Shown: piece by piece, positions 1-46,876 of the stretch
Layout: the number at the start of each line of letters is the position of its first letter
How positions within the stretch are numbered: position 1 is the stretch's first letter
IMG/VR virus record: IMGVR_UViG_3300032770_000034
Location: 1 to 46,876 of that record
DNA length: 46,876 bases
Direction: 5' to 3' (one strand)
DNA from: a virus
The notes under the pieces: model-generated
What the model was told of the DNA's origin: nothing
The model's input: the letters and a program-made list of their open reading frames with translations, nothing else
The model's database searches: none
Position numbers and translations under genes: made by a program

Positions 1-143
1 CTCTTACGTCGTCCGTCGCGCCAGACCTCGGGGTCGACGTCCGTGTGTCGGTCGGCCCACGAGGCCCAGCCGAGGCCCAACAGGAAAACGACGGCGAGCG
101 CGATGAGCGAGGCCGCGTGCGGGGTCGGTCTCACCTCAATCAT
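1..143 (-). CDS. Small membrane protein, 3' end cut by window edge
   Basis: The ATG at 143-141 overlaps the stop codon of the upstream hypermodification gene, continuing the stop/start coupling seen through the operon. The visible 47 residues give a short polar N-terminus, one hydrophobic segment at about residues 13-28 (ALAVVFLLGLGW core), then a charged tail. This looks like a single-pass membrane protein with its N-terminus inside. The reading frame is open to the window edge, so the length is unknown. I do not recognise a family; position alone cannot say whether it belongs to DNA modification or to another module. Confidence 0.55.
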   Translation of the reverse strand, partial: MIEVRPTPHAASLIALAVVFLLGLGWASWADRHTDVDPEVWRDGRRK

Positions 144-1002
144 GTCGATACCGGGACCGGGGGCGCCCCTCCCCATTCTGAACGCGAAGATATTTGTCTG
201 TTTCGCATAAGGAATGCTCAATGTCCCGCATTTCGAGCGTCGGGAACCCACGAGGCAACCGGGTTCGGGACTCCCGAAGCAACTCGCGCATTTCCTCGTT
301 CGCTCGGTCTTGCTTTAGCGGGAAGGTCAACGATCGGCCGGCGAGCCGGTTTAACCCGCGAATCGCTCCCGGGCCGGCATTCGCCCAGGTGTGGGTGTCG
401 GGCGCGTGTTGAAGATACCGCGTGTGCCGGAGATCGGTTACGACCTCGTACGCCATAAACCCGCCCCACCCGTGGAAGCGGAGAAACCACCTGTGGACCG
501 CGCGGAGCGAGGGAGCGGCGGGAGCGTCAAACAGCCGAGCAAACTCGGACCGGTGCTGCCACAATGACCCGCACACTGTGTAGATGGTATAGGGGTGCTT
601 GCTTCCGCCGTACGCGATGTCGCCCCGAAGCATGTACGCGCCGGTGTATACTTGTTCCCCTCGCCGTTTCCGCGCGTCGAGTGCGGCGACCGCGTGCCCC
701 GGGGACCAGGCCCCGGTTCTCGGCCAGGCCCGCCCTGTAGCAATAAGCTCCTGGAGTGTGGCGGGATGACCGATTTGTCTGGCCAAGCACAGCATGAACC
801 ACAAGTTGGGATGTTCGGCGTAGGGCTCCCGGATATGTTCCCGGATCCAGATGGTAACTGCATCGAGCTCCCGAAACACGTTGCAGAAGCGGAAGTCCTG
901 AAGAATTTTATCCTGTGTCCAGGGCCACGGCTTCCCCGCCTGCCGGGTCCGGTAGATGCGGTGACGTTCCGCTATCCAATACCACAACGGGGTCGCGTTC
1001 AT
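136..1002 (-). CDS. 5-hmdU DNA kinase-type helical protein (thymidine hypermodification)
   Basis: This 288-residue protein carries the signature of the helical domain associated with 5-hydroxymethyl-dU DNA kinases: an N-terminal RHRIY..RQAG..PWPWT stretch followed by FRFCNVFRELDAVTIWI near residues 38-54. In characterised thymidine-hypermodifying phages this domain belongs to the enzyme that acts on 5-hmdU in DNA. Here it is a separate gene, with the P-loop kinase two genes upstream and a methyltransferase between them. The ATG at 1002 overlaps the stop of the methyltransferase gene (ATGA); a TTG 15 bases upstream is less likely. Family assignment is from recognised motifs, not a search. The exact chemistry of a stand-alone copy is not established; DNA binding or base recognition for the kinase is an inference. 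Confidence 0.7.
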   Translation of the reverse strand: MNATPLWYWIAERHRIYRTRQAGKPWPWTQDKILQDFRFCNVFRELDAVTIWIREHIREPYAEHPNLWFMLCLARQIGHPATLQELIATGRAWPRTGAWSPGHAVAALDARKRRGEQVYTGAYMLRGDIAYGGSKHPYTIYTVCGSLWQHRSEFARLFDAPAAPSLRAVHRWFLRFHGWGGFMAYEVVTDLRHTRYLQHAPDTHTWANAGPGAIRGLNRLAGRSLTFPLKQDRANEEMRELLRESRTRLPRGFPTLEMRDIEHSLCETDKYLRVQNGEGRPRSRYRHD

Positions 1003-1694
1003 TTTGGTCCCCAACAAAAAATACAGCGGTCATGGAACGTTTTGATGGTTGAGGCGCCCGACGCTAGGATTCGTTCGTACTCCGGCGGGGCGTGCACATG
1101 CCGAAATCGGGACGCGAGCCAAGTGAGCCGGCGCGCGAGTCCGCGGGTGCTGGAGTCGCGGGAGGTGTGATACTCCACCACCAGTTTTGCGGTCCGAGGG
1201 AGCAGATGAGCGTCGAAGATCGCCATTTCCGCCCCCTCGATATCCATTTTTATTCCGTCGAAAGTCGCCTTGCACAAGGTACGCATCGGCCAGTTCGGTA
1301 CCGTTCCTGCAAAAATCATGGACGGGGACGGAACCGTCGTTTGCCGGTAATGGTCCGCGGGCCGAGCGCTCCGAAACAGATCAATGGTGTAGGTCGTGTG
1401 CGCCGTGACGGCGCCGCGAATACAGTTGAATCCCGGCGGGCAATTTTGTTGCAATAGCGCAAAGCACGTGGGGTCGGGCTCGAAGGATTGGACCCACCGT
1501 GCGCCCCGGAGGGCCGCGTAGACCGCGAACGCGCCGATATTGCCGCCGAGATCGAGCCACCGCTCCCCGACTTCGACGTCGAAGCCGAGCCGTGTACGAC
1601 GATACGCGTGCCGAGAGATCACTTCCTCGACGACCCGTTCGTCACTCGTTCCGGGGCGCAACGTCATCGAAAAGGGGCCGAAGTTCCGCCTCAC
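999..1694 (-). CDS. FkbM-family SAM-dependent methyltransferase
   Basis: A 231-residue class I methyltransferase. The SAM-binding motif DLGGNIG lies at residues 48-54, an acidic ribose-binding position follows at E72-P73 (FEPDP), and the FkbM signature KMDIEGAE is at 149-156, followed by VVEYHT. FkbM enzymes usually methylate hydroxyls on sugars or polyketides. The start is GTG at 1694, overlapping the kinase stop codon (GTGA). It lies between the 5-hmdU kinase and the helical protein, so a role in modifying the base or its appended amino acid is the natural inference. FkbM enzymes are not among the well-known thymidine tailoring classes (radical SAM, PLP decarboxylase, flavin lyase, acetyltransferase). 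An alternative is methylation of a small molecule or virion glycan. Confidence 0.8.
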   Translation of the reverse strand: MRRNFGPFSMTLRPGTSDERVVEEVISRHAYRRTRLGFDVEVGERWLDLGGNIGAFAVYAALRGARWVQSFEPDPTCFALLQQNCPPGFNCIRGAVTAHTTYTIDLFRSARPADHYRQTTVPSPSMIFAGTVPNWPMRTLCKATFDGIKMDIEGAEMAIFDAHLLPRTAKLVVEYHTSRDSSTRGLARRLTWLASRFRHVHAPPEYERILASGASTIKTFHDRCIFCWGPK

Positions 1695-2260
1695 CGGAGC
1701 CTCATGCGGAGAATGGGCAACGGATTGCGGTAGTCAAGCCAGAAGGGGAAGAGCCCATCGGCCGCGGCCTTCTCATGATTGGTCCGGCAGCTGTGCCACT
1801 TGGGCGTGAGCGAATTGGCTGGGTCCCATGGCTTTTCGTTCCCGGCTGCGCGCCGGCGGGCATTGACCCGGTCAATACACACGTCGAGCGGGGTATCGAG
1901 CGAGGCCCAGAGGAACCTGTCCCCGAGCTCGCGGGCGAGGTCCCGATACCGGGCATAAATCTGACTCACTAACAGCCCCTCGAACACCACGTGCGTGTAC
2001 CGTCCCGCAAATTCGAGCACTCGGGCACAAATTTCATCTTGTGTCTTGATCATGTCGCAGCCGCCACAGGCCGTCTCGTACCGTCCGACGACCGCGAGCG
2101 CGTGGCCGTCGACCGCGTATCCAACCACCTCGGCCGCTTCAATCGAAGGGGCGCCCCGGAGCTCGCCGCGGAGGATAGGCCGTATGGACCGATGCGCTAT
2201 GAGCTGGCGCACGATCGTCGACTTCCCCGACCCCGAGGTCCCCCGGAGGTTAAGGATCAT
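1691..2260 (-). CDS. P-loop 5-hydroxymethyl-dU DNA kinase
   Basis: A 189-residue P-loop kinase with Walker A GTSGSGKST at residues 7-15. It has the family-typical GYAVDGHALAVVGRYETACGG region (about 47-67) continuing into CDMIKTQDEI, and a hydrophobic VVFEGLL strand at 91-97. This pattern matches the kinases that phosphorylate 5-hydroxymethyl-dU in phage DNA, activating the base for amino-acid attachment (ViI, SP10, M6 systems). The start ATG at 2260 overlaps the stop of a 57-residue gene; a longer frame exists upstream but runs antiframe to two genes. It is part of the run 4158 to 136 of tightly coupled modification genes. No 5-hmdUTP synthase is visible in the window, so the substrate base must be made by a gene outside it. 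Confidence 0.8.
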   Translation of the reverse strand: MILNLRGTSGSGKSTIVRQLIAHRSIRPILRGELRGAPSIEAAEVVGYAVDGHALAVVGRYETACGGCDMIKTQDEICARVLEFAGRYTHVVFEGLLVSQIYARYRDLARELGDRFLWASLDTPLDVCIDRVNARRRAAGNEKPWDPANSLTPKWHSCRTNHEKAAADGLFPFWLDYRNPLPILRMRLR

Positions 2261-2430
2261 CGACCCTGGGCCACGTGCCCGAGCTTGCGCGCGAACTTCT
2301 TCGCGCTCGCGTACGACGTTCCGGTCCAGCCGGCTTTTTGCGCGAGCAACATGATGCGCGCCTTCTTTTCGGCATTGGTTTCTAGCCGCTCTCGCCGGAG
2401 CAACGCGGCGGCTTCGGTTCGTAAGCTCAT
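2257..2430 (-). CDS. Small basic helical protein of the modification operon
   Basis: A 57-residue protein rich in Arg, Lys and Ala and predicted by eye to be mostly helical. It ends with a basic AKKFARKLGH stretch. The ATG at 2430 overlaps the stop of the flavoenzyme gene (ATGA), and its own stop overlaps the kinase start, so it sits inside the translational chain. The repeated leader element CCACGACGGAG lies 9 bases before its start and is also coding sequence for the end of the flavoenzyme. I do not recognise a family. A small DNA-binding or kinase-accessory subunit would fit the context, but nothing in the sequence proves it. Confidence 0.65.
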   Translation of the reverse strand: MSLRTEAAALLRRERLETNAEKKARIMLLAQKAGWTGTSYASAKKFARKLGHVAQGR

Positions 2431-3239
2431 TCGGTCGTACTCCGTCGTGGGAACACAATGCGCGGGGCGTAGTGCCCCGCGAGAATAGTGGAGGACTTGC
2501 CCCCCGCCGTCAACACCCACGTATGCGGGGCAATGCGAACACACAACCCGGTTTTCTGGCCCCGGATTGTTGGACGGTAGCCCTGGATCACGTGAGCCGA
2601 CCACGTTCCCCGGTCGACGGCCGCGGCGCACCGAGCCAGGGACTCGCGCTCCCGCACGAGGCTGTAGTTCTGTGCCAGAATGGCCGAGTCGTCTCCGGCC
2701 CAGGTCCACCCCAGGTCACGCTCAAACGCGAGCAGTTGCTTGTACGGGGCCCAGGGCTGAAGGAGAGGTTGTAGAGGAGCCCCCTGCCAAAGAAAGGCAC
2801 TTCCCGCGAGCGACTGAATCGGTGCGCACAAGTTGTGCGCAAGGACACCGCTCCACACCCCGGCGGCAATGACCACCGTGCCAGTGTACGAGACCCCGCG
2901 CTCGGTCAGCAAGGTCCCCTTCTGAACGGATAGGACGCGCTCGCGCTCCGCGGGAACCTGGAGCAAGCGGGGCGAGACGAACGGAATACTCCCCTGCTTC
3001 GGAAACTCGACCCAGTGGAGCCCGGTTCGACTTACTTCGGCCAGCACATCGAGCGCCTTTCGGTACGCGTCGGGCGCGAGCGGGCTCCACGGGGCGTGCA
3101 TGAGTCCCGCGGACGCCGGCGTCCCCGCCCCGGGCCGCGCGTCGTCGAACCAGACGACTTGAAGGCCGTGCCGTTGCGCATAGCGCCCGAGCACGGCGCC
3201 CATCACGCCCGCCCCGACAATGAGCAAGGGCTCACGCAT
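2427..3239 (-). CDS. FAD-dependent oxidoreductase/lyase of thymidine hypermodification
   Basis: A 270-residue DAO/glycine-oxidase-like flavoprotein. The N-terminus LLIVGAGVMGAVLGRYAQRHG (about residues 5-25) is a Rossmann dinucleotide-binding motif with GxGxxG, followed by an acidic strand end (VVWFDD). A second FAD-binding strand TVVIAAGVWSG occurs in the middle, and a conserved-looking GYRPTIRG lies near the C-terminus. It is shorter than typical glycine oxidases (about 360 residues). Flavin-dependent lyases are known to trim amino acids attached to 5-hmdU in phages such as M6. Sitting directly after the amino acid:DNA transferase, it probably oxidises or cleaves the appended amino acid. 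Its last codons contain the repeated leader element used by the next gene. Confidence 0.75.
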   Translation of the reverse strand: MREPLLIVGAGVMGAVLGRYAQRHGLQVVWFDDARPGAGTPASAGLMHAPWSPLAPDAYRKALDVLAEVSRTGLHWVEFPKQGSIPFVSPRLLQVPAERERVLSVQKGTLLTERGVSYTGTVVIAAGVWSGVLAHNLCAPIQSLAGSAFLWQGAPLQPLLQPWAPYKQLLAFERDLGWTWAGDDSAILAQNYSLVRERESLARCAAAVDRGTWSAHVIQGYRPTIRGQKTGLCVRIAPHTWVLTAGGKSSTILAGHYAPRIVFPRRSTTE

Positions 3240-4158
3240 CGTAGTTCTGGAGTTGGCGCTCGATAAGCACGTCCCGGCAGCGCGCGGCGGTCGGCCCCCA
3301 CCCCTTCAGGGCGTGGAGGATTTCCGTGGTGTCTTTCCCCACGGGGTAGTGCCCGGTCACGTGCGCCTTCCACTTACACAACACTGTTTCGATTTCCTGA
3401 ATCCGAAAGGATGTGCCCGGGGGAGCGTGGGGAACACCGATCCCCTGCATCCGTTTCTGTAGCCCGCGGAACACGCGTTCCGTGAGCGCGCGTCGTTCGG
3501 GTAGGGAGCACGCGTCGTGATACTGGGTTAAGCGGTCCCGAATCTCGGCATCCGTGCCCAACAACCCGTCGTCGCGGAGCACCGTGCGGAACCCCTCCCA
3601 CTCGTTCCCGACGTGCGTGCTCGCAGCAACGGCGTCGAGGTGAAAGGCCCACACGGCCCCCGTCATCGGGTCGTCAAAAATGTGCTCCGGGACCGCGTCC
3701 GCGAAATTGACGGGAACTCCGAGCACGGCGTCGAGCATGTCGGCGACCTTGAAGGCAATCCAGGGGCCAAACCCGCTCCATTCGCGCACCGCGCGTGCAA
3801 CCTCGGTGAATTGCGGTGCACTTTGCGCGAGGGTTGTCGTCACCGTCTCCGGGAACGGGAAGCGGGCCGCAAGGTCCGTGACCGCGGCGACCGCGAGCGA
3901 CCCGCGAAAATGGCGGCGCTCCGTGCCCCGGGGAAATTGGTGTGAGCCGGACAGGTGCGCGCGGGCCCGATCCCAGAAGCGGGCTCCCGCGCACTCGGAC
4001 AAGGCGCTTGCCACTCCGGCATGATAGAACATCCAATAGGCCAGGCACCAACGCGCCCGGTGCCCCGCCGGAAGCTCCGCTCCCCGGAGCATCAGGTAAA
4101 TCGGGTCGAGATCCCCGGTGCGCGCCAAAACGGCGCCGAACTCTTCTACCGTGTACAT
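3232..4158 (-). CDS. aGPT-pyrophosphorylase-type amino acid:DNA transferase
   Basis: A 308-residue protein resembling the alpha-glutamyl/putrescinyl-thymine pyrophosphorylase group. Recognised features are LDPIYLMLRGAEL near residues 17-29, the aromatic-rich WCLAYWMFYHAGVAS at about 37-51, FWDRA at 61-65 and FPRGTERRHFRG at about 75-86. In characterised phages such enzymes displace the pyrophosphate/phosphate of activated 5-hmdU with an amino acid. The reading frame is open upstream, but that part runs through a tRNA-like sequence, so the ATG at 4158 is chosen. Only one base separates it from the tRNA-like 3' end, and no clear Shine-Dalgarno is visible. It is the first gene of the modification chain, and its stop overlaps the flavoenzyme start. 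Confidence 0.7.
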   Translation of the reverse strand: MYTVEEFGAVLARTGDLDPIYLMLRGAELPAGHRARWCLAYWMFYHAGVASALSECAGARFWDRARAHLSGSHQFPRGTERRHFRGSLAVAAVTDLAARFPFPETVTTTLAQSAPQFTEVARAVREWSGFGPWIAFKVADMLDAVLGVPVNFADAVPEHIFDDPMTGAVWAFHLDAVAASTHVGNEWEGFRTVLRDDGLLGTDAEIRDRLTQYHDACSLPERRALTERVFRGLQKRMQGIGVPHAPPGTSFRIQEIETVLCKWKAHVTGHYPVGKDTTEILHALKGWGPTAARCRDVLIERQLQNYDA

Positions 4159-4159
4159 A

Positions 4160-4230
4160 CTGCGCTTTCGGGATTCGAACCCGAATAGCCGGGGGCTAAC
4201 CGGCCGCTTTGCCAATTAAGCGAAAGCGCG
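4160..4230 (-). tRNA. Degenerate tRNA or tRNA-like element
   Basis: The minus strand folds as a cloverleaf. Acceptor CGCGCTT pairs with AAGCGCA except for a C1-A72 mismatch. The D arm GCTT/AAGC encloses a loop containing GG. The anticodon stem is GCCGG/CCGGC with loop TTAGCCC, and the T stem TCGGG/CCCGA has a canonical TTCGAAT loop. The anticodon would be AGC, formally Ala, but C at position 37, a 3-base variable loop, no encoded CCA and no G3-U70 pair make the isotype doubtful. It ends one base before the transferase start codon. It may be a functional phage tRNA, a decaying one, or a tRNA-like leader. Confidence 0.6.
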
Positions 4231-4244
4231 AACCAAACGGGGGG

Positions 4245-5171
4245 TTACTTCTTCGGGCTAAGCTTGGGCGCTTCAGCCTTGGGCGTCTTCGGCTTGGGTG
4301 CGGGCTTGGCCGTCTTGCTCCGATGCGGGTAGGGCTTCTCCATGTTCTTCGGCAACACGAGATACAGCCGGAGATCGTTGGCGCCTTCCGGGTCGGACCG
4401 GACCCCGTAGCCGACGACCTTGTTCACGTCGTACCCGAGCCACCCGCGCGCGTTGACCGGCTTCCCGGTCTTGCTCAGCTCGGACTCCAGGTCCGAGAGG
4501 AGGACGCCGCCCTTCTGGGCGAGGAGGTCGATGGCGCGGGACACTTTCGTCCCCTCGCCTACGGCCTTGATTTCGCTCTTGAGTTTCGGGGGATACGAAA
4601 CGGAGCGGAGGGCCTTGGGTGCGCGGGGCGTTTTCCCGTCGCCCTTGGCCGGGACTTCGACGAGCCGTTGCAACGCGTCGAACGCGGCGGCCACGGCGAC
4701 CTCCTCGTTGGCCATCTTCTTGATCGGGGTGGCCGCGCGGCCCTGGTTGATGAGGGCGAGGAGCAAGGGCATCGGCGACCCTTTCAGCTCGGCCGGCGTC
4801 GAGATCACCAGGTGCGTGGTGTTCGGCGCCGCGTGCTGGACGGACGATTCCTCGGCGCCGAGGACGCGCGCCTCGGCCTTCTGCGGCTTGGTGAGGGGAA
4901 AGGTGATGAGGTACCGACGCTTGGGCGCCGGGCTCGCGGGAGCGGGTACGGTCTTCAGTGCCATGGGGTCCTGTCCTGTGGAGAGAGAAGGAAGCAGCAC
5001 CTCGGCCGCTCGGGTGAGCGCCTCGGTGCTGCACCGACCGGGATCGGTCGGCAAGTCGTTCGCGGCCGCATACCGGAGCCACTTGGTGACGGGCGCGCGT
5101 TTCACGTTGTCGAGGATCACGAGGCGCCGCGCCAGGGCCGCTTGGTCGTTCGATCGGCTCAATGCACTCAT
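4245..5171 (-). CDS. Unknown protein with C-terminal winged-helix-like domain
   Basis: A 308-residue protein of unknown function. The first 65 residues are helical, a Pro/Ala-rich linker follows, and residues about 220-260 (TKVSRAIDLLAQKGGVLLSD...) resemble a winged helix-turn-helix that would bind DNA. The tail is Lys/Pro/Ala-rich like a disordered nucleic-acid-binding extension. The ATG at 5171 is chosen because the leader element CCACGACGGAG and a sigma70-like promoter lie just upstream; an in-frame ATG 21 codons earlier would start within the promoter spacer. A second internal ATG with an AGGA-like site could give a shorter product. A regulator or replication accessory protein is possible, but I cannot place it in a family. 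Confidence 0.7.
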   Translation of the reverse strand: MSALSRSNDQAALARRLVILDNVKRAPVTKWLRYAAANDLPTDPGRCSTEALTRAAEVLLPSLSTGQDPMALKTVPAPASPAPKRRYLITFPLTKPQKAEARVLGAEESSVQHAAPNTTHLVISTPAELKGSPMPLLLALINQGRAATPIKKMANEEVAVAAAFDALQRLVEVPAKGDGKTPRAPKALRSVSYPPKLKSEIKAVGEGTKVSRAIDLLAQKGGVLLSDLESELSKTGKPVNARGWLGYDVNKVVGYGVRSDPEGANDLRLYLVLPKNMEKPYPHRSKTAKPAPKPKTPKAEAPKLSPKK

Positions 5172-5205
5172 ATCGGGTCTACTCCGTCGTGGGGGTGAAG
5201 GAAAC

Positions 5206-5234
5206 AAGTTAGTCTTGTTGGAGACAAAAGTCAA
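5206..5234 (-). promoter_or_regulatory. Sigma70-like promoter
   Basis: On the minus strand, TTGACT at 5234-5229 is separated by exactly 17 bases from TAACTT at 5211-5206. It lies in the short gap after the first UvrD gene and before the 308-residue winged-helix-like protein gene. It would drive that gene, the tRNA-like element and the hypermodification operon. Three other promoters of the same design occur in the replication block. Confidence 0.7.
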
Positions 5235-5238
5235 GTCT

Positions 5239-6684
5239 TCAAAAGTTCCAGGCGGTCCCGGTTTGCGGCAGGACCAACGTGAGCGATTCCCGGGCGCGCG
5301 TCACGGCAACATATTGCACTCGGCGCTCGGCGTCGGGAGCCAGTTGCGCCATGGCCGCGGCCTTCGCCGAAATGTCGGTGAGCAACACCACGTGGTCCGC
5401 TTCGGCCCCCTTCGCGGAGTGCACCGTGCCGATCGTGACCCGGCCGGGAGCCGTGAGGGACTCGCCCGATCGGCGCAGCGCGCGGATGTACTCCCGGTCC
5501 CGGAGCGGGATGTTGGGGAGCGCAGTGAGCCACGAGTGCTCTCGGAGCGGCGAGTCCGCGGGAAACCACGTCGCGAAGTCCACCGTGCGCGCCCCCCGCG
5601 GCAGCGCACGGCGCTCCGCGAGGTAGCCGTTCACGTTCTTCGCCTCGGGGGCGGGAATGCTCTTCCCCTTGCGCAGACGTTCCCAGGAGACCGCGGCCCG
5701 GACCGCGGGAAGGGACCACGACCACGTTCCGTTCGGGAGGGAGTAGACGACACCTTGCTGGCGGGCCTGATGCCGGAACTGTTGCAACTGGTAATTGTTC
5801 CGCGCGAGCAGTAACCAGGTCCCCGCTTGATGAAGGTCAACGGCTTCGGGCTCGTTGATCCAGGTCACGCGCCCGTCGACCGGGCGGGGTGCGAACACCT
5901 TGCTGACCCGGCTCCGAATTGTGGCCGCGAGCCGATCGGCGAGGGCCTTCACTCGCCGCGGCAGTCGATAGCTCACCGGGAGGACCGCGCGGTCGCCTCG
6001 AAAACGCAGCAGCTGCGTCGCGTCCGCGCCGGCCCAGTGGTAAATCGCCTGGTCGTCGTCGCCCGCGAAATACACCACTGGAACATGCGCCGCCACCCGA
6101 CGCAAAAACGCCCACTGCGCGGTGGAGGTGTCCTGCGCCTCGTCGATACAGAGCACGTCTAAATCGAGCCGCCCCTCCGCGCGCAGGATCATGTCGTCGA
6201 AATCGAGCAACCCGAGATCCCGTTTGAAGCAGGTGTACATCTGGATCGTTTGCCGCACGAGCCGCCAGGGCAAATCGACCCCGAGCGCGCGCCACGCATC
6301 GTTCAACGACACCCCGCGGGCGACCGCGAGAGAGTGGACCGCGAGGCACACATCACCCAACACCCCTTCAGAGGGGTCGCCGGGGGTACGACCGAACGGG
6401 ACGCCCACCGCGCGTCCGAACGTGGCCAAGTGTTCGGACGTCACCACTTGTGCGGGGCGGAGCTCTAGGAGGAAGTAGGCGAGGGAATGAATCGTGCGAA
6501 CGTACGGGAGCTCGACCTCGGGGGCGTGCGCCTTCGCCTCGGCGATCGCGCGCCGGGTAAACGAGACGAACCCGATGCGCTCGGGGCGCACGCCCCGGCT
6601 AAGGTGAAACCGGACCCGGTTCAGCAGCGCCGTGGTTTTCCCGGTTCCCGGAGGGCCGAACAATACATGGCGTTCGCGCCGCAT
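5239..6684 (-). CDS. UvrD/Rep-type superfamily 1 DNA helicase (first copy)
   Basis: A 481-residue SF1A helicase, compact compared with UvrD (about 720). Walker A GPPGTGKTT lies at residues 10-18, motif Ia FVSFTRRAIAEA at 39-50, Walker B DEAQD at 181-185 and motif III AGDDDQAIYHWAGAD at about 207-221. Motif IV is YRLP at 239-242, motif V TIGTVHSAKGAEADHVV is near the C-terminus, and motif VI YVAVTRARESL is close to the end. It would translocate on single-stranded DNA during replication, recombination or repair. The ATG at 6684 shares one base with the primase stop (TGATG); the frame is open further upstream but antiframe to the primase gene. It differs strongly from the second UvrD-like gene, so the two are not a recent duplication. 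Confidence 0.9.
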   Translation of the reverse strand: MRRERHVLFGPPGTGKTTALLNRVRFHLSRGVRPERIGFVSFTRRAIAEAKAHAPEVELPYVRTIHSLAYFLLELRPAQVVTSEHLATFGRAVGVPFGRTPGDPSEGVLGDVCLAVHSLAVARGVSLNDAWRALGVDLPWRLVRQTIQMYTCFKRDLGLLDFDDMILRAEGRLDLDVLCIDEAQDTSTAQWAFLRRVAAHVPVVYFAGDDDQAIYHWAGADATQLLRFRGDRAVLPVSYRLPRRVKALADRLAATIRSRVSKVFAPRPVDGRVTWINEPEAVDLHQAGTWLLLARNNYQLQQFRHQARQQGVVYSLPNGTWSWSLPAVRAAVSWERLRKGKSIPAPEAKNVNGYLAERRALPRGARTVDFATWFPADSPLREHSWLTALPNIPLRDREYIRALRRSGESLTAPGRVTIGTVHSAKGAEADHVVLLTDISAKAAAMAQLAPDAERRVQYVAVTRARESLTLVLPQTGTAWNF

Positions 6685-8270
6685 CAGAAATCGTCGCTCG
6701 GCGTAAAGTCGGCCTTCGGTACGGGATCGTCGTCCTGGTCCCAGTCCGTCCGGATCGGGAGCGACCACACGTTGATGAACTTTCCCTTCAAGTGCCACTG
6801 CGCCTTGTCGGCCCCGTGGTGCCGGAGCAACTGCCACACGGCTTGCGTGCTCGGGTACCGGATCTTGCGCGCATCGAGGAATCGGAACAGGTCGTGCGAC
6901 CGAAAGTAGCACACACCGTTCTCTCGGTACGGCTTCCCGAGCCATACTTCTTCTCGATCGAGCGCATTGGCCGTTTGCTCTGCGAACGCGACCACATGGT
7001 GCCAGAGCTGCCCGGTCGGACCCGCGTCGTCCGGCATGAGCACCACGTCCGCCCCCACGATCAATTCGGCCAGGTAGCGTAGCCACCGCGCCGGCGTCAT
7101 ATGGATCGGAATCGTGTTCGCTTGTGCCATGACGGCTCGGTTAAAGTCGTCGCGGGCGTAAAACGCCGAGTTGGAGACCATGACGCGTTTCCCGTTCACC
7201 TCCATCCCCCACATCGGCTCGTCCCCGTGCGACGAGTCGTACCGCGTGAGACTCGAAATCGTATAGCCCTTCACGTCGCTCGGCCCCTCGCCCACGCCGA
7301 ACTCGCGCCGCGTACACACCCGCCGCTGACAGCACGCATTGATGGGCGGTTTTGAGCACGCGTATGCGTAGTCCTTCTTGCCGTTGCTTTTCGCGAGGGA
7401 CACGAGCTCGCGCGCGGGAAGATGGGCCATTTCCTGGTTATACCGGTCCAAGTGTTTCTCCCAATCGTCCCCATAGCGTTTCTTCAGGTAGACAATCACC
7501 GCCATCATGCCCTCGTTCCGCGTCCCCTCCACGAATCCGCCGTTGAGGTGAAGAACTTGGAGACAGGGAGGGCCTTCCTCGAACAGCACATCTGTGGTGG
7601 TTTTCGCGTCGAGCTCGGCGAGGGAGAGGCGAGACGCTTCGGCGAAGTCGAGAAACTCGGCGAGCGACAGCGCCCGGCCGTTCTTCAGCGCCGGGCGCGT
7701 CCCCCCGTAGTAGGGCAAATTGATCCAGTTCCCGATGTCGTTCGCCGAAAAGCGAACACTTTGCTTCGGAAAGGTTTCCGTCTTGGCGGCCATGCCCAGT
7801 TGCGCCTTCCACTCGTCCAATCGGTCCCGGAGTAAGGCCGCGGGAACCGGCTCGCGAAGGAACACGTAGAAATGACCGCCCCCTGATTTCGATTTACAGA
7901 GCACGAGTGGTAGTCCGAGTCGGCGCACCGCGGCCTCGGCCTTCACATGGTCCATGGTCCGCACATCGTAGTCGATCGCGCCGAACACGCACGTATCGTC
8001 GTCGCGCAGCATAATGATGCCGAGGCCGGGGCCCGTTCCCGCGAGGTGTCCCGCGTACGTGGCGAGCGTCGGCGCGCCGGCGACCGTGGAAGCGACTCCG
8101 CCGATTTTGCCGTTTTCGCCCGGCTTCCCGAGGGTGTAGGTGCCGTGCGCGCGCGAGTAGCCCGCGAACAGCGCTGCGAACCGCGAGACGGTACGGGCGC
8201 CGAGGAGAGGATCGGCGCCCGTGGTGGAAGTCTCCGGGTTCGGTGGTGGGTTAGAACGGTTCCTTGCCAC
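6684..8270 (-). CDS. Archaeo-eukaryotic primase-type DNA primase
   Basis: A 528-residue protein with the catalytic pattern of AEP primases of the TOTE/phage type. FGAIDYD places metal-binding acidic residues at D100 and D102, followed by SGGGH (129-133) and then VRF. A nearby GNWINLPYYGG matches the conserved end of the core. A PriCT-like helical part (GTRNEGMMAVIVYLKKR..., about 249-265) is followed by a Cys cluster at 305, 313, 314 and 319 that may bind zinc. The remaining C-terminal part is not recognised. It would synthesise primers at the fork and is flanked by a helicase and an ssDNA-binding-like protein. Its start lies 20 bases inside the upstream gene's 3' end. Confidence 0.85.
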   Translation of the reverse strand: MARNRSNPPPNPETSTTGADPLLGARTVSRFAALFAGYSRAHGTYTLGKPGENGKIGGVASTVAGAPTLATYAGHLAGTGPGLGIIMLRDDDTCVFGAIDYDVRTMDHVKAEAAVRRLGLPLVLCKSKSGGGHFYVFLREPVPAALLRDRLDEWKAQLGMAAKTETFPKQSVRFSANDIGNWINLPYYGGTRPALKNGRALSLAEFLDFAEASRLSLAELDAKTTTDVLFEEGPPCLQVLHLNGGFVEGTRNEGMMAVIVYLKKRYGDDWEKHLDRYNQEMAHLPARELVSLAKSNGKKDYAYACSKPPINACCQRRVCTRREFGVGEGPSDVKGYTISSLTRYDSSHGDEPMWGMEVNGKRVMVSNSAFYARDDFNRAVMAQANTIPIHMTPARWLRYLAELIVGADVVLMPDDAGPTGQLWHHVVAFAEQTANALDREEVWLGKPYRENGVCYFRSHDLFRFLDARKIRYPSTQAVWQLLRHHGADKAQWHLKGKFINVWSLPIRTDWDQDDDPVPKADFTPSDDF

Positions 8271-9168
8271 GGCTCCCGGTCGGGTGAGTTTCTCCGTCCT
8301 CGTGGACGACCTCTGCGATTTCCTCGTCGGCCTCCATCGGCTTCACCTTCACGTCGCCACGCGCGATCATGGCCTTAAACTCCTGCGCGGCTTTGTACAC
8401 GCTCCAGCCCCACGAGCCGAGCTGCGGCACCGGCTTTAACGGCTCAATGTTCACGCCGTGCCAGCTGCCCTTCTCGTTCGATTCGAATTGCGTCGTGATC
8501 TTCCAGGCCGTGTAGAAGATCGCCGGAACGAACGTCGACGAGGGGTCGTCGCCCCGGGGAATCTTGATGCTCTTCATCCGCGTATTCCACTGCCGCGACT
8601 TCTTGAGCTGCATTCCAGCCAACGGGAACGCGAGCTGCTTGTAGTTGCCCGTGTCCGGATCGATCAGGAACACAAAATACAGCCCCGACTTCACGAGCTG
8701 GTTGCCGGAGGGCAGGAGCTCGCGGTTCTTGTCGTCCCGGTGCGTGGGAAGGTCGGGGGCGACCGCGCCGTGATCCTTCACCAACCCGCCCCCGGCTTCT
8801 CGCAGCTTCCACTCGATATACGAGGGCGTGTAATGCACAGGAAGAATCACGATCCCCTCTTCCCCGTCCCAGAGCTCGTTGTCCGCGGTGTCGATGAACA
8901 TGCCGGGTTCGGCGCCCTCGACATATTTCTCGTGCCCCCGTTGCGTCTGCGGGGAGAGGGGCTGCAGCACGCGGAGGAAGGGGGTGGCGAGGTCGTCCCG
9001 GCCGAACGTGTCGCGGTCCTGGAGCGCGTCCCGCTCCAACATTGCTTGCTGCTCCGCCAACACCACCTTGGTGGAGGGGGGCTCGGGCACTTTTGCCACC
9101 GCCGTCTTCGTCGCGGGAGGAGCCGGTTTCTTCGGCGCGGGCGCCGCTTTCTTCGGAGTGATTGCCAT
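8251..9168 (-). CDS. Conserved phage replication protein, candidate ssDNA-binding protein
   Basis: A 305-residue protein. The first 35 residues are a Lys/Pro/Ala-rich disordered segment. The main domain has the patterns RDDLATPFLRVLQPLSPQ, DNELWDGEEGIVILPVHY and YIEWKLREAGGGLV, which I associate with a common phage protein encoded next to primases and helicases and usually suspected to bind ssDNA. The C-terminus is highly acidic (MEADEEIAEVVHEDGE), as in many SSBs. No catalytic motif is visible. The ATG at 9168 is 7 bases after the upstream stop. Function is inferred from neighbourhood and the acidic tail; an OB-fold prediction would be decisive. Confidence 0.65.
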   Translation of the reverse strand: MAITPKKAAPAPKKPAPPATKTAVAKVPEPPSTKVVLAEQQAMLERDALQDRDTFGRDDLATPFLRVLQPLSPQTQRGHEKYVEGAEPGMFIDTADNELWDGEEGIVILPVHYTPSYIEWKLREAGGGLVKDHGAVAPDLPTHRDDKNRELLPSGNQLVKSGLYFVFLIDPDTGNYKQLAFPLAGMQLKKSRQWNTRMKSIKIPRGDDPSSTFVPAIFYTAWKITTQFESNEKGSWHGVNIEPLKPVPQLGSWGWSVYKAAQEFKAMIARGDVKVKPMEADEEIAEVVHEDGETHPTGSRGKEPF

Positions 9169-9175
9169 ACGGATA

Positions 9176-9841
9176 TTAGTCCTTTGCTGGAGCCGGGATT
9201 GCTTGGCCGTGGCCCGGCGTACCCACGGAGGGGTCCCCGTACAGGGGGGTCTTCACTTTGGCACGGCGCCCGACCCAGATGCCGAGCAGGTCACGGGGGA
9301 ACTCGACCGCGTTGGCGACCATTTCCCGGGCCCAGGCGCCCAGAGTCTGCGCATGTACCGTCTCTTTCTCTTCGACGGTGACGCCGAGCGCCGCGAGCTG
9401 CGCCCGGACCCGCGCGGTCAGCGCCTCCTGCCCTCGGGATAAGGCGATCGTCATGTTGGTCTTAATGAGGCCGCCGTGGCCGTTGTTCCGGAGCCACGTC
9501 AACGCGGCCTCGGTGTTCTCCTTCTTAATCGAGCCCGCCACCACCGACTCGACGCCCACGGAAATGCCGTCCTTGGTCGTGAAGGTGGAAAGGTTACACG
9601 AGTCCATCGCCTCCGGCAAGTCGACTTCCTCTACTTGGCGCCTTTGGTCCCGGAGGATCTTGAGCTGGCTTTCGTACCGGTCTTCTTCGCGGAGCAGGTC
9701 TCGCAGCTTCCGCGCGAGCTTCGCCACGACGGCTAATTGGCCGTCCGACGCTTGTACTGCGAGCGCGTCCGCTTCTAAGTCGACCGGGATGAAAGGGGGA
9801 GAAGGAGCGGGGACGGGCGTCTTTTTCGGTTTCAGGGCCAT
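9176..9841 (-). CDS. Conserved phage coiled-coil protein of the replication block
   Basis: A 221-residue protein with a predicted coiled coil around residues 38-75 (ARKLRDLLREEDRYESQLKI and following). Then come STFTTKDGISVGV, a basic helix, ALTWLRNNGHGGLIKT and the C-terminal AQTLGAWAREMVAN..EFPRDLLGIWVGRRAKV. I recognise this arrangement from many phages, where it is encoded beside the candidate ssDNA-binding protein, but no function is established. The leader element CCACGACGGAG precedes the ATG at 9841. An ssDNA-binding partner or recombination accessory role is a guess from position only. Confidence 0.7.
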   Translation of the reverse strand: MALKPKKTPVPAPSPPFIPVDLEADALAVQASDGQLAVVAKLARKLRDLLREEDRYESQLKILRDQRRQVEEVDLPEAMDSCNLSTFTTKDGISVGVESVVAGSIKKENTEAALTWLRNNGHGGLIKTNMTIALSRGQEALTARVRAQLAALGVTVEEKETVHAQTLGAWAREMVANAVEFPRDLLGIWVGRRAKVKTPLYGDPSVGTPGHGQAIPAPAKD

Positions 9842-9848
9842 ACCGGGG

Positions 9849-10256
9849 TTACTCCTCCGTCGTGGTGGAAGCGAGCGCGAACAAGGGAACGGTAATACGG
9901 ACGTACTTGCCTTCGGTGTCGGAGCGATTGCCGTGTGCGTCCCGGCCCCGCTCCCACCGCAACCATTGAAAGGTCTCGAAGGTCGCGCCCTCCTCCGTCG
10001 CGAAATCCATCAAGACCGCGCCCACCAACACGGCGGCCAACGTATCGCCCCCGGCCCACACGAGAAAGTCGCGAGCCGGGTCGAACCCGGCGAGCCGTGC
10101 CCGGATGCGTCCGAGCGCACGGCCGGGGTGGTAGCGGGGGTCCTCGCCCGGGTTGATGAGCACGCGCACCTCCCCCCACTCGGCCAGGGGCTTCAACTTC
10201 GGTAAGTCTCCGCCCCGGGACACGGTGGGTTGCGCGATCAGGTACACCGTGGGCAT
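9849..10256 (-). CDS. Conserved phage hypothetical protein
   Basis: A 135-residue protein with MPTVYLIAQPTVSR at the start, EVRVLINPGEDPRYHPGRAL in the first half and FLVWAGGDTLAAVLVGAVL in the middle. I recognise the general pattern from other tailed-phage genomes, where it lies between replication genes, but its function is unknown. The start codon follows directly on the stop of the second helicase gene. Its ribosome-binding region, containing ACGACGGACGG, is also the last coding segment of that helicase. No metal or nucleotide-binding motif is obvious. Confidence 0.65.
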   Translation of the reverse strand: MPTVYLIAQPTVSRGGDLPKLKPLAEWGEVRVLINPGEDPRYHPGRALGRIRARLAGFDPARDFLVWAGGDTLAAVLVGAVLMDFATEEGATFETFQWLRWERGRDAHGNRSDTEGKYVRITVPLFALASTTTEE

Positions 10257-11795
10257 CTACGCGTCCGTCCGTCGTGGTGAAACCACAATGTCGATGAGGG
10301 TCGCCTTCGCGCGGGTAACCGCGACGTAGGCGAGGTTCGCTTCTTGTCCGAGCTGCCACTCCTGACGGGCGAATTTACTCGGCATGTAGAGGTTGCGCCC
10401 GAGCAAGTACACCCGGTCCCATTCGCGTCCTTTGGCTTTATGGATTGTGGCTAGCGTCACCGTCTTGCTCGGCGTCCCCGCTTTTGTGTCGCCGAACAAC
10501 CGTTCGATCGCCGACAGGATTTCGAGGACGGTGGTCTTTCCTTCCGCGATGACCGCGAGCGTGTCGACCCGATCGCTCAGCGAATCGGCTTTCTGCTCCT
10601 GCCCCTTTGCGTTGAGCCGGGTGACCTCGTTCTCCCGCCACGCGAGCAGGCGCTCGATCATGGGCGCCGCGGCTTTCATCTTCCACTTTGTCGCGAGGGC
10701 CGCGAGCCCGCGGCCGATGTCTTTTCCTTCAACGTGACAGGCCACCCCCCTCCGGATCAACGCGAACGCGAGCTCCACGAGGGGCTTGGTGTTCCGGCAC
10801 AAAATCGCGTCCGCCGGGACGAGGCGGTCCGGGTGCGCGGTGAACTCCGGGAGAGTCGTGCTCGACACCGTGCCCTCCGGGGCCGAGGCGTGCGCCTCGA
10901 TGTGCGAGACCCACGTCCGAGCGAGCGCGACCACCGCCTTCGGGCACCGATAGGTAACCGTGAGCGGGAGCCGGGTACACGCGAACTCGCGCTGAATCCG
11001 ATCGAGGGCATCCGCGTCGGCGCCGGTGAATCCATAAATCGCCTGGTGGGGATCGCCCACGGCCACGAGCCGACCGTTCCGTTTCAAGATTTTCCGCGCG
11101 AGGGCGCGGCGCGCCGGGTTCGTGTCCTGTGCCTCGTCGACCAGGACCCAATCGTTCTCCCACATCCGCAAATTGTGAATGAGCGGGGCGTACAGCATGT
11201 CGTCATAGTCGATCACGGTCGGGTCCTGTGCGATCGAGGCTTTGAGCACGGACTGCGCGTACTGAATCCCGGACCCGACGACGGCGCCGAGGGTCGCGTC
11301 CGTCGGGCTCGTGTCGGAGAGCAGCTCTTCGAGCTCGTGGTGCTCCACCAACGCGTACCAGGCGTCGAGCGAATCCAGTGGGGAAAGCACGCCGAGCGCG
11401 TGCCCCTTCGCGAGGGACACGAGCTCCGCGACGAACTCGTGGTACGGCTCCGGGACGCCGAGCGCCGGAGTCGCGAGAAGATTCTTGACCTTCCGGTCCT
11501 CGATCCGGCACCCGGGGTTCGCCTTCATCCACGCCCCATAGCCGAGCGCGTGAAAGGTCGACGCGCGGACGCCGGGCAACCCTGCCACCCGGGTCGTGAT
11601 CTCGGCGGCGATTGCCTTGTTATAGGCGACGAACGCAAGGGACCGACCCGGCCCAGCGACCCGGCGCACCAGCTCAACCAGCGTAGTGGTTTTTCCGGAG
11701 CCGGCAACCGCTTCGACGATGGCCGAGCCGTGGCCCGTGGTCGCCCACGAGAACACGGCCTCCTGCATCGGGGACCAACGCGTGGCGGCGGTCAT
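10257..11795 (-). CDS. UvrD/Rep-type superfamily 1 DNA helicase (second copy)
   Basis: A 512-residue SF1A helicase. Q-motif-like SPMQEAVFSW lies at 8-17, Walker A AGSGKTT at 31-37, then FVAYNKAIAAEI, TFHALGYGAW and Walker B VLVDEAQDTN. Further on are GDPHQAIYGFTGAD, TYRCPK, TIHKAKGREWDRVYLLG and AYVAVTRAKATL near the end, so all SF1 motifs are present. It is a 3'-5' helicase by family, acting in replication or recombination. The start at 11795 sits at the last of three tandem 15-bp repeats, each of which supplies a Shine-Dalgarno plus ATG. Earlier in-frame ATGs in those repeats would add 5, 10 or 15 residues. Confidence 0.9.
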   Translation of the reverse strand: MTAATRWSPMQEAVFSWATTGHGSAIVEAVAGSGKTTTLVELVRRVAGPGRSLAFVAYNKAIAAEITTRVAGLPGVRASTFHALGYGAWMKANPGCRIEDRKVKNLLATPALGVPEPYHEFVAELVSLAKGHALGVLSPLDSLDAWYALVEHHELEELLSDTSPTDATLGAVVGSGIQYAQSVLKASIAQDPTVIDYDDMLYAPLIHNLRMWENDWVLVDEAQDTNPARRALARKILKRNGRLVAVGDPHQAIYGFTGADADALDRIQREFACTRLPLTVTYRCPKAVVALARTWVSHIEAHASAPEGTVSSTTLPEFTAHPDRLVPADAILCRNTKPLVELAFALIRRGVACHVEGKDIGRGLAALATKWKMKAAAPMIERLLAWRENEVTRLNAKGQEQKADSLSDRVDTLAVIAEGKTTVLEILSAIERLFGDTKAGTPSKTVTLATIHKAKGREWDRVYLLGRNLYMPSKFARQEWQLGQEANLAYVAVTRAKATLIDIVVSPRRTDA

Positions 11796-11998
11796 TGGGG
11801 TGCCTCCCATTGGGGTGCCTCCCATTGGGGTGCCTCCCATTCGGCCGCGTCCCCTTCCGCCTCGCAAAAGTTACAGAGCGCATCAAACATTCCGTCCGGG
11901 GAGGAAATCACAACGCCGTGCACAGGGCACCGGCGCGGGTCGCCGAACTGGGCGTTGTACTCGTGGACCCGCTCGGCTTCTTCAAGAGAGTCAAACAT
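11792..11998 (-). CDS. Small zinc-finger-like protein with WEAPQ repeats
   Basis: A 68-residue protein beginning MFDSLEEAERV. It has a CPVH pair (residues 24-27 region) and a CNFC pair about 18 residues later, which together could bind one zinc ion. The last 15 residues are three copies of WEAPQ, created by a 15-bp tandem repeat that also contains the helicase start sites. The ATG at 11998 follows the leader element CCACGACGGAG. No family is recognised; length and Cys/His pairs suggest a small nucleic-acid or protein binder. Confidence 0.7.
   Translation of the reverse strand: MFDSLEEAERVHEYNAQFGDPRRCPVHGVVISSPDGMFDALCNFCEAEGDAAEWEAPQWEAPQWEAPQ
11793..11837 (-). repeat. Three tandem 15-bp repeats duplicating a translation start site
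   Basis: Three perfect head-to-tail copies of GGAGGCACCCCAATG on the minus strand. In the frame of the upstream gene each encodes a Trp-Glu-Ala-Pro-Gln unit ending that protein. In the helicase frame each ends with a potential ATG preceded by GGGAGG at a usable spacing. The array therefore offers three to four stacked initiation sites for the helicase. Confidence 0.95.
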
Positions 11999-12095
11999 TC
12001 GGGTTCTTCTCCGTCGTGGGGGTACGTTTCAACTCCCGGAAGGGATAGTCGACAACCCGCAAATGCGCTAGTCCCCGAACAGCCATCGAGCCACG
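11999..12095 (-). repeat. Duplicated leader cassette, copy 1
   Basis: This non-coding stretch closely matches 15728-15863. Both have the leader CCACGACGGAGAAGAACCCG before a start codon, a GTTGAAACGTACC block, GTTGTCGACTATC, and AATGCGCTAGTCCCCGAAC on the plus strand. Copy 1 then continues directly into AGCCATCGAGCCACG, which in copy 2 belongs to the 3' end of the SNF2-type gene after about 30 extra bases. It probably arose by duplication plus deletion between TAGTCCCCG repeats. It would act as the promoter/leader of the zinc-finger-like gene; I see no clean -35/-10 pair in it. Confidence 0.75.
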
Positions 12096-12114
12096 GGCAC
12101 GCTCGCTCGCGGCG

Positions 12115-12351
12115 TCATCTGTGCGCTCCCAACGAGTTTTCGAGGTCCCGCACATAGACCCGAAGCGCCCGCAGCGCGGCGCGCTGCTCCCGTTCACAAT
12201 CCAAAAGCTCCTCGTAGGTGTGGTTCTCGTCTCGCCCAATACTTGGCCAGCGGCTCACATGGAACCGGGTCCGCGCCTCGTCGACGTTCACCGTCGTATC
12301 CACCACGTGTTGAATTAGAACCTGGGCTTGTCGAGATATTCGCTGCGGCAT
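12115..12351 (-). CDS. Small hypothetical helical protein
   Basis: A 78-residue protein starting MPQRISRQAQVLIQHVV. The C-terminal half (YEELLDCEREQRAALRALRV) is strongly helical and charged, perhaps a short coiled coil. The ATG at 12351 is chosen over an upstream in-frame start because the latter runs deep into the preceding gene. It is one of a run of small accessory genes between 15.7 and 11.8 kb that usually vary between related phages. No family is recognised. Confidence 0.55.
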   Translation of the reverse strand: MPQRISRQAQVLIQHVVDTTVNVDEARTRFHVSRWPSIGRDENHTYEELLDCEREQRAALRALRVYVRDLENSLGAHR

Positions 12352-12359
12352 CGTCGTCC

Positions 12360-12551
12360 TCACTCGGGTATCGGGTCCCGGCGTAAATCGCGGCCGTTCG
12401 TGTACCGGTAGAAGCGGGGCGCTCCACACACTCCGAGCCACTCAACCCAGATCCCGGCCGGCGTATGCACCGACACCCATCCCTCGCAATCGGTGAACGT
12501 GTTTGTGACAAAGTCCCCGGGCTGGAGCGCACGCATTTCCGCCTCGGTCAT
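12360..12551 (-). CDS. Small hypothetical protein
   Basis: A 63-residue protein, MTEAEMRALQPGDFVTNTF at the start, with a beta-rich appearance (GWVSVHTPAGIWVEWLGV). The pattern 'PGDFV' plus alternating hydrophobics suggests a small SH3-like or beta-barrel fold, but this is only an impression. Its ATG at 12551 overlaps the stop of the upstream gene by one turn of the TGATG type. Function unknown. Confidence 0.6.
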   Translation of the reverse strand: MTEAEMRALQPGDFVTNTFTDCEGWVSVHTPAGIWVEWLGVCGAPRFYRYTNGRDLRRDPIPE

Positions 12552-13096
12552 AGCGACACCACCCAGAACCCCGTCGCCACTTTGCGTTTCCGAAGCTCGT
12601 ATCCGACATACCATAACGCGAGCGCCTGCGCGACGTGCGCCGGGACGTCGACCCATCCGAGGAGGGCCGCGTCTCGGAGCACATGGTACGGGGGCGCCGG
12701 GACGTCTTCCCAATCGTACGGATTCCGCGCGGAATAGTACGCAATCCATCCCTCCACGAACCCCTCTAGGTAGAGCAACAACTCACGGCACGTCTGCCAG
12801 GAAAACGACTCCCCGTGGCCAACCCACACCACATCGGTGCAGGGCTCCGGGTTCGCGACGCAGCAGGCAATCGTGTCCTGAAGCCACGATAATCCCACCC
12901 GCGTTGTCACGTCCCAGCTTACGCGGCCCCACGTCCCGGGAGGCGTGTCCGTGGTGCGATCCAAATAGGCCTGGTAATAGGCGGGTGAGTAGCGAGAGTC
13001 CGTCCACGCCTCCCACTCGTCCCGGGTCATCGCGCGAAGCTCCAACGCACCCCGATACAATCGCCAGTAACTTCCGTCCTGGTCTCGGACAATCAT
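12548..13096 (-). CDS. Hypothetical protein, aromatic-rich
   Basis: A 182-residue protein unusually rich in Trp and Tyr (for example WRLYRG, WEAWTDSRYSPAYYQAYLD, GFVEGWIAYYSARNPYDWED). It contains a VWVGHGESFSWQTCRELLLYLEG stretch in the middle and ends with a basic strand KRKVATGFWVVSL. The ATG at 13096 overlaps the preceding stop (ATGA); the longer open frame upstream is antiframe to the next gene. I do not recognise a family. The two close Cys residues (ACCVANPEPC) could bind metal but lack a clear motif. Confidence 0.65.
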   Translation of the reverse strand: MIVRDQDGSYWRLYRGALELRAMTRDEWEAWTDSRYSPAYYQAYLDRTTDTPPGTWGRVSWDVTTRVGLSWLQDTIACCVANPEPCTDVVWVGHGESFSWQTCRELLLYLEGFVEGWIAYYSARNPYDWEDVPAPPYHVLRDAALLGWVDVPAHVAQALALWYVGYELRKRKVATGFWVVSL

Positions 13097-13620
13097 GGGG
13101 CCTCCGGCCGAGCCAGTAAGGCGGTGAGCGGGAGCACACGGGAGATCGGTGTGCCCACGGGAAGCGAGCAGGTCCCCCATGCTAAGAAGACGCTAAAGGG
13201 GTCGCGGGTCGCGGCCAACGTCTTCGCGCGGGAGACGAGCGCGAGCGCGTCCGCGTGTGCGCGGTACGGGCCCGCCGCGAGCCGGACGGTCCCGTCCCCC
13301 GGCACATTCGACCGGCGATCGAACACCGAAATGTACCAATCCCGCGGCGCCGGAAAGTCCCGCGACAGGCGGCACCGGCCGCAGGTCACGTCGCCGGGAA
13401 GCGGCGTATGGACGCCCGACGTTTGCCCGCAGACCGCGTGGCGTGGCCCGATCGACAAGTGCACGACGGGATCGGGGGTCGGGACCCCGCGAAACGCCCG
13501 CGTGCCTCGACACCGCGCACACGTGACCGCGGAGCGATCGAGCGTGGTGCGCGCCCGATACACCCGGCGCCCGCACGCGGTACGCAACGTTCCCGACAGC
13601 GCAAGGTGCCGCCGCGTCAT
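13093..13620 (-). CDS. Hypothetical protein with two zinc-ribbon-like units
   Basis: A 175-residue protein whose N-terminal two-thirds holds two similar units. Each has a Cys-Gly pair (TACGRRVY, then HAVCGQTSG) followed by a CxxC pair (VTCARCRG, then VTCGRCRLS), with HLSIGPRH between them. This resembles repeated treble-clef or ribbon zinc fingers seen in small actinophage and other high-GC phage proteins. The C-terminal part is Ala/Leu-rich. The ATG at 13620 overlaps the HNH gene stop. Probable nucleic-acid or protein binding; no specific role can be named. Confidence 0.65.
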   Translation of the reverse strand: MTRRHLALSGTLRTACGRRVYRARTTLDRSAVTCARCRGTRAFRGVPTPDPVVHLSIGPRHAVCGQTSGVHTPLPGDVTCGRCRLSRDFPAPRDWYISVFDRRSNVPGDGTVRLAAGPYRAHADALALVSRAKTLAATRDPFSVFLAWGTCSLPVGTPISRVLPLTALLARPEAP

Positions 13621-13994
13621 TGGACCGCCTCGGCCCGGGACACGTCCCCGCGGAGGATCGCCCGCGCGAGCGGGACGTTGGGGACCCGGCGCCGATTGCG
13701 CAGAATACGCTCGACGGCCCCTTCCGGGGCGTACGCACGCCACGGCGTGTGCTGGCGGCGCGAGTTGCAGGAGAGGCACGCCGTGACCAGATTTCGGGGC
13801 TCGTGGGTCCCGCCCCGGCACTGTGGCGTGAGGTGGTCGAGCGTCACCTCGCGCGGCGATGCGTCGTGGAGATCCCGGCCGCAGTACTGACACAAGAACG
13901 AATCGCGCAGGTAGATCGCGAGACGCAGCGAGGTGGCGATCCAGTGACTACCGCGGCCGTTGAGCCGTTTTCCGTTGGCTTTCAGCGAGGGCAT
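13617..13994 (-). CDS. HNH endonuclease
   Basis: A 125-residue HNH protein. LCQYCGRDL gives the first CxxC (about residues 35-38), VTLDHLTPQCRGG carries the catalytic His in the DHL motif (about 53-55), and NLVTACLSCNSRR gives the second CxxC and the final Asn. It would nick or cleave DNA. Location in an accessory block, far from the terminase genes, argues for a homing-type or recombination nuclease rather than the packaging HNH. Its expression looks specially controlled: its own sigma70-like promoter, a perfect 15-bp inverted repeat over the predicted transcription start, and the leader element CCACGACGGAG. Confidence 0.9.
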   Translation of the reverse strand: MPSLKANGKRLNGRGSHWIATSLRLAIYLRDSFLCQYCGRDLHDASPREVTLDHLTPQCRGGTHEPRNLVTACLSCNSRRQHTPWRAYAPEGAVERILRNRRRVPNVPLARAILRGDVSRAEAVQ

Positions 13995-14021
13995 CGGGTT
14001 CCTACTCCGTCGTGGGGGTGC

Positions 14022-14053
14022 GTCGACGCGGGGCGGTTCCGCCCCGCGTCGAC
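14022..14053 (-). promoter_or_regulatory. Perfect 15-bp inverted repeat at the HNH transcription start
   Basis: GTCGACGCGGGGCGG and its exact complement are separated by two bases. The palindrome begins 2 bases after the -10 box TAGACT, so it spans the predicted +1 and the 5' leader, ending 7 bases before the CCACGACGGAG leader element. It could be an operator for a dimeric repressor or a stable 5' hairpin in the mRNA. There is no T tract after it, so a simple terminator is unlikely. Confidence 0.8.
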
Positions 14054-14054
14054 A

Positions 14055-14083
14055 AGTCTAGCGGCACTGTGTTCCAAAGTCAA
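14055..14083 (-). promoter_or_regulatory. Sigma70-like promoter of the HNH gene
   Basis: On the minus strand TTGACT (14083-14078) is followed after 17 bases by TAGACT (14060-14055). The -35 box overlaps the stop codon of the Cys-Ser-X repeat gene. A perfect palindrome follows immediately. Confidence 0.75.
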
Positions 14084-14895
14084 GTACGTGGCTCCGGCGC
14101 GCTAGCCGCTGCTTCCTCCTCCGCGCAGCGCTTCATGTCGGCCAGCGCGGCCTCGTGGGCATCGTAGAAACGCGATAGCGCGATCCGGATCGGGCTCGAC
14201 GCTTTCGCAATCTGCATCGCCGCGAACATGGTCGAGGTCCGGCGCTCCAGTTCACGTCCGTCCGCGCCAGCAAGGGCGACGATCCAGCCCGCGCGGCAAT
14301 GCGTGGCGTCGCATGTGTGCCAGTGCCTCATGTCCAGCGCATCGGGCTGCGATGCGGCCGCATATACACGTTGGTGAATGTTCTCGACAACCGGCACCTC
14401 GAACGCTGGAGAAGTCCGATTCTCGCCGTAGCGGATATTCGAGCAGTCCGAGCAGTCCGAGCAGTCCGAGCAGCCCAAGCAGCGCGAGCAGTCCGAGCAG
14501 CGCGAGCAGGCCGAGCAGTCCGAGCAGCGCGAGCAGTCCGAGCAGTCCGAGCAGTCCGAGCAGTCCGAGCAGTCCGAGCAGTCCGAGCAGTCCGAGCAGT
14601 CCAAGCAGTCCGAGCAGTCCAAGCAGCCCAAGCAGCGCGAGCAGTCCGAGCAGCGCGAGCAGGCCGAGCAGCGCGAGCAGGCCGAGCAGTCCGAGCAGCG
14701 CGAGCAGGCCGAGCAGTCCGAGCAGTCCGAGCAGTCCGAGCAGTCCGAGCAGTCCGAGCAGTTCCAACACCCGACGTTGCAGAGATCTTCAGCCCAGTCT
14801 GGATGGGTGTCGGCGAATGCCTGGCTGACGCCGTTAACCCTCCTCTCAGCCCGGCTGTTGAACGCGGCTTTGTCTGCGAAAATCTTGGTCAGCAT
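14080..14895 (-). CDS. Cys-Ser-X tandem repeat protein with C-terminal conserved phage domain
   Basis: A 271-residue protein in three parts. Residues 1-45 are a helical N-terminus. Residues 46-153 are 36 consecutive tripeptides with Cys at every third position, mostly CSD, with CSR, CSA, CLG and CLD variants. The C-terminal domain (about 155-271) includes ALDMRHWHTCDATHCRAGW, a pattern I have seen in other phage proteins of unknown function. The regular period with Cys, Ser and a changing third residue suggests either a solenoid with stacked Cys or a metal-rich segment. The ATG at 14895 has an AAGGA site 6-7 bases upstream and its own sigma70-like promoter, so it is a single-gene transcription unit. 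No signal peptide is seen, so it acts in the cytoplasm or virion. Confidence 0.8.
   Translation of the reverse strand: MLTKIFADKAAFNSRAERRVNGVSQAFADTHPDWAEDLCNVGCWNCSDCSDCSDCSDCSDCSACSRCSDCSACSRCSACSRCSDCSRCLGCLDCSDCLDCSDCSDCSDCSDCSDCSDCSDCSRCSDCSACSRCSDCSRCLGCSDCSDCSDCSNIRYGENRTSPAFEVPVVENIHQRVYAAASQPDALDMRHWHTCDATHCRAGWIVALAGADGRELERRTSTMFAAMQIAKASSPIRIALSRFYDAHEAALADMKRCAEEEAAASAPEPRT
14437..14760 (-). repeat. 9-bp tandem repeat array coding for (Cys-Ser-X)36
   Basis: About 36 head-to-tail units of TGCTCGGAC and close variants on the minus strand. Variants change mainly the last codon (GAC to CGC or GCC) or Ser to Leu. A block reading D-A-R-D-R-G in the third positions occurs in related form twice, so longer segments were duplicated within the array. 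The frame is kept throughout, so selection on the protein is likely. Confidence 0.95.
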
Positions 14896-14963
14896 AACGA
14901 ATCCTTTGGTAAAGGGATGGCGCGGAACGCGCCGACAGCGCGCTCGACGCAGAGGGACGTCCG

Positions 14964-14992
14964 GGTCTACGGGCACCGGGGCCAAAAGTCAA
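14964..14992 (-). promoter_or_regulatory. Sigma70-like promoter of the Cys-Ser-X repeat gene
   Basis: Minus-strand TTGACT (14992-14987) and TAGACC (14969-14964) are 17 bases apart. The -35 overlaps the end of the upstream gene, so the promoter lies exactly in the gene junction. The start codon is about 70 bases downstream. Confidence 0.7.
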
Positions 14993-15315
14993 GGACGCCG
15001 CGTTTGAAGCGCCTCCTGAACCCGTATGGCGAGCTCGACCCCGCGCGACCCCGGATCGGTGAGCTGCGCGGCCGGTTGGGTCCAATCGACGACCCCGGCT
15101 AGCTTCTGCCCGTTCGCGAGCGCGGCTTTCCGAGACAACCCCGCGGGGCCGATCGAACGCCCCGACGCAATATGCGTGACCACGTACTCGTGTTTCCGGG
15201 GATTCGGGTCTAGACTCGCGACCGCGAGCCCGGGCACACCCGGGACGCGGTAGCCAACCACTTTTCGTTCTCCGCTCCAAAAGGGGACGGTGAGGACAAC
15301 CGCTTCGAGGGTCAT
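14989..15315 (-). CDS. Small hypothetical protein
   Basis: A 108-residue protein beginning MTLEAVVLTVPFWSGERKV. It has a VPGLAVASLDPNPRKHEYVVTHIASGRSI stretch followed by a helical C-terminus, LSRKAALANGQKLAGVVDW. That last pattern (Ser-Arg-Lys-Ala-Ala-Leu then a basic helix) is seen in small phage proteins of unknown role. The ATG at 15315 overlaps the stop of the next upstream gene. It forms an operon with the two following small genes (up to 15727). No function assigned. Confidence 0.65.
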   Translation of the reverse strand: MTLEAVVLTVPFWSGERKVVGYRVPGVPGLAVASLDPNPRKHEYVVTHIASGRSIGPAGLSRKAALANGQKLAGVVDWTQPAAQLTDPGSRGVELAIRVQEALQTRRP

Positions 15316-15518
15316 CGGGCACCGTCCGCTTGAGCAAGGAGGCGGAGCACCCGCACCGGGACGCCGGGCGCGGGACGCACGAACGGACCCACGTCCGCCG
15401 ACGGGCACGTCTCGTGGCTCACGGCGCGACTCTCCGCGTCCCAATAGATCCGGGTCCCGGGGCGAATCGCTCCGCCACAGTCAACACAGGTCCCCTTGTA
15501 CTTCGCCACGAGCGTCAT
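15312..15518 (-). CDS. Small zinc-ribbon protein
   Basis: A 68-residue protein, MTLVAKYKGTCVDCGGAIRPGT at the start, giving a CxxC pair, with HETC about 30 residues later. This is the layout of a small phage zinc ribbon (KYKGTCxxCG...G..IYW...) common in high-GC phages. The ATG at 15518 overlaps the upstream stop by TGATG-type coupling. Likely a small DNA-, RNA- or protein-binding factor; no specific role can be stated. Confidence 0.7.
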   Translation of the reverse strand: MTLVAKYKGTCVDCGGAIRPGTRIYWDAESRAVSHETCPSADVGPFVRPAPGVPVRVLRLLAQADGAR

Positions 15519-15727
15519 CGGGCGACCTCGCGGCGAGCGACCAGCGCGTGGACGGTGAATTCGCAACCCGCCACCCGCATCACGCGGCGGACCGTACGGA
15601 CCTCTATCCCGGGGATACCCGCCTCTTCACGATAACACTGGCGCAGTTGCGCCGCACGGTCGGCGATGTCGTCCGGGTCGCGACTCACATTCGCCGTAAT
15701 CAGCTCCCATTTTCGCTTGGTGCGCAT
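15515..15727 (-). CDS. Small hypothetical protein
   Basis: A 70-residue protein starting MRTKRKWELITANVSRDPDD. It has a helical stretch DIADRAAQLRQCYREEAGI, then beta-like VRTVRRVMRVAGCEFTVHALV. It resembles a small alpha/beta protein, but no family is recognised. It is the first gene after the duplicated leader cassette copy 2, with CCACGACGGAGAAGAACCCG directly before its ATG, and it heads a three-gene operon running to 14989. Confidence 0.65.
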   Translation of the reverse strand: MRTKRKWELITANVSRDPDDIADRAAQLRQCYREEAGIPGIEVRTVRRVMRVAGCEFTVHALVARREVAR

Positions 15728-15863
15728 CGGGTTCTTCTCCGTCGTGGGGGGTACGTTTCAACTTCCAGAACGATAGTCGACAACTCGCAAATGCGCTAGT
15801 CCCCGAACAAAGTCTTGAAAACGCATCAACTTAGTCCCCGTCCAGCCATCGAGCCACGAGGTC
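15728..15863 (-). repeat. Duplicated leader cassette, copy 2
   Basis: This is the longer relative of 11999-12095. It spans the non-coding gap between the SNF2-type gene and the 70-residue gene and extends into the last codons of the SNF2-type gene. It contains two TAGTCCCCG copies about 32 bases apart, the presumed endpoints of the deletion that made copy 1. It carries the leader CCACGACGGAG, a TTGTCGACTATC block and AAACGTACC. Confidence 0.75.
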
Positions 15864-17237
15864 CGGGCTCCGAAGCAGCGCGGCGAAATCGGCCTTCTTC
15901 CGTTCCGACGCGAGCAGCGTCACGTCGATCGTCCCGCGCGCCACCAGATTGGTCACCTGAATCACCGACTCCTGCCCCAAGCGATGGTTCCGTTTTCGCG
16001 CCTGCCACGTGTGCTCCGTGTTGAACGTGTGGGAGAAATTGACGGTGTGCTTTGCCTCGTTGATCGTGAGCCCCGCGCCGCCGCTACTTTGCGTCGACAG
16101 GAAACAATGCACCGCGGGATCGGTCTTAAACCGGGCCAAGTTCTCGCGGTTGACCGCCGTGGTGTTTCCCCCATAATACGTCACATGAGGGATGCCCGCC
16201 TTGGTAAAGGCGACGCTTAACTGGACAATGTCCGGTTGCCACTGCGCCCATACGATCGTCTTCGAGGGCGCATTCGCCACCACGTCCACCGTGTCCGCGA
16301 TCCGGGGCGTAGGCACCGGGTGCCACTCGCCCTCCGTGTCGCGGAGGTGCCCGGCGACGAGCTGCTGAAACTTCTGGAGCCGGGTGATCATGAGCGGCGC
16401 CTCGATCACCGCCCCCGAGCGGAGCTCGGCGAGAAACGTCTCCTTCAACGACCGATAGAGGCGCGCCTGCTCGGCCGACAGCGCCGTGTACCGCGTCCGG
16501 ACGATCGGCTCCGCGAGCCCCATTTCCGACTCATACGCAAACGCGGTCCGACGTCCGATCCGGGCGAGCAAGTCCTCCACGTTTTGGTACCCGACGATTT
16601 CGTTGAACGGGCCTCGCAGGACGCAATAGCGGGCCTTAAACTCCGTGTAGGTCTTACACCCGATGATGAGCGGGTGGAGGAACCGATACTGCGCGTACAA
16701 GTTCTCGAACCCGCGAGTCACCACGGTCCCGGTCGTGATCCGGCGCATCACCGCCGCTTCGCCGAGCCGCCACGCGTTCCGCGTCCGCGCCGTGCCCGGG
16801 GTCCGAATCTTCTGCGATTCGTCGAGCACGAGCAGGACTCGGCGCCCGGCCATCACCTCCCGGCACCGGGCGAGCCCGGCCGCGGTCGAGAGCAGTTCCA
16901 CGTTGAGCGCGATCACCACGAGCCGATCCCGGACCCGGAGCGCGGCGCGGACCGGATTGTTGACCGTTCCCGAGCGGTACACGGCCGCGACGTGCGGAAT
17001 GCCCAAGTGCTTCGCCGCTTCCTCAGCCCAGACCTCGTGCACCCCGTTCGGGGCGATCGCCACCAAGGTGTCGATCGCCCCGGCGACGTAGGCGGCGCCG
17101 GCCGTGTCGAGCACCACTTTCGTCTTCCCCATCCCCGGGTCCATCAGGATCGCCCCCGCGATCCAATTTTGCGACCGTTCCCGGACACGCGCTTGCCACG
17201 GCTGGTCCGGGGTGCGAGACTGGTAGCTCAGGGTCAC
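15831..17237 (-). CDS. SNF2-type (SF2) DNA-dependent ATPase/helicase
   Basis: A 468-residue SNF2-like ATPase. Walker A lies in GAILMDPGMGKT near the start, Walker B is LVLDESQKI (DESQ in place of the usual DEAH), and then RRITTGTVV is motif III-like. The C-terminal RecA half has TIVWAQW, FLSTQSSGGAGLTI (motif V) and WQARKRNHRLGQ (motif VI). Such phage enzymes move on double-stranded DNA and are thought to help replication or remodel bound proteins. I place the start at GTG 17237 with an ACGGA site upstream; the earlier ATG at 17351 would fall on the promoter -35. It is the first gene after the control region, so probably the first early gene. Confidence 0.85.
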   Translation of the reverse strand: MTLSYQSRTPDQPWQARVRERSQNWIAGAILMDPGMGKTKVVLDTAGAAYVAGAIDTLVAIAPNGVHEVWAEEAAKHLGIPHVAAVYRSGTVNNPVRAALRVRDRLVVIALNVELLSTAAGLARCREVMAGRRVLLVLDESQKIRTPGTARTRNAWRLGEAAVMRRITTGTVVTRGFENLYAQYRFLHPLIIGCKTYTEFKARYCVLRGPFNEIVGYQNVEDLLARIGRRTAFAYESEMGLAEPIVRTRYTALSAEQARLYRSLKETFLAELRSGAVIEAPLMITRLQKFQQLVAGHLRDTEGEWHPVPTPRIADTVDVVANAPSKTIVWAQWQPDIVQLSVAFTKAGIPHVTYYGGNTTAVNRENLARFKTDPAVHCFLSTQSSGGAGLTINEAKHTVNFSHTFNTEHTWQARKRNHRLGQESVIQVTNLVARGTIDVTLLASERKKADFAALLRSPDLVARWLDGD

Positions 17238-17248
17238 GTCGTGGGATT

Positions 17249-17280
17249 CCGTAGTAGAGGGGGAGATTTTAGCGCGAATG
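17249..17280 (-). promoter_or_regulatory. Shared CGCGCTAAAATCT motif, copy B
   Basis: The minus strand reads TTCGCGCTAAAATCT followed by a pyrimidine-rich stretch and TACGG. It matches 15 bases exactly with the copy at the window's right end, upstream of the structural operon. It lies in the leader between the SNF2 promoter and its start codon. Role unknown. Confidence 0.6.
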
Positions 17281-17322
17281 TTTTTGCTCAGAAAATCGGA
17301 AACCGGGGCGTCTGTACCCGTT

Positions 17323-17351
17323 TGGCTACGGTCTTTCCAGTACCAAGTCAA
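17323..17351 (-). promoter_or_regulatory. Sigma70-like promoter of the replication block
   Basis: On the minus strand TTGACT (17351-17346) is followed after 17 bases by TAGCCA (17328-17323). It lies beside an inverted repeat and an array of repeated octamers and points into the SNF2-type ATPase gene. Confidence 0.6.
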
Positions 17352-17536
17352 CTATTTTTCTAGTTCGTATCAGGACTCGCTGATACGCCCAGTTAGGTCT
17401 TTCTGGTGGTAGTATTAGAAGGGGTCGCGACCTAACTGGCGACCTAACTGAATTGGAAGTGCCGTTCAGTTCACGACTTCGGCCACTCCGGTATTAGGCA
17501 GTTAGGCAATCTCACGTTTTTCACGTCACGCATACA
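17352..17536. promoter_or_regulatory. Intergenic control region with repeated CCTAACTG octamers
   Basis: This non-coding region separates the end of the lysis-like block from the replication block. It holds an inverted repeat GTATCAG-6-CTGATAC (17367-17386) and four copies of CCTAACTG: inverted at 17390-17397, direct at 17431-17438 and 17443-17450, inverted at 17499-17506. The two direct copies form a perfect tandem of GCGACCTAACTG (17427-17450), and TTAGGCA occurs twice at 17494-17508. Composition is richer in A+T than the genes around it. This looks like an operator cluster or an iteron-type replication origin; the sequence alone does not decide between them. Confidence 0.7.
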
Positions 17537-17560
17537 CGCGAAAAATCTTCCCTTATACGG
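17537..17560 (+). promoter_or_regulatory. Shared AAAATCTTCCCTT motif, copy C (inverted)
   Basis: The plus strand reads CGCGAAAAATCTTCCCTTAT, sharing 13 bases (AAAATCTTCCCTT) with the minus strand of the window's right end. It overlaps the stop codon of the DUF5675-like gene and is opposite in orientation to the other two copies. Its position at the end of the structural/lysis operon, with copy A at the beginning, is suggestive of a regulatory or replication role. Confidence 0.55.
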
Positions 17561-18023
17561 GGGCGATACCGGGGGCGGCCTGAATATCGAGCAAAAAGGT
17601 CCCCGGCCGCGCGGCGAGGAACGCCGCGAACGCGTCCCCCGAGTCCCAGACTCCCGCTTCCGGGGCCCCCGTCGTCGGGTTCACGCCCATCCCCTCCGTC
17701 TCGCCGAGCCCGACACAACCCTCCAGGGTTTCGACCACGTTGTCCTTGTGAATCTGGATCGCCGTGCGCCGGAACACGTCCGTGATTTCCTTACACGGGT
17801 ACGCCCCCGGCGTCCCGGGGTGGTGGGTCGCGTCCACGACCGGGTAGGGCTCGCGCAGCCGCGTCCCGTCCGCGGCGAGCGTGGGCGGGATGCACGAGAC
17901 TCCCACACGGTTCATCAGCCACGGACGCTCGATCGTGTACCACTGGCGCTCGCCAGCCGGGTTCCGGTACTCGCCGAAACACACGGTCCCGGTATCGCGA
18001 AGACGGACAATCGTATCGTTCAT
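17553..18023 (-). CDS. DUF5675-like protein, candidate lysis enzyme
   Basis: A 156-residue protein matching the DUF5675 layout: TIERPWLMNRVGVSCIPP near the middle of the first half, YPVVDATHHPGTPGAYPCKE, then IQIHKDNVVETLEGCVGLG. Conserved His and Cys residues in that last segment resemble L,D-transpeptidase or peptidase-like active sites, though the activity of this family is not established to my knowledge. The ATG at 18023 overlaps the preceding stop (ATGA). It is the last gene of the structural/lysis run and follows membrane proteins, so a cell-wall role is plausible. Confidence 0.75.
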   Translation of the reverse strand: MNDTIVRLRDTGTVCFGEYRNPAGERQWYTIERPWLMNRVGVSCIPPTLAADGTRLREPYPVVDATHHPGTPGAYPCKEITDVFRRTAIQIHKDNVVETLEGCVGLGETEGMGVNPTTGAPEAGVWDSGDAFAAFLAARPGTFLLDIQAAPGIAPV

Positions 18024-18652
18024 TTGACGACCCATTTGGTGAGGAGGACGATGCCCGCGACTTCCCCGAAGCGGAGACTGACGGACATCCACTTGGGCGG
18101 GAGCTTCTTCACTTGCGCATTGTACTTCGCTTCCCACGTCGCGGAGATCCCGACCGCGAGCGACAGCCGCACCGAATCGAGGACCGAGAGCCGAGTGAGC
18201 CCGGCGATCACGGTATCCTTCCCCGCGAGGGCGAGACTGTCCCGGAGCCATTGGCCGTGGACCGCGGCCACGGCCGTGTCGATCGAGATCGTTTCGACCG
18301 TGCGGACGTAGGCCGTATCGGCCGGGACCCGACGCAACGAGTCGACGAGCGACTGCTGCCGACGCAACTGGGCGAGGAGGCTGTCCGCCGCAAATTGGGC
18401 CAGTGCGGCCGACCGGGCGGCCTGAGTCCGAGCCTGGGCGAGGACCCGGGACTGAATTTGCGCCGCCGTAGCGGCCGTTTGTGCCACGCTATCGAGCACC
18501 CGCCGCGTCGAGTCCGCGGCGAGCTGGAGGCGATCCTGGACGAGGGCGTTCGTTCGTGTGTAGTACCGGTAGCCGGCGTAGAGGCCGAGCGCAACGATTG
18601 CGGCGAGGACCACCGCCGCAATCGTCCCACTCGTAGCGCGGAACCCGCTCAC
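18020..18652 (-). CDS. Membrane-anchored coiled-coil protein, candidate inner spanin
   Basis: A 210-residue protein with an N-terminal transmembrane segment (TIAAVVLAAIVALGLYAGY, about residues 10-28). A long charged helical region rich in Arg, Gln, Ala and Ser, with heptad-like spacing, covers about 35-120, and a second hydrophobic stretch lies near the end (VAGIVLLTKWVV). N-terminal anchor plus periplasmic coiled coil is the layout of inner-membrane spanins, though this one is longer and has a C-terminal hydrophobic segment. The start is GTG at 18652, overlapping the upstream stop (GTGA). No nested outer spanin was identified. Lysis function is inferred from topology and neighbours. Confidence 0.6.
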   Translation of the reverse strand: MSGFRATSGTIAAVVLAAIVALGLYAGYRYYTRTNALVQDRLQLAADSTRRVLDSVAQTAATAAQIQSRVLAQARTQAARSAALAQFAADSLLAQLRRQQSLVDSLRRVPADTAYVRTVETISIDTAVAAVHGQWLRDSLALAGKDTVIAGLTRLSVLDSVRLSLAVGISATWEAKYNAQVKKLPPKWMSVSLRFGEVAGIVLLTKWVVK

Positions 18653-19131
18653 GAGGACGTGCCCGAAGATGCGTCGTCGAGGTGCTTCACAAAGGCCACG
18701 AGGGTCGCGAGCAACGTGGCGAGGACCGTGGGGCTCGATAAACTCGTCAAGTCGGTAGGCACCTGGAAGCCCGCGGGCGCGAACTGTGTGAGCGCGACGC
18801 CGAGCGCCGTTAAGGCCGCAGCGATGACCGCGATAAGAAGCCGTTTCACCAGGTCGGGCAGGTGGTCCACCCACGTATTCAGGTTTAGCAACACCTTGCC
18901 GATCGGGACGGTGAGGTGGCCGATGAGAAACGTGCCGGCGATCCCGAGCACGAGCGCGAGATAATGGATAAGGGGCGACTCCGCGGGCGCCTTCGCCGGG
19001 ACGGAAGGCGCCACGACGGCCGTACTGCTCGCGACGGGCGTTTGTCCCTCCAGCACATGGTCCCGCGCCGCGAGCGGGAGACTGACCGTGAGGCCGACGA
19101 CGAGCGAACCCAACAGAAGAAACCACCGCAT
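18649..19131 (-). CDS. Membrane protein, candidate holin
   Basis: A 160-residue protein with a likely signal/anchor sequence at residues 1-22 (MRWFLLLGSLVVGLTVSLPL). Two further hydrophobic segments follow, IHYLALVLGIAGTFLIGHL (about 55-73) and LLIAVIAAALTALGVAL (about 97-113), and the C-terminal tail is polar. The size and three membrane segments fit a holin or an accessory membrane protein. The ATG at 19131 has GGAG 6-7 bases upstream. It starts the three-gene group ending in the DUF5675-like gene. No family is recognised, so the holin label is contextual. Confidence 0.55.
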   Translation of the reverse strand: MRWFLLLGSLVVGLTVSLPLAARDHVLEGQTPVASSTAVVAPSVPAKAPAESPLIHYLALVLGIAGTFLIGHLTVPIGKVLLNLNTWVDHLPDLVKRLLIAVIAAALTALGVALTQFAPAGFQVPTDLTSLSSPTVLATLLATLVAFVKHLDDASSGTSS

Positions 19132-19178
19132 ACGCGCGCTCCGGGAAACGGGTGAAGGACGACCGGGAAATCTACGGG

Positions 19179-19517
19179 TTACTTACACTCTTGTGGAGTG
19201 AGAGTGGGCTCTTTTTGGATCGCCGAGCTTTGCATCAAGGAGAGCGTCTGACAGGAAATGTAGACGTTCGCGTTGACGAGGCGCTTGAGATCGGATAAGA
19301 GCGCGGAGTGCGCTTGGATCGAATCCTCCACCACCGTCAGCCGCGAGTCGAGCTGTGGGCCGTGGAACCCGAACAAGGCGAACCCCGAGACGATGAGGGA
19401 GAGGAAGGTGATGAGCACGATGAACCGCTTTGCCCACCCGGTCAGATACTTGACCAGATCCTCGTGCCCCTCGGGAGGGACCGGAAGTGCCATTTTGGAG
19501 AGTCGGGGAAGGGTCAT
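19179..19517 (-). CDS. Single-pass membrane protein of the lysis-like block
   Basis: A 112-residue protein with a basic cytoplasmic N-terminus (about 30 residues) and one transmembrane helix, FIVLITFLSLIVSGFALFGF (about 32-51). A helical extracytoplasmic part (VVEDSIQAHSALLSDLKRLV) and two Cys residues near the end (YISCQTL and PQECK) follow. The ATG at 19517 overlaps the upstream stop; a later in-frame ATG at residue 9 is possible. Topology would suit a spanin-like or antiholin-like role, but the sequence gives no direct proof. Confidence 0.6.
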   Translation of the reverse strand: MTLPRLSKMALPVPPEGHEDLVKYLTGWAKRFIVLITFLSLIVSGFALFGFHGPQLDSRLTVVEDSIQAHSALLSDLKRLVNANVYISCQTLSLMQSSAIQKEPTLTPQECK

Positions 19518-19996
19518 GGGGATGCGTAGCACATGAGCGCGAGGTAGCCTCCGGCCCAGGTGGTGGCCGCGAGGGTCCGACTTTGCCAGGTTGCGCCCGA
19601 GGCGCCGAGTCCGCCCACGAGCGTACCGCTCTTATCCCACAAGTCGAACGCAAGATCGAGCGGATCAATCGGGTATCGTCGCTGGATTAGGACCGAGCGC
19701 ACGTGCGGGACGATCCCGAGCCCGACCGCGGTGACGGCGCCGGACCCGATTCGCCCGCGGAGCCAGCTCGGGGCGAACGGGGCGTGCCGGAGGGCGAGCG
19801 CCGTCACTCCCGAAAGCGAGACGTAGAACGTGTGCCACTCGTACCGGCGCATGACCCAGCCTTTCGAATCACTGAACGGATTATCGAACGTTTTTCGCGC
19901 CAGCGCGCAGTCGGGCGCAGGCTGCGTGATCTTTAACCCCTGCGCCGCGAGCGGAGCCGCAAGCACCCACAGTCCGAGCACGAGGGCCCGCGTCAC
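19514..19996 (-). CDS. Secreted or membrane protein with PxPxC motif
   Basis: A 160-residue protein starting at GTG 19996 (GTGA overlap). It has a signal peptide ending near LAAQ, followed by GLKITQPAPDCALARKTF. The rest alternates hydrophobic segments (VSLSGVTALALRHAPF, AVTAVGLGIVPHV, AATTWAGGYLALM) that may be membrane-inserted. The motif after the signal peptide closely resembles that of the next upstream gene, so the two probably act together in the envelope. No lipobox is present at the cleavage site. Function unknown. Confidence 0.6.
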   Translation of the reverse strand: MTRALVLGLWVLAAPLAAQGLKITQPAPDCALARKTFDNPFSDSKGWVMRRYEWHTFYVSLSGVTALALRHAPFAPSWLRGRIGSGAVTAVGLGIVPHVRSVLIQRRYPIDPLDLAFDLWDKSGTLVGGLGASGATWQSRTLAATTWAGGYLALMCYASP

Positions 19997-20589
19997 GCGT
20001 CGTCCTCCGCGTAGAGCGGGCCGAGCTCGTGCTTCAGATTCTCCAGGCCGTCTTCCGCGTTCGGGTGGGCCTTGTCGTTCTTCGGCAGATTCGCGGCCGT
20101 GAGCGGAGGAGGGAGGGTAACCGCAAACACCATCCACTCCAACGCGGTCCGCTCCGCCATCATGCCGAGCGGGTCCACATACTCGACGGCCGCGCCCTCG
20201 GGCAGCGCGGTCCCGGGCGGCAGCACCGGCGTATGGCGCAGCGTGATCTGGTTCTGTTCCTCGGCGAAATCGTCGAGAAAAGGTTTCAGCGCGCGCCGAT
20301 GCGCGGAGACGGACGACGCACCGCCCTTCGGTAAGCCTCGTGCGCCGAGCGCCTGTAACGCGCGCTCGTGGGTGAGCGCGTCCCGGTACGTGAGGAGGGT
20401 TTGCCCGGGCGCGGGAACGAGACCTTGCGCCGCGGCGCGGGCTTCGAGGGTCGTGTGTTTCATGGGGCGAGCATGGCAGGATTTCTCAAGCAGACGACAG
20501 TTCGGCGGAGGCTGTTCGAATCGAATCGCCTGCGCATGAACCGGCGCGACCGCAGCGACCAGCGCGAGACACAGCAATGAGGGGCGCAT
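19993..20589 (-). CDS. Secreted protein with PxPxC motif
   Basis: A 198-residue protein with a signal peptide (MRPSLLCLALVAAVAPVHAQ) followed by AIRFEQPPPNCRLLEKS, similar to the start of the neighbouring secreted protein. The remainder is soluble and Ala/Leu/Glu-rich, with a helical middle and a DGLENLKHELGPLY segment near the end. No hydrolase motif was seen. It lies between the tail fibre-like gene and the membrane protein group. It may be an envelope or exclusion factor, or a lysis accessory protein. Confidence 0.6.
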   Translation of the reverse strand: MRPSLLCLALVAAVAPVHAQAIRFEQPPPNCRLLEKSCHARPMKHTTLEARAAAQGLVPAPGQTLLTYRDALTHERALQALGARGLPKGGASSVSAHRRALKPFLDDFAEEQNQITLRHTPVLPPGTALPEGAAVEYVDPLGMMAERTALEWMVFAVTLPPPLTAANLPKNDKAHPNAEDGLENLKHELGPLYAEDDA

Positions 20590-21287
20590 CAGTTCGGCAC
20601 CCGGAGCATCCTATATCCGCTGCCACCTGAATCCGTAGGGCCCTCCGAAACGGCCCCGCCGCCAGATCCATAGGCGGGGAGAACGAGCGTTTGATCCGTG
20701 GCGACCTTGATTGCCATCGATCCGTTCGTATAGACGTAGAGGGGCGCGGCCACGCTATTGCCGATCACGGAGGAGTACGGCGTGGCGCCGGAGAAGATGG
20801 CACCTCCAGTGCTGCTCTCCACACCCACGGTCAAGTTCCCCGTTCCGTTCGCGAACGTGGCGAAGACCCGCGCCGTAGATGTTGCGGCTTGTGCCCGGAT
20901 CGCTTCCGCGTCGGCCGTCACCGTGATCTTTCCGGTCACCGGGAACGATCCGTCCGTGTTCAACGTCGGGGTGAGCTTCCCCGACAACGTGGCGCTTACC
21001 ACCACGGTCCCGGCCGAAAAATTGATGAGGCTCGTGGTCCCCGAGGAATTGGAGAGGACAGCGACCCGGGTCAGGGTTTTTGTGCTGGAGGTGTACAGCC
21101 CGTATCCGTTCTCCCATTGCGCCGTGACCGGGTGTTCGATGCTGTAGGGCACGGTCTTCCCGTCCGCGCCCGCGTTCGCGAACGTCGTCCGATTCGGCGC
21201 GGTCGCCCCGGTCAGCGTGATCGGAGAGCTGTTGCCGATATTAGCGGCGTTCTCTTGAACTCGATCCGGGAGAAAGAGCGCGGTCAC
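20589..21287 (-). CDS. Tail fibre-like virion protein
   Basis: A 232-residue protein with the N-terminal pattern common in phage tail fibre or appendage proteins. DRVQENAANIGNSSPITLTG is followed by TVPYSIEHPVTAQWENGYG and then YTSSTKTLTRVAVLSNSSG, as in the 'WE.G.GTYT' module. The C-terminal half is Gly, Ser and Thr-rich beta sequence (TGNLTVGVESSTGGAIFSG), probably trimerising and exposed. It likely contributes to host recognition. The ATG at 21287 overlaps the upstream stop by the ATGA arrangement. Confidence 0.75.
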   Translation of the reverse strand: MTALFLPDRVQENAANIGNSSPITLTGATAPNRTTFANAGADGKTVPYSIEHPVTAQWENGYGLYTSSTKTLTRVAVLSNSSGTTSLINFSAGTVVVSATLSGKLTPTLNTDGSFPVTGKITVTADAEAIRAQAATSTARVFATFANGTGNLTVGVESSTGGAIFSGATPYSSVIGNSVAAPLYVYTNGSMAIKVATDQTLVLPAYGSGGGAVSEGPTDSGGSGYRMLRVPN

Positions 21288-21628
21288 GGCTTCGGCGGCA
21301 CGGGTGCGGGTTTCAGCAACTGCCCGAGTTGCTGGTGTAACGACTCACTCGCCAACGCGAGCTGGCGAAAGCCTACGATAAGCGCGCTCGCCGCTTTGTC
21401 GTTCCGGTCGAGCAACCCGTGAAGCACTTCGGTCTTCCCGGCCAGCGCCGGGTCGCCTTGTGCCGCGAGGACGTGGCCCCGGACCACGGCATTTTGCTGG
21501 TGGATCTTGGCCGCCGTGGCCACGAGCCCGGCGAGCTGGGTCACGGCCGCGGGGTACGCGACGACGGACGGGGCGGTGTGTTCCGCGAGCAACGCGGTGA
21601 CGGCCGGCGAGAGAGGAGAAGTGTCCAT
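21284..21628 (-). CDS. Small helical protein of the tail block
   Basis: A 114-residue protein, mostly helical and Ala/Leu/Gln-rich (VVAYPAAVTQLAGLVATAAK, then SALIVGFRQLALASESLHQQ), ending in a PAPVPPKP tail. It lies between the tail tip and fibre-like genes. It may be a fibre chaperone or minor tail component, but I recognise no family. The ATG at 21628 has GAG-containing sequence upstream; the longer open frame upstream is antiframe to the tail-tip gene. Confidence 0.6.
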   Translation of the reverse strand: MDTSPLSPAVTALLAEHTAPSVVAYPAAVTQLAGLVATAAKIHQQNAVVRGHVLAAQGDPALAGKTEVLHGLLDRNDKAASALIVGFRQLALASESLHQQLGQLLKPAPVPPKP

Positions 21629-21629
21629 G

Positions 21630-24600
21630 TTACAAGGTTTGGTCTGGGAAGGCGGGGGTGTACTCAATGTGCGCCGCACTAAAGCGAAGGGCTCCGTCCA
21701 CTGGGCCCGTCGGCGTGTCGTTTGCAACCACGTTCAATTGGAGAAGATACGTGTAGCCCGAAACCACCAACTCGGACAACGCCGTTTGCACCACGACCCA
21801 TCCGGCCGTCGGGGCGGGTGTTAAAAAGCCACTCCCCACGAGCACCGCCGCGGTTCCAGCCACCACCCGCCACAGATAAATTTCAAATTCTGGGGAGGCG
21901 ATGGTGTTTGAGTACACGTCTACCCCCACAACGTCGAGCGTCACGCCGGGCGGAAATATGGGTAGGCTTTGAAAGAACGTGTCGCTGTCACTGGAGAACT
22001 CGGCCGGATTCCTCCAGCTTCCGTCTGTCGGATCGAAATAAAACACAGCGGACGGGGGGTGATCCAGCCCTTGCAACCAGCCTTGAGGTGAATAGCTGAT
22101 CGTCTTCGCGTTGCTGTACGTCGGGAACCCGGCGATCGCTTGCGTGAGCGGTCCAGCGATCCCGGTTCCGCTCGGCCCGCTGAACGGAATCACGGACACA
22201 TACCACGTTTCCCCGAACGACAAGGGCGTGGTGATCGTGAACGGTCCGGGCCCCGCGATCACCGTCCCTCCGCCCAGCACGTCATCCCGGCTCGGAAAGG
22301 CGCTGCCACTGCCGAGCCACAGGGCACTTTGCGCCGTGGGCGGTAAGTTCACCACCATTTGCCCGCTCCCGGTCACCCCCGGAGAAATCGTCACCCCCGT
22401 CAGGTCGATCGGGGTGCTGTTCGCGGCCCGGCTCGCGTTCGCGCGCTTCAGCCAATTCGCGTAGGACCCGACCGGGTAGCCGTTACACCCGATCGTGGTG
22501 ACGATCCCATCGTCTCCGACCGTGTGGCGATACTGCACCACGGCGAGAATTTGATCCTGGTCGTAGTGGTCCCCGTTCGCCCGGAACTCTACGCCGTCCT
22601 GCAGTTGAACATGCCACGCGTACGCCGTGGCCATCGTATGGGACAAGAAGGGAAACTCCGTGTCCGCCCGCGCCGCGTCGAGGAGCGCCTGAAGCGTGAC
22701 GGGGTCCTTAATGAGCGAGACGGCCGGCTCCTCCACCCCGGCGAACCGGATGCCGAATTGAAGCTGGCTCGGTGTCGGGCTCGTGATCCAGTCGGCAATG
22801 GGTGGGGAGGAGCAGAAGCCCTGCACCCCGTTGTTGTCATAGTAGCTTCCCCACCAGGAATTGCGCGTATTCGCGTACGACAACGTCGCGTCCGTGATGT
22901 CCCGGTACTCGGTGGGGCCGAACGTATCGAGCACAGGCACCACGCTCGTACGCCCAGGATTGTAGAATGTGAGTTGGAAATTGTCCAGTGGGTCGTACCG
23001 GTACCGACACAACCAGCCGATCGTCGCCGCCCAGTCGTTTTGCAGCGCGTCGAGCACGCTTTTGTCGTTCGGCTGCGTCGCCCCGGTCGCGTTGTAGATG
23101 TTCCAGGCGGGCGAGACCGGCGTGTACAAGGTCGGCGTCCCCCGGACCGGGGTATTCCCCAACACCTCCGCCATCACCGTTTCAATCGGAACGGGACCGG
23201 GGTTCGCGTACTGGACCGGAGTTTCGATCGTCGCATCCGCAATCCACGCCGAGAGATCCCGACACTTCACCTGAATCGGCGACGTCGCCCACGCCACCGA
23301 ATCGATCACCCCCTGAAACACGTCCTTCCAGCCGCAGTACGTAGGCGTGAAGTAAAAGTTGGTCGCGAGCGCGGGATTCCCGGAGCTCCCGCCCGCGAGC
23401 GCGTCCGTCCCCGCGGTCCACCCGGCCCCCGACGCCTGCACCGTCATTACGGCGAGCACCGTGTAGCTCGCCCCGTTCGCCGCGAGGAGTCCGGCCACGG
23501 CCGCGCGTGCCAGCTCCTCCGTCGCGAACCCGCCGCTGTGTGTCGTTCCGCTCGTGCCGTCGAAGTACGACGAATACACGGTCCCGTCCGTGACTAAGAT
23601 CCACACCGCCCAATGCCCACCCACGATCGTTCCCGTGCCAATCCCGAAGGGCGTGTTGGCCGGGATCGTTCCCGAGGCAGGGACCGAGACCCAGCGGCTC
23701 GGATCACAGAACGGACCAGGCACCGTGTTTACCACTTGCGTGTCGGTCGCTCCCCGCGCGAACCCCGGGTCCTGGGTCGGGGTCACGCCCTTCGGCACGA
23801 TGGCCGTACTGAACCGGATAAGGGACCCGGGGTTGAGCAACGGGGCATACTGCCCCGAATTGTCCACGTTCCACGGGCTACTCGCCACGAGCGGCACGAG
23901 CGACTGGGCCGTGGGCGCGAGTCCGTCTCTCCGAAGCATCACCGTCGCGTCCCAGCATGCTTGATTCGCGGACTCGCCCCACGACGTGCCATTTTCGACC
24001 CACGCCGACACATCGATCCAGGACCCGTCGTTGTTCTGAATCTCGACCCGGAGGTGGTGGTTGATCCCCGAGACGGCCCAGTACCCGGCCAACGTCGGAT
24101 CATTGTACAAGTTCGTGGCCGCGGCGGGCGTGCCCCCGCTCCACCCGGCCCACGCATCGGTGCCCGGCGTCCACGAGGCGCCCCCCGACGCCTGGACCGT
24201 GAGGTAACACACAGGGGCCGCTCCGTTCGTTGCAGGAGCGGGCGGTTGCGCACCAACCGGGCCACTCCCCGCGGGGGTGCCGCCGAGATACACTCCGCCC
24301 GCGAGCTGGATCGCGAGGTAGTTCAGCCAACGCTTCGCCGCGGCTTCCGTCGCGAATCCTCCGGGAACCGGCGCACCGGGTACGCCCGCCCATAATGCGA
24401 CCGGGCCGAGCGCGCTATAGCCGAGGACCGCAATCGCCCACTGCCCGGCCGCGAGCGGATTATTTCCGAGCGGCTCCCACACCCCGCCGGCCCAGCTTGT
24501 GTTGACGGGCAACGTGCCCTGCTGCCCGTTCACGATGAGGGGGATACCCGTCGCCGCGCCGAGCGCGAAGGCCGACGTCGCGGCGATTCCGGCCGAACCG

Positions 24601-24665
24601 TAGGCCGCCACGCGCTCGGCCAGCCCGCCGAGCAACGCGCGTTCGGCGATTGTAATCGTTCGCAT
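21630..24665 (-). CDS. Large tail tip / baseplate hub-like protein
   Basis: A 1011-residue protein. The N-terminal half contains repeated units with GGFATE..A, VQASG..W..GTDA and NPALATNFYF or AAATNLYNDP patterns. A domain resembling phage hub proteins follows (VEIQNNDGSWIDVSAWVENG, NPGSLIRFSTAIVPKG, WKDVFQGVIDSVAW). The later part has a fibronectin-like beta module (TITTPLSFGETWYVSVIPF) and a C-terminal beta domain (SPEFEIYLWRVVAG). Location between the tape measure plus distal tail genes and the fibre gene supports a tail-tip role in adsorption. The ATG at 24665 is chosen; upstream extension is antiframe to the next gene. Confidence 0.8.
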   Translation of the reverse strand: MRTITIAERALLGGLAERVAAYGSAGIAATSAFALGAATGIPLIVNGQQGTLPVNTSWAGGVWEPLGNNPLAAGQWAIAVLGYSALGPVALWAGVPGAPVPGGFATEAAAKRWLNYLAIQLAGGVYLGGTPAGSGPVGAQPPAPATNGAAPVCYLTVQASGGASWTPGTDAWAGWSGGTPAAATNLYNDPTLAGYWAVSGINHHLRVEIQNNDGSWIDVSAWVENGTSWGESANQACWDATVMLRRDGLAPTAQSLVPLVASSPWNVDNSGQYAPLLNPGSLIRFSTAIVPKGVTPTQDPGFARGATDTQVVNTVPGPFCDPSRWVSVPASGTIPANTPFGIGTGTIVGGHWAVWILVTDGTVYSSYFDGTSGTTHSGGFATEELARAAVAGLLAANGASYTVLAVMTVQASGAGWTAGTDALAGGSSGNPALATNFYFTPTYCGWKDVFQGVIDSVAWATSPIQVKCRDLSAWIADATIETPVQYANPGPVPIETVMAEVLGNTPVRGTPTLYTPVSPAWNIYNATGATQPNDKSVLDALQNDWAATIGWLCRYRYDPLDNFQLTFYNPGRTSVVPVLDTFGPTEYRDITDATLSYANTRNSWWGSYYDNNGVQGFCSSPPIADWITSPTPSQLQFGIRFAGVEEPAVSLIKDPVTLQALLDAARADTEFPFLSHTMATAYAWHVQLQDGVEFRANGDHYDQDQILAVVQYRHTVGDDGIVTTIGCNGYPVGSYANWLKRANASRAANSTPIDLTGVTISPGVTGSGQMVVNLPPTAQSALWLGSGSAFPSRDDVLGGGTVIAGPGPFTITTPLSFGETWYVSVIPFSGPSGTGIAGPLTQAIAGFPTYSNAKTISYSPQGWLQGLDHPPSAVFYFDPTDGSWRNPAEFSSDSDTFFQSLPIFPPGVTLDVVGVDVYSNTIASPEFEIYLWRVVAGTAAVLVGSGFLTPAPTAGWVVVQTALSELVVSGYTYLLQLNVVANDTPTGPVDGALRFSAAHIEYTPAFPDQTL

Positions 24666-24667
24666 GG

Positions 24668-25039
24668 CTAGACTTCGCGGACCGTGATGGTGAGCTGCCG
24701 CTGAAACCCGAGGCCGTCTCCGGTATCCTGATTCAGGTACGCCGGCGAATCCGTGTACGCACAGATGCACAAAATGGTTCCGCCCCCAGAGCCGGTCAGC
24801 GCCGTCCCTCCGCACGTCACCACTGCGCCGAGCGCAATCAGCCCTTCGATCGTGGTGGCGAGCGCGTCCTCGATCGGCATCGTCGTGATCTGCCACACGC
24901 GCTTTTGCCACCGCCGTGTGCTACGCAGATTTCCCGCATACGCCCGCGAGTCGGAGCCCCCTTGCTCCGGGGCCTTCTTCACGGCGCCGCTCGTATTGTC
25001 GATCGGCACCGTGGTGCCGTTGATCGTGAAGAGACTCAT
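24668..25039 (-). CDS. Small tail protein next to tape measure
   Basis: A 123-residue protein starting MSLFTINGTTVPIDNTSGA, with KKAPEQGGSDSRAYAGNLRS and a beta-rich C-terminus ending in RQLTITVREV. Similar small proteins after the tape measure gene in siphoviruses are distal tail or tail-tip connectors. The ATG at 25039 overlaps the tape measure stop (ATGA). No specific family name is claimed. Confidence 0.7.
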   Translation of the reverse strand: MSLFTINGTTVPIDNTSGAVKKAPEQGGSDSRAYAGNLRSTRRWQKRVWQITTMPIEDALATTIEGLIALGAVVTCGGTALTGSGGGTILCICAYTDSPAYLNQDTGDGLGFQRQLTITVREV

Positions 25040-28000
25040 ACCGTCTGCGGGATCAACTCCGTCCACTGCGTGGAGCTGAGCCCGTTGTTCGTGGCTAAGG
25101 TGCCGAGCCCGGTCAGCACGGCGCGAGCAATCTCCGTCGACCCGACCTGGAGAATAATCGTGGCGCTCGCCGGGTTCGCGCTATCCGAGGTCGGGTTGCC
25201 GTTCCCTTTCCCCCCGTCCCCGCCACCACTTCCCCCCGTGCCCGTGTCTCCGCCCCCCGTGGGGGTTCCCACCACGAGCGCGGGAGGATTCCCGGTCAGC
25301 GCATTGTATTTCTCTAGCATCGCGCTCCAATCGGCCGGGAGCCCCAAGAACGTCTCGGTTGAGACCATGAGCGCCGCAATGTTGTTTTGAATCGCGGTCG
25401 TTTGCTCGTTGTACAATGTGTTCGCCTCGGCGAGGTCGGCGTTGCGTTGCGCCTCCAGCTTCTTCCCGGCTTCGGTGCTCTCGATCGTGGCAACGAGCTG
25501 CTCGTACTGCACCTTGGCGCTGAGGAGTGCCGCCGCTTTTTCGTCCGCCACGCTGTGGGTAATCGACGCTTGGTAACTCGCCAAGCTCGACGCAATCTTG
25601 TCCAGGTTATCCTGGAGCTGGATCGCAAATTGCTCGCTCGCCTTCTTCGCGCCGAGCAGCGAGGTCGTGAATCCCGCAATCGCGCCGATCGCCGCACCCA
25701 CCCCGGTGCCGAGTCCCGGGATCACCGACCCAATTTCCGCGCCGGCCGCGGCTCCCGAGGCCGCGCCCCCGAGGCCGGCCCGCGCGGCCGACCCCCCGGA
25801 CGCACCCACCGACTCCCCGTAGTTGTAAATGTTCGACAACGCACTCAAGCCCGCGCCCGCGGCATACGCCCCTTGCTGTAGGCCGCTTCCGGTCGTGGCC
25901 GCGTTCCCGAGCGAATTGGCAACACTCGACCCGATCGACAACCACCCACCCGTGTTGTTCGAGCGATTCCGACCCGTCGCCGAGAAAATCTGAATGAGCA
26001 ACTGCACGTGCTGCTCGGCCGCGGCTTCTTCTTGCTGCCACCGCTTCTTCCGATCCTCGGCCATCTGGTCTTCGGCCTGGTCGAGCTCCTCCAAGAACTT
26101 GAGCCACTTGTTCTCGACCGCTTCCCGATCCTTCTCCGCTTGCTCCGCGCCCTGGTTCTGCGCCTCGATGCCGGCCAAAAACTGGTTCGACTGCTCGGTC
26201 ATGAACTTGTTCACGGCTTCGCGGACCTGCTGCGCACGCTCGTGAATCGTCTTCGCGGCATCGTCCTTCTGGGTTTGCTCCTCTTTCCCGATCCCGCTCA
26301 GCCGGGCCAGGACCTGGTTGTACTCGTCCGACCCTTGCCGAAGCACCGTAATCGCTTCGGTCCAAAATTCTTTTTCGTCCTCCAGTAACTCCATCTGCGA
26401 CCCGCGCGCGTTCCCGGCGAACACCGCCCAAGATTGCGTAAAGCGCTCGTACTGCTTCCGGTCTCGATCCTGAGCCGCGGCGAGGTCGTCGAGCGCCTTG
26501 GCGAGTTGCTCTGTTTGCTGGAGCAACGTCTGCGCCATCGGGATGCCCGCCTTCAGCGCCTCGTTGAACGTGTAAGTCGAGACGTTGCGTCCGTCGAAGG
26601 TCGCTTGGCTCCCTTCCACGGTCTCGACATACTTACTCCACGCCTCCGTCGCGTCCTTTACCGCCTTCTGTTGATCCTGAACCGCCTTCAATGCCTCGGG
26701 ACCCCCGGCCGAGACTGCTTGTGTCTGCGCCCGCGTGTCGGATAACTGCAGGCCCGTGGCCGCGAAGGCGGACGACCCATACTTCCGAGTCTGCTCCTGC
26801 CGGGTCGCTTCCGCCTGGTCATTCTGCGCCCGGAGCACGGCCATTTTCTCGATGAGCCCCTGGACCGTTTCCGCCTGGGTGATAAATTGCGACGTGAGCT
26901 TCTGCACCGCCGGACCACCGGTCGACCCGAGCTGCTGTAAGTCGTCGATGTAGTCCTGCAAGCTCAACGTCCCCTTCTTCACCTCGTCCCCGAGCTGCGC
27001 CACCGTATTTCGAAGGGTGAAGGTGTCGTCCCCCGCCTTCCCCCCGATCGGACTTTTTAAGAACTCCCAGAACTCGCTCAACGTGTTCCGGACTCCGGAC
27101 GACTCCATCAAATCCCGCGTCTTCTTGATCTCGTCCTGAAGCTTCTGGAGCTCGTTCGTGGGCTGCGTCATCTTCAGCTCCGGCGACGCCAACGCGCCCA
27201 GCGCGTCCTTCAGCTCTAGCAATCCTTGCTGTTGTGCCTTCGCAACCTCGGTGTATTTCTCGGCGTCCTTGGTCGCGTTCTCTTGGGGCGCCGACATATA
27301 CTTGAACGCTTCGCCCACGGCGATCACGGCCGCGAGCAACGCAATCATGGTCGTCATCCCGAATCCCAGTACCCCGATCGTCCCCGCTACTCGGCCGAGC
27401 ACCGGCGGAAGTCCGGTCGCCGTCGCCGCTACGCTCGACAACGAGTACCGCAGCCGAGACAACCCGAGACTCGCCGCGTTCGACGACGAATTGATGCTTT
27501 GCAACGACCCGCTCGCCGCGGCGAGCGCGGCCTGCTGCTTGGCCGGGTCGGCAATGGATTGGAACAACCCTCCAGACTCCGCCATAGCGGTCCGGAGCTC
27601 GGTGTTATAGGCCTCGGCGTTCGCGCGCGCCGCGTCCCGCGCGGCCGACTTCGAAATCAACCCGCCTTCCACCGCGGTCGAAATCGCTTGCTGCTCCGCC
27701 TTAAACTCCGCTTGGAGTTGTTTCAAATACTCTTGCGCGAGCTGTCCGGAGAGCAACCGCGCTTGTTGTAGTTTCTGCGCGTTCGCGGCCTGCGTCGCTT
27801 GCCAATCCGCTTCCCGCTGCGCGTTCCGCTGGGCGAGCGCTGCCGCGGCGGCACGATCCTGCTCCTGGAGCGCGAGCAGCTCCTCTTTCGTCATCTGCGA
27901 CCACGCCTTGGTGTGCGTGGTCGCCATCTGAGTGGCCGCGGCCTGAATCTTCGCGCCCGTCTCTACATAGACCTTGCCGCCCGCCGCAATATCGGTGGTG

Positions 28001-28047
28001 TCGAAGCCGAGGGTAAGCTGAACCTGGTTATCGCTGCTGTCGGGCAT
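25036..28047 (-). CDS. Tape measure protein
   Basis: A 1003-residue protein, long, Ala/Gln/Glu-rich and largely helical, with long coiled-coil stretches (for example around EQDRAAAAALAQRNAQRE and KWLKFLEELDQAEDQMAEDR). A hydrophobic segment lies at about 225-270 (TIGVLGFGMTTMIALLAAVI), and a Gly/Ala-rich one occurs later (GAASGAAAGAEIGSVIPGLG). These are typical of tape measures, which set tail length and may reach the membrane during ejection. At roughly 1.5 angstrom per residue it would predict a tail near 150 nm. It follows the chaperone frameshift pair, as expected. The ATG at 28047 lies within the end of the chaperone extension. Confidence 0.9.
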   Translation of the reverse strand: MPDSSDNQVQLTLGFDTTDIAAGGKVYVETGAKIQAAATQMATTHTKAWSQMTKEELLALQEQDRAAAAALAQRNAQREADWQATQAANAQKLQQARLLSGQLAQEYLKQLQAEFKAEQQAISTAVEGGLISKSAARDAARANAEAYNTELRTAMAESGGLFQSIADPAKQQAALAAASGSLQSINSSSNAASLGLSRLRYSLSSVAATATGLPPVLGRVAGTIGVLGFGMTTMIALLAAVIAVGEAFKYMSAPQENATKDAEKYTEVAKAQQQGLLELKDALGALASPELKMTQPTNELQKLQDEIKKTRDLMESSGVRNTLSEFWEFLKSPIGGKAGDDTFTLRNTVAQLGDEVKKGTLSLQDYIDDLQQLGSTGGPAVQKLTSQFITQAETVQGLIEKMAVLRAQNDQAEATRQEQTRKYGSSAFAATGLQLSDTRAQTQAVSAGGPEALKAVQDQQKAVKDATEAWSKYVETVEGSQATFDGRNVSTYTFNEALKAGIPMAQTLLQQTEQLAKALDDLAAAQDRDRKQYERFTQSWAVFAGNARGSQMELLEDEKEFWTEAITVLRQGSDEYNQVLARLSGIGKEEQTQKDDAAKTIHERAQQVREAVNKFMTEQSNQFLAGIEAQNQGAEQAEKDREAVENKWLKFLEELDQAEDQMAEDRKKRWQQEEAAAEQHVQLLIQIFSATGRNRSNNTGGWLSIGSSVANSLGNAATTGSGLQQGAYAAGAGLSALSNIYNYGESVGASGGSAARAGLGGAASGAAAGAEIGSVIPGLGTGVGAAIGAIAGFTTSLLGAKKASEQFAIQLQDNLDKIASSLASYQASITHSVADEKAAALLSAKVQYEQLVATIESTEAGKKLEAQRNADLAEANTLYNEQTTAIQNNIAALMVSTETFLGLPADWSAMLEKYNALTGNPPALVVGTPTGGGDTGTGGSGGGDGGKGNGNPTSDSANPASATIILQVGSTEIARAVLTGLGTLATNNGLSSTQWTELIPQTV

Positions 28048-28372
28048 CGAAATAGGCAGAGAGGTACGTGGCGTCCATGTCGAGCAACACTTCAACAAAC
28101 TCCCGGTCCCGGTCCTCGAATCCCCATAACGGGGCTACCGCCCGAATCTCGCTCACCGCGATCGCGTGCGGGGCGATACCCCCCGGTCCCGCAATCCAGG
28201 GCCGTCGACTCGACACCATTTCGAACGCGCGCCAATACGGAAGCGCTACCGGGCTCACGTCCGGGACGGCTCCGACCGATCCCGGCAACGCGACCCCTTT
28301 CTCGGCTGCCGCGGCCCGCACCGCGGCGGATTGCCCCTTTAGACGGAGGGCGCTTCGGAGAGCGCTGGTGAG
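28028..28372 (-). CDS. Tail assembly chaperone extension (GT part, via -1 frameshift)
   Basis: This frame is open from the slippery site to the stop at 28028 and adds 114 residues after the first chaperone. A GTG at 28321 could start a 97-residue product, but its Shine-Dalgarno is poor. The sequence includes ALRSALRLKGQSAAV, VALPGSVGAVPDVSPVALPY and EVLLDMDATYLSAYFD. In siphoviruses the G and GT chaperones are made by a programmed -1 shift just before the tape measure gene. The predicted fusion is 252 residues. The 3' end overlaps the tape measure start by 20 bases. Confidence 0.75.
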   Translation of the reverse strand, partial: LTSALRSALRLKGQSAAVRAAAAEKGVALPGSVGAVPDVSPVALPYWRAFEMVSSRRPWIAGPGGIAPHAIAVSEIRAVAPLWGFEDRDREFVEVLLDMDATYLSAYFDARQQR

Positions 28373-28785
28373 TTTCCCGACAGAGCGGCCTGCTCCGCGG
28401 CCCGAAAGTTCTCGCTCACCCGAGACGCATAGATCACGTCCCGGAGAAAATCGCCCAACGTGGGGTCGAGAAAGAGCTCGCGCGCCTTAGCCGGGGAAAA
28501 CGGAATCACGGTCCCGTCGTCCTCGGTCACCCCCTCCCAATCGGTCAGGATCGCCGTCGCACACAGCTCGGCATCGCGCTTGAGCTGAATCTCGGGGGGT
28601 AAGCCCCCCTCCGTAAGGAGAATGGACCGGTACTTCTTGTCTAAAAGCCGCGCCGTCTCCTGAACGGGCACGCTTTGCTCATAGCGCACCCGAACCCGGA
28701 TGCCGTTCTTCAAATCCTGCCACACGCCCTCGGCCGCTGCCGCGGGCGTCGTGGCGTACGCACTCCGTACTCCTTTCTTCGCCAT
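28339..28785 (-). CDS. Tail assembly chaperone (G part)
   Basis: A 148-residue protein located between the major tail protein and tape measure genes, the standard place for tail assembly chaperones. It has an N-terminal beta part (GIRVRVRYEQSVPVQETARL), a TEDDGTVIPFSPAKARELF segment and a helical C-terminus (RVSENFRAAEQAALSGN). The slippery heptamer GGGAAAC lies at codons 137-138, 10 codons before the stop, so some ribosomes should shift to the -1 frame. The product is expected to coat the tape measure during tail assembly. Confidence 0.8.
   Translation of the reverse strand: MAKKGVRSAYATTPAAAAEGVWQDLKNGIRVRVRYEQSVPVQETARLLDKKYRSILLTEGGLPPEIQLKRDAELCATAILTDWEGVTEDDGTVIPFSPAKARELFLDPTLGDFLRDVIYASRVSENFRAAEQAALSGNSPALSEAPSV
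28372..28378 (-). promoter_or_regulatory. GGGAAAC slippery heptamer for -1 ribosomal frameshift
   Basis: On the minus strand the zero frame reads TCG GGA AAC, so G-GGA-AAC fits the X-XXY-YYZ rule in exact phase. The -1 frame then stays open to 28028. GC-rich sequence follows and could form a stimulatory structure. The position near the end of the first chaperone ORF is canonical. Confidence 0.8.
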
Positions 28786-28800
28786 AGTCGTGGGGTTCGG

Positions 28801-30288
28801 TTAAACGTTGAACGCTTCGAAGCGCTGGGCGTGAATGGTATAGCCCAAGGTCGGATGCATAATCGCGTCGAACCTCGCGGCCAGCATCCGATCCGTGTCG
28901 ATCCCGGGCACGGTCGGGTTTCCGTCGTTGAACTTGATCTTCGGGCAATCGAGCAAGAGTGCCTGCGTCCCGTTATTGTCCATGAACTGAACCGCGTAGC
29001 CCGACGCGGTACTGTTCCGAATCTGGGTCAGAATCGCATTCGACCCGTAGTACATATTGAGTTCGCCGGACACGAGGAGCTGCCCCACCCCGATGTCGAC
29101 CGTGGCGAGACTTCCGAGCGCGATGTTCCGGCGCAAGTTGTTCGTGATCGTCAAGTCCGCGCCCAGGACGAAATTGGCGCCGGGAGTCGGTGCGCCCCCC
29201 TCGTACACGAACCCGACGTTGCTGGCCCCCGTCATGATGTCGTTCGTGGGCGCGGCCGTGTAGGTGGCCCCGGACGCTTGCGTCGTGCTGTCGGCGGCCG
29301 TAACGCCCATAAACGTCGTCTTCACCCCCAAGACGGTTTTCGCTTGCGCCGTGAGGGCCAAGGACGTCGGCACCATTCCCGAGTAGTACTCGAACTCGGG
29401 AACCGCGAGATCCTGGTACTGGAGCTCGATCGTGTAGCTGCGGCGAGTCGTCCCTTCCCGGAGATAGTCGCCGACGTACACATTCACCGTCTTGCTCGCG
29501 CCCGCGTCCGCGGCCCAATTGGGCGGGACGACATCGAACAAGAGCGTGTGCGCGGCGACCGACAGAATCCGACAGAAGCCCTTGGTTCCGGCCGTGGCGA
29601 ACGCCACCCCGGACGTCGGCCCCCCGACATAGACCCACATCCCGGCGGCCAAGTTCATCGTGGTGAAGTCGAGGGTGGTGCTGGTGAGCCCCTGCGTCCC
29701 GAGGCCCCCGGCCACCGCGACGAGATCCCCGGACGGTCCCTGGAACCCGATCTGCTTCACCCGGGCCCCAATTTGCGGGCTCGCGTCCGTTACGCCGCTC
29801 GTGATTACGATGCTCGTGGCCGAAGACGCCGAGCCCGCCACCACGGTCCGATTGTTCCCCGCCGCGGCGAATCCGCTGCACGCGATCAGCATGTACTGCT
29901 TGAACGCCCCGGTCACGTCGACCGTCCCCGCGCTCGCGGCACACGTGATCGCGGTCGACGAGACGGCGCTAATGTTCGCGGTCTGCGCGGCCGTGTTCCG
30001 CCGCACCGAGGCCCACACCCACTCCGACATCAACGTTCCGCGCAGCACGGTGTCACACGCCCCGTACGAGGCTTCTTGCGGGATGTCGCCCCCCGCCTCG
30101 AACCCCATCGTAATGACATCGGTGACGCGCCGATCGGCGCGAAGCTCTTTCGACGTGGCCGTGGTCTTGGTGTACGCGAGCCCCGAGCCCGTCACACGCA
30201 AAATCTCGAACACCGGATTCGTCGGAATGACGCCCAGGCCCCCCGTCTCTTCCACGATGCCGACTTGTGTACGATTGGAGTTGCTCAT
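28801..30288 (-). CDS. Major tail (tube) protein
   Basis: A 495-residue protein rich in Ala, Thr, Gly and Val with beta character. Key patterns are IVEETGGLGVIPTNPVFEIL near the start (typical of tail tube proteins of the phage_tail_tube type), TSKELRADRRVTDVITMGFE, DIPQEASYGACD and YYSGMVPTSLALTAQ later. A C-terminal beta domain precedes AFNV. It is longer than simple tube proteins (about 200-300), so extra exposed domains are likely. The ATG at 30288 has AAGGAT 5-6 bases upstream, a strong site fitting a highly expressed virion protein. It precedes the tail chaperones, the usual order. Confidence 0.85.
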   Translation of the reverse strand: MSNSNRTQVGIVEETGGLGVIPTNPVFEILRVTGSGLAYTKTTATSKELRADRRVTDVITMGFEAGGDIPQEASYGACDTVLRGTLMSEWVWASVRRNTAAQTANISAVSSTAITCAASAGTVDVTGAFKQYMLIACSGFAAAGNNRTVVAGSASSATSIVITSGVTDASPQIGARVKQIGFQGPSGDLVAVAGGLGTQGLTSTTLDFTTMNLAAGMWVYVGGPTSGVAFATAGTKGFCRILSVAAHTLLFDVVPPNWAADAGASKTVNVYVGDYLREGTTRRSYTIELQYQDLAVPEFEYYSGMVPTSLALTAQAKTVLGVKTTFMGVTAADSTTQASGATYTAAPTNDIMTGASNVGFVYEGGAPTPGANFVLGADLTITNNLRRNIALGSLATVDIGVGQLLVSGELNMYYGSNAILTQIRNSTASGYAVQFMDNNGTQALLLDCPKIKFNDGNPTVPGIDTDRMLAARFDAIMHPTLGYTIHAQRFEAFNV

Positions 30289-30297
30289 CCGTGATCC

Positions 30298-31791
30298 TTA
30301 AGAAGTGAAAGTGTAGGCGAAGCCCCGAACCGTGAACCGCATCGAGACCCAGTCCGCATCCTGCGCAAATCCTTGCCGAGACGCCTGGAGAATAGTGAGC
30401 GACTGCCCGTTGTAGGATAGCTCGCGTCCCACGGACAGCAACTGCCGGAGCGCGTCCCCCATCCCGTCGATCCCGAGCGCCCCGCTCCCGGCCGGATAGG
30501 CCACCGTCACGGCGTATTGAAAGTCCAATCGCACCCGCGCAAACGGGCCCATGCTCTGACGCTGAGTCGGGCCGGCGCGATAGTCCTCCCGGAACCAGCA
30601 CTGCCCGGGCGTCGTGGTAAAGGTGATGTTCTCGTCGGCTTGTGCGCTCGGAAGGCCGGCCGTGAGCGTGACGGTGGCTGCGTCCGAGGTCGTGGGCGCG
30701 GCCCCTCCGAACGGAATCGCGAGCAAGAGCGACTCGTCCGTGAGCGCGATCACAAACCAGTTCGCATTATAGCCCGCCACATTCCATCCTGCCGCGGTGA
30801 GCTCGTCCCCGGCCGCGAAGCCGTCGTCCACGAACGAACCACCGTCCGTCCGGGCGACCAGCACCGACGCCGCATTCACCACCGTGAGGGTCAACGGAAC
30901 TGCGGCGGTTTGCGCCTTCACCAAGGAGAGGAGCTCCTGCCGCAAGGCCGACCGAATCCCCCGATGGAACCACGCGGCCGTTTGCGATGCGCTGAGAATT
31001 TCGTACGGGATCTGCAGCACGGCGGCCACCCACCCCAACGCTTCGAATGCAGTGAGCTGTGTCGCCGACACGGGGAACGTCGGCACGCCCAACGCCTCGT
31101 ACGCGGTAAGGCGACTCTGCTGCGCGAGGGCGAGCGCCTCGAAGGCCGCGAGTCGGCTCTGTTGGACCGGAGCGAGGGACTCATACGCCGTGAGGAGCGA
31201 CTGGACGGCGCTCGCCAAGGATTCGTCTGCCACGCCCCGGGTCGCCACCACCGGCCCCAAGGACTCGTCAGCGACCGCCTGGCTTCGGCTCACCGTCCCT
31301 AGGGATTCGTACGCCGAGAGGAGCGTATGCGCCGCGAGCGCGAGCGACTCGTAGGCCACGAGCGCCGACGCCGACACGGGACTCGTAGCCGGGCCCAGCA
31401 CTTCATACGCCGTGAGCTGCGCTTGCTGGGTAATACTGAGCGATTCATACGCCACGAGTCCGGACTGAACCGCTTGCGCGAGCGACTCATAGGCCGCGAG
31501 CCCCGATTGAAGCGCGAGCGCCAGAGACTCGTATGCCGTGGCACGCGCCGCGAGGGCGAGGGCGAGCGACTCATAGGCGGTGCCCTGCGTCGCGGCGAGC
31601 GCCGCGAGCGACTCATAGGCCGTGGCTCGGGTCGACGCGAGCGCGGCGAGCGACTCGTAGGCCGCCCCTCGGCTCGCGGAGGCGAGCGCTAACGACTCAT
31701 ACGCCGTTCCCTGCGCCGCGGATACAAAAACGGCCCCGTGAACTTGGGTCCGTTTCGGCTGGATCGGAAACCCACGCCCAAGTCGCGCCAT
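30298..31791 (-). CDS. AYESL-repeat protein fused to a tail-completion-like domain
   Basis: A 497-residue two-part protein. Residues about 30-275 are 17 repeats, fifteen of 14 residues and two of 18, built on AYESLA or AFEALG followed by a variable helical-looking part. Residues about 276-497 are similar along their length to the whole 230-residue protein at 34789-35481 (TDGGSFVDDGFAAGDEL versus TDGGSFVNDGVAAGDEL; PGQCWFRE versus PGQCWWRE; LSYNGQSLTIL versus LTYNGQSFTML). The C-terminal domain is directly upstream of the major tail protein gene, where a tail terminator is expected. The repeat would project from the neck or tail; its role is unknown. Confidence 0.8.
   Translation of the reverse strand: MARLGRGFPIQPKRTQVHGAVFVSAAQGTAYESLALASASRGAAYESLAALASTRATAYESLAALAATQGTAYESLALALAARATAYESLALALQSGLAAYESLAQAVQSGLVAYESLSITQQAQLTAYEVLGPATSPVSASALVAYESLALAAHTLLSAYESLGTVSRSQAVADESLGPVVATRGVADESLASAVQSLLTAYESLAPVQQSRLAAFEALALAQQSRLTAYEALGVPTFPVSATQLTAFEALGWVAAVLQIPYEILSASQTAAWFHRGIRSALRQELLSLVKAQTAAVPLTLTVVNAASVLVARTDGGSFVDDGFAAGDELTAAGWNVAGYNANWFVIALTDESLLLAIPFGGAAPTTSDAATVTLTAGLPSAQADENITFTTTPGQCWFREDYRAGPTQRQSMGPFARVRLDFQYAVTVAYPAGSGALGIDGMGDALRQLLSVGRELSYNGQSLTILQASRQGFAQDADWVSMRFTVRGFAYTFTS
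30967..31704 (-). repeat. 42-bp coding tandem repeats (AYESL units)
   Basis: Seventeen in-frame units, normally 42 bp, encode the AYESLA/AFEALG repeat. Units 8 and 15 are 54 bp and both carry an inserted Pro-Val-Ser-Ala segment (SPVSASALV and FPVSATQLT). This suggests that a block of seven units was itself duplicated. The DNA copies have diverged considerably, so the array is not a recent expansion. Confidence 0.9.
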
Positions 31792-31794
31792 AGA

Positions 31795-32571
31795 CTAGGC
31801 TGCCCGGGCAACTCGACGCAGAAACTTCTGTCGCTCCCGCTCCCGTTCCCGCAGATACCGGGCCGCTGGGTCGGGGAACCGGTGGTGCCAGCGCGAGGCC
31901 CGATTCACCGCCTGTTGCTGTACCTTGCTTTCGGCCGGGGCGTTCGTGCCACCACCGCCGGAGGCCGCCTTGAACGTCGCAATGTCGGCGAGAAGCGCCA
32001 CGCTAGCCGTCGGTGTCCAGAGCGGATTCTCCGCCCCGGCTGTCGTCTGAATCTTGTAGGCGAGAGCCAATCCGTATGTTGCGGCTTTCGACTGGTTCTC
32101 GACAAGGTTGAACGACGATCCAATCGTCGCGATCGTTCCGCTGTTCGCGCATCCCGTGATTAGGACTTGGCCGTTTGTAGATGGTGTTACTGACCCGGTG
32201 TTTAGGGAAGCTCCGAACGTCGAAGCGCCGTTTTCCGCGTCGAGCGGAGAGGACAGGGCAGTCCCAGCAAACCCGACGACAGCGATTGGAGCATAGCCGT
32301 TCGTTCCAGTTGCCGAAAAGGTTTGAGAAGACGACACCGTGGGAGACGCGACGTAATACATTCGAATCCAGCGATTGTCTCCTGGATAGTGATAGGCGGT
32401 CCCTGGTGTCCATGTGTTCGAGGAACTGTCGCTCACCGTGGGCTCCGTGGCGGCATCGTACCATGACATGACAAGCGCGAGGAGCGCCGAGGTGAGAAAA
32501 TTGGCGGCTCCAGTGGTCGTGCTATTCTGACCGCCCTCGGCGCTCACATGATTGACGAGCGTGATCGCCAT
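31795..32571 (-). CDS. Virion surface-like beta protein, compositionally distinct
   Basis: A 258-residue protein. The body has lectin- or adhesin-like beta sequence rich in Ser, Thr, Ala and Asn (TEPTVSDSSSNTWTPGTAYH, SPTVSSSQTFSATGTNGY, IAVVGFAGTALSSPLDAENG). The last 50 residues are different: helical and very basic, with RYLRERERERQKFLRR, perhaps the part that docks into the virion. Base composition between about 32.1 and 32.5 kb is visibly lower in GC than the neighbours, suggesting recent acquisition. It sits among small virion genes between neck and tail tube. The beta pattern is similar to many exposed phage decoration or fibre proteins, but no family is named. Confidence 0.7.
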   Translation of the reverse strand: MAITLVNHVSAEGGQNSTTTGAANFLTSALLALVMSWYDAATEPTVSDSSSNTWTPGTAYHYPGDNRWIRMYYVASPTVSSSQTFSATGTNGYAPIAVVGFAGTALSSPLDAENGASTFGASLNTGSVTPSTNGQVLITGCANSGTIATIGSSFNLVENQSKAATYGLALAYKIQTTAGAENPLWTPTASVALLADIATFKAASGGGGTNAPAESKVQQQAVNRASRWHHRFPDPAARYLRERERERQKFLRRVARAA

Positions 32572-32612
32572 CTACAACGTCGCCGTGATCGTCGCAACCT
32601 GTGTCCGCACCT

Positions 32613-33299
32613 TTACGCTCCCCCCTTGGCTACGCTGACCGACGCGCTCCCCGACACGACCCTGCTCAGCGAAAACACAACAGCTACCACCTGTGCGCTG
32701 CCGATCTCATTCCCGACCACCATTCCGTCGCCATAGACCCCGAGGACGGTGCCGTTGCTCGTTCCCCAACTCACCTCGGCCGCCAACACATTTCCGGCCG
32801 CATCTTTACACACGGCGGTCGCTTGCATACTCGCGCCCACGGCGAGCGTGTCCTCGGGCAAGCTCACCGTGATCGACGCCACCACGGGGAGCGGTCGAAG
32901 CGCCGTTACCTGTGCCGCCGTCACCACCGTCCCGACGCCGAAGGCCACCTCCGCCGGAGACGCCGGCGTGGACGTCGTGGCCGCGAGCTGCGCCATCACC
33001 GCCGACTCCTCGTCCGCCGTAATCGCACCCGCCGCACGCGCCACCGACGCCCACAAGCCAACCGCTTCTCGATCCTGGCCCCGAATATCGTTGCGAATAG
33101 TGGCCGCATTTGGGTTCGTCCACAACGACGCCTGCGCTGCGGTCGAGAGCACCCCGAGCACCCCGCCCACGGACAACTGTGCGGGAGACACAATTGCCGT
33201 GCTCTTCGCGTTCAATGCCGCGGCCGTTCCCGCGTCGTCCCCGGCCGCGTAGGCAGTCGCCGCGGCCGACGTCGCCGCGATCAGGTCCGCGAGCGTCAT
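32613..33299 (-). CDS. Virion protein with C-terminal bacterial Ig-like domain
   Basis: A 228-residue protein. The N-terminal half is Ala-rich and helical (MTLADLIAATSAAATAYAAG...). A variable middle is followed by a C-terminal domain from about residue 140 with the Big_2-like pattern: ASITVSLPEDTLAVGASMQA, TAVCKDAAGNVLAAEVSWGT and GDGMVVGNEIGSAQVVAV. Ig-like domains are common on phage surfaces and help weak attachment to cells or polysaccharides. The ATG at 33299 overlaps the preceding stop. It belongs to the accessory virion cluster between neck and tail genes. Confidence 0.75.
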   Translation of the reverse strand: MTLADLIAATSAAATAYAAGDDAGTAAALNAKSTAIVSPAQLSVGGVLGVLSTAAQASLWTNPNAATIRNDIRGQDREAVGLWASVARAAGAITADEESAVMAQLAATTSTPASPAEVAFGVGTVVTAAQVTALRPLPVVASITVSLPEDTLAVGASMQATAVCKDAAGNVLAAEVSWGTSNGTVLGVYGDGMVVGNEIGSAQVVAVVFSLSRVVSGSASVSVAKGGA

Positions 33300-33742
33300 T
33301 CGACGATCCCGAACCCGGCGTAGCAGTTCACGTTATTCGGCGCCGTACACCGAATCCCGAACCGCTCGCCTTTGCCAATTTGAATCTCCTTCCCGAGCGG
33401 GAACATTACGTGCTTCCCGGACGTGGGCGGGACATTGTGCCGATAGAGCACGTCCCCCGCCGATCCGTCCGCCGACGAATTGTACCCGGCCGTACAATAG
33501 GCCGTATCGCCCTCCAGAATCGTCCCCCGCGACTTCGGGGTCAACGACGTCGTGGTGCAATCCGACGTGAATCGCAAGAGCTCGACTTCGACGGGAACGT
33601 TCCCCGCCGTCACCCCATCGAACTCCACCCACCACTCGTCCAGCTCGATGCCGATGTTCGCCCCCGCCTTTACGTACAAGACCGTCTTCGCGGTAGTCGC
33701 CGCCAGAGCGACCGCGGGGGTAGGTGCTTCGTATTGGCCCAT
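33296..33742 (-). CDS. Small virion protein, beta-rich
   Basis: A 148-residue protein beginning MGQYEAPTPAVALAATTAKT, with VEFDGVTAGNVPVEVELLRF, YRHNVPPTSGKHVMFPLGKE and ERFGIRCTAPNNVNCYAGFG at the end. I recognise this pattern as a phage structural protein type in which a conserved-looking ERFGIR.TAP..V stretch lies near the C-terminus. It may decorate the capsid or neck, but no role is known to me. It is translationally coupled to the Ig-like gene. Confidence 0.7.
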   Translation of the reverse strand: MGQYEAPTPAVALAATTAKTVLYVKAGANIGIELDEWWVEFDGVTAGNVPVEVELLRFTSDCTTTSLTPKSRGTILEGDTAYCTAGYNSSADGSAGDVLYRHNVPPTSGKHVMFPLGKEIQIGKGERFGIRCTAPNNVNCYAGFGIVE

Positions 33743-33745
33743 GGC

Positions 33746-34048
33746 TCAGTTCTCCGCGGCGACCGGAGCCTCTTCCTCCAGCACGTACAACGGCGCCGTG
33801 TACGTCGCGGAGAGCCCGCAGTCCGGGCACGTATACGAGTGCATCTTCCCGTCCAACGGGCCTGCACACACGACGTCGTTGAAGTCGTGACCACACCCGG
33901 GACGGCCCTTCGCATCGGCGAGGCGTGCCGCGGCGAGGTCGCCGGCGCGGAGCGCGTCCGCCACTTTCGCCCGTTCCGCTTCGGGGAGCGCCCCCCGGCA
34001 CCGGCGCGGAATCTGCCGGATCTGTGCCTCTGCTTCGGTCCGCGTCAT
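33746..34048 (-). CDS. Small zinc-ribbon-like protein in the virion cluster
   Basis: A 100-residue protein with a helical first half (ALPEAERAKVADALRAGDLA). A CGH..., then VVCAG and CPDCG set follows in the second half (C around 52, 61, 74 and 77), suitable for one zinc ion. The ATG at 34048 overlaps the preceding stop. A zinc-bearing protein among virion genes may be a minor neck component or an assembly factor. No family recognised. Confidence 0.6.
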   Translation of the reverse strand: MTRTEAEAQIRQIPRRCRGALPEAERAKVADALRAGDLAAARLADAKGRPGCGHDFNDVVCAGPLDGKMHSYTCPDCGLSATYTAPLYVLEEEAPVAAEN

Positions 34049-34785
34049 ACGGTCTGCCCCGCGAGTTGAGTGGTGAAGGTCGAGGTCAGCGCCGACGCAT
34101 TCGCCGCCAAGGTCTCTTGAATCCAGACCCCGACCTTCGAAGCCGCTGCCAGTACCCCCGAGCTCGGAATACCTTGCGCAACGTTATCGCCGACGAACAC
34201 CACGCTGCTCGGCGCGGTGAGCCGATTGGCCACGGACGCCGACGAGTTCAGCGCAACATCGCACCCGATCTGGATGTCGGAGGCCGCGTCCGTCGTCAGC
34301 GTCATCTGCGCCGACGTGAGCGACAAGCTCCCGTTGTTATTCTGCCAGAACAGCTTCTCGTAGCGCACCTGCGTCGTGCCCGCGGACGCCGACTTCCGGA
34401 ACATGATGTAGAGTCCGGTGATGTTCGGGGCGAGCGTCCCGCGCACCGTCCCTCCACTCCCCTCCTTCACCAGGACCGTCCGCGTCCCGCTCGACGAGCC
34501 GAGGACGATCGAGAGCACCCGACTGTACGTGTTCGTACTCAGGACTTCCGAGGTTCCGTTGAGCGTGACGCTCTCCGTTTGAATCGCGCCACCCGCGTCC
34601 CGGCCCTCGATCGTGACCGATCGGGTGTCGGTCCCGTCCGAGATCACGGCCACCTTCGCAGAGGTCCCGAATTGCGTGAGCGCCGGCTGTGACGCGGTGT
34701 CGATCGCCCCGCCCGACGTGGACGCGTCGTCCTCGGGACGCGAGGCCGCACAGTAGCAGACCAGATCTGAGGAGACAATGCTCAT
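34045..34785 (-). CDS. Virion protein, beta-rich
   Basis: A 246-residue protein starting MSIVSSDLVCYCAASRPEDD, with TSGGAIDTASQPALTQFGTS. The beta-rich body contains VTLNGTSEVLSTNTYSRVLS and a TVLVKEGSGGTVRGTLAPNI stretch. Similar proteins between neck genes and tail genes in other siphoviruses are structural but of unclear position. The C-terminal region with VWIQETLAANASALTSTFTT may oligomerise. It starts 4 bases downstream of the tail completion gene's stop region. Confidence 0.7.
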   Translation of the reverse strand: MSIVSSDLVCYCAASRPEDDASTSGGAIDTASQPALTQFGTSAKVAVISDGTDTRSVTIEGRDAGGAIQTESVTLNGTSEVLSTNTYSRVLSIVLGSSSGTRTVLVKEGSGGTVRGTLAPNITGLYIMFRKSASAGTTQVRYEKLFWQNNNGSLSLTSAQMTLTTDAASDIQIGCDVALNSSASVANRLTAPSSVVFVGDNVAQGIPSSGVLAAASKVGVWIQETLAANASALTSTFTTQLAGQTV

Positions 34786-34788
34786 GGC

Positions 34789-35481
34789 TTATGAGGGAGA
34801 GAAAGAGTAAGCGAACCCGCGCGCCGAGAACACGACCGAAGACCAATCCGCCTCTTCAACGAACCCGGTGCGCAACGCGGATAACATCGTGAATGATTGC
34901 CCGTTGTAGGTAAGCACGCGCCCCGGGTACAAGGCCGCTTGGAGCGCGTCGGTGAGCCCGTCGAGCCCGGCCGCACCTGCGCCGGCCGGGTAAAAGACCG
35001 AAATCGCATACAAGAAATCGAGCCGCACCCGCGGGAGCGGGCCGAGACTGCGCCGCTGTTCCGGGCCCGCGGTGTACGTTTCCCGCCACCAGCATTGGCC
35101 CGGCTGTGCTGTGAAAGTCGTGTTTTCGTCCGCCACGAGAGACGGAAGACCGACCACGAGCGTTACCCGCGCGCCCGGCGCCTCGGACACGATCGCTCGG
35201 GGCGCCGTGGCCGGAGTCGTCACCAGGAGACTCGCGTCCGACACCGCGGTCACGTACCAGTTGCCGTTGTTCGCGGCATTGCTCCATCCGGAGCCCGCGA
35301 GCTCGTCCCCCGCGGCCACGCCGTCGTTCACGAACGATCCTCCGTCCGTCCGCGTGATCGTGGCGACGGTCGTACTGGAGACCGTCAGCCCGAACAGGGA
35401 CGGTCCGCTCGTGGCTTTCACGAGCGCCGCGAGCGCCGCCCGCATCCCGGACCGAATGGCGGTGTGAAACGAACCCGTCAT
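34789..35481 (-). CDS. Tail-completion/terminator-like protein
   Basis: A 230-residue protein beginning MTGSFHTAIRSGMRAALAAL, then TRTDGGSFVNDGVAAGDELA, PGQCWWRE and a C-terminus RGFAYSFSPS. It is a full-length paralogue of the C-terminal domain of the AYESL-repeat protein. Its place right after the gp10-like gene is where siphoviruses encode a tail terminator or head-tail joining protein. The ATG at 35481 overlaps the stop before it (ATGA). Two copies of this domain in one phage may cap head and tail sides or may reflect recent specialisation. Confidence 0.7.
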   Translation of the reverse strand: MTGSFHTAIRSGMRAALAALVKATSGPSLFGLTVSSTTVATITRTDGGSFVNDGVAAGDELAGSGWSNAANNGNWYVTAVSDASLLVTTPATAPRAIVSEAPGARVTLVVGLPSLVADENTTFTAQPGQCWWRETYTAGPEQRRSLGPLPRVRLDFLYAISVFYPAGAGAAGLDGLTDALQAALYPGRVLTYNGQSFTMLSALRTGFVEEADWSSVVFSARGFAYSFSPS

Positions 35482-35954
35482 AGCGCGAGCTCCAGTTGAA
35501 GCCCAGCGCGATCGGTCCATCCGAGGTCCCGCGCCACTTGTTGTGCGATCGCATTCGCCGCATTCGCCACCGTCCGCACAAACAACCGCGGCGCCATCCG
35601 GCTCGTCCCGAGCTCCACATAGGTCGCGTACTCGGTGTTGTTGCACAATTCGAGCGTATCGCCCGCGACCACGTCCAAAAGGTCGGCCGCATCGAGCGTC
35701 GGCGCCGCGAACGTGGCGCCCGGCGCGCGGGCCAACGCCGGACTACTCCCGCCCCCGTTCATCGACCAGTACCACATCGCGCGCAGATACCCCGTGTCCA
35801 CCGGCGTGCCCGGGCCGAACGCCCCGCCCACCACCACTTCCTCTGCACACCGGCTCGCGAAGGCGATGATGAACCGATTCAGCTGAACCGGGACCCGTTG
35901 CTTATACTGCTCAATTTCGGCCACGAACGCCTCGATCCCCATCCGGCGACTCAT
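35478..35954 (-). CDS. HK97 gp10-like neck/head-tail joining protein
   Basis: A 158-residue protein with the recognisable pattern of this family. An N-terminal helix (IEAFVAEIEQYKQRVPVQLN) is followed by FGPGTPVDTGYLRAMWYW, ending in EYATYVELGTSRMAPRLFVR and a final helix. These proteins sit at the neck or the end of the tail tube. The ATG at 35954 overlaps the upstream stop. Neighbouring connector genes on both sides support this label. Confidence 0.85.
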   Translation of the reverse strand: MSRRMGIEAFVAEIEQYKQRVPVQLNRFIIAFASRCAEEVVVGGAFGPGTPVDTGYLRAMWYWSMNGGGSSPALARAPGATFAAPTLDAADLLDVVAGDTLELCNNTEYATYVELGTSRMAPRLFVRTVANAANAIAQQVARDLGWTDRAGLQLELAL

Positions 35955-36340
35955 GACGTCACCCGGAGCGTGTGCAGAATGGGTGCGCCCCCGTCCGGGG
36001 CGAGGCTCGACACACTCTCAATCGTCCAATTTCGGCCCTCCGGGCCAAGTAATTGATCGTCCTTGTGCGGGAACACCGGGCACGAGGCGCCGCTCACGTA
36101 GACGGTGCGCCGGGTGCCGAGGACCAACCCGGCATCGCTCTTCGCGATCGCGGTCCGCGGCATCGGAATCGGGACGAGCACACACGTGACCGAGAAATCC
36201 ACGGCCCCCGTCGCGCTTACCACGCCCCGAATCCGGTCTTGCGACGTGGGCCCGGTCGGCGGATAGTGGCGGAGGGTGTACGTCGCCCCCTTCGCGGCGA
36301 GGAGCCGCTGCGCCGAGGCGATCTGCTGCGTGTAGCTCAC
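35951..36340 (-). CDS. Head closure / head-tail adaptor protein
   Basis: A 129-residue protein beginning MSYTQQIASAQRLLAAKGAT, with LRHYPPTGPTS, VPIPMPRTAIAKSDAGLV, YVSGASC and a terminal beta strand ILHTLRVTS. Size, beta content and location between a connector and the gp10-like gene match head-closure (stopper) proteins. I do not see a diagnostic motif, so the specific label is mostly by gene order. Confidence 0.7.
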   Translation of the reverse strand: MSYTQQIASAQRLLAAKGATYTLRHYPPTGPTSQDRIRGVVSATGAVDFSVTCVLVPIPMPRTAIAKSDAGLVLGTRRTVYVSGASCPVFPHKDDQLLGPEGRNWTIESVSSLAPDGGAPILHTLRVTS

Positions 36341-36939
36341 TCCGCAATCCAGCCCCGCGGGCTCATCGGGTCCGTCCCGGCCGGATTCGAGAACGAGTCG
36401 TGCCGGAAATCGCGGGGATCGACTACGGCGCCCTGGTACGGCTGCGCGGGGAGGAAGCCCGCGTTCAACAGCAACGGATTCAAGAGCCCGCGCACCGTCA
36501 TCAGCAAGAGCTCAATGTCCGCGTCCGCCCGGTACGCCGTTTCCAGCACATCCACCTTCTCGGACGTGATCTTGCCCCCGTGGTCGAGGTCCGCTTGCAA
36601 CGTGCCCGGCACGGCGAACGCGCGAATCGCGAGCTCGCACTGCGCGTCACAGCACCGCCACGGCACCACGTTGCTCGGAATCGCCGGCCCGCGGTACTCG
36701 CTCGCGCCGGTGCGCGGGTAGGGCATCGTTTGCGTATACGAAATGCGAGTGCCGCGGTACACGTACCGCATTTCATTCTTCAAGTAGTCCGCCGCTTCGA
36801 GCACGGCCGCGTCGGACAACGTCGGGTCCACGGTCGAGAAGACCCGGTTCCGCGCGAGCGCGTAGGCCGCGACGGTCGCCCCCGTGACGAAACTGTTCGC
36901 GCCCGGAACTCCGGACCCGTCCTCGACAATCACCGTCAT
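36337..36939 (-). CDS. Head-tail connector (DnaT-like adaptor)
   Basis: A 200-residue protein with MTVIVEDGSGVPGANSFVTG at the start and AAVLEAADYLKNEM with RISYTQTMPYPRTGASEYRG later. A helical end (DADIELLLMTVRGLLNPLLL) is followed by a short hydrophilic tail. 'VEDGTGVPGANSY' starts are typical of the DnaT-like head-tail connector family that docks on the portal. It is the first gene after the strong terminator at 36.95 kb, so it needs read-through or its own promoter, which I did not find. Confidence 0.8.
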   Translation of the reverse strand: MTVIVEDGSGVPGANSFVTGATVAAYALARNRVFSTVDPTLSDAAVLEAADYLKNEMRYVYRGTRISYTQTMPYPRTGASEYRGPAIPSNVVPWRCCDAQCELAIRAFAVPGTLQADLDHGGKITSEKVDVLETAYRADADIELLLMTVRGLLNPLLLNAGFLPAQPYQGAVVDPRDFRHDSFSNPAGTDPMSPRGWIAE

Positions 36940-36950
36940 AGTCCCTCAAC

Positions 36951-36984
36951 AAAAAGAAGCGGGGAGCGGCACGCGCTCCCCGCT
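36951..36984 (-). terminator. Intrinsic terminator between head and connector genes
   Basis: On the minus strand an 11-bp perfect stem, AGCGGGGAGCG with CGCTCCCCGCT and a 5-base loop, is followed by TTCTTTTTG. This is a textbook Rho-independent terminator reading in the direction of the genes. It would reduce transcription of connector and tail genes relative to the capsid gene. Confidence 0.9.
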
Positions 36985-37008
36985 CCGGGTGCATACGAGG
37001 TCCCGCGG

Positions 37009-37371
37009 TTACGGTGCGGCGTCCGCCACCAACGTCCGTACCGCCAATAGCAAATCGGCCTTCGACAGCTTCGCCGCGCTCAGGTCCTTCGCCGCGGCCC
37101 CGAAGTGCTCGTCCGCGAACGCTTTCAACTCCTCCTTGGTGAAATCCCGCAACACATCGGGATTCGTCATCGGGTCCGTGTCCTCGGACGGCACCTCCAC
37201 GGCGATCGTGCCCCACTTGACGAATCCGTTGCGTATCCGATTGTCCAGTGTGCCCTTCGGCCACCGCTGCGTGTCGGCCTCGGGGATCGCCGCGCCCGGC
37301 GCGTACGCCACGCCGTACGCGGCGAACGCCGCCACACAGACTAAGGAGGTGGTGAGATGCCGCCGCGCCAT
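37009..37371 (-). CDS. Small virion-block protein downstream of capsid gene
   Basis: A 120-residue protein. The N-terminal part has a hydrophobic stretch (LTTSLVCVAAFAAYGVAYAPG), then IPEADTQRWPKGTLDNRIRN and a C-terminal helical hairpin-like region (KAFADEHFGAAAKDLSAAKL, then SKADLLLAVRTL). The end resembles HeH/SAP-type small domains found in phage proteins next to capsid genes. The hydrophobic start could be taken for a signal peptide, but the YGVAYAPG pattern fits a small beta fold seen in phage capsid neighbours. Function unknown. Confidence 0.65.
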   Translation of the reverse strand: MARRHLTTSLVCVAAFAAYGVAYAPGAAIPEADTQRWPKGTLDNRIRNGFVKWGTIAVEVPSEDTDPMTNPDVLRDFTKEELKAFADEHFGAAAKDLSAAKLSKADLLLAVRTLVADAAP

Positions 37372-37374
37372 CGC

Positions 37375-38349
37375 TCAAATCACCGCGTCGAGGAAGTAGC
37401 CCAGCGCGCTCGCGACCACCTTCATGTCGAGGGCGTGCTCACCTTCGATCCGGTCCGCGCCTTCGAGATCGGCCCGAATCCGCTTGATCCGCCAGCCGTC
37501 CGTCCCGCCCGTGAACCCGGTCCACGCGAACGTGTACCCGGCCGTGGGCGTGAGCAAACTCGGCGCCGGCGCAGCGTAGCACACCAGCACGCTCTTGCTG
37601 GAGTACACGTAGCTCATCGACGAGGTCGCCCCCTCGTGCGCCGACTCGTACACGGCGCGGAGCACGAGGACCTTCTCGATGCCGAAGAAGCGGGCCATCA
37701 TTGCTTCATCGATCGAGTCCGCGGAGGTGTACTTGAACTGGTCGCGGATCGCCGCATTTCGGCGCAGCGTCGAGAACACCTCGTACGCCATCACCATCGT
37801 GTTCGGCTCGAACCCCGTGGACTGGAGGATCGTCTGCTTGGCGACTTCGACGTCCGCGCCCGGATCGGACGAGGAACTCGTCCACAGCGTGGAGGGCGTG
37901 TGATCCGTGGCCCACACTCCGGTCACGAAAAACTTGCTCGTCCACTTGAGCTCGCGCCGCAACATCAGCTTCTGCGTGACGAACTCGGTGGCGCTCCGAT
38001 CGAGCTGCAACACCGTGTCGGCGTTGGCCCGCAGCTGGTCGTCGATGTCCTTGTGGAAGGCATCCACGAGGCACGCGTACGAGTCCGTAGAAAGCGCGAA
38101 CCCGCTGCCCGCCGACTGCGTGGCCGGGGCACGCGGCTTCGCCTCGTCACGCAAGAAGTCGGACTTGTTGTACAGGTAGTACAGATTGCTCTGCTGCGCC
38201 ACCGGCACCACCGGGAACGCGCGGTCCGCGACGAACGCCGTGGCGTCCTGCACATACGCCACGCTGATGTTCGTGAGCGGCACGTTGATGTGCGCGTCCC
38301 CTGGGGTCGGATTCGCTTTGCGGACGCGGAACCGTCTGCGGTTGATCAT
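37375..38349 (-). CDS. Major capsid protein
   Basis: A 324-residue HK97-fold-like capsid protein. It starts MINRRRFRVRKANPTPGDAH, then HINVPLTNISVAYVQD and FVADRAFPVVPVAQQSNLYY (a conserved early pattern in this class). The middle has FHKDIDDQLRANAD and TSKFFVTGVW, and the end contains GGTDGWRIKRIRADLEGADR and ALGYFLDAVI. No N-terminal delta domain is fused; a separate scaffold-like protein gene is upstream. The ATG at 38349 has an AGGA site about 8 bases before it. It is followed by a small gene and a strong terminator, and preceded by a hairpin after the decoration gene. Confidence 0.9.
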   Translation of the reverse strand: MINRRRFRVRKANPTPGDAHINVPLTNISVAYVQDATAFVADRAFPVVPVAQQSNLYYLYNKSDFLRDEAKPRAPATQSAGSGFALSTDSYACLVDAFHKDIDDQLRANADTVLQLDRSATEFVTQKLMLRRELKWTSKFFVTGVWATDHTPSTLWTSSSSDPGADVEVAKQTILQSTGFEPNTMVMAYEVFSTLRRNAAIRDQFKYTSADSIDEAMMARFFGIEKVLVLRAVYESAHEGATSSMSYVYSSKSVLVCYAAPAPSLLTPTAGYTFAWTGFTGGTDGWRIKRIRADLEGADRIEGEHALDMKVVASALGYFLDAVI

Positions 38350-38398
38350 GGAAATCGTCCTGGGAGAAAGAAAAGGGAGAAACGACTCAGGGATGCGA

Positions 38399-38421
38399 GG
38401 GGCTCGGGAGTCCCGAGCCCC
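38399..38421 (-). terminator. Strong hairpin between decoration and capsid genes
   Basis: A perfect 10-bp stem, GGGGCTCGGG with CCCGAGCCCC and a 3-base loop, lies in the gap after the decoration gene stop. No T tract follows, so intrinsic termination would be weak. It may stabilise the 5' end of a capsid mRNA or act as a processing site. The capsid start is about 50 bases downstream. Confidence 0.55.
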
Positions 38422-38427
38422 CTCACA

Positions 38428-39111
38428 CTAGGTCCCGAAGGCCCACCAGTTGGCCTTCTTGCTGAAGGTCGTGGCGGCGATCGGCGTGGTTGTGCTGGAG
38501 TTGGTCGGCATCCACGTCTGCAGCAGGATCGACCCCGCGGCCGGCGTGCCCGCCTGGTCGCCGATCGAGGCCGACGCGAAGGTGCACGTGACCACGGGGG
38601 CCGAGTCGAGGCTCGCGCCCGCCGCGATCACCGTGGTGAGCCCCGTCACGATCGTATCGGACGCCGTGACGGTGGTCGCTTGCCCGCCCACGAGCCGCTT
38701 TCCACCGCTCGTGCTGAGCAACATCTTGGACGCACTCGCGAGCGCCCCGATACCCGGGAGCAACAGCACCGACCGCGTCTCCCCGACCAACCCGGATTCG
38801 AGCGCAATCGCGCACACGAGCGCGTCGCCCGTCGCCGTGATCAGCGCGCCGCCCGTGGTGACGGTGAGGAGGTCGCCCTGCGTGATTGTCCCGCCGGCAA
38901 TCGCCTTACTCTGTCCGCCGAAGGCAATCTCCGCCGGCTGGCCCGACGTGGGTTTGTTTTGGAGGATGCCGAGGACGATGTCCGTGTTGGTCGTCGCGCC
39001 CAACACGGTGAGCGCCGCGGCCGTGCTCGGCTTCACCGCGGTATACTGGAGCGCCGAGAGATCGGCGCCCGCCAGGAAGCTCAGCGTGAGAAGTCTGTTT
39101 TCAGTGGACAT
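38428..39111 (-). CDS. DUF2190-like capsid decoration protein
   Basis: A 227-residue protein. The N-terminal part fits the DUF2190/head-decoration pattern: LSFLAGADLSALQYTAVKPS, then VLGILQNKPTSGQPAEIAFG, AIAGGTITQGDLLTV and GDALVCAIALESGLVGE, followed by a short VLLLPGI. The C-terminal 70 residues are different, with VTCTFASASIGDQAGTPAAG and a Ser/Thr-rich stretch before KKANWWAFGT. It probably sits on the capsid surface. It lies immediately upstream of the major capsid gene, as usual. Confidence 0.8.
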   Translation of the reverse strand: MSTENRLLTLSFLAGADLSALQYTAVKPSTAAALTVLGATTNTDIVLGILQNKPTSGQPAEIAFGGQSKAIAGGTITQGDLLTVTTGGALITATGDALVCAIALESGLVGETRSVLLLPGIGALASASKMLLSTSGGKRLVGGQATTVTASDTIVTGLTTVIAAGASLDSAPVVTCTFASASIGDQAGTPAAGSILLQTWMPTNSSTTTPIAATTFSKKANWWAFGT

Positions 39112-39171
39112 GTTTCACAGAGTCGATGGTGAACGAACGAACGAATCAGCGCGGGGGAGCCGCGCACGGCG

Positions 39172-40110
39172 TTACGCGTCTTGCGGCTCGACGATTTCCT
39201 CATAGAGGTCGGGGTGTTGCTCGCAGGCGAGCGCGAAGGCCTTCTGGATCGAGAGCTTGGGCGTCTTAGCCCGGAGCTCCTCCGCGAACTTGTCCAGCTG
39301 CGTCTTCGCCGCGATGGCGCTGGGCGCGCCGCCCGTGAGATCGTCGTCGCCCACGTCCGAAAACAGGGCCGATTTCTCGATGAGCTCGACCTGGCGCTTC
39401 ACCATCTTCACCACGGTCTCCCGCGCGGCGGTGTTCGTCCCCGCGTTCTTCAGGAGCGCGACTACGTCCTTCGGGTCCATGTTGGACGAACCCACGAGCT
39501 CGCGCGCCTCGGCCAGGAGCTCCGCGTCCGCGTGCTTGGCCACGGACTCGCTCGCGAGCTTCAACGCGGCCGTGGCCGCGTCCTGCGCATCCTCGGCCAT
39601 CTTCTCCAGCCGGGCCACGTACTCCGCGCCCTCCGGGGTGAGCCCCTTCAATACCGTCCGGCGCATGGCATCGTCTCCCTGGTAGAACTTCTTGGTTTTC
39701 TTGCCTTTCTTGCCGGGAGGCGTGGCATCGCCCACGTCGCCCTCGTCGAGATCCTCGTCGTCGCCGTCCCCGCCGCCCATGTCGTCGTCGCCGTCATCGT
39801 CGTCGCCCGCCTTCTCCAGCACCGCGGTACGGAACTGTGACAACGTCTCGTCGAGATTCGCTTCGAGCTCCTCCGGCGTGGCCGACTTCTCGATGCAGTC
39901 CGCCACCGAGACCGCCAACGCGTCGGACATCGCCGTGACGTCCGACTCCTGCTCCTCGGCCCGGTCGCCGAACAGAGACTTCAATAGACCGCTCAAACCG
40001 GCGCGCTTGCGCAGCACCTGGCGAGCATGTTGGTTTGCGCCACGATCCACGAGAGAAAGCTCCGCGAGAGAAAGGTGTTTGAGGCGATGACGTCGGCGAG
40101 GAATCGACAT
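39172..40110 (-). CDS. Scaffold-like head assembly protein
   Basis: A 312-residue protein. It begins with a basic segment and HLSLAELSLVDRGANQHAR, a pattern seen in XkdF-like proteins. A very acidic Asp/Gly block (GDDDDGDDDMGGGDGDDEDL, about residues 100-119) follows, then a Lys-rich stretch (PPGKKGKKTKK) and long helices (EYVARLEKMAEDAQDAATAA). It ends with helical LSIQKAFALACEQHPDLYEE, typical of proteins annotated as scaffold or head morphogenesis in this gene position. Charge blocks and helices fit a scaffold degraded or expelled during assembly. It lies between the protease and decoration genes. Confidence 0.7.
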   Translation of the reverse strand: MSIPRRRHRLKHLSLAELSLVDRGANQHARQVLRKRAGLSGLLKSLFGDRAEEQESDVTAMSDALAVSVADCIEKSATPEELEANLDETLSQFRTAVLEKAGDDDDGDDDMGGGDGDDEDLDEGDVGDATPPGKKGKKTKKFYQGDDAMRRTVLKGLTPEGAEYVARLEKMAEDAQDAATAALKLASESVAKHADAELLAEARELVGSSNMDPKDVVALLKNAGTNTAARETVVKMVKRQVELIEKSALFSDVGDDDLTGGAPSAIAAKTQLDKFAEELRAKTPKLSIQKAFALACEQHPDLYEEIVEPQDA

Positions 40111-40165
40111 ACGTGAAGCGGGAGGTTAGGGGCAGTTGGTCTTTGGCGAAAGTCCGCTAGGGGTC

Positions 40166-41689
40166 TTAGATCCGCGCCTGATGCGCAGCCGCCATCCGCA
40201 TATGCGACGCCGACATTTCTTCACCGCCCGGCACCTTGCTCCACGCCCTCGCCGCGGCGCGATGGAGACGGGCAATGCCGGCGTGATCCGTTCCGCCAAT
40301 CGAGCGAAAGCCGGTGTTGTTCGCCCCGAGCGCATCCGCGTGATGCGCGGTAGCCGACCGCAAATGGGCCTTGGCTTGAGTCTCGGCAGCTGCGGTCCGA
40401 GGAAGTGCCCGCCCCGTCGACGAATCGTACGGGCGCAACGAGTCTTTCGCGGCCGAGTGCAACCTTCGAGCGGTCGAATGATAGCCGCCAAACCCTTTGG
40501 CTCCAGAGGGGGTTTCGTCTCCCTCGGTTCCTCCTTTTGCTTCCGCTTCCCGAGTCGCGAGCGCCGCCGCACGGGCCGCGTCACTCCAATACTTCGCGAG
40601 TACGGCCGGGAGCGGCTTCCCCGGGAAGAAGCGGCGATAGGCCGCGCGCACACGCGCCTTCACGTCGGCGAGGGCGCGGTCCGGAATCGCCACCCGATTC
40701 CCGCGGTAGCCCTTCGGACCGAGCGCCGCTACCGCCCCGGCCACGTGCCGCGCGTCCGAAATGTTGAGCTTGTTTTGGCTCGGATGCGCCGGATCGGGCG
40801 TGTAGGCAAACTCCGCCTTGTACAGCTCGGCGAACATCCGAGGGGCCTCGTTCGATTTCTGCACAGGTCCTCCTTGAAAGAGATCGGCGAACATCGCCGG
40901 ACCGTCCGCGTTCTTTCGGAAGAACGCACCGACCGCTTTGCTATTGTGGGCGAAGCCCTTCTTGCGGAACGCGGCCGCGTGATCGGTCTGGCCCGCGTCC
41001 TTACATGCGGCCGCAGCCGCGTAGCACGCGGTACTCGCCGCTTTATGATGCTCCGGCTTCTGCGTCACGTTCGCCTTCGCGCTCGCCACCCGCGCCTTCT
41101 TCCGCGCCGCGAGCGCCAGCGCCTTCGGCTCCGTCCCCGCTTTCCCGATCGGATGCCGCTCGGCCTCGCCCCCGATCGAAAACGCCGACAGCTTCCCCGC
41201 CTTTACTTCCTCCCACACGGCCTTCTTGTGAATCTTCATCCCCACGAACCACCCTTCTCGGCCGAGATCGATACCGAGCGCGTCCTGAAGCGCCTTGGTG
41301 AAGACGATACTGTCAACCACTTCGCCCACCGGGGACGCGATCGTCGCGCCCGCGTACCGCTGCCCGTGCATCCGCTTTCCGACCCGGCCGTTCCGCATGA
41401 ACGATCCGTGCACCGCGTGCTGGAGCTCGTCGGTGTCGACCTCGTCCCCCTGAAGATCGCACACCGGTTGCCCCTTCTCGACGGATACGAGCGCCCAGCC
41501 CCAGACCATCTGTCGGTCCTGGTCGGCCTTCACGATCGTAATGCGGCCGTCCGGCGGCGCCGCGGCCGACGACGCGAACCGCTTCGCCAAGGCGTGAATC
41601 TCCGCGGCCAGCGTCTCCTCGTCCCCGTCCGATTCGAGCACGGTCGCAATCTTCGCCAGCGTCTCTTTCGTAAAGGTCTCCGCGTTCAT
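40166..41689 (-). CDS. XkdF-type putative prohead serine protease with C-terminal extension
   Basis: A 507-residue protein. The XkdF-like part (about residues 45-190) has IVKADQDRQMVWGWALVSVE, QGDEVDTDELQHAVHGSFM, KRMHGQRYAGATIASP and GWFVGMKIHKKAVWEEVKAG followed by LSAFSIGG. This is the common phage 'XkdF serine protease' signature. The central part is Ala/Lys-rich and helical. A further domain, NISDARHVAGAVAALGPKGY with NRVAIPDRALADVKARVRAA, resembles a small domain often fused in these proteins. The His-rich C-terminus (HLRSATAHHADALG, RMAAAHQARI) is unusual. It would mature the prohead. Confidence 0.8.
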   Translation of the reverse strand: MNAETFTKETLAKIATVLESDGDEETLAAEIHALAKRFASSAAAPPDGRITIVKADQDRQMVWGWALVSVEKGQPVCDLQGDEVDTDELQHAVHGSFMRNGRVGKRMHGQRYAGATIASPVGEVVDSIVFTKALQDALGIDLGREGWFVGMKIHKKAVWEEVKAGKLSAFSIGGEAERHPIGKAGTEPKALALAARKKARVASAKANVTQKPEHHKAASTACYAAAAACKDAGQTDHAAAFRKKGFAHNSKAVGAFFRKNADGPAMFADLFQGGPVQKSNEAPRMFAELYKAEFAYTPDPAHPSQNKLNISDARHVAGAVAALGPKGYRGNRVAIPDRALADVKARVRAAYRRFFPGKPLPAVLAKYWSDAARAAALATREAEAKGGTEGDETPSGAKGFGGYHSTARRLHSAAKDSLRPYDSSTGRALPRTAAAETQAKAHLRSATAHHADALGANNTGFRSIGGTDHAGIARLHRAAARAWSKVPGGEEMSASHMRMAAAHQARI

Positions 41690-41697
41690 CAGTCGGT

Positions 41698-42051
41698 TTA
41701 GGAAGAGGGTGAAATATGGTATCCGGCAGACAGTATACCGCGCAAGACCACTTTGACCGCGTCTCGATCCACCGTCTTCGCGTCCTCCGCCAATTCGGCG
41801 TAGGGGACGCCGTGCGCTTTGTCGTTCGGATTATGCTGGAGCCACGACTCGTGCACCGCCGCGGCGAGCGCCTCGCCGAGCCCCGACTGTTCGGCCCACG
41901 TTCCGTCCCACGGGCCCGTCTTCCGCAGCAGCGCCGCCGCCACTCGCTTCCGCTTCTTTCGCTTCCACTCCGGGCTCGGCACGTGTGCGTCCGTCAGCGT
42001 CGGACCGTCCTTCAGCAATCGGCGCAACCGCACGGCGAAGGGACTCGTCAT
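41698..42051 (-). CDS. Hypothetical protein in the head block
   Basis: A 117-residue protein starting MTSPFAVRLRRLLKDGPTLT, with SPEWKRKKRKRVAAALLRKT (a very basic stretch). A C-terminal part follows with EALAAAVHESWLQHNPNDKA and AVKVVLRGILSAGYHISPSS. The basic segment could bind DNA or the capsid lining. The ATG at 42051 overlaps the upstream stop. No family recognised; context says head morphogenesis. Confidence 0.6.
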   Translation of the reverse strand: MTSPFAVRLRRLLKDGPTLTDAHVPSPEWKRKKRKRVAAALLRKTGPWDGTWAEQSGLGEALAAAVHESWLQHNPNDKAHGVPYAELAEDAKTVDRDAVKVVLRGILSAGYHISPSS

Positions 42052-42455
42052 GCCGCCTCCCCGTTGTTCACGAACCCGTGCCAGCCGCAGCCGCCCGTCA
42101 GAAGGACGGACGCGGCCGCAGGCCCGATAAATGTGATGTCGTCGATCGAGGTACCCGAAAAGGTCCACCGTCCCGGCTTCGGGTCCGCGTCATCCGGCAC
42201 ACGCTCCGCATTCACCGGATTCGTAAACCAACAAAGGATCGAATGCGCGCCGCGAACGAAGTGACGTACGGTCCCGTCCTCATCCGTCTCCTCGCCTCGT
42301 TCCAACCCCTCCGCGCATTTCGGACACTGAAACAAGATCCCCTGTACACCATCGACCACACGATCCCCGAGCCGCGAAAAGCCGACGTGGTCGTGACCGG
42401 TATCGACACCGTGGTAGCCACCGACGAACTCCGCGTACAGATCACGGAGTTTCAC
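42048..42455 (-). CDS. DUF6527-like zinc-binding protein
   Basis: A 135-residue protein starting at GTG 42455 with GTGA overlap. Motifs include KLRDLYAEFVGGYHG, ILFQCPKCAEG (CxxC), RGAHSILCWFTNP and GRWTFSGTSIDDITFIGPAA, ending GGCGWHGFVNNG. This combination matches the DUF6527 pattern (HSI.CWF...RW...GTS..D.TF), a small phage-linked protein of unknown function. Four or more Cys/His residues could bind zinc. The upstream ATG candidate is antiframe to the minor head protein gene and is rejected. Confidence 0.7.
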   Translation of the reverse strand: MKLRDLYAEFVGGYHGVDTGHDHVGFSRLGDRVVDGVQGILFQCPKCAEGLERGEETDEDGTVRHFVRGAHSILCWFTNPVNAERVPDDADPKPGRWTFSGTSIDDITFIGPAAASVLLTGGCGWHGFVNNGEAA

Positions 42456-43450
42456 GCGGCCCTCCGTAGTCCGCTCAGTTCGCGCGCCCAAACCTTCAGC
42501 ACCGCCTTCTGGAAAGCGATCCGCGTGAACACGACACACCGGCAATTCGGGTGCATCGCGGGCCCCGCCACGGGGCCGAGGGGCGTCTCGAACGGATCAC
42601 CGAACGCGACCCCCTCCGGATTCAGCACCGGAATCTCGCGGCAAATCGGGCACGTGCGTTCGTCTTTCGCCACGTGCCAGAATTGGCGCAGGTGCCCCGA
42701 TTCCACCTTGCCTTGGTCAATGGCCTGCTGCCACCGCAATTGTTGCCCCCGAAACAAGGCGGTGATCGTTTCCGTGCGCGCGAGCGTCTCCGCCCGCTGC
42801 TTGAGCAACCGCTCTTCGAACCGCGCCACCTGCCGCGCCACCTGCGCCTCGGGCATCGGTTGTTTCGTGAGCGCGGCGCGGAGAATCGACGGATCGAACC
42901 GCCCGTCCCGGCTCGCGCGCGACAGCGCTTCGAGCAACGGCTGCCCCTTTGCGCCCCCGGTCAGCAACCGCCGGTAGTTGGCCGCCGCGGTCATCTGGCG
43001 CGCCGTGAGTCCGAGCAACGGACGCAAGTTCCGCGCCGTTTCGACAGGGTTTACGCCCGCTTGAAGCCCAGCTTGGAGATACCCGACGATCGCCTGCTTC
43101 ATTTCGGTCGTGAGCCCGCTCACCAGCGAAAGCTCGGCGCCCTGAATCGCGCGGAGCGCGTACGGGTCGTACGCGTCGAATCGAACGCCGAACGGGAGAC
43201 CCGCCGCGTCTCCGTTCGGCGTTCGATTCGACGCGCGGAACACCGCGTCCCGCAACGCGAGCGTAAACTCCGACAAGTCGAGCCGATCGAAAATCGGCGT
43301 CGTGTCGCCCGTCCGCGCGACGTACTCCAACACGTCCGGCGGGAGCGACTCCCGGAGGCGCTGAATCGCCTGCACGAACGCGGCGCGCGGGCCCGGCTCC
43401 AGCGACCGCGCGAACGCGTCCAACCGCGCCCACAGCTTGTCGGGGTTCAC
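42452..43450 (-). CDS. SPP1 gp7/MuF-like minor head protein
   Basis: A 332-residue minor head protein. It has a helical N-terminal half and a middle with AIVGYLQAGLQAGVNPVETA plus RNLRPLLGLTARQMTAAANY. The family hallmark follows near the end: ETLARTETITALFRGQQLRW, FWHVAKDERTCPICREIPVL (CxxC) and PAMHPNCRCVVF (HPNCRC). Such proteins enter the capsid with DNA or sit by the portal. The start is GTG 43450, overlapping the portal stop (GTGA); a longer frame is antiframe to the portal gene. It lies directly downstream of the portal gene, as usual. Confidence 0.9.
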   Translation of the reverse strand: MNPDKLWARLDAFARSLEPGPRAAFVQAIQRLRESLPPDVLEYVARTGDTTPIFDRLDLSEFTLALRDAVFRASNRTPNGDAAGLPFGVRFDAYDPYALRAIQGAELSLVSGLTTEMKQAIVGYLQAGLQAGVNPVETARNLRPLLGLTARQMTAAANYRRLLTGGAKGQPLLEALSRASRDGRFDPSILRAALTKQPMPEAQVARQVARFEERLLKQRAETLARTETITALFRGQQLRWQQAIDQGKVESGHLRQFWHVAKDERTCPICREIPVLNPEGVAFGDPFETPLGPVAGPAMHPNCRCVVFTRIAFQKAVLKVWARELSGLRRAA

Positions 43451-44823
43451 CCTTCCTCCACGTTCGCCGGTAAGTTCGCGAGCCGCTTCAGCTTCGCTTC
43501 GAGCTCCGGGTCCGGAAACAGCTGCGCGCCGCTTTGCGCGAGTTGAAGGATAAACAACCCGAGCTTCCCGAGGTCCGGCGCTTCGAGGTCGCCCGGCTGC
43601 ACCTTCGGCTTCACGTCCTCGTCGAACGCATTCAGCTCCCACAACCGCGACAAGAGGACACGGTTAAACTGGTCGTCGATCACCGAGAGAAACGCCCCGC
43701 ACGCCTTTGAAAACATCGCCGTCTTCGAATCGCTCAGCGCGAACGATCCCACGGACTGCTGGCCGAGGAGGATGAAGTCCGCGAGCACCGACGACAACAT
43801 GCGCTTATCGTACCGCTCGACGATGTCCGTCATGTTCACGGGCCGCGTGCCTTCCGTGGTGACGTACTTGATGTCGTAGAGCGGCGCCTTAGTGTTCGGG
43901 TCGACGTCCGACGGTAACACCACCGAGCCCATTTGATCCTTTGCGGTTTTGTCGGCGATGGCCCGGTACGCGTTCGCTACCGCGAGCTCGTCTCCGCTCG
44001 CGCCCGGGTCGAGGAAGAGCGACGGGATGCGCATCACCACCATCCCCGCGCTCCGGATCGCCGCGCGGCCCTCGGCTTCCTCGATGGTGCCTTTCCGAAC
44101 CCACGTGATGTACGCGTTCCGCAACACCGAGCGTCCTTCCGGATTACTCAGCGCGCTCGTGGTGCGAAAAAGCAACAGCTTATCGGCCGGGATCATTGCG
44201 TTCGTCTCGCCGATCCGATATTGCTCCAGCGCGTTTAACTCGCCCCAATTGTCGAAGTGCCACCGCCAAATCGTGTCCTGCGCTCGCACCCCGATCTTAC
44301 TCACCCCGATCGTCCGGTCATCGAACTTCGACGACCGGCGCGGGTCCTTCTGCTTTCCGCGGCGGACCTTATACGTCACCTCCGCCGGCGCGAACCCGAA
44401 CCCGATAAACGACAAGATGTCGGACATCACGTCGCCGAACGGGGTCAACATATCCTGAAACAGCACCGACTCAACCCACTCCTTCGCGGCGATCGCCTTC
44501 GGACTTTGGTCCACGGGAACAACCGTCCACGCCACCGAACGCAACAACATCGAGAACGTAAAGAGCGCCGCGCCGATAATCGGATCGTTATCCATCATCT
44601 GGCGATAGATCTGTGCGCCTCGAATCCCGCGAAGCTGGGGAAGGAACTCGTCATAGAGCCATCCTTCCATCGGCCGTGCGCCCTTTAGCCCCGGCGTCCC
44701 GAGCTCGATCATGCGCTGATTCGGCGGCAGCGACGGATCGTACGGCGCGCCCGTGCCGCGCGGCTGAGGCGCGGTGTAGTTCGTGGACGACTGTTTCGTG
44801 ACCTTCGCGGCGCGCTTACTCAC
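43447..44823 (-). CDS. Portal protein
   Basis: A 458-residue portal of the DUF935-like class. Key patterns are YDEFLPQLRGIRGAQIYRQM, DNDPIIGAALFTFSMLLRSV, AWTVVP near the start, and DTIWRWHFDNWGELNALEQY in the middle. LLLFRTTSALSNPEGRSVLR, AYITWVRKGTIEEAEG and LADFILLGQQSVGSFALSDS follow later, and the end is acidic and helical. It forms the dodecameric DNA channel at the capsid vertex. It lies between the large terminase and the minor head protein gene with coupled stop/start codons. Confidence 0.9.
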   Translation of the reverse strand: MSKRAAKVTKQSSTNYTAPQPRGTGAPYDPSLPPNQRMIELGTPGLKGARPMEGWLYDEFLPQLRGIRGAQIYRQMMDNDPIIGAALFTFSMLLRSVAWTVVPVDQSPKAIAAKEWVESVLFQDMLTPFGDVMSDILSFIGFGFAPAEVTYKVRRGKQKDPRRSSKFDDRTIGVSKIGVRAQDTIWRWHFDNWGELNALEQYRIGETNAMIPADKLLLFRTTSALSNPEGRSVLRNAYITWVRKGTIEEAEGRAAIRSAGMVVMRIPSLFLDPGASGDELAVANAYRAIADKTAKDQMGSVVLPSDVDPNTKAPLYDIKYVTTEGTRPVNMTDIVERYDKRMLSSVLADFILLGQQSVGSFALSDSKTAMFSKACGAFLSVIDDQFNRVLLSRLWELNAFDEDVKPKVQPGDLEAPDLGKLGLFILQLAQSGAQLFPDPELEAKLKRLANLPANVEEG

Positions 44824-46109
44824 TATGCGGCCTCGAACGCGACAGGGAACGGCGAGTGCATTCCGCCCGCGGCGGGCGCCGACCGGGGCAAGAGGTTATA
44901 CAGCACGTTCCACCGTTGATAGCATCCGTACCCCAGCGCGTCGGTGATGTGATCGAGGCCGAGCGTCTTATCCACTTTGCCTTTATCGTACGTTTGTCCT
45001 TCGAGCGCCCTCACCAGCTTCGGGCAACGCCCCGGATGAATCGTCAGCCGACGCAACCCGGTCCCGGAGCAGAGCAGCGACTGCACGTTGTTAATTCGAT
45101 CCACCGGGTTCGGGTTGCTGTTCTTGACGAGAATCTTGAATCCGTGCGACCGGAGAATGGTGAGGTCCGTCTGCCCCAGAGGCGACGACGTGTGCCGATT
45201 CTGCCCGGACGCATCCGGCGCGATAGTAATAGCGCGCTCGGGATACTTGCGCTGAATCACTTGCGCCATTTCTTCTGTGTTGGACGAAAACAGCTCGATT
45301 TCCTCCACCACCTGCGGCCACCCGTCCGCGTCCTGGAACACGACGGCCGACATCGGGTTGATGTTAAAGTCGAGCCCGATCACGAGCGGGCCCCCTTGGT
45401 CCACGATCCGTGCATCGCAATTCCCCTTCGGCCAGGGCGCACGCGAGAAATTGTCGTACACGCGGCCAGAGAGGGTTTCGAAGCTCGCCTCGTACTCCTG
45501 CCGAAACACGCGGAGGTCGAGCGTAGCGCGCGCCTTCTCGATGACGCTGCGCTTCACCCGACCCCCTTGCGCCGTGGTGAAGCTAAAGCTCGCCCAATCC
45601 GGGTGCTCGCCCGATAGTCCGAGCAAGTAGTGATCGTAAAAGTGATTGTAGCCCTTCGGCGTTCCGAGAAACGCGGCCGTGCCTTCGCGGTCGGAAAGCG
45701 CCGGCTCGATCACTTCCGACCACGCGGCCGGATCGATGTCCGCGTATTCGTCGAACACCGCGTCGTCCCACCCCGGACCGCGCAACTTATCCGGATCGTC
45801 GCACCCCTTGATCTGGATAAAGCTCCGGTTCAGGAGCGTAATCTTGAGTTCGGTCTCGTGGGTCTTCGCCACATAGCACGCGGGAATAATCCGCTTCAGC
45901 GACGTCCACATGATGTCCTTCCCCATCTTGTACGTCGGCGCGAAGTACCCGTTCGCGGAGTCCGGCTTTAGGTAGGCGTTCCGAAACAACCGGACGGCCG
46001 CGTAGGTGGTCTTCCCCACGCGGCGCCCCGCCGGGACCGTGATGCGGGGCGCCGGGCACTGAAAAATGCGCGACTGGGCCACGCCGAGGACCGGGATTCC
46101 GTCCTTCAC
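44823..46109 (-). CDS. Terminase large subunit
   Basis: A 428-residue ATPase-nuclease. Walker A lies in VPAGRRVGKTTYAAVRLF (residues 25-42, GRRVGKTT), Walker B in WDDAVFDEYADIDPAAW, and a coupling-like LGTPKGYNHFYDHYL follows. The RNase H-like nuclease has VIGLDFNINPMSAVVFQD (first Asp), APDASGQN in the middle and LDHITDALGYG near the end (last Asp). It cuts and pumps DNA into proheads. GTG 46109 is chosen because it overlaps the stop before it; the next ATG is far inside. The length is on the short side but all motifs are present. Confidence 0.9.
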   Translation of the reverse strand: MKDGIPVLGVAQSRIFQCPAPRITVPAGRRVGKTTYAAVRLFRNAYLKPDSANGYFAPTYKMGKDIMWTSLKRIIPACYVAKTHETELKITLLNRSFIQIKGCDDPDKLRGPGWDDAVFDEYADIDPAAWSEVIEPALSDREGTAAFLGTPKGYNHFYDHYLLGLSGEHPDWASFSFTTAQGGRVKRSVIEKARATLDLRVFRQEYEASFETLSGRVYDNFSRAPWPKGNCDARIVDQGGPLVIGLDFNINPMSAVVFQDADGWPQVVEEIELFSSNTEEMAQVIQRKYPERAITIAPDASGQNRHTSSPLGQTDLTILRSHGFKILVKNSNPNPVDRINNVQSLLCSGTGLRRLTIHPGRCPKLVRALEGQTYDKGKVDKTLGLDHITDALGYGCYQRWNVLYNLLPRSAPAAGGMHSPFPVAFEAA

Positions 46110-46378
46110 CCGCCCTCCTCGTCCCACACCGGAACCGCGGCCCACCGGGCCCGCACCGCGGCCGGAACTACGTCGTAAAGCGGCGACGTCGCGGCGACGT
46201 CGAAGTATACGTAGCGATAGTTCGCGTTACAGACCGCACAGTAGCTCTTCATCCCGATCGACAAAGGCACCGGGCGATACACCACAATCTCCGAGACGAA
46301 CACGCCGCAAGCATCGCACCACTGCGCGCCCGCGCGGCGGAGATACGGCGCCTCGGCGAGCGTGATCGTGAGTGTCAT
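46106..46378 (-). CDS. Small zinc-ribbon-like protein between terminase genes
   Basis: A 90-residue protein with WCDACGVFVSE (CxxC) and SYCAVCNANYRYVYF (CxxC), spaced about 28 residues apart, forming a probable zinc ribbon. The C-terminus is VPAAVRARWAAVPVWDEEGG. It lies between the likely small and large terminase genes with overlapping stop/start on both sides. It may be a packaging accessory factor. No family is recognised. Confidence 0.65.
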   Translation of the reverse strand: MTLTITLAEAPYLRRAGAQWCDACGVFVSEIVVYRPVPLSIGMKSYCAVCNANYRYVYFDVAATSPLYDVVPAAVRARWAAVPVWDEEGG

Positions 46379-46821
46379 CCGTCCTTCCCGTCCGGGAGCG
46401 GCGCGGCCGGGTCGTACGTGGCGAAGACCGGGGGCGGAAGTTGCGGAATCTCGGCCGGGTCGATCTGGTTCGTGCCGAGGAATCCGATGCCCACCGACGC
46501 GTACAGATTTCCGATCGCCGTCACCTGCGCAATGTCCTTCACGCTGTACCACTTCTTGCCCGTCTCCGGGTCCCGGTAGCCTTCTGCCACGGACGCAACA
46601 TAGTCCTCCAATACCGTCCGAATCTGTGTGTCGAACTGACTCGCGCACGAGCGCCGGATCTCGACCCGCATGCGTCCGGTCCCGGGGATCGGCGCGCGCG
46701 GCGGAATCGCTTCCGTGGGGAGCTCGATGGGCGCGTCCAACGCCGGATCTCGGTCCTTCACCCGAGGACGCCGAGGTTTTTGTGTCTTATCAAGTTTGAT
46801 GTCTACAACACGGCGCGTCAT
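46375..46821 (-). CDS. Likely terminase small subunit
   Basis: A 148-residue protein at the start of the packaging/head block. The N-terminal 50 residues are basic and Pro-rich (KTQKPRRPRVKDRDPALDAP). The middle is helical (QIRTVLEDYVASVAEG) with a helix-turn-helix-like WYSVKDIAQVTAIGNLYASV. The end is Pro-rich and probably disordered. Size and gene order suggest the small terminase, but no diagnostic motif is visible, so this is an inference. It follows the window's right-end motif CGCGCTAAAATCTTCCC by about 30 bases. Confidence 0.55.
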   Translation of the reverse strand: MTRRVVDIKLDKTQKPRRPRVKDRDPALDAPIELPTEAIPPRAPIPGTGRMRVEIRRSCASQFDTQIRTVLEDYVASVAEGYRDPETGKKWYSVKDIAQVTAIGNLYASVGIGFLGTNQIDPAEIPQLPPPVFATYDPAAPLPDGKDG

Positions 46822-46843
46822 ACCGCATCCGGAGAAAGAGGTC

Positions 46844-46876
46844 CCGTTAGAAGGGAAGATTTTAGCGCGAAATTTT
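46844..46876 (-). promoter_or_regulatory. Shared CGCGCTAAAATCTTCCCTT motif, copy A
   Basis: The minus strand reads TTTCGCGCTAAAATCTTCCC and then TTCTAACGG, immediately upstream of the first gene of the structural block. It shares 15 bases with 17265-17280 and 13 bases with the inverted copy at 17537-17560. The A+T-rich sequence stands out from its surroundings, and the element is cut by the window edge. A late promoter or a binding site is possible. Confidence 0.6.

Follow-up and report, generated by a model that had tools for sequence, protein, structure and literature searches.

A phage thymidine-hypermodification operon predicted to pair a PaMx11-type amine route with an FkbM-family methyltransferase that may O-methylate 5-hmdU

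Introduction

The closest described system is that of Pseudomonas phage PaMx11, in which a glycinyltransferase (gp46), a flavin-dependent lyase (gp47), a GNAT acetyltransferase (gp48), a kinase (gp49), the helical protein HEL (gp50) and a thymidylate synthase-like protein (TS; gp51) are encoded in one cluster, followed by an HD gene. The PaMx11 kinase, glycinyltransferase, flavin lyase and HEL are here taken to yield N-alpha-Gly-T and 5-aminomethyl-dU (5-NmdU). Pseudomonas phage M6 has an amino acid:DNA transferase (ADDT), a kinase, HEL and TS, and is reported to use radical SAM and PLP enzymes. Its modified base is 5-NedU (PMC11946847).

Here, we analyse an operon that shares genes with both systems and adds a methyltransferase of the FkbM family. 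The window, i.e. the whole stretch of DNA analysed (46,876 nucleotides), is IMG/VR virus record IMGVR_UViG_3300032770_000034. IMG/VR records are often fragments, and this contig is probably incomplete, since a search of it for a terminal repeat found none. Genes beyond the operon are phage-like (primase, helicases, portal, terminase, tail proteins).

Organisation of the operon

An earlier note on this DNA had described five linked genes at positions 136-4158. All five are present and coupled on the minus strand, but the operon (4158..136) has six genes, as a 57-aa ORF has to be added. The gene order is ADDT, flavoenzyme, 57-aa ORF, P-loop kinase, FkbM and HEL, preceded by a tRNA gene:

4160..4230, minus strand: tRNA gene (RF00005, 43.8 bits)
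3232..4158, minus strand: ADDT, amino acid:DNA transferase, 308 aa, ATG at 4158 (PF18724, E 2.5e-20)
2427..3239, minus strand: flavin-dependent lyase with DAO fold, 270 aa (PF01266 DAO, E 1.7e-15)
2257..2430, minus strand: small basic ORF, 57 aa, sharing an ATGA overlap (4 nt) with each neighbour
1691..2260, minus strand: P-loop 5-hmdU DNA kinase, 189 aa, Walker A GTSGSGKST (PF18748)
999..1694, minus strand: FkbM-family SAM methyltransferase, 231 aa, GTG start (PF05050, E 3.8e-7)
136..1002, minus strand: HEL, '5-hmdU DNA kinase helical' (aGPT-PPlase1), 288 aa, ATG at 1002 (PF18723, HMUDK_hel, E 8.8e-52)

Each gene shares 4-8 nt with the next, and GC at third codon positions ranges from 0.71 to 0.79 across the six ORFs. 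Hence, neither the coding nor the coupling is due to chance. The tRNA gene, which ARAGORN places at 4159..4231 as tRNA-Ala(agc), ends one base before the ADDT start codon. A Pfam search supports all five enzyme families named in the earlier note, with the kinase match lying just below the cut-off, and gave no family match for the 57-aa ORF. The kinase start had been placed at 2458; it is the ATG at 2260 instead.

A PaMx11-type amine route

In a phmmer search of the PDB, the ADDT matched the PaMx11 glycinyltransferase (8z2m/8z2n, E 1.8e-49), and it aligns with gp46 at 41% identity. Entry 8z2m is titled 5-phosphomethyl-dU glycinyltransferase of PaMx11, and the ADDT is probably an enzyme of this kind. 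The flavoenzyme matched the flavin-dependent lyase 8z2o (E 5.1e-34) in the same type of search, and its K229 aligns with K249 of gp47, so that the lysine is conserved. Unlike 8z2o, entry 8z79 has a valine at this position and presumably represents an engineered K249 mutant of the PaMx11 lyase.

The kinase scored 25.8 bits (E 9e-6) against PF18748 (HMUDK_HMUD1), just under the 27-bit cut-off, and no solved structure matched it by sequence. It aligns at 59% identity with the kinase of the related locus L002 and at 34% with PaMx11 gp49, and it matches the profile of kinase alignment A5 with E 1.9e-78, the window sequence itself being a member of A5. As the Pfam score is below the threshold, its assignment as a 5-hmdU kinase relies on orthology to the L002 and PaMx11 kinases.

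The window thus holds the PaMx11-type set of a glycinyltransferase homologue, a lysine-bearing lyase, a P-loop kinase and HEL, in the PaMx11 order and at 34-41% identity. With homologous enzymes and the same core gene set, these four genes very probably encode the known route to 5-NmdU. The reaction logic proposed in the earlier note, from 5-hmdU through phospho-hmdU to an amino-acid adduct, agrees with this homology. Its suggestion of a new enzyme combination held in part. A wholly new combination was rejected because PaMx11 already has ADDT, lyase, kinase and HEL; the addition of FkbM stands, and FkbM alone has no precedent in the annotated phages searched. The open-access papers searched, a scope outside which Lee 2022 and Iyer 2013 fall, named no FkbM linked to hypermodification. 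PaMx11 lacks FkbM and has a GNAT gene between lyase and kinase, whereas the window has the 57-aa ORF at the GNAT position and FkbM between kinase and HEL. In contrast to M6, the operon has a lyase and FkbM; a Pfam search of the operon genes of this probably incomplete contig revealed neither a radical SAM nor a PLP tailoring enzyme. The earlier note expected a product unlike those of M6 and ViI, which was judged right.

No TS-like dUMP hydroxymethylase was detected in the window, and the contig stops 135 bp after HEL, its last gene. In L002, TS comes some 500 bp after HEL, and in L005 (IMG/VR contig 3300045747_000487) it follows HEL directly. By analogy with these two loci, we infer that the hydroxymethylase gene of the window phage sits past the contig end. 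L005 shares the order ADDT-lyase-kinase-FkbM-HEL with the window, and its FkbM is 50% identical to that of the window; it differs in an added ParB-like gene and in having TS and HD genes downstream.

FkbM and its genomic neighbourhoods

The FkbM protein scored 30.8 bits against a curated PF05050 cut-off of 22.7, and its AF2 model (pLDDT 95.3) has a SAM-methyltransferase fold. By sequence, none of the solved structures was a convincing match. The fold resembles O-, N- and C-methyltransferases about equally. Distinguishing O- from N-methylation by fold was therefore abandoned, with the top matches (fibrillarin, Trm5, RlmL and others) tied.

In a first IMG/VR scan for close FkbM relatives, HEL adjoined FkbM in 8 of 8 loci. 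A wider FkbM scan comprised 80 loci and a lyase scan 52 loci, and profiles of ten families were mapped on all of them. Among 57 FkbM representatives, each less than 97% identical to the others, TET/JBP was near FkbM in 36 and HEL in 15; the remaining six included two with TS and one with ParB. The HEL-linked FkbMs group with that of the window in a single clade (n = 16, window included; support 98/99). Every one of these 16 has HEL in the same phage record, whereas HEL occurs in 100 of 50,697 phage records overall. HEL is usually adjacent in the window's 15 nearest relatives; L048, one of these and the sixteenth member of the clade, carries HEL, kinase and TS at other places in its record of 104 kb.

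Three contexts could be distinguished. In the first, shown by eight representatives, FkbM occurs with HEL and a TS-like gene, and kinase, ADDT and lyase are absent within the fetched stretch. Searches of 12 such records in full found no ADDT (PF18724) and no kinase (PF18748 and alignment A5); the lyase search covers the fetched stretches. One of these records (67,368 bp) has 123-bp terminal repeats and HEL spanning its ends, and is therefore complete. In L027, HEL overlaps FkbM, and only an opposite-strand ORF lies between them and the following TS. In some of these loci, unassigned ORFs that could encode further modifiers lie between FkbM and TS. The TS-like proteins are presumed to be putative hydroxymethylases, thymidylate synthase being the alternative.

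In the second context, exemplified by Pelagibacter phage HTVC112P and cyanophage MED4-117, genes for ParB, TET (PF12851) and FkbM are adjacent. The FkbMs of these TET/JBP-FkbM-ParB cassettes are 28-34% identical to that of the window, and no kinase, ADDT or lyase was found near them. HEL was absent from 8 of 8 TET-type records tested, including the genomes of both phages. The presumed 5hmU maker is here the dioxygenase instead of a hydroxymethylase. Since no C5-cytosine methyltransferase was found in the 24 records searched, mostly of the TET-linked FkbM type, the TET protein probably acts on thymine.

In the third context, FkbM occurs with a kinase and usually with ADDT (the window, L005, L009, L011/L012, L017, L021 and L034). 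As judged from the gene content, all three contexts would have in common a gene presumed to bring 5-hmU into DNA.

The substrate of FkbM

Several lines of evidence make it likely that FkbM methylates some base derived from 5-hmdU. A role apart from DNA bases, i.e. methylation of a nucleotide, glycan or protein, or a passenger gene, seems highly improbable. Characterised FkbM-family enzymes act mostly on small molecules and sugars, which would favour such a role; against it, FkbM overlaps each neighbour by 4 nt, its whole clade shares the record with HEL, and TET/JBP lies beside its distant kin. We consider it equally improbable that 5-NmdU is the final base of a plain PaMx11-type operon in which FkbM is inactive or decaying. 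The core set is intact and the nearest relative, L002, lacks FkbM, but the FkbM frame is also intact and all 34 positions invariant in its clade are kept in the window.

Because the three contexts share the presumed 5-hmU source, 5-hmdU itself would be the most economical substrate and O-methylation the most economical reaction. We rate the chance that FkbM targets the 5-hmdU hydroxyl at about even. The earlier note had regarded a methylated base as a possibility, which was judged right. Comparison with other phages suggests that FkbM need not be the last step of an amino-acid route, as no kinase, transferase or lyase was found with it in many relatives. In the window, where these three enzymes are also encoded, their products could be the FkbM substrate.

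The main rival reading makes FkbM the last enzyme of the amine route, N-methylating 5-aminomethyl-dU to 5-(methylaminomethyl)-dU. It has a parallel in the tRNA-modifying enzyme MnmC, which removes a glycine-derived group in a flavin-dependent reaction and then transfers a methyl group, on the wobble uridine. The comparison concerns the logic alone, as MnmC acts on tRNA and its methyltransferase half is not FkbM-type. The lyase accompanies FkbM in three of the kinase-linked loci (the window, L005 and L034), the PaMx11 acetyltransferase that adjoins the lyase presumably acts on the same amine, and GNAT and FkbM occurred together in 0 of 58 lyase loci (not deduplicated). These points are set against the many FkbM relatives, the majority, that have no kinase, ADDT or lyase. 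Furthermore, the lyase-linked FkbMs do not form a single clade (rejected, p-AU 0.0003), a single clade of kinase-linked FkbMs was weakly rejected (p-AU 0.027), and kinase-linked and kinase-free FkbMs can be told apart at no alignment column. Together with the 34 invariant positions, the clade tests and the alignment show nothing to suggest a re-specialisation of FkbM towards the amine. Nor did a Pfam search with FkbM, taken up to E 1, match any methyltransferase family of the MnmC type. On balance, N-methylation appears rather unlikely.

A further alternative takes the amino-acid adduct, or some other atom of the hypermodified base, as the site of methylation, with the carboxylate or nitrogen of glycine as examples; FkbM would then precede or replace the lyase step. 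FkbM clusters with ADDT but without a known lyase in L011/L012, L017 and L021, as this reading would predict. However, it leaves the FkbM loci without ADDT and the TET-linked ones unexplained, and we regard it as quite unlikely.

With O-methylation of 5-hmdU as the preferred reading, the pathway would run as follows. A dUMP hydroxymethylase encoded beyond the contig end would put 5-hmdU into DNA, where HEL would bind and flip it. By homology with PaMx11, the P-loop kinase would phosphorylate the 5-hmdU hydroxyl to give 5-PmdU, ADDT would put glycine in place of the phosphate, and the flavin-dependent lyase would cleave the glycine adduct to 5-aminomethyl-dU. FkbM, sharing HEL, would use SAM to methylate the 5-hmdU hydroxyl, with 5-methoxymethyl-dU as the product. 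The phage would then bear two different decorations at thymine sites, their purpose presumably being protection from restriction. Overall, a post-replicative hypermodification operon with an amine route plus FkbM O-methylation of 5-hmdU is a proposition that we hold with roughly equal belief and doubt.

We know of no report of 5-methoxymethyl-dU as a natural DNA base. PMC11550810 counts 'methylated 5-aminomethyluracil' among natural phage bases, no phage being named in the passages concerned. The recurrence of FkbM in many other phages, next to genes presumed to produce or recognise 5-hmdU, points to a methylated DNA base of a kind so far unreported, which would probably act as a restriction shield. 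If the preferred reading is true, methyl-ether capping of 5-hmdU would be new chemistry in phage DNA, and the enzymes could be put to use in writing 5-hmU into DNA and in detecting it there.

The helical protein HEL

The AF2 model of HEL (pLDDT 94.3) gave the PaMx11 glycinyltransferase 8z2n as its best structural match (Z 11.8). Next came HhH DNA glycosylases of the OGG, AlkA and EndoIII types (Z 8-10), although helical folds may score high by chance. Foldseek matches were weak (E 0.17-0.5), and a profile comparison of HEL with ADDT gave E 0.003 at a probability of 10%. The modelled fold is DNA-glycosylase-like, and HEL is probably a shared 5-hmdU-binding partner.

HEL occurs with a kinase and without FkbM in 51 loci. 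In Brevibacterium phage LuckyBarnes it occurs with TS and two glycosyltransferases, and in Microbacterium phage Zepp the same genes lie within a few kb; no kinase was found in either phage. This company of kinases, of FkbM, or of glycosyltransferases without a kinase suggests that HEL is a shared partner in 5-hmdU recognition rather than a part of the kinase. Decoration of the hydroxymethyl group seems to be the common task of its partners. A broader proposal, that widespread phage FkbMs beside HEL or TET/JBP O-methylate 5-hmdU in DNA and that HEL is a general flipping adaptor with interchangeable kinases, methyltransferases and glycosyltransferases, is put forward tentatively, at slightly less than an even chance. 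If true, it would explain the presence of the kinase helical protein in phages without a detected kinase, and its predictions can be tested on the cultured phages HTVC112P, MED4-117 and LuckyBarnes.

In M6, a 505-aa frame that suggested a natural HEL-kinase fusion proved to be a stop-to-stop reading; the two proteins are encoded by separate, adjacent genes.

Start of the amino acid:DNA transferase gene and other features of the window

A tRNA gene, identified with ARAGORN, lies immediately ahead of the gene of the amino acid:DNA transferase (ADDT).

4160..4230, minus strand: tRNA-Ala gene, anticodon agc
2257..2430, minus strand: basic ORF of 57 aa
6684..8270, minus strand: primase of the archaeo-eukaryotic type

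The default Rfam search of the whole window gave no match to this tRNA, which was matched in a local search. A tRNA-Ala with anticodon agc is seldom seen in bacteria. On the minus strand, the ATG of ADDT is located one base past the end of the tRNA gene. Hence, the ADDT mRNA would be leaderless once the tRNA has been processed, or translation would start at the upstream TTG (4215) within the tRNA.

The 57-aa ORF is positioned between the genes of the lyase and the kinase and overlaps with both; a family match was sought for it, and none was obtained. The primase matched PF22548, the model of the TOTE conflict-system primase, and shares its region with two UvrD-like helicases.

Annotation of the kinase

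The top PHROG match of the hmdU kinase (1691..2260, minus strand) was PHROG 800, which carries the label 'terminase small subunit'. This label may therefore be a source of misannotation for hmdU kinases of this type. In one record of Pseudomonas phage PaMx11, a 'terminase small subunit' feature is also located at the position of the match of HEL, the '5-hmdU DNA kinase helical' protein.

Variant clusters at related loci

At one related locus (L113), lyase, ADDT and a kinase-like gene form a cluster in which ParB and a TET/JBP dioxygenase replace HEL and the thymidylate-synthase-like gene, possibly a hybrid of two ways of making 5-hmU. Two further loci each contain an additional ORF.

L012, 4238..4981: glutamine-amidotransferase-like ORF starting with MCGIVG, directly ahead of ADDT-FkbM-HEL
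L017, 4166..5089: divergent dinucleotide-binding oxidoreductase-like ORF, immediately after ADDT

The former is perhaps a further tailoring enzyme, and the latter possibly a distant flavin lyase.
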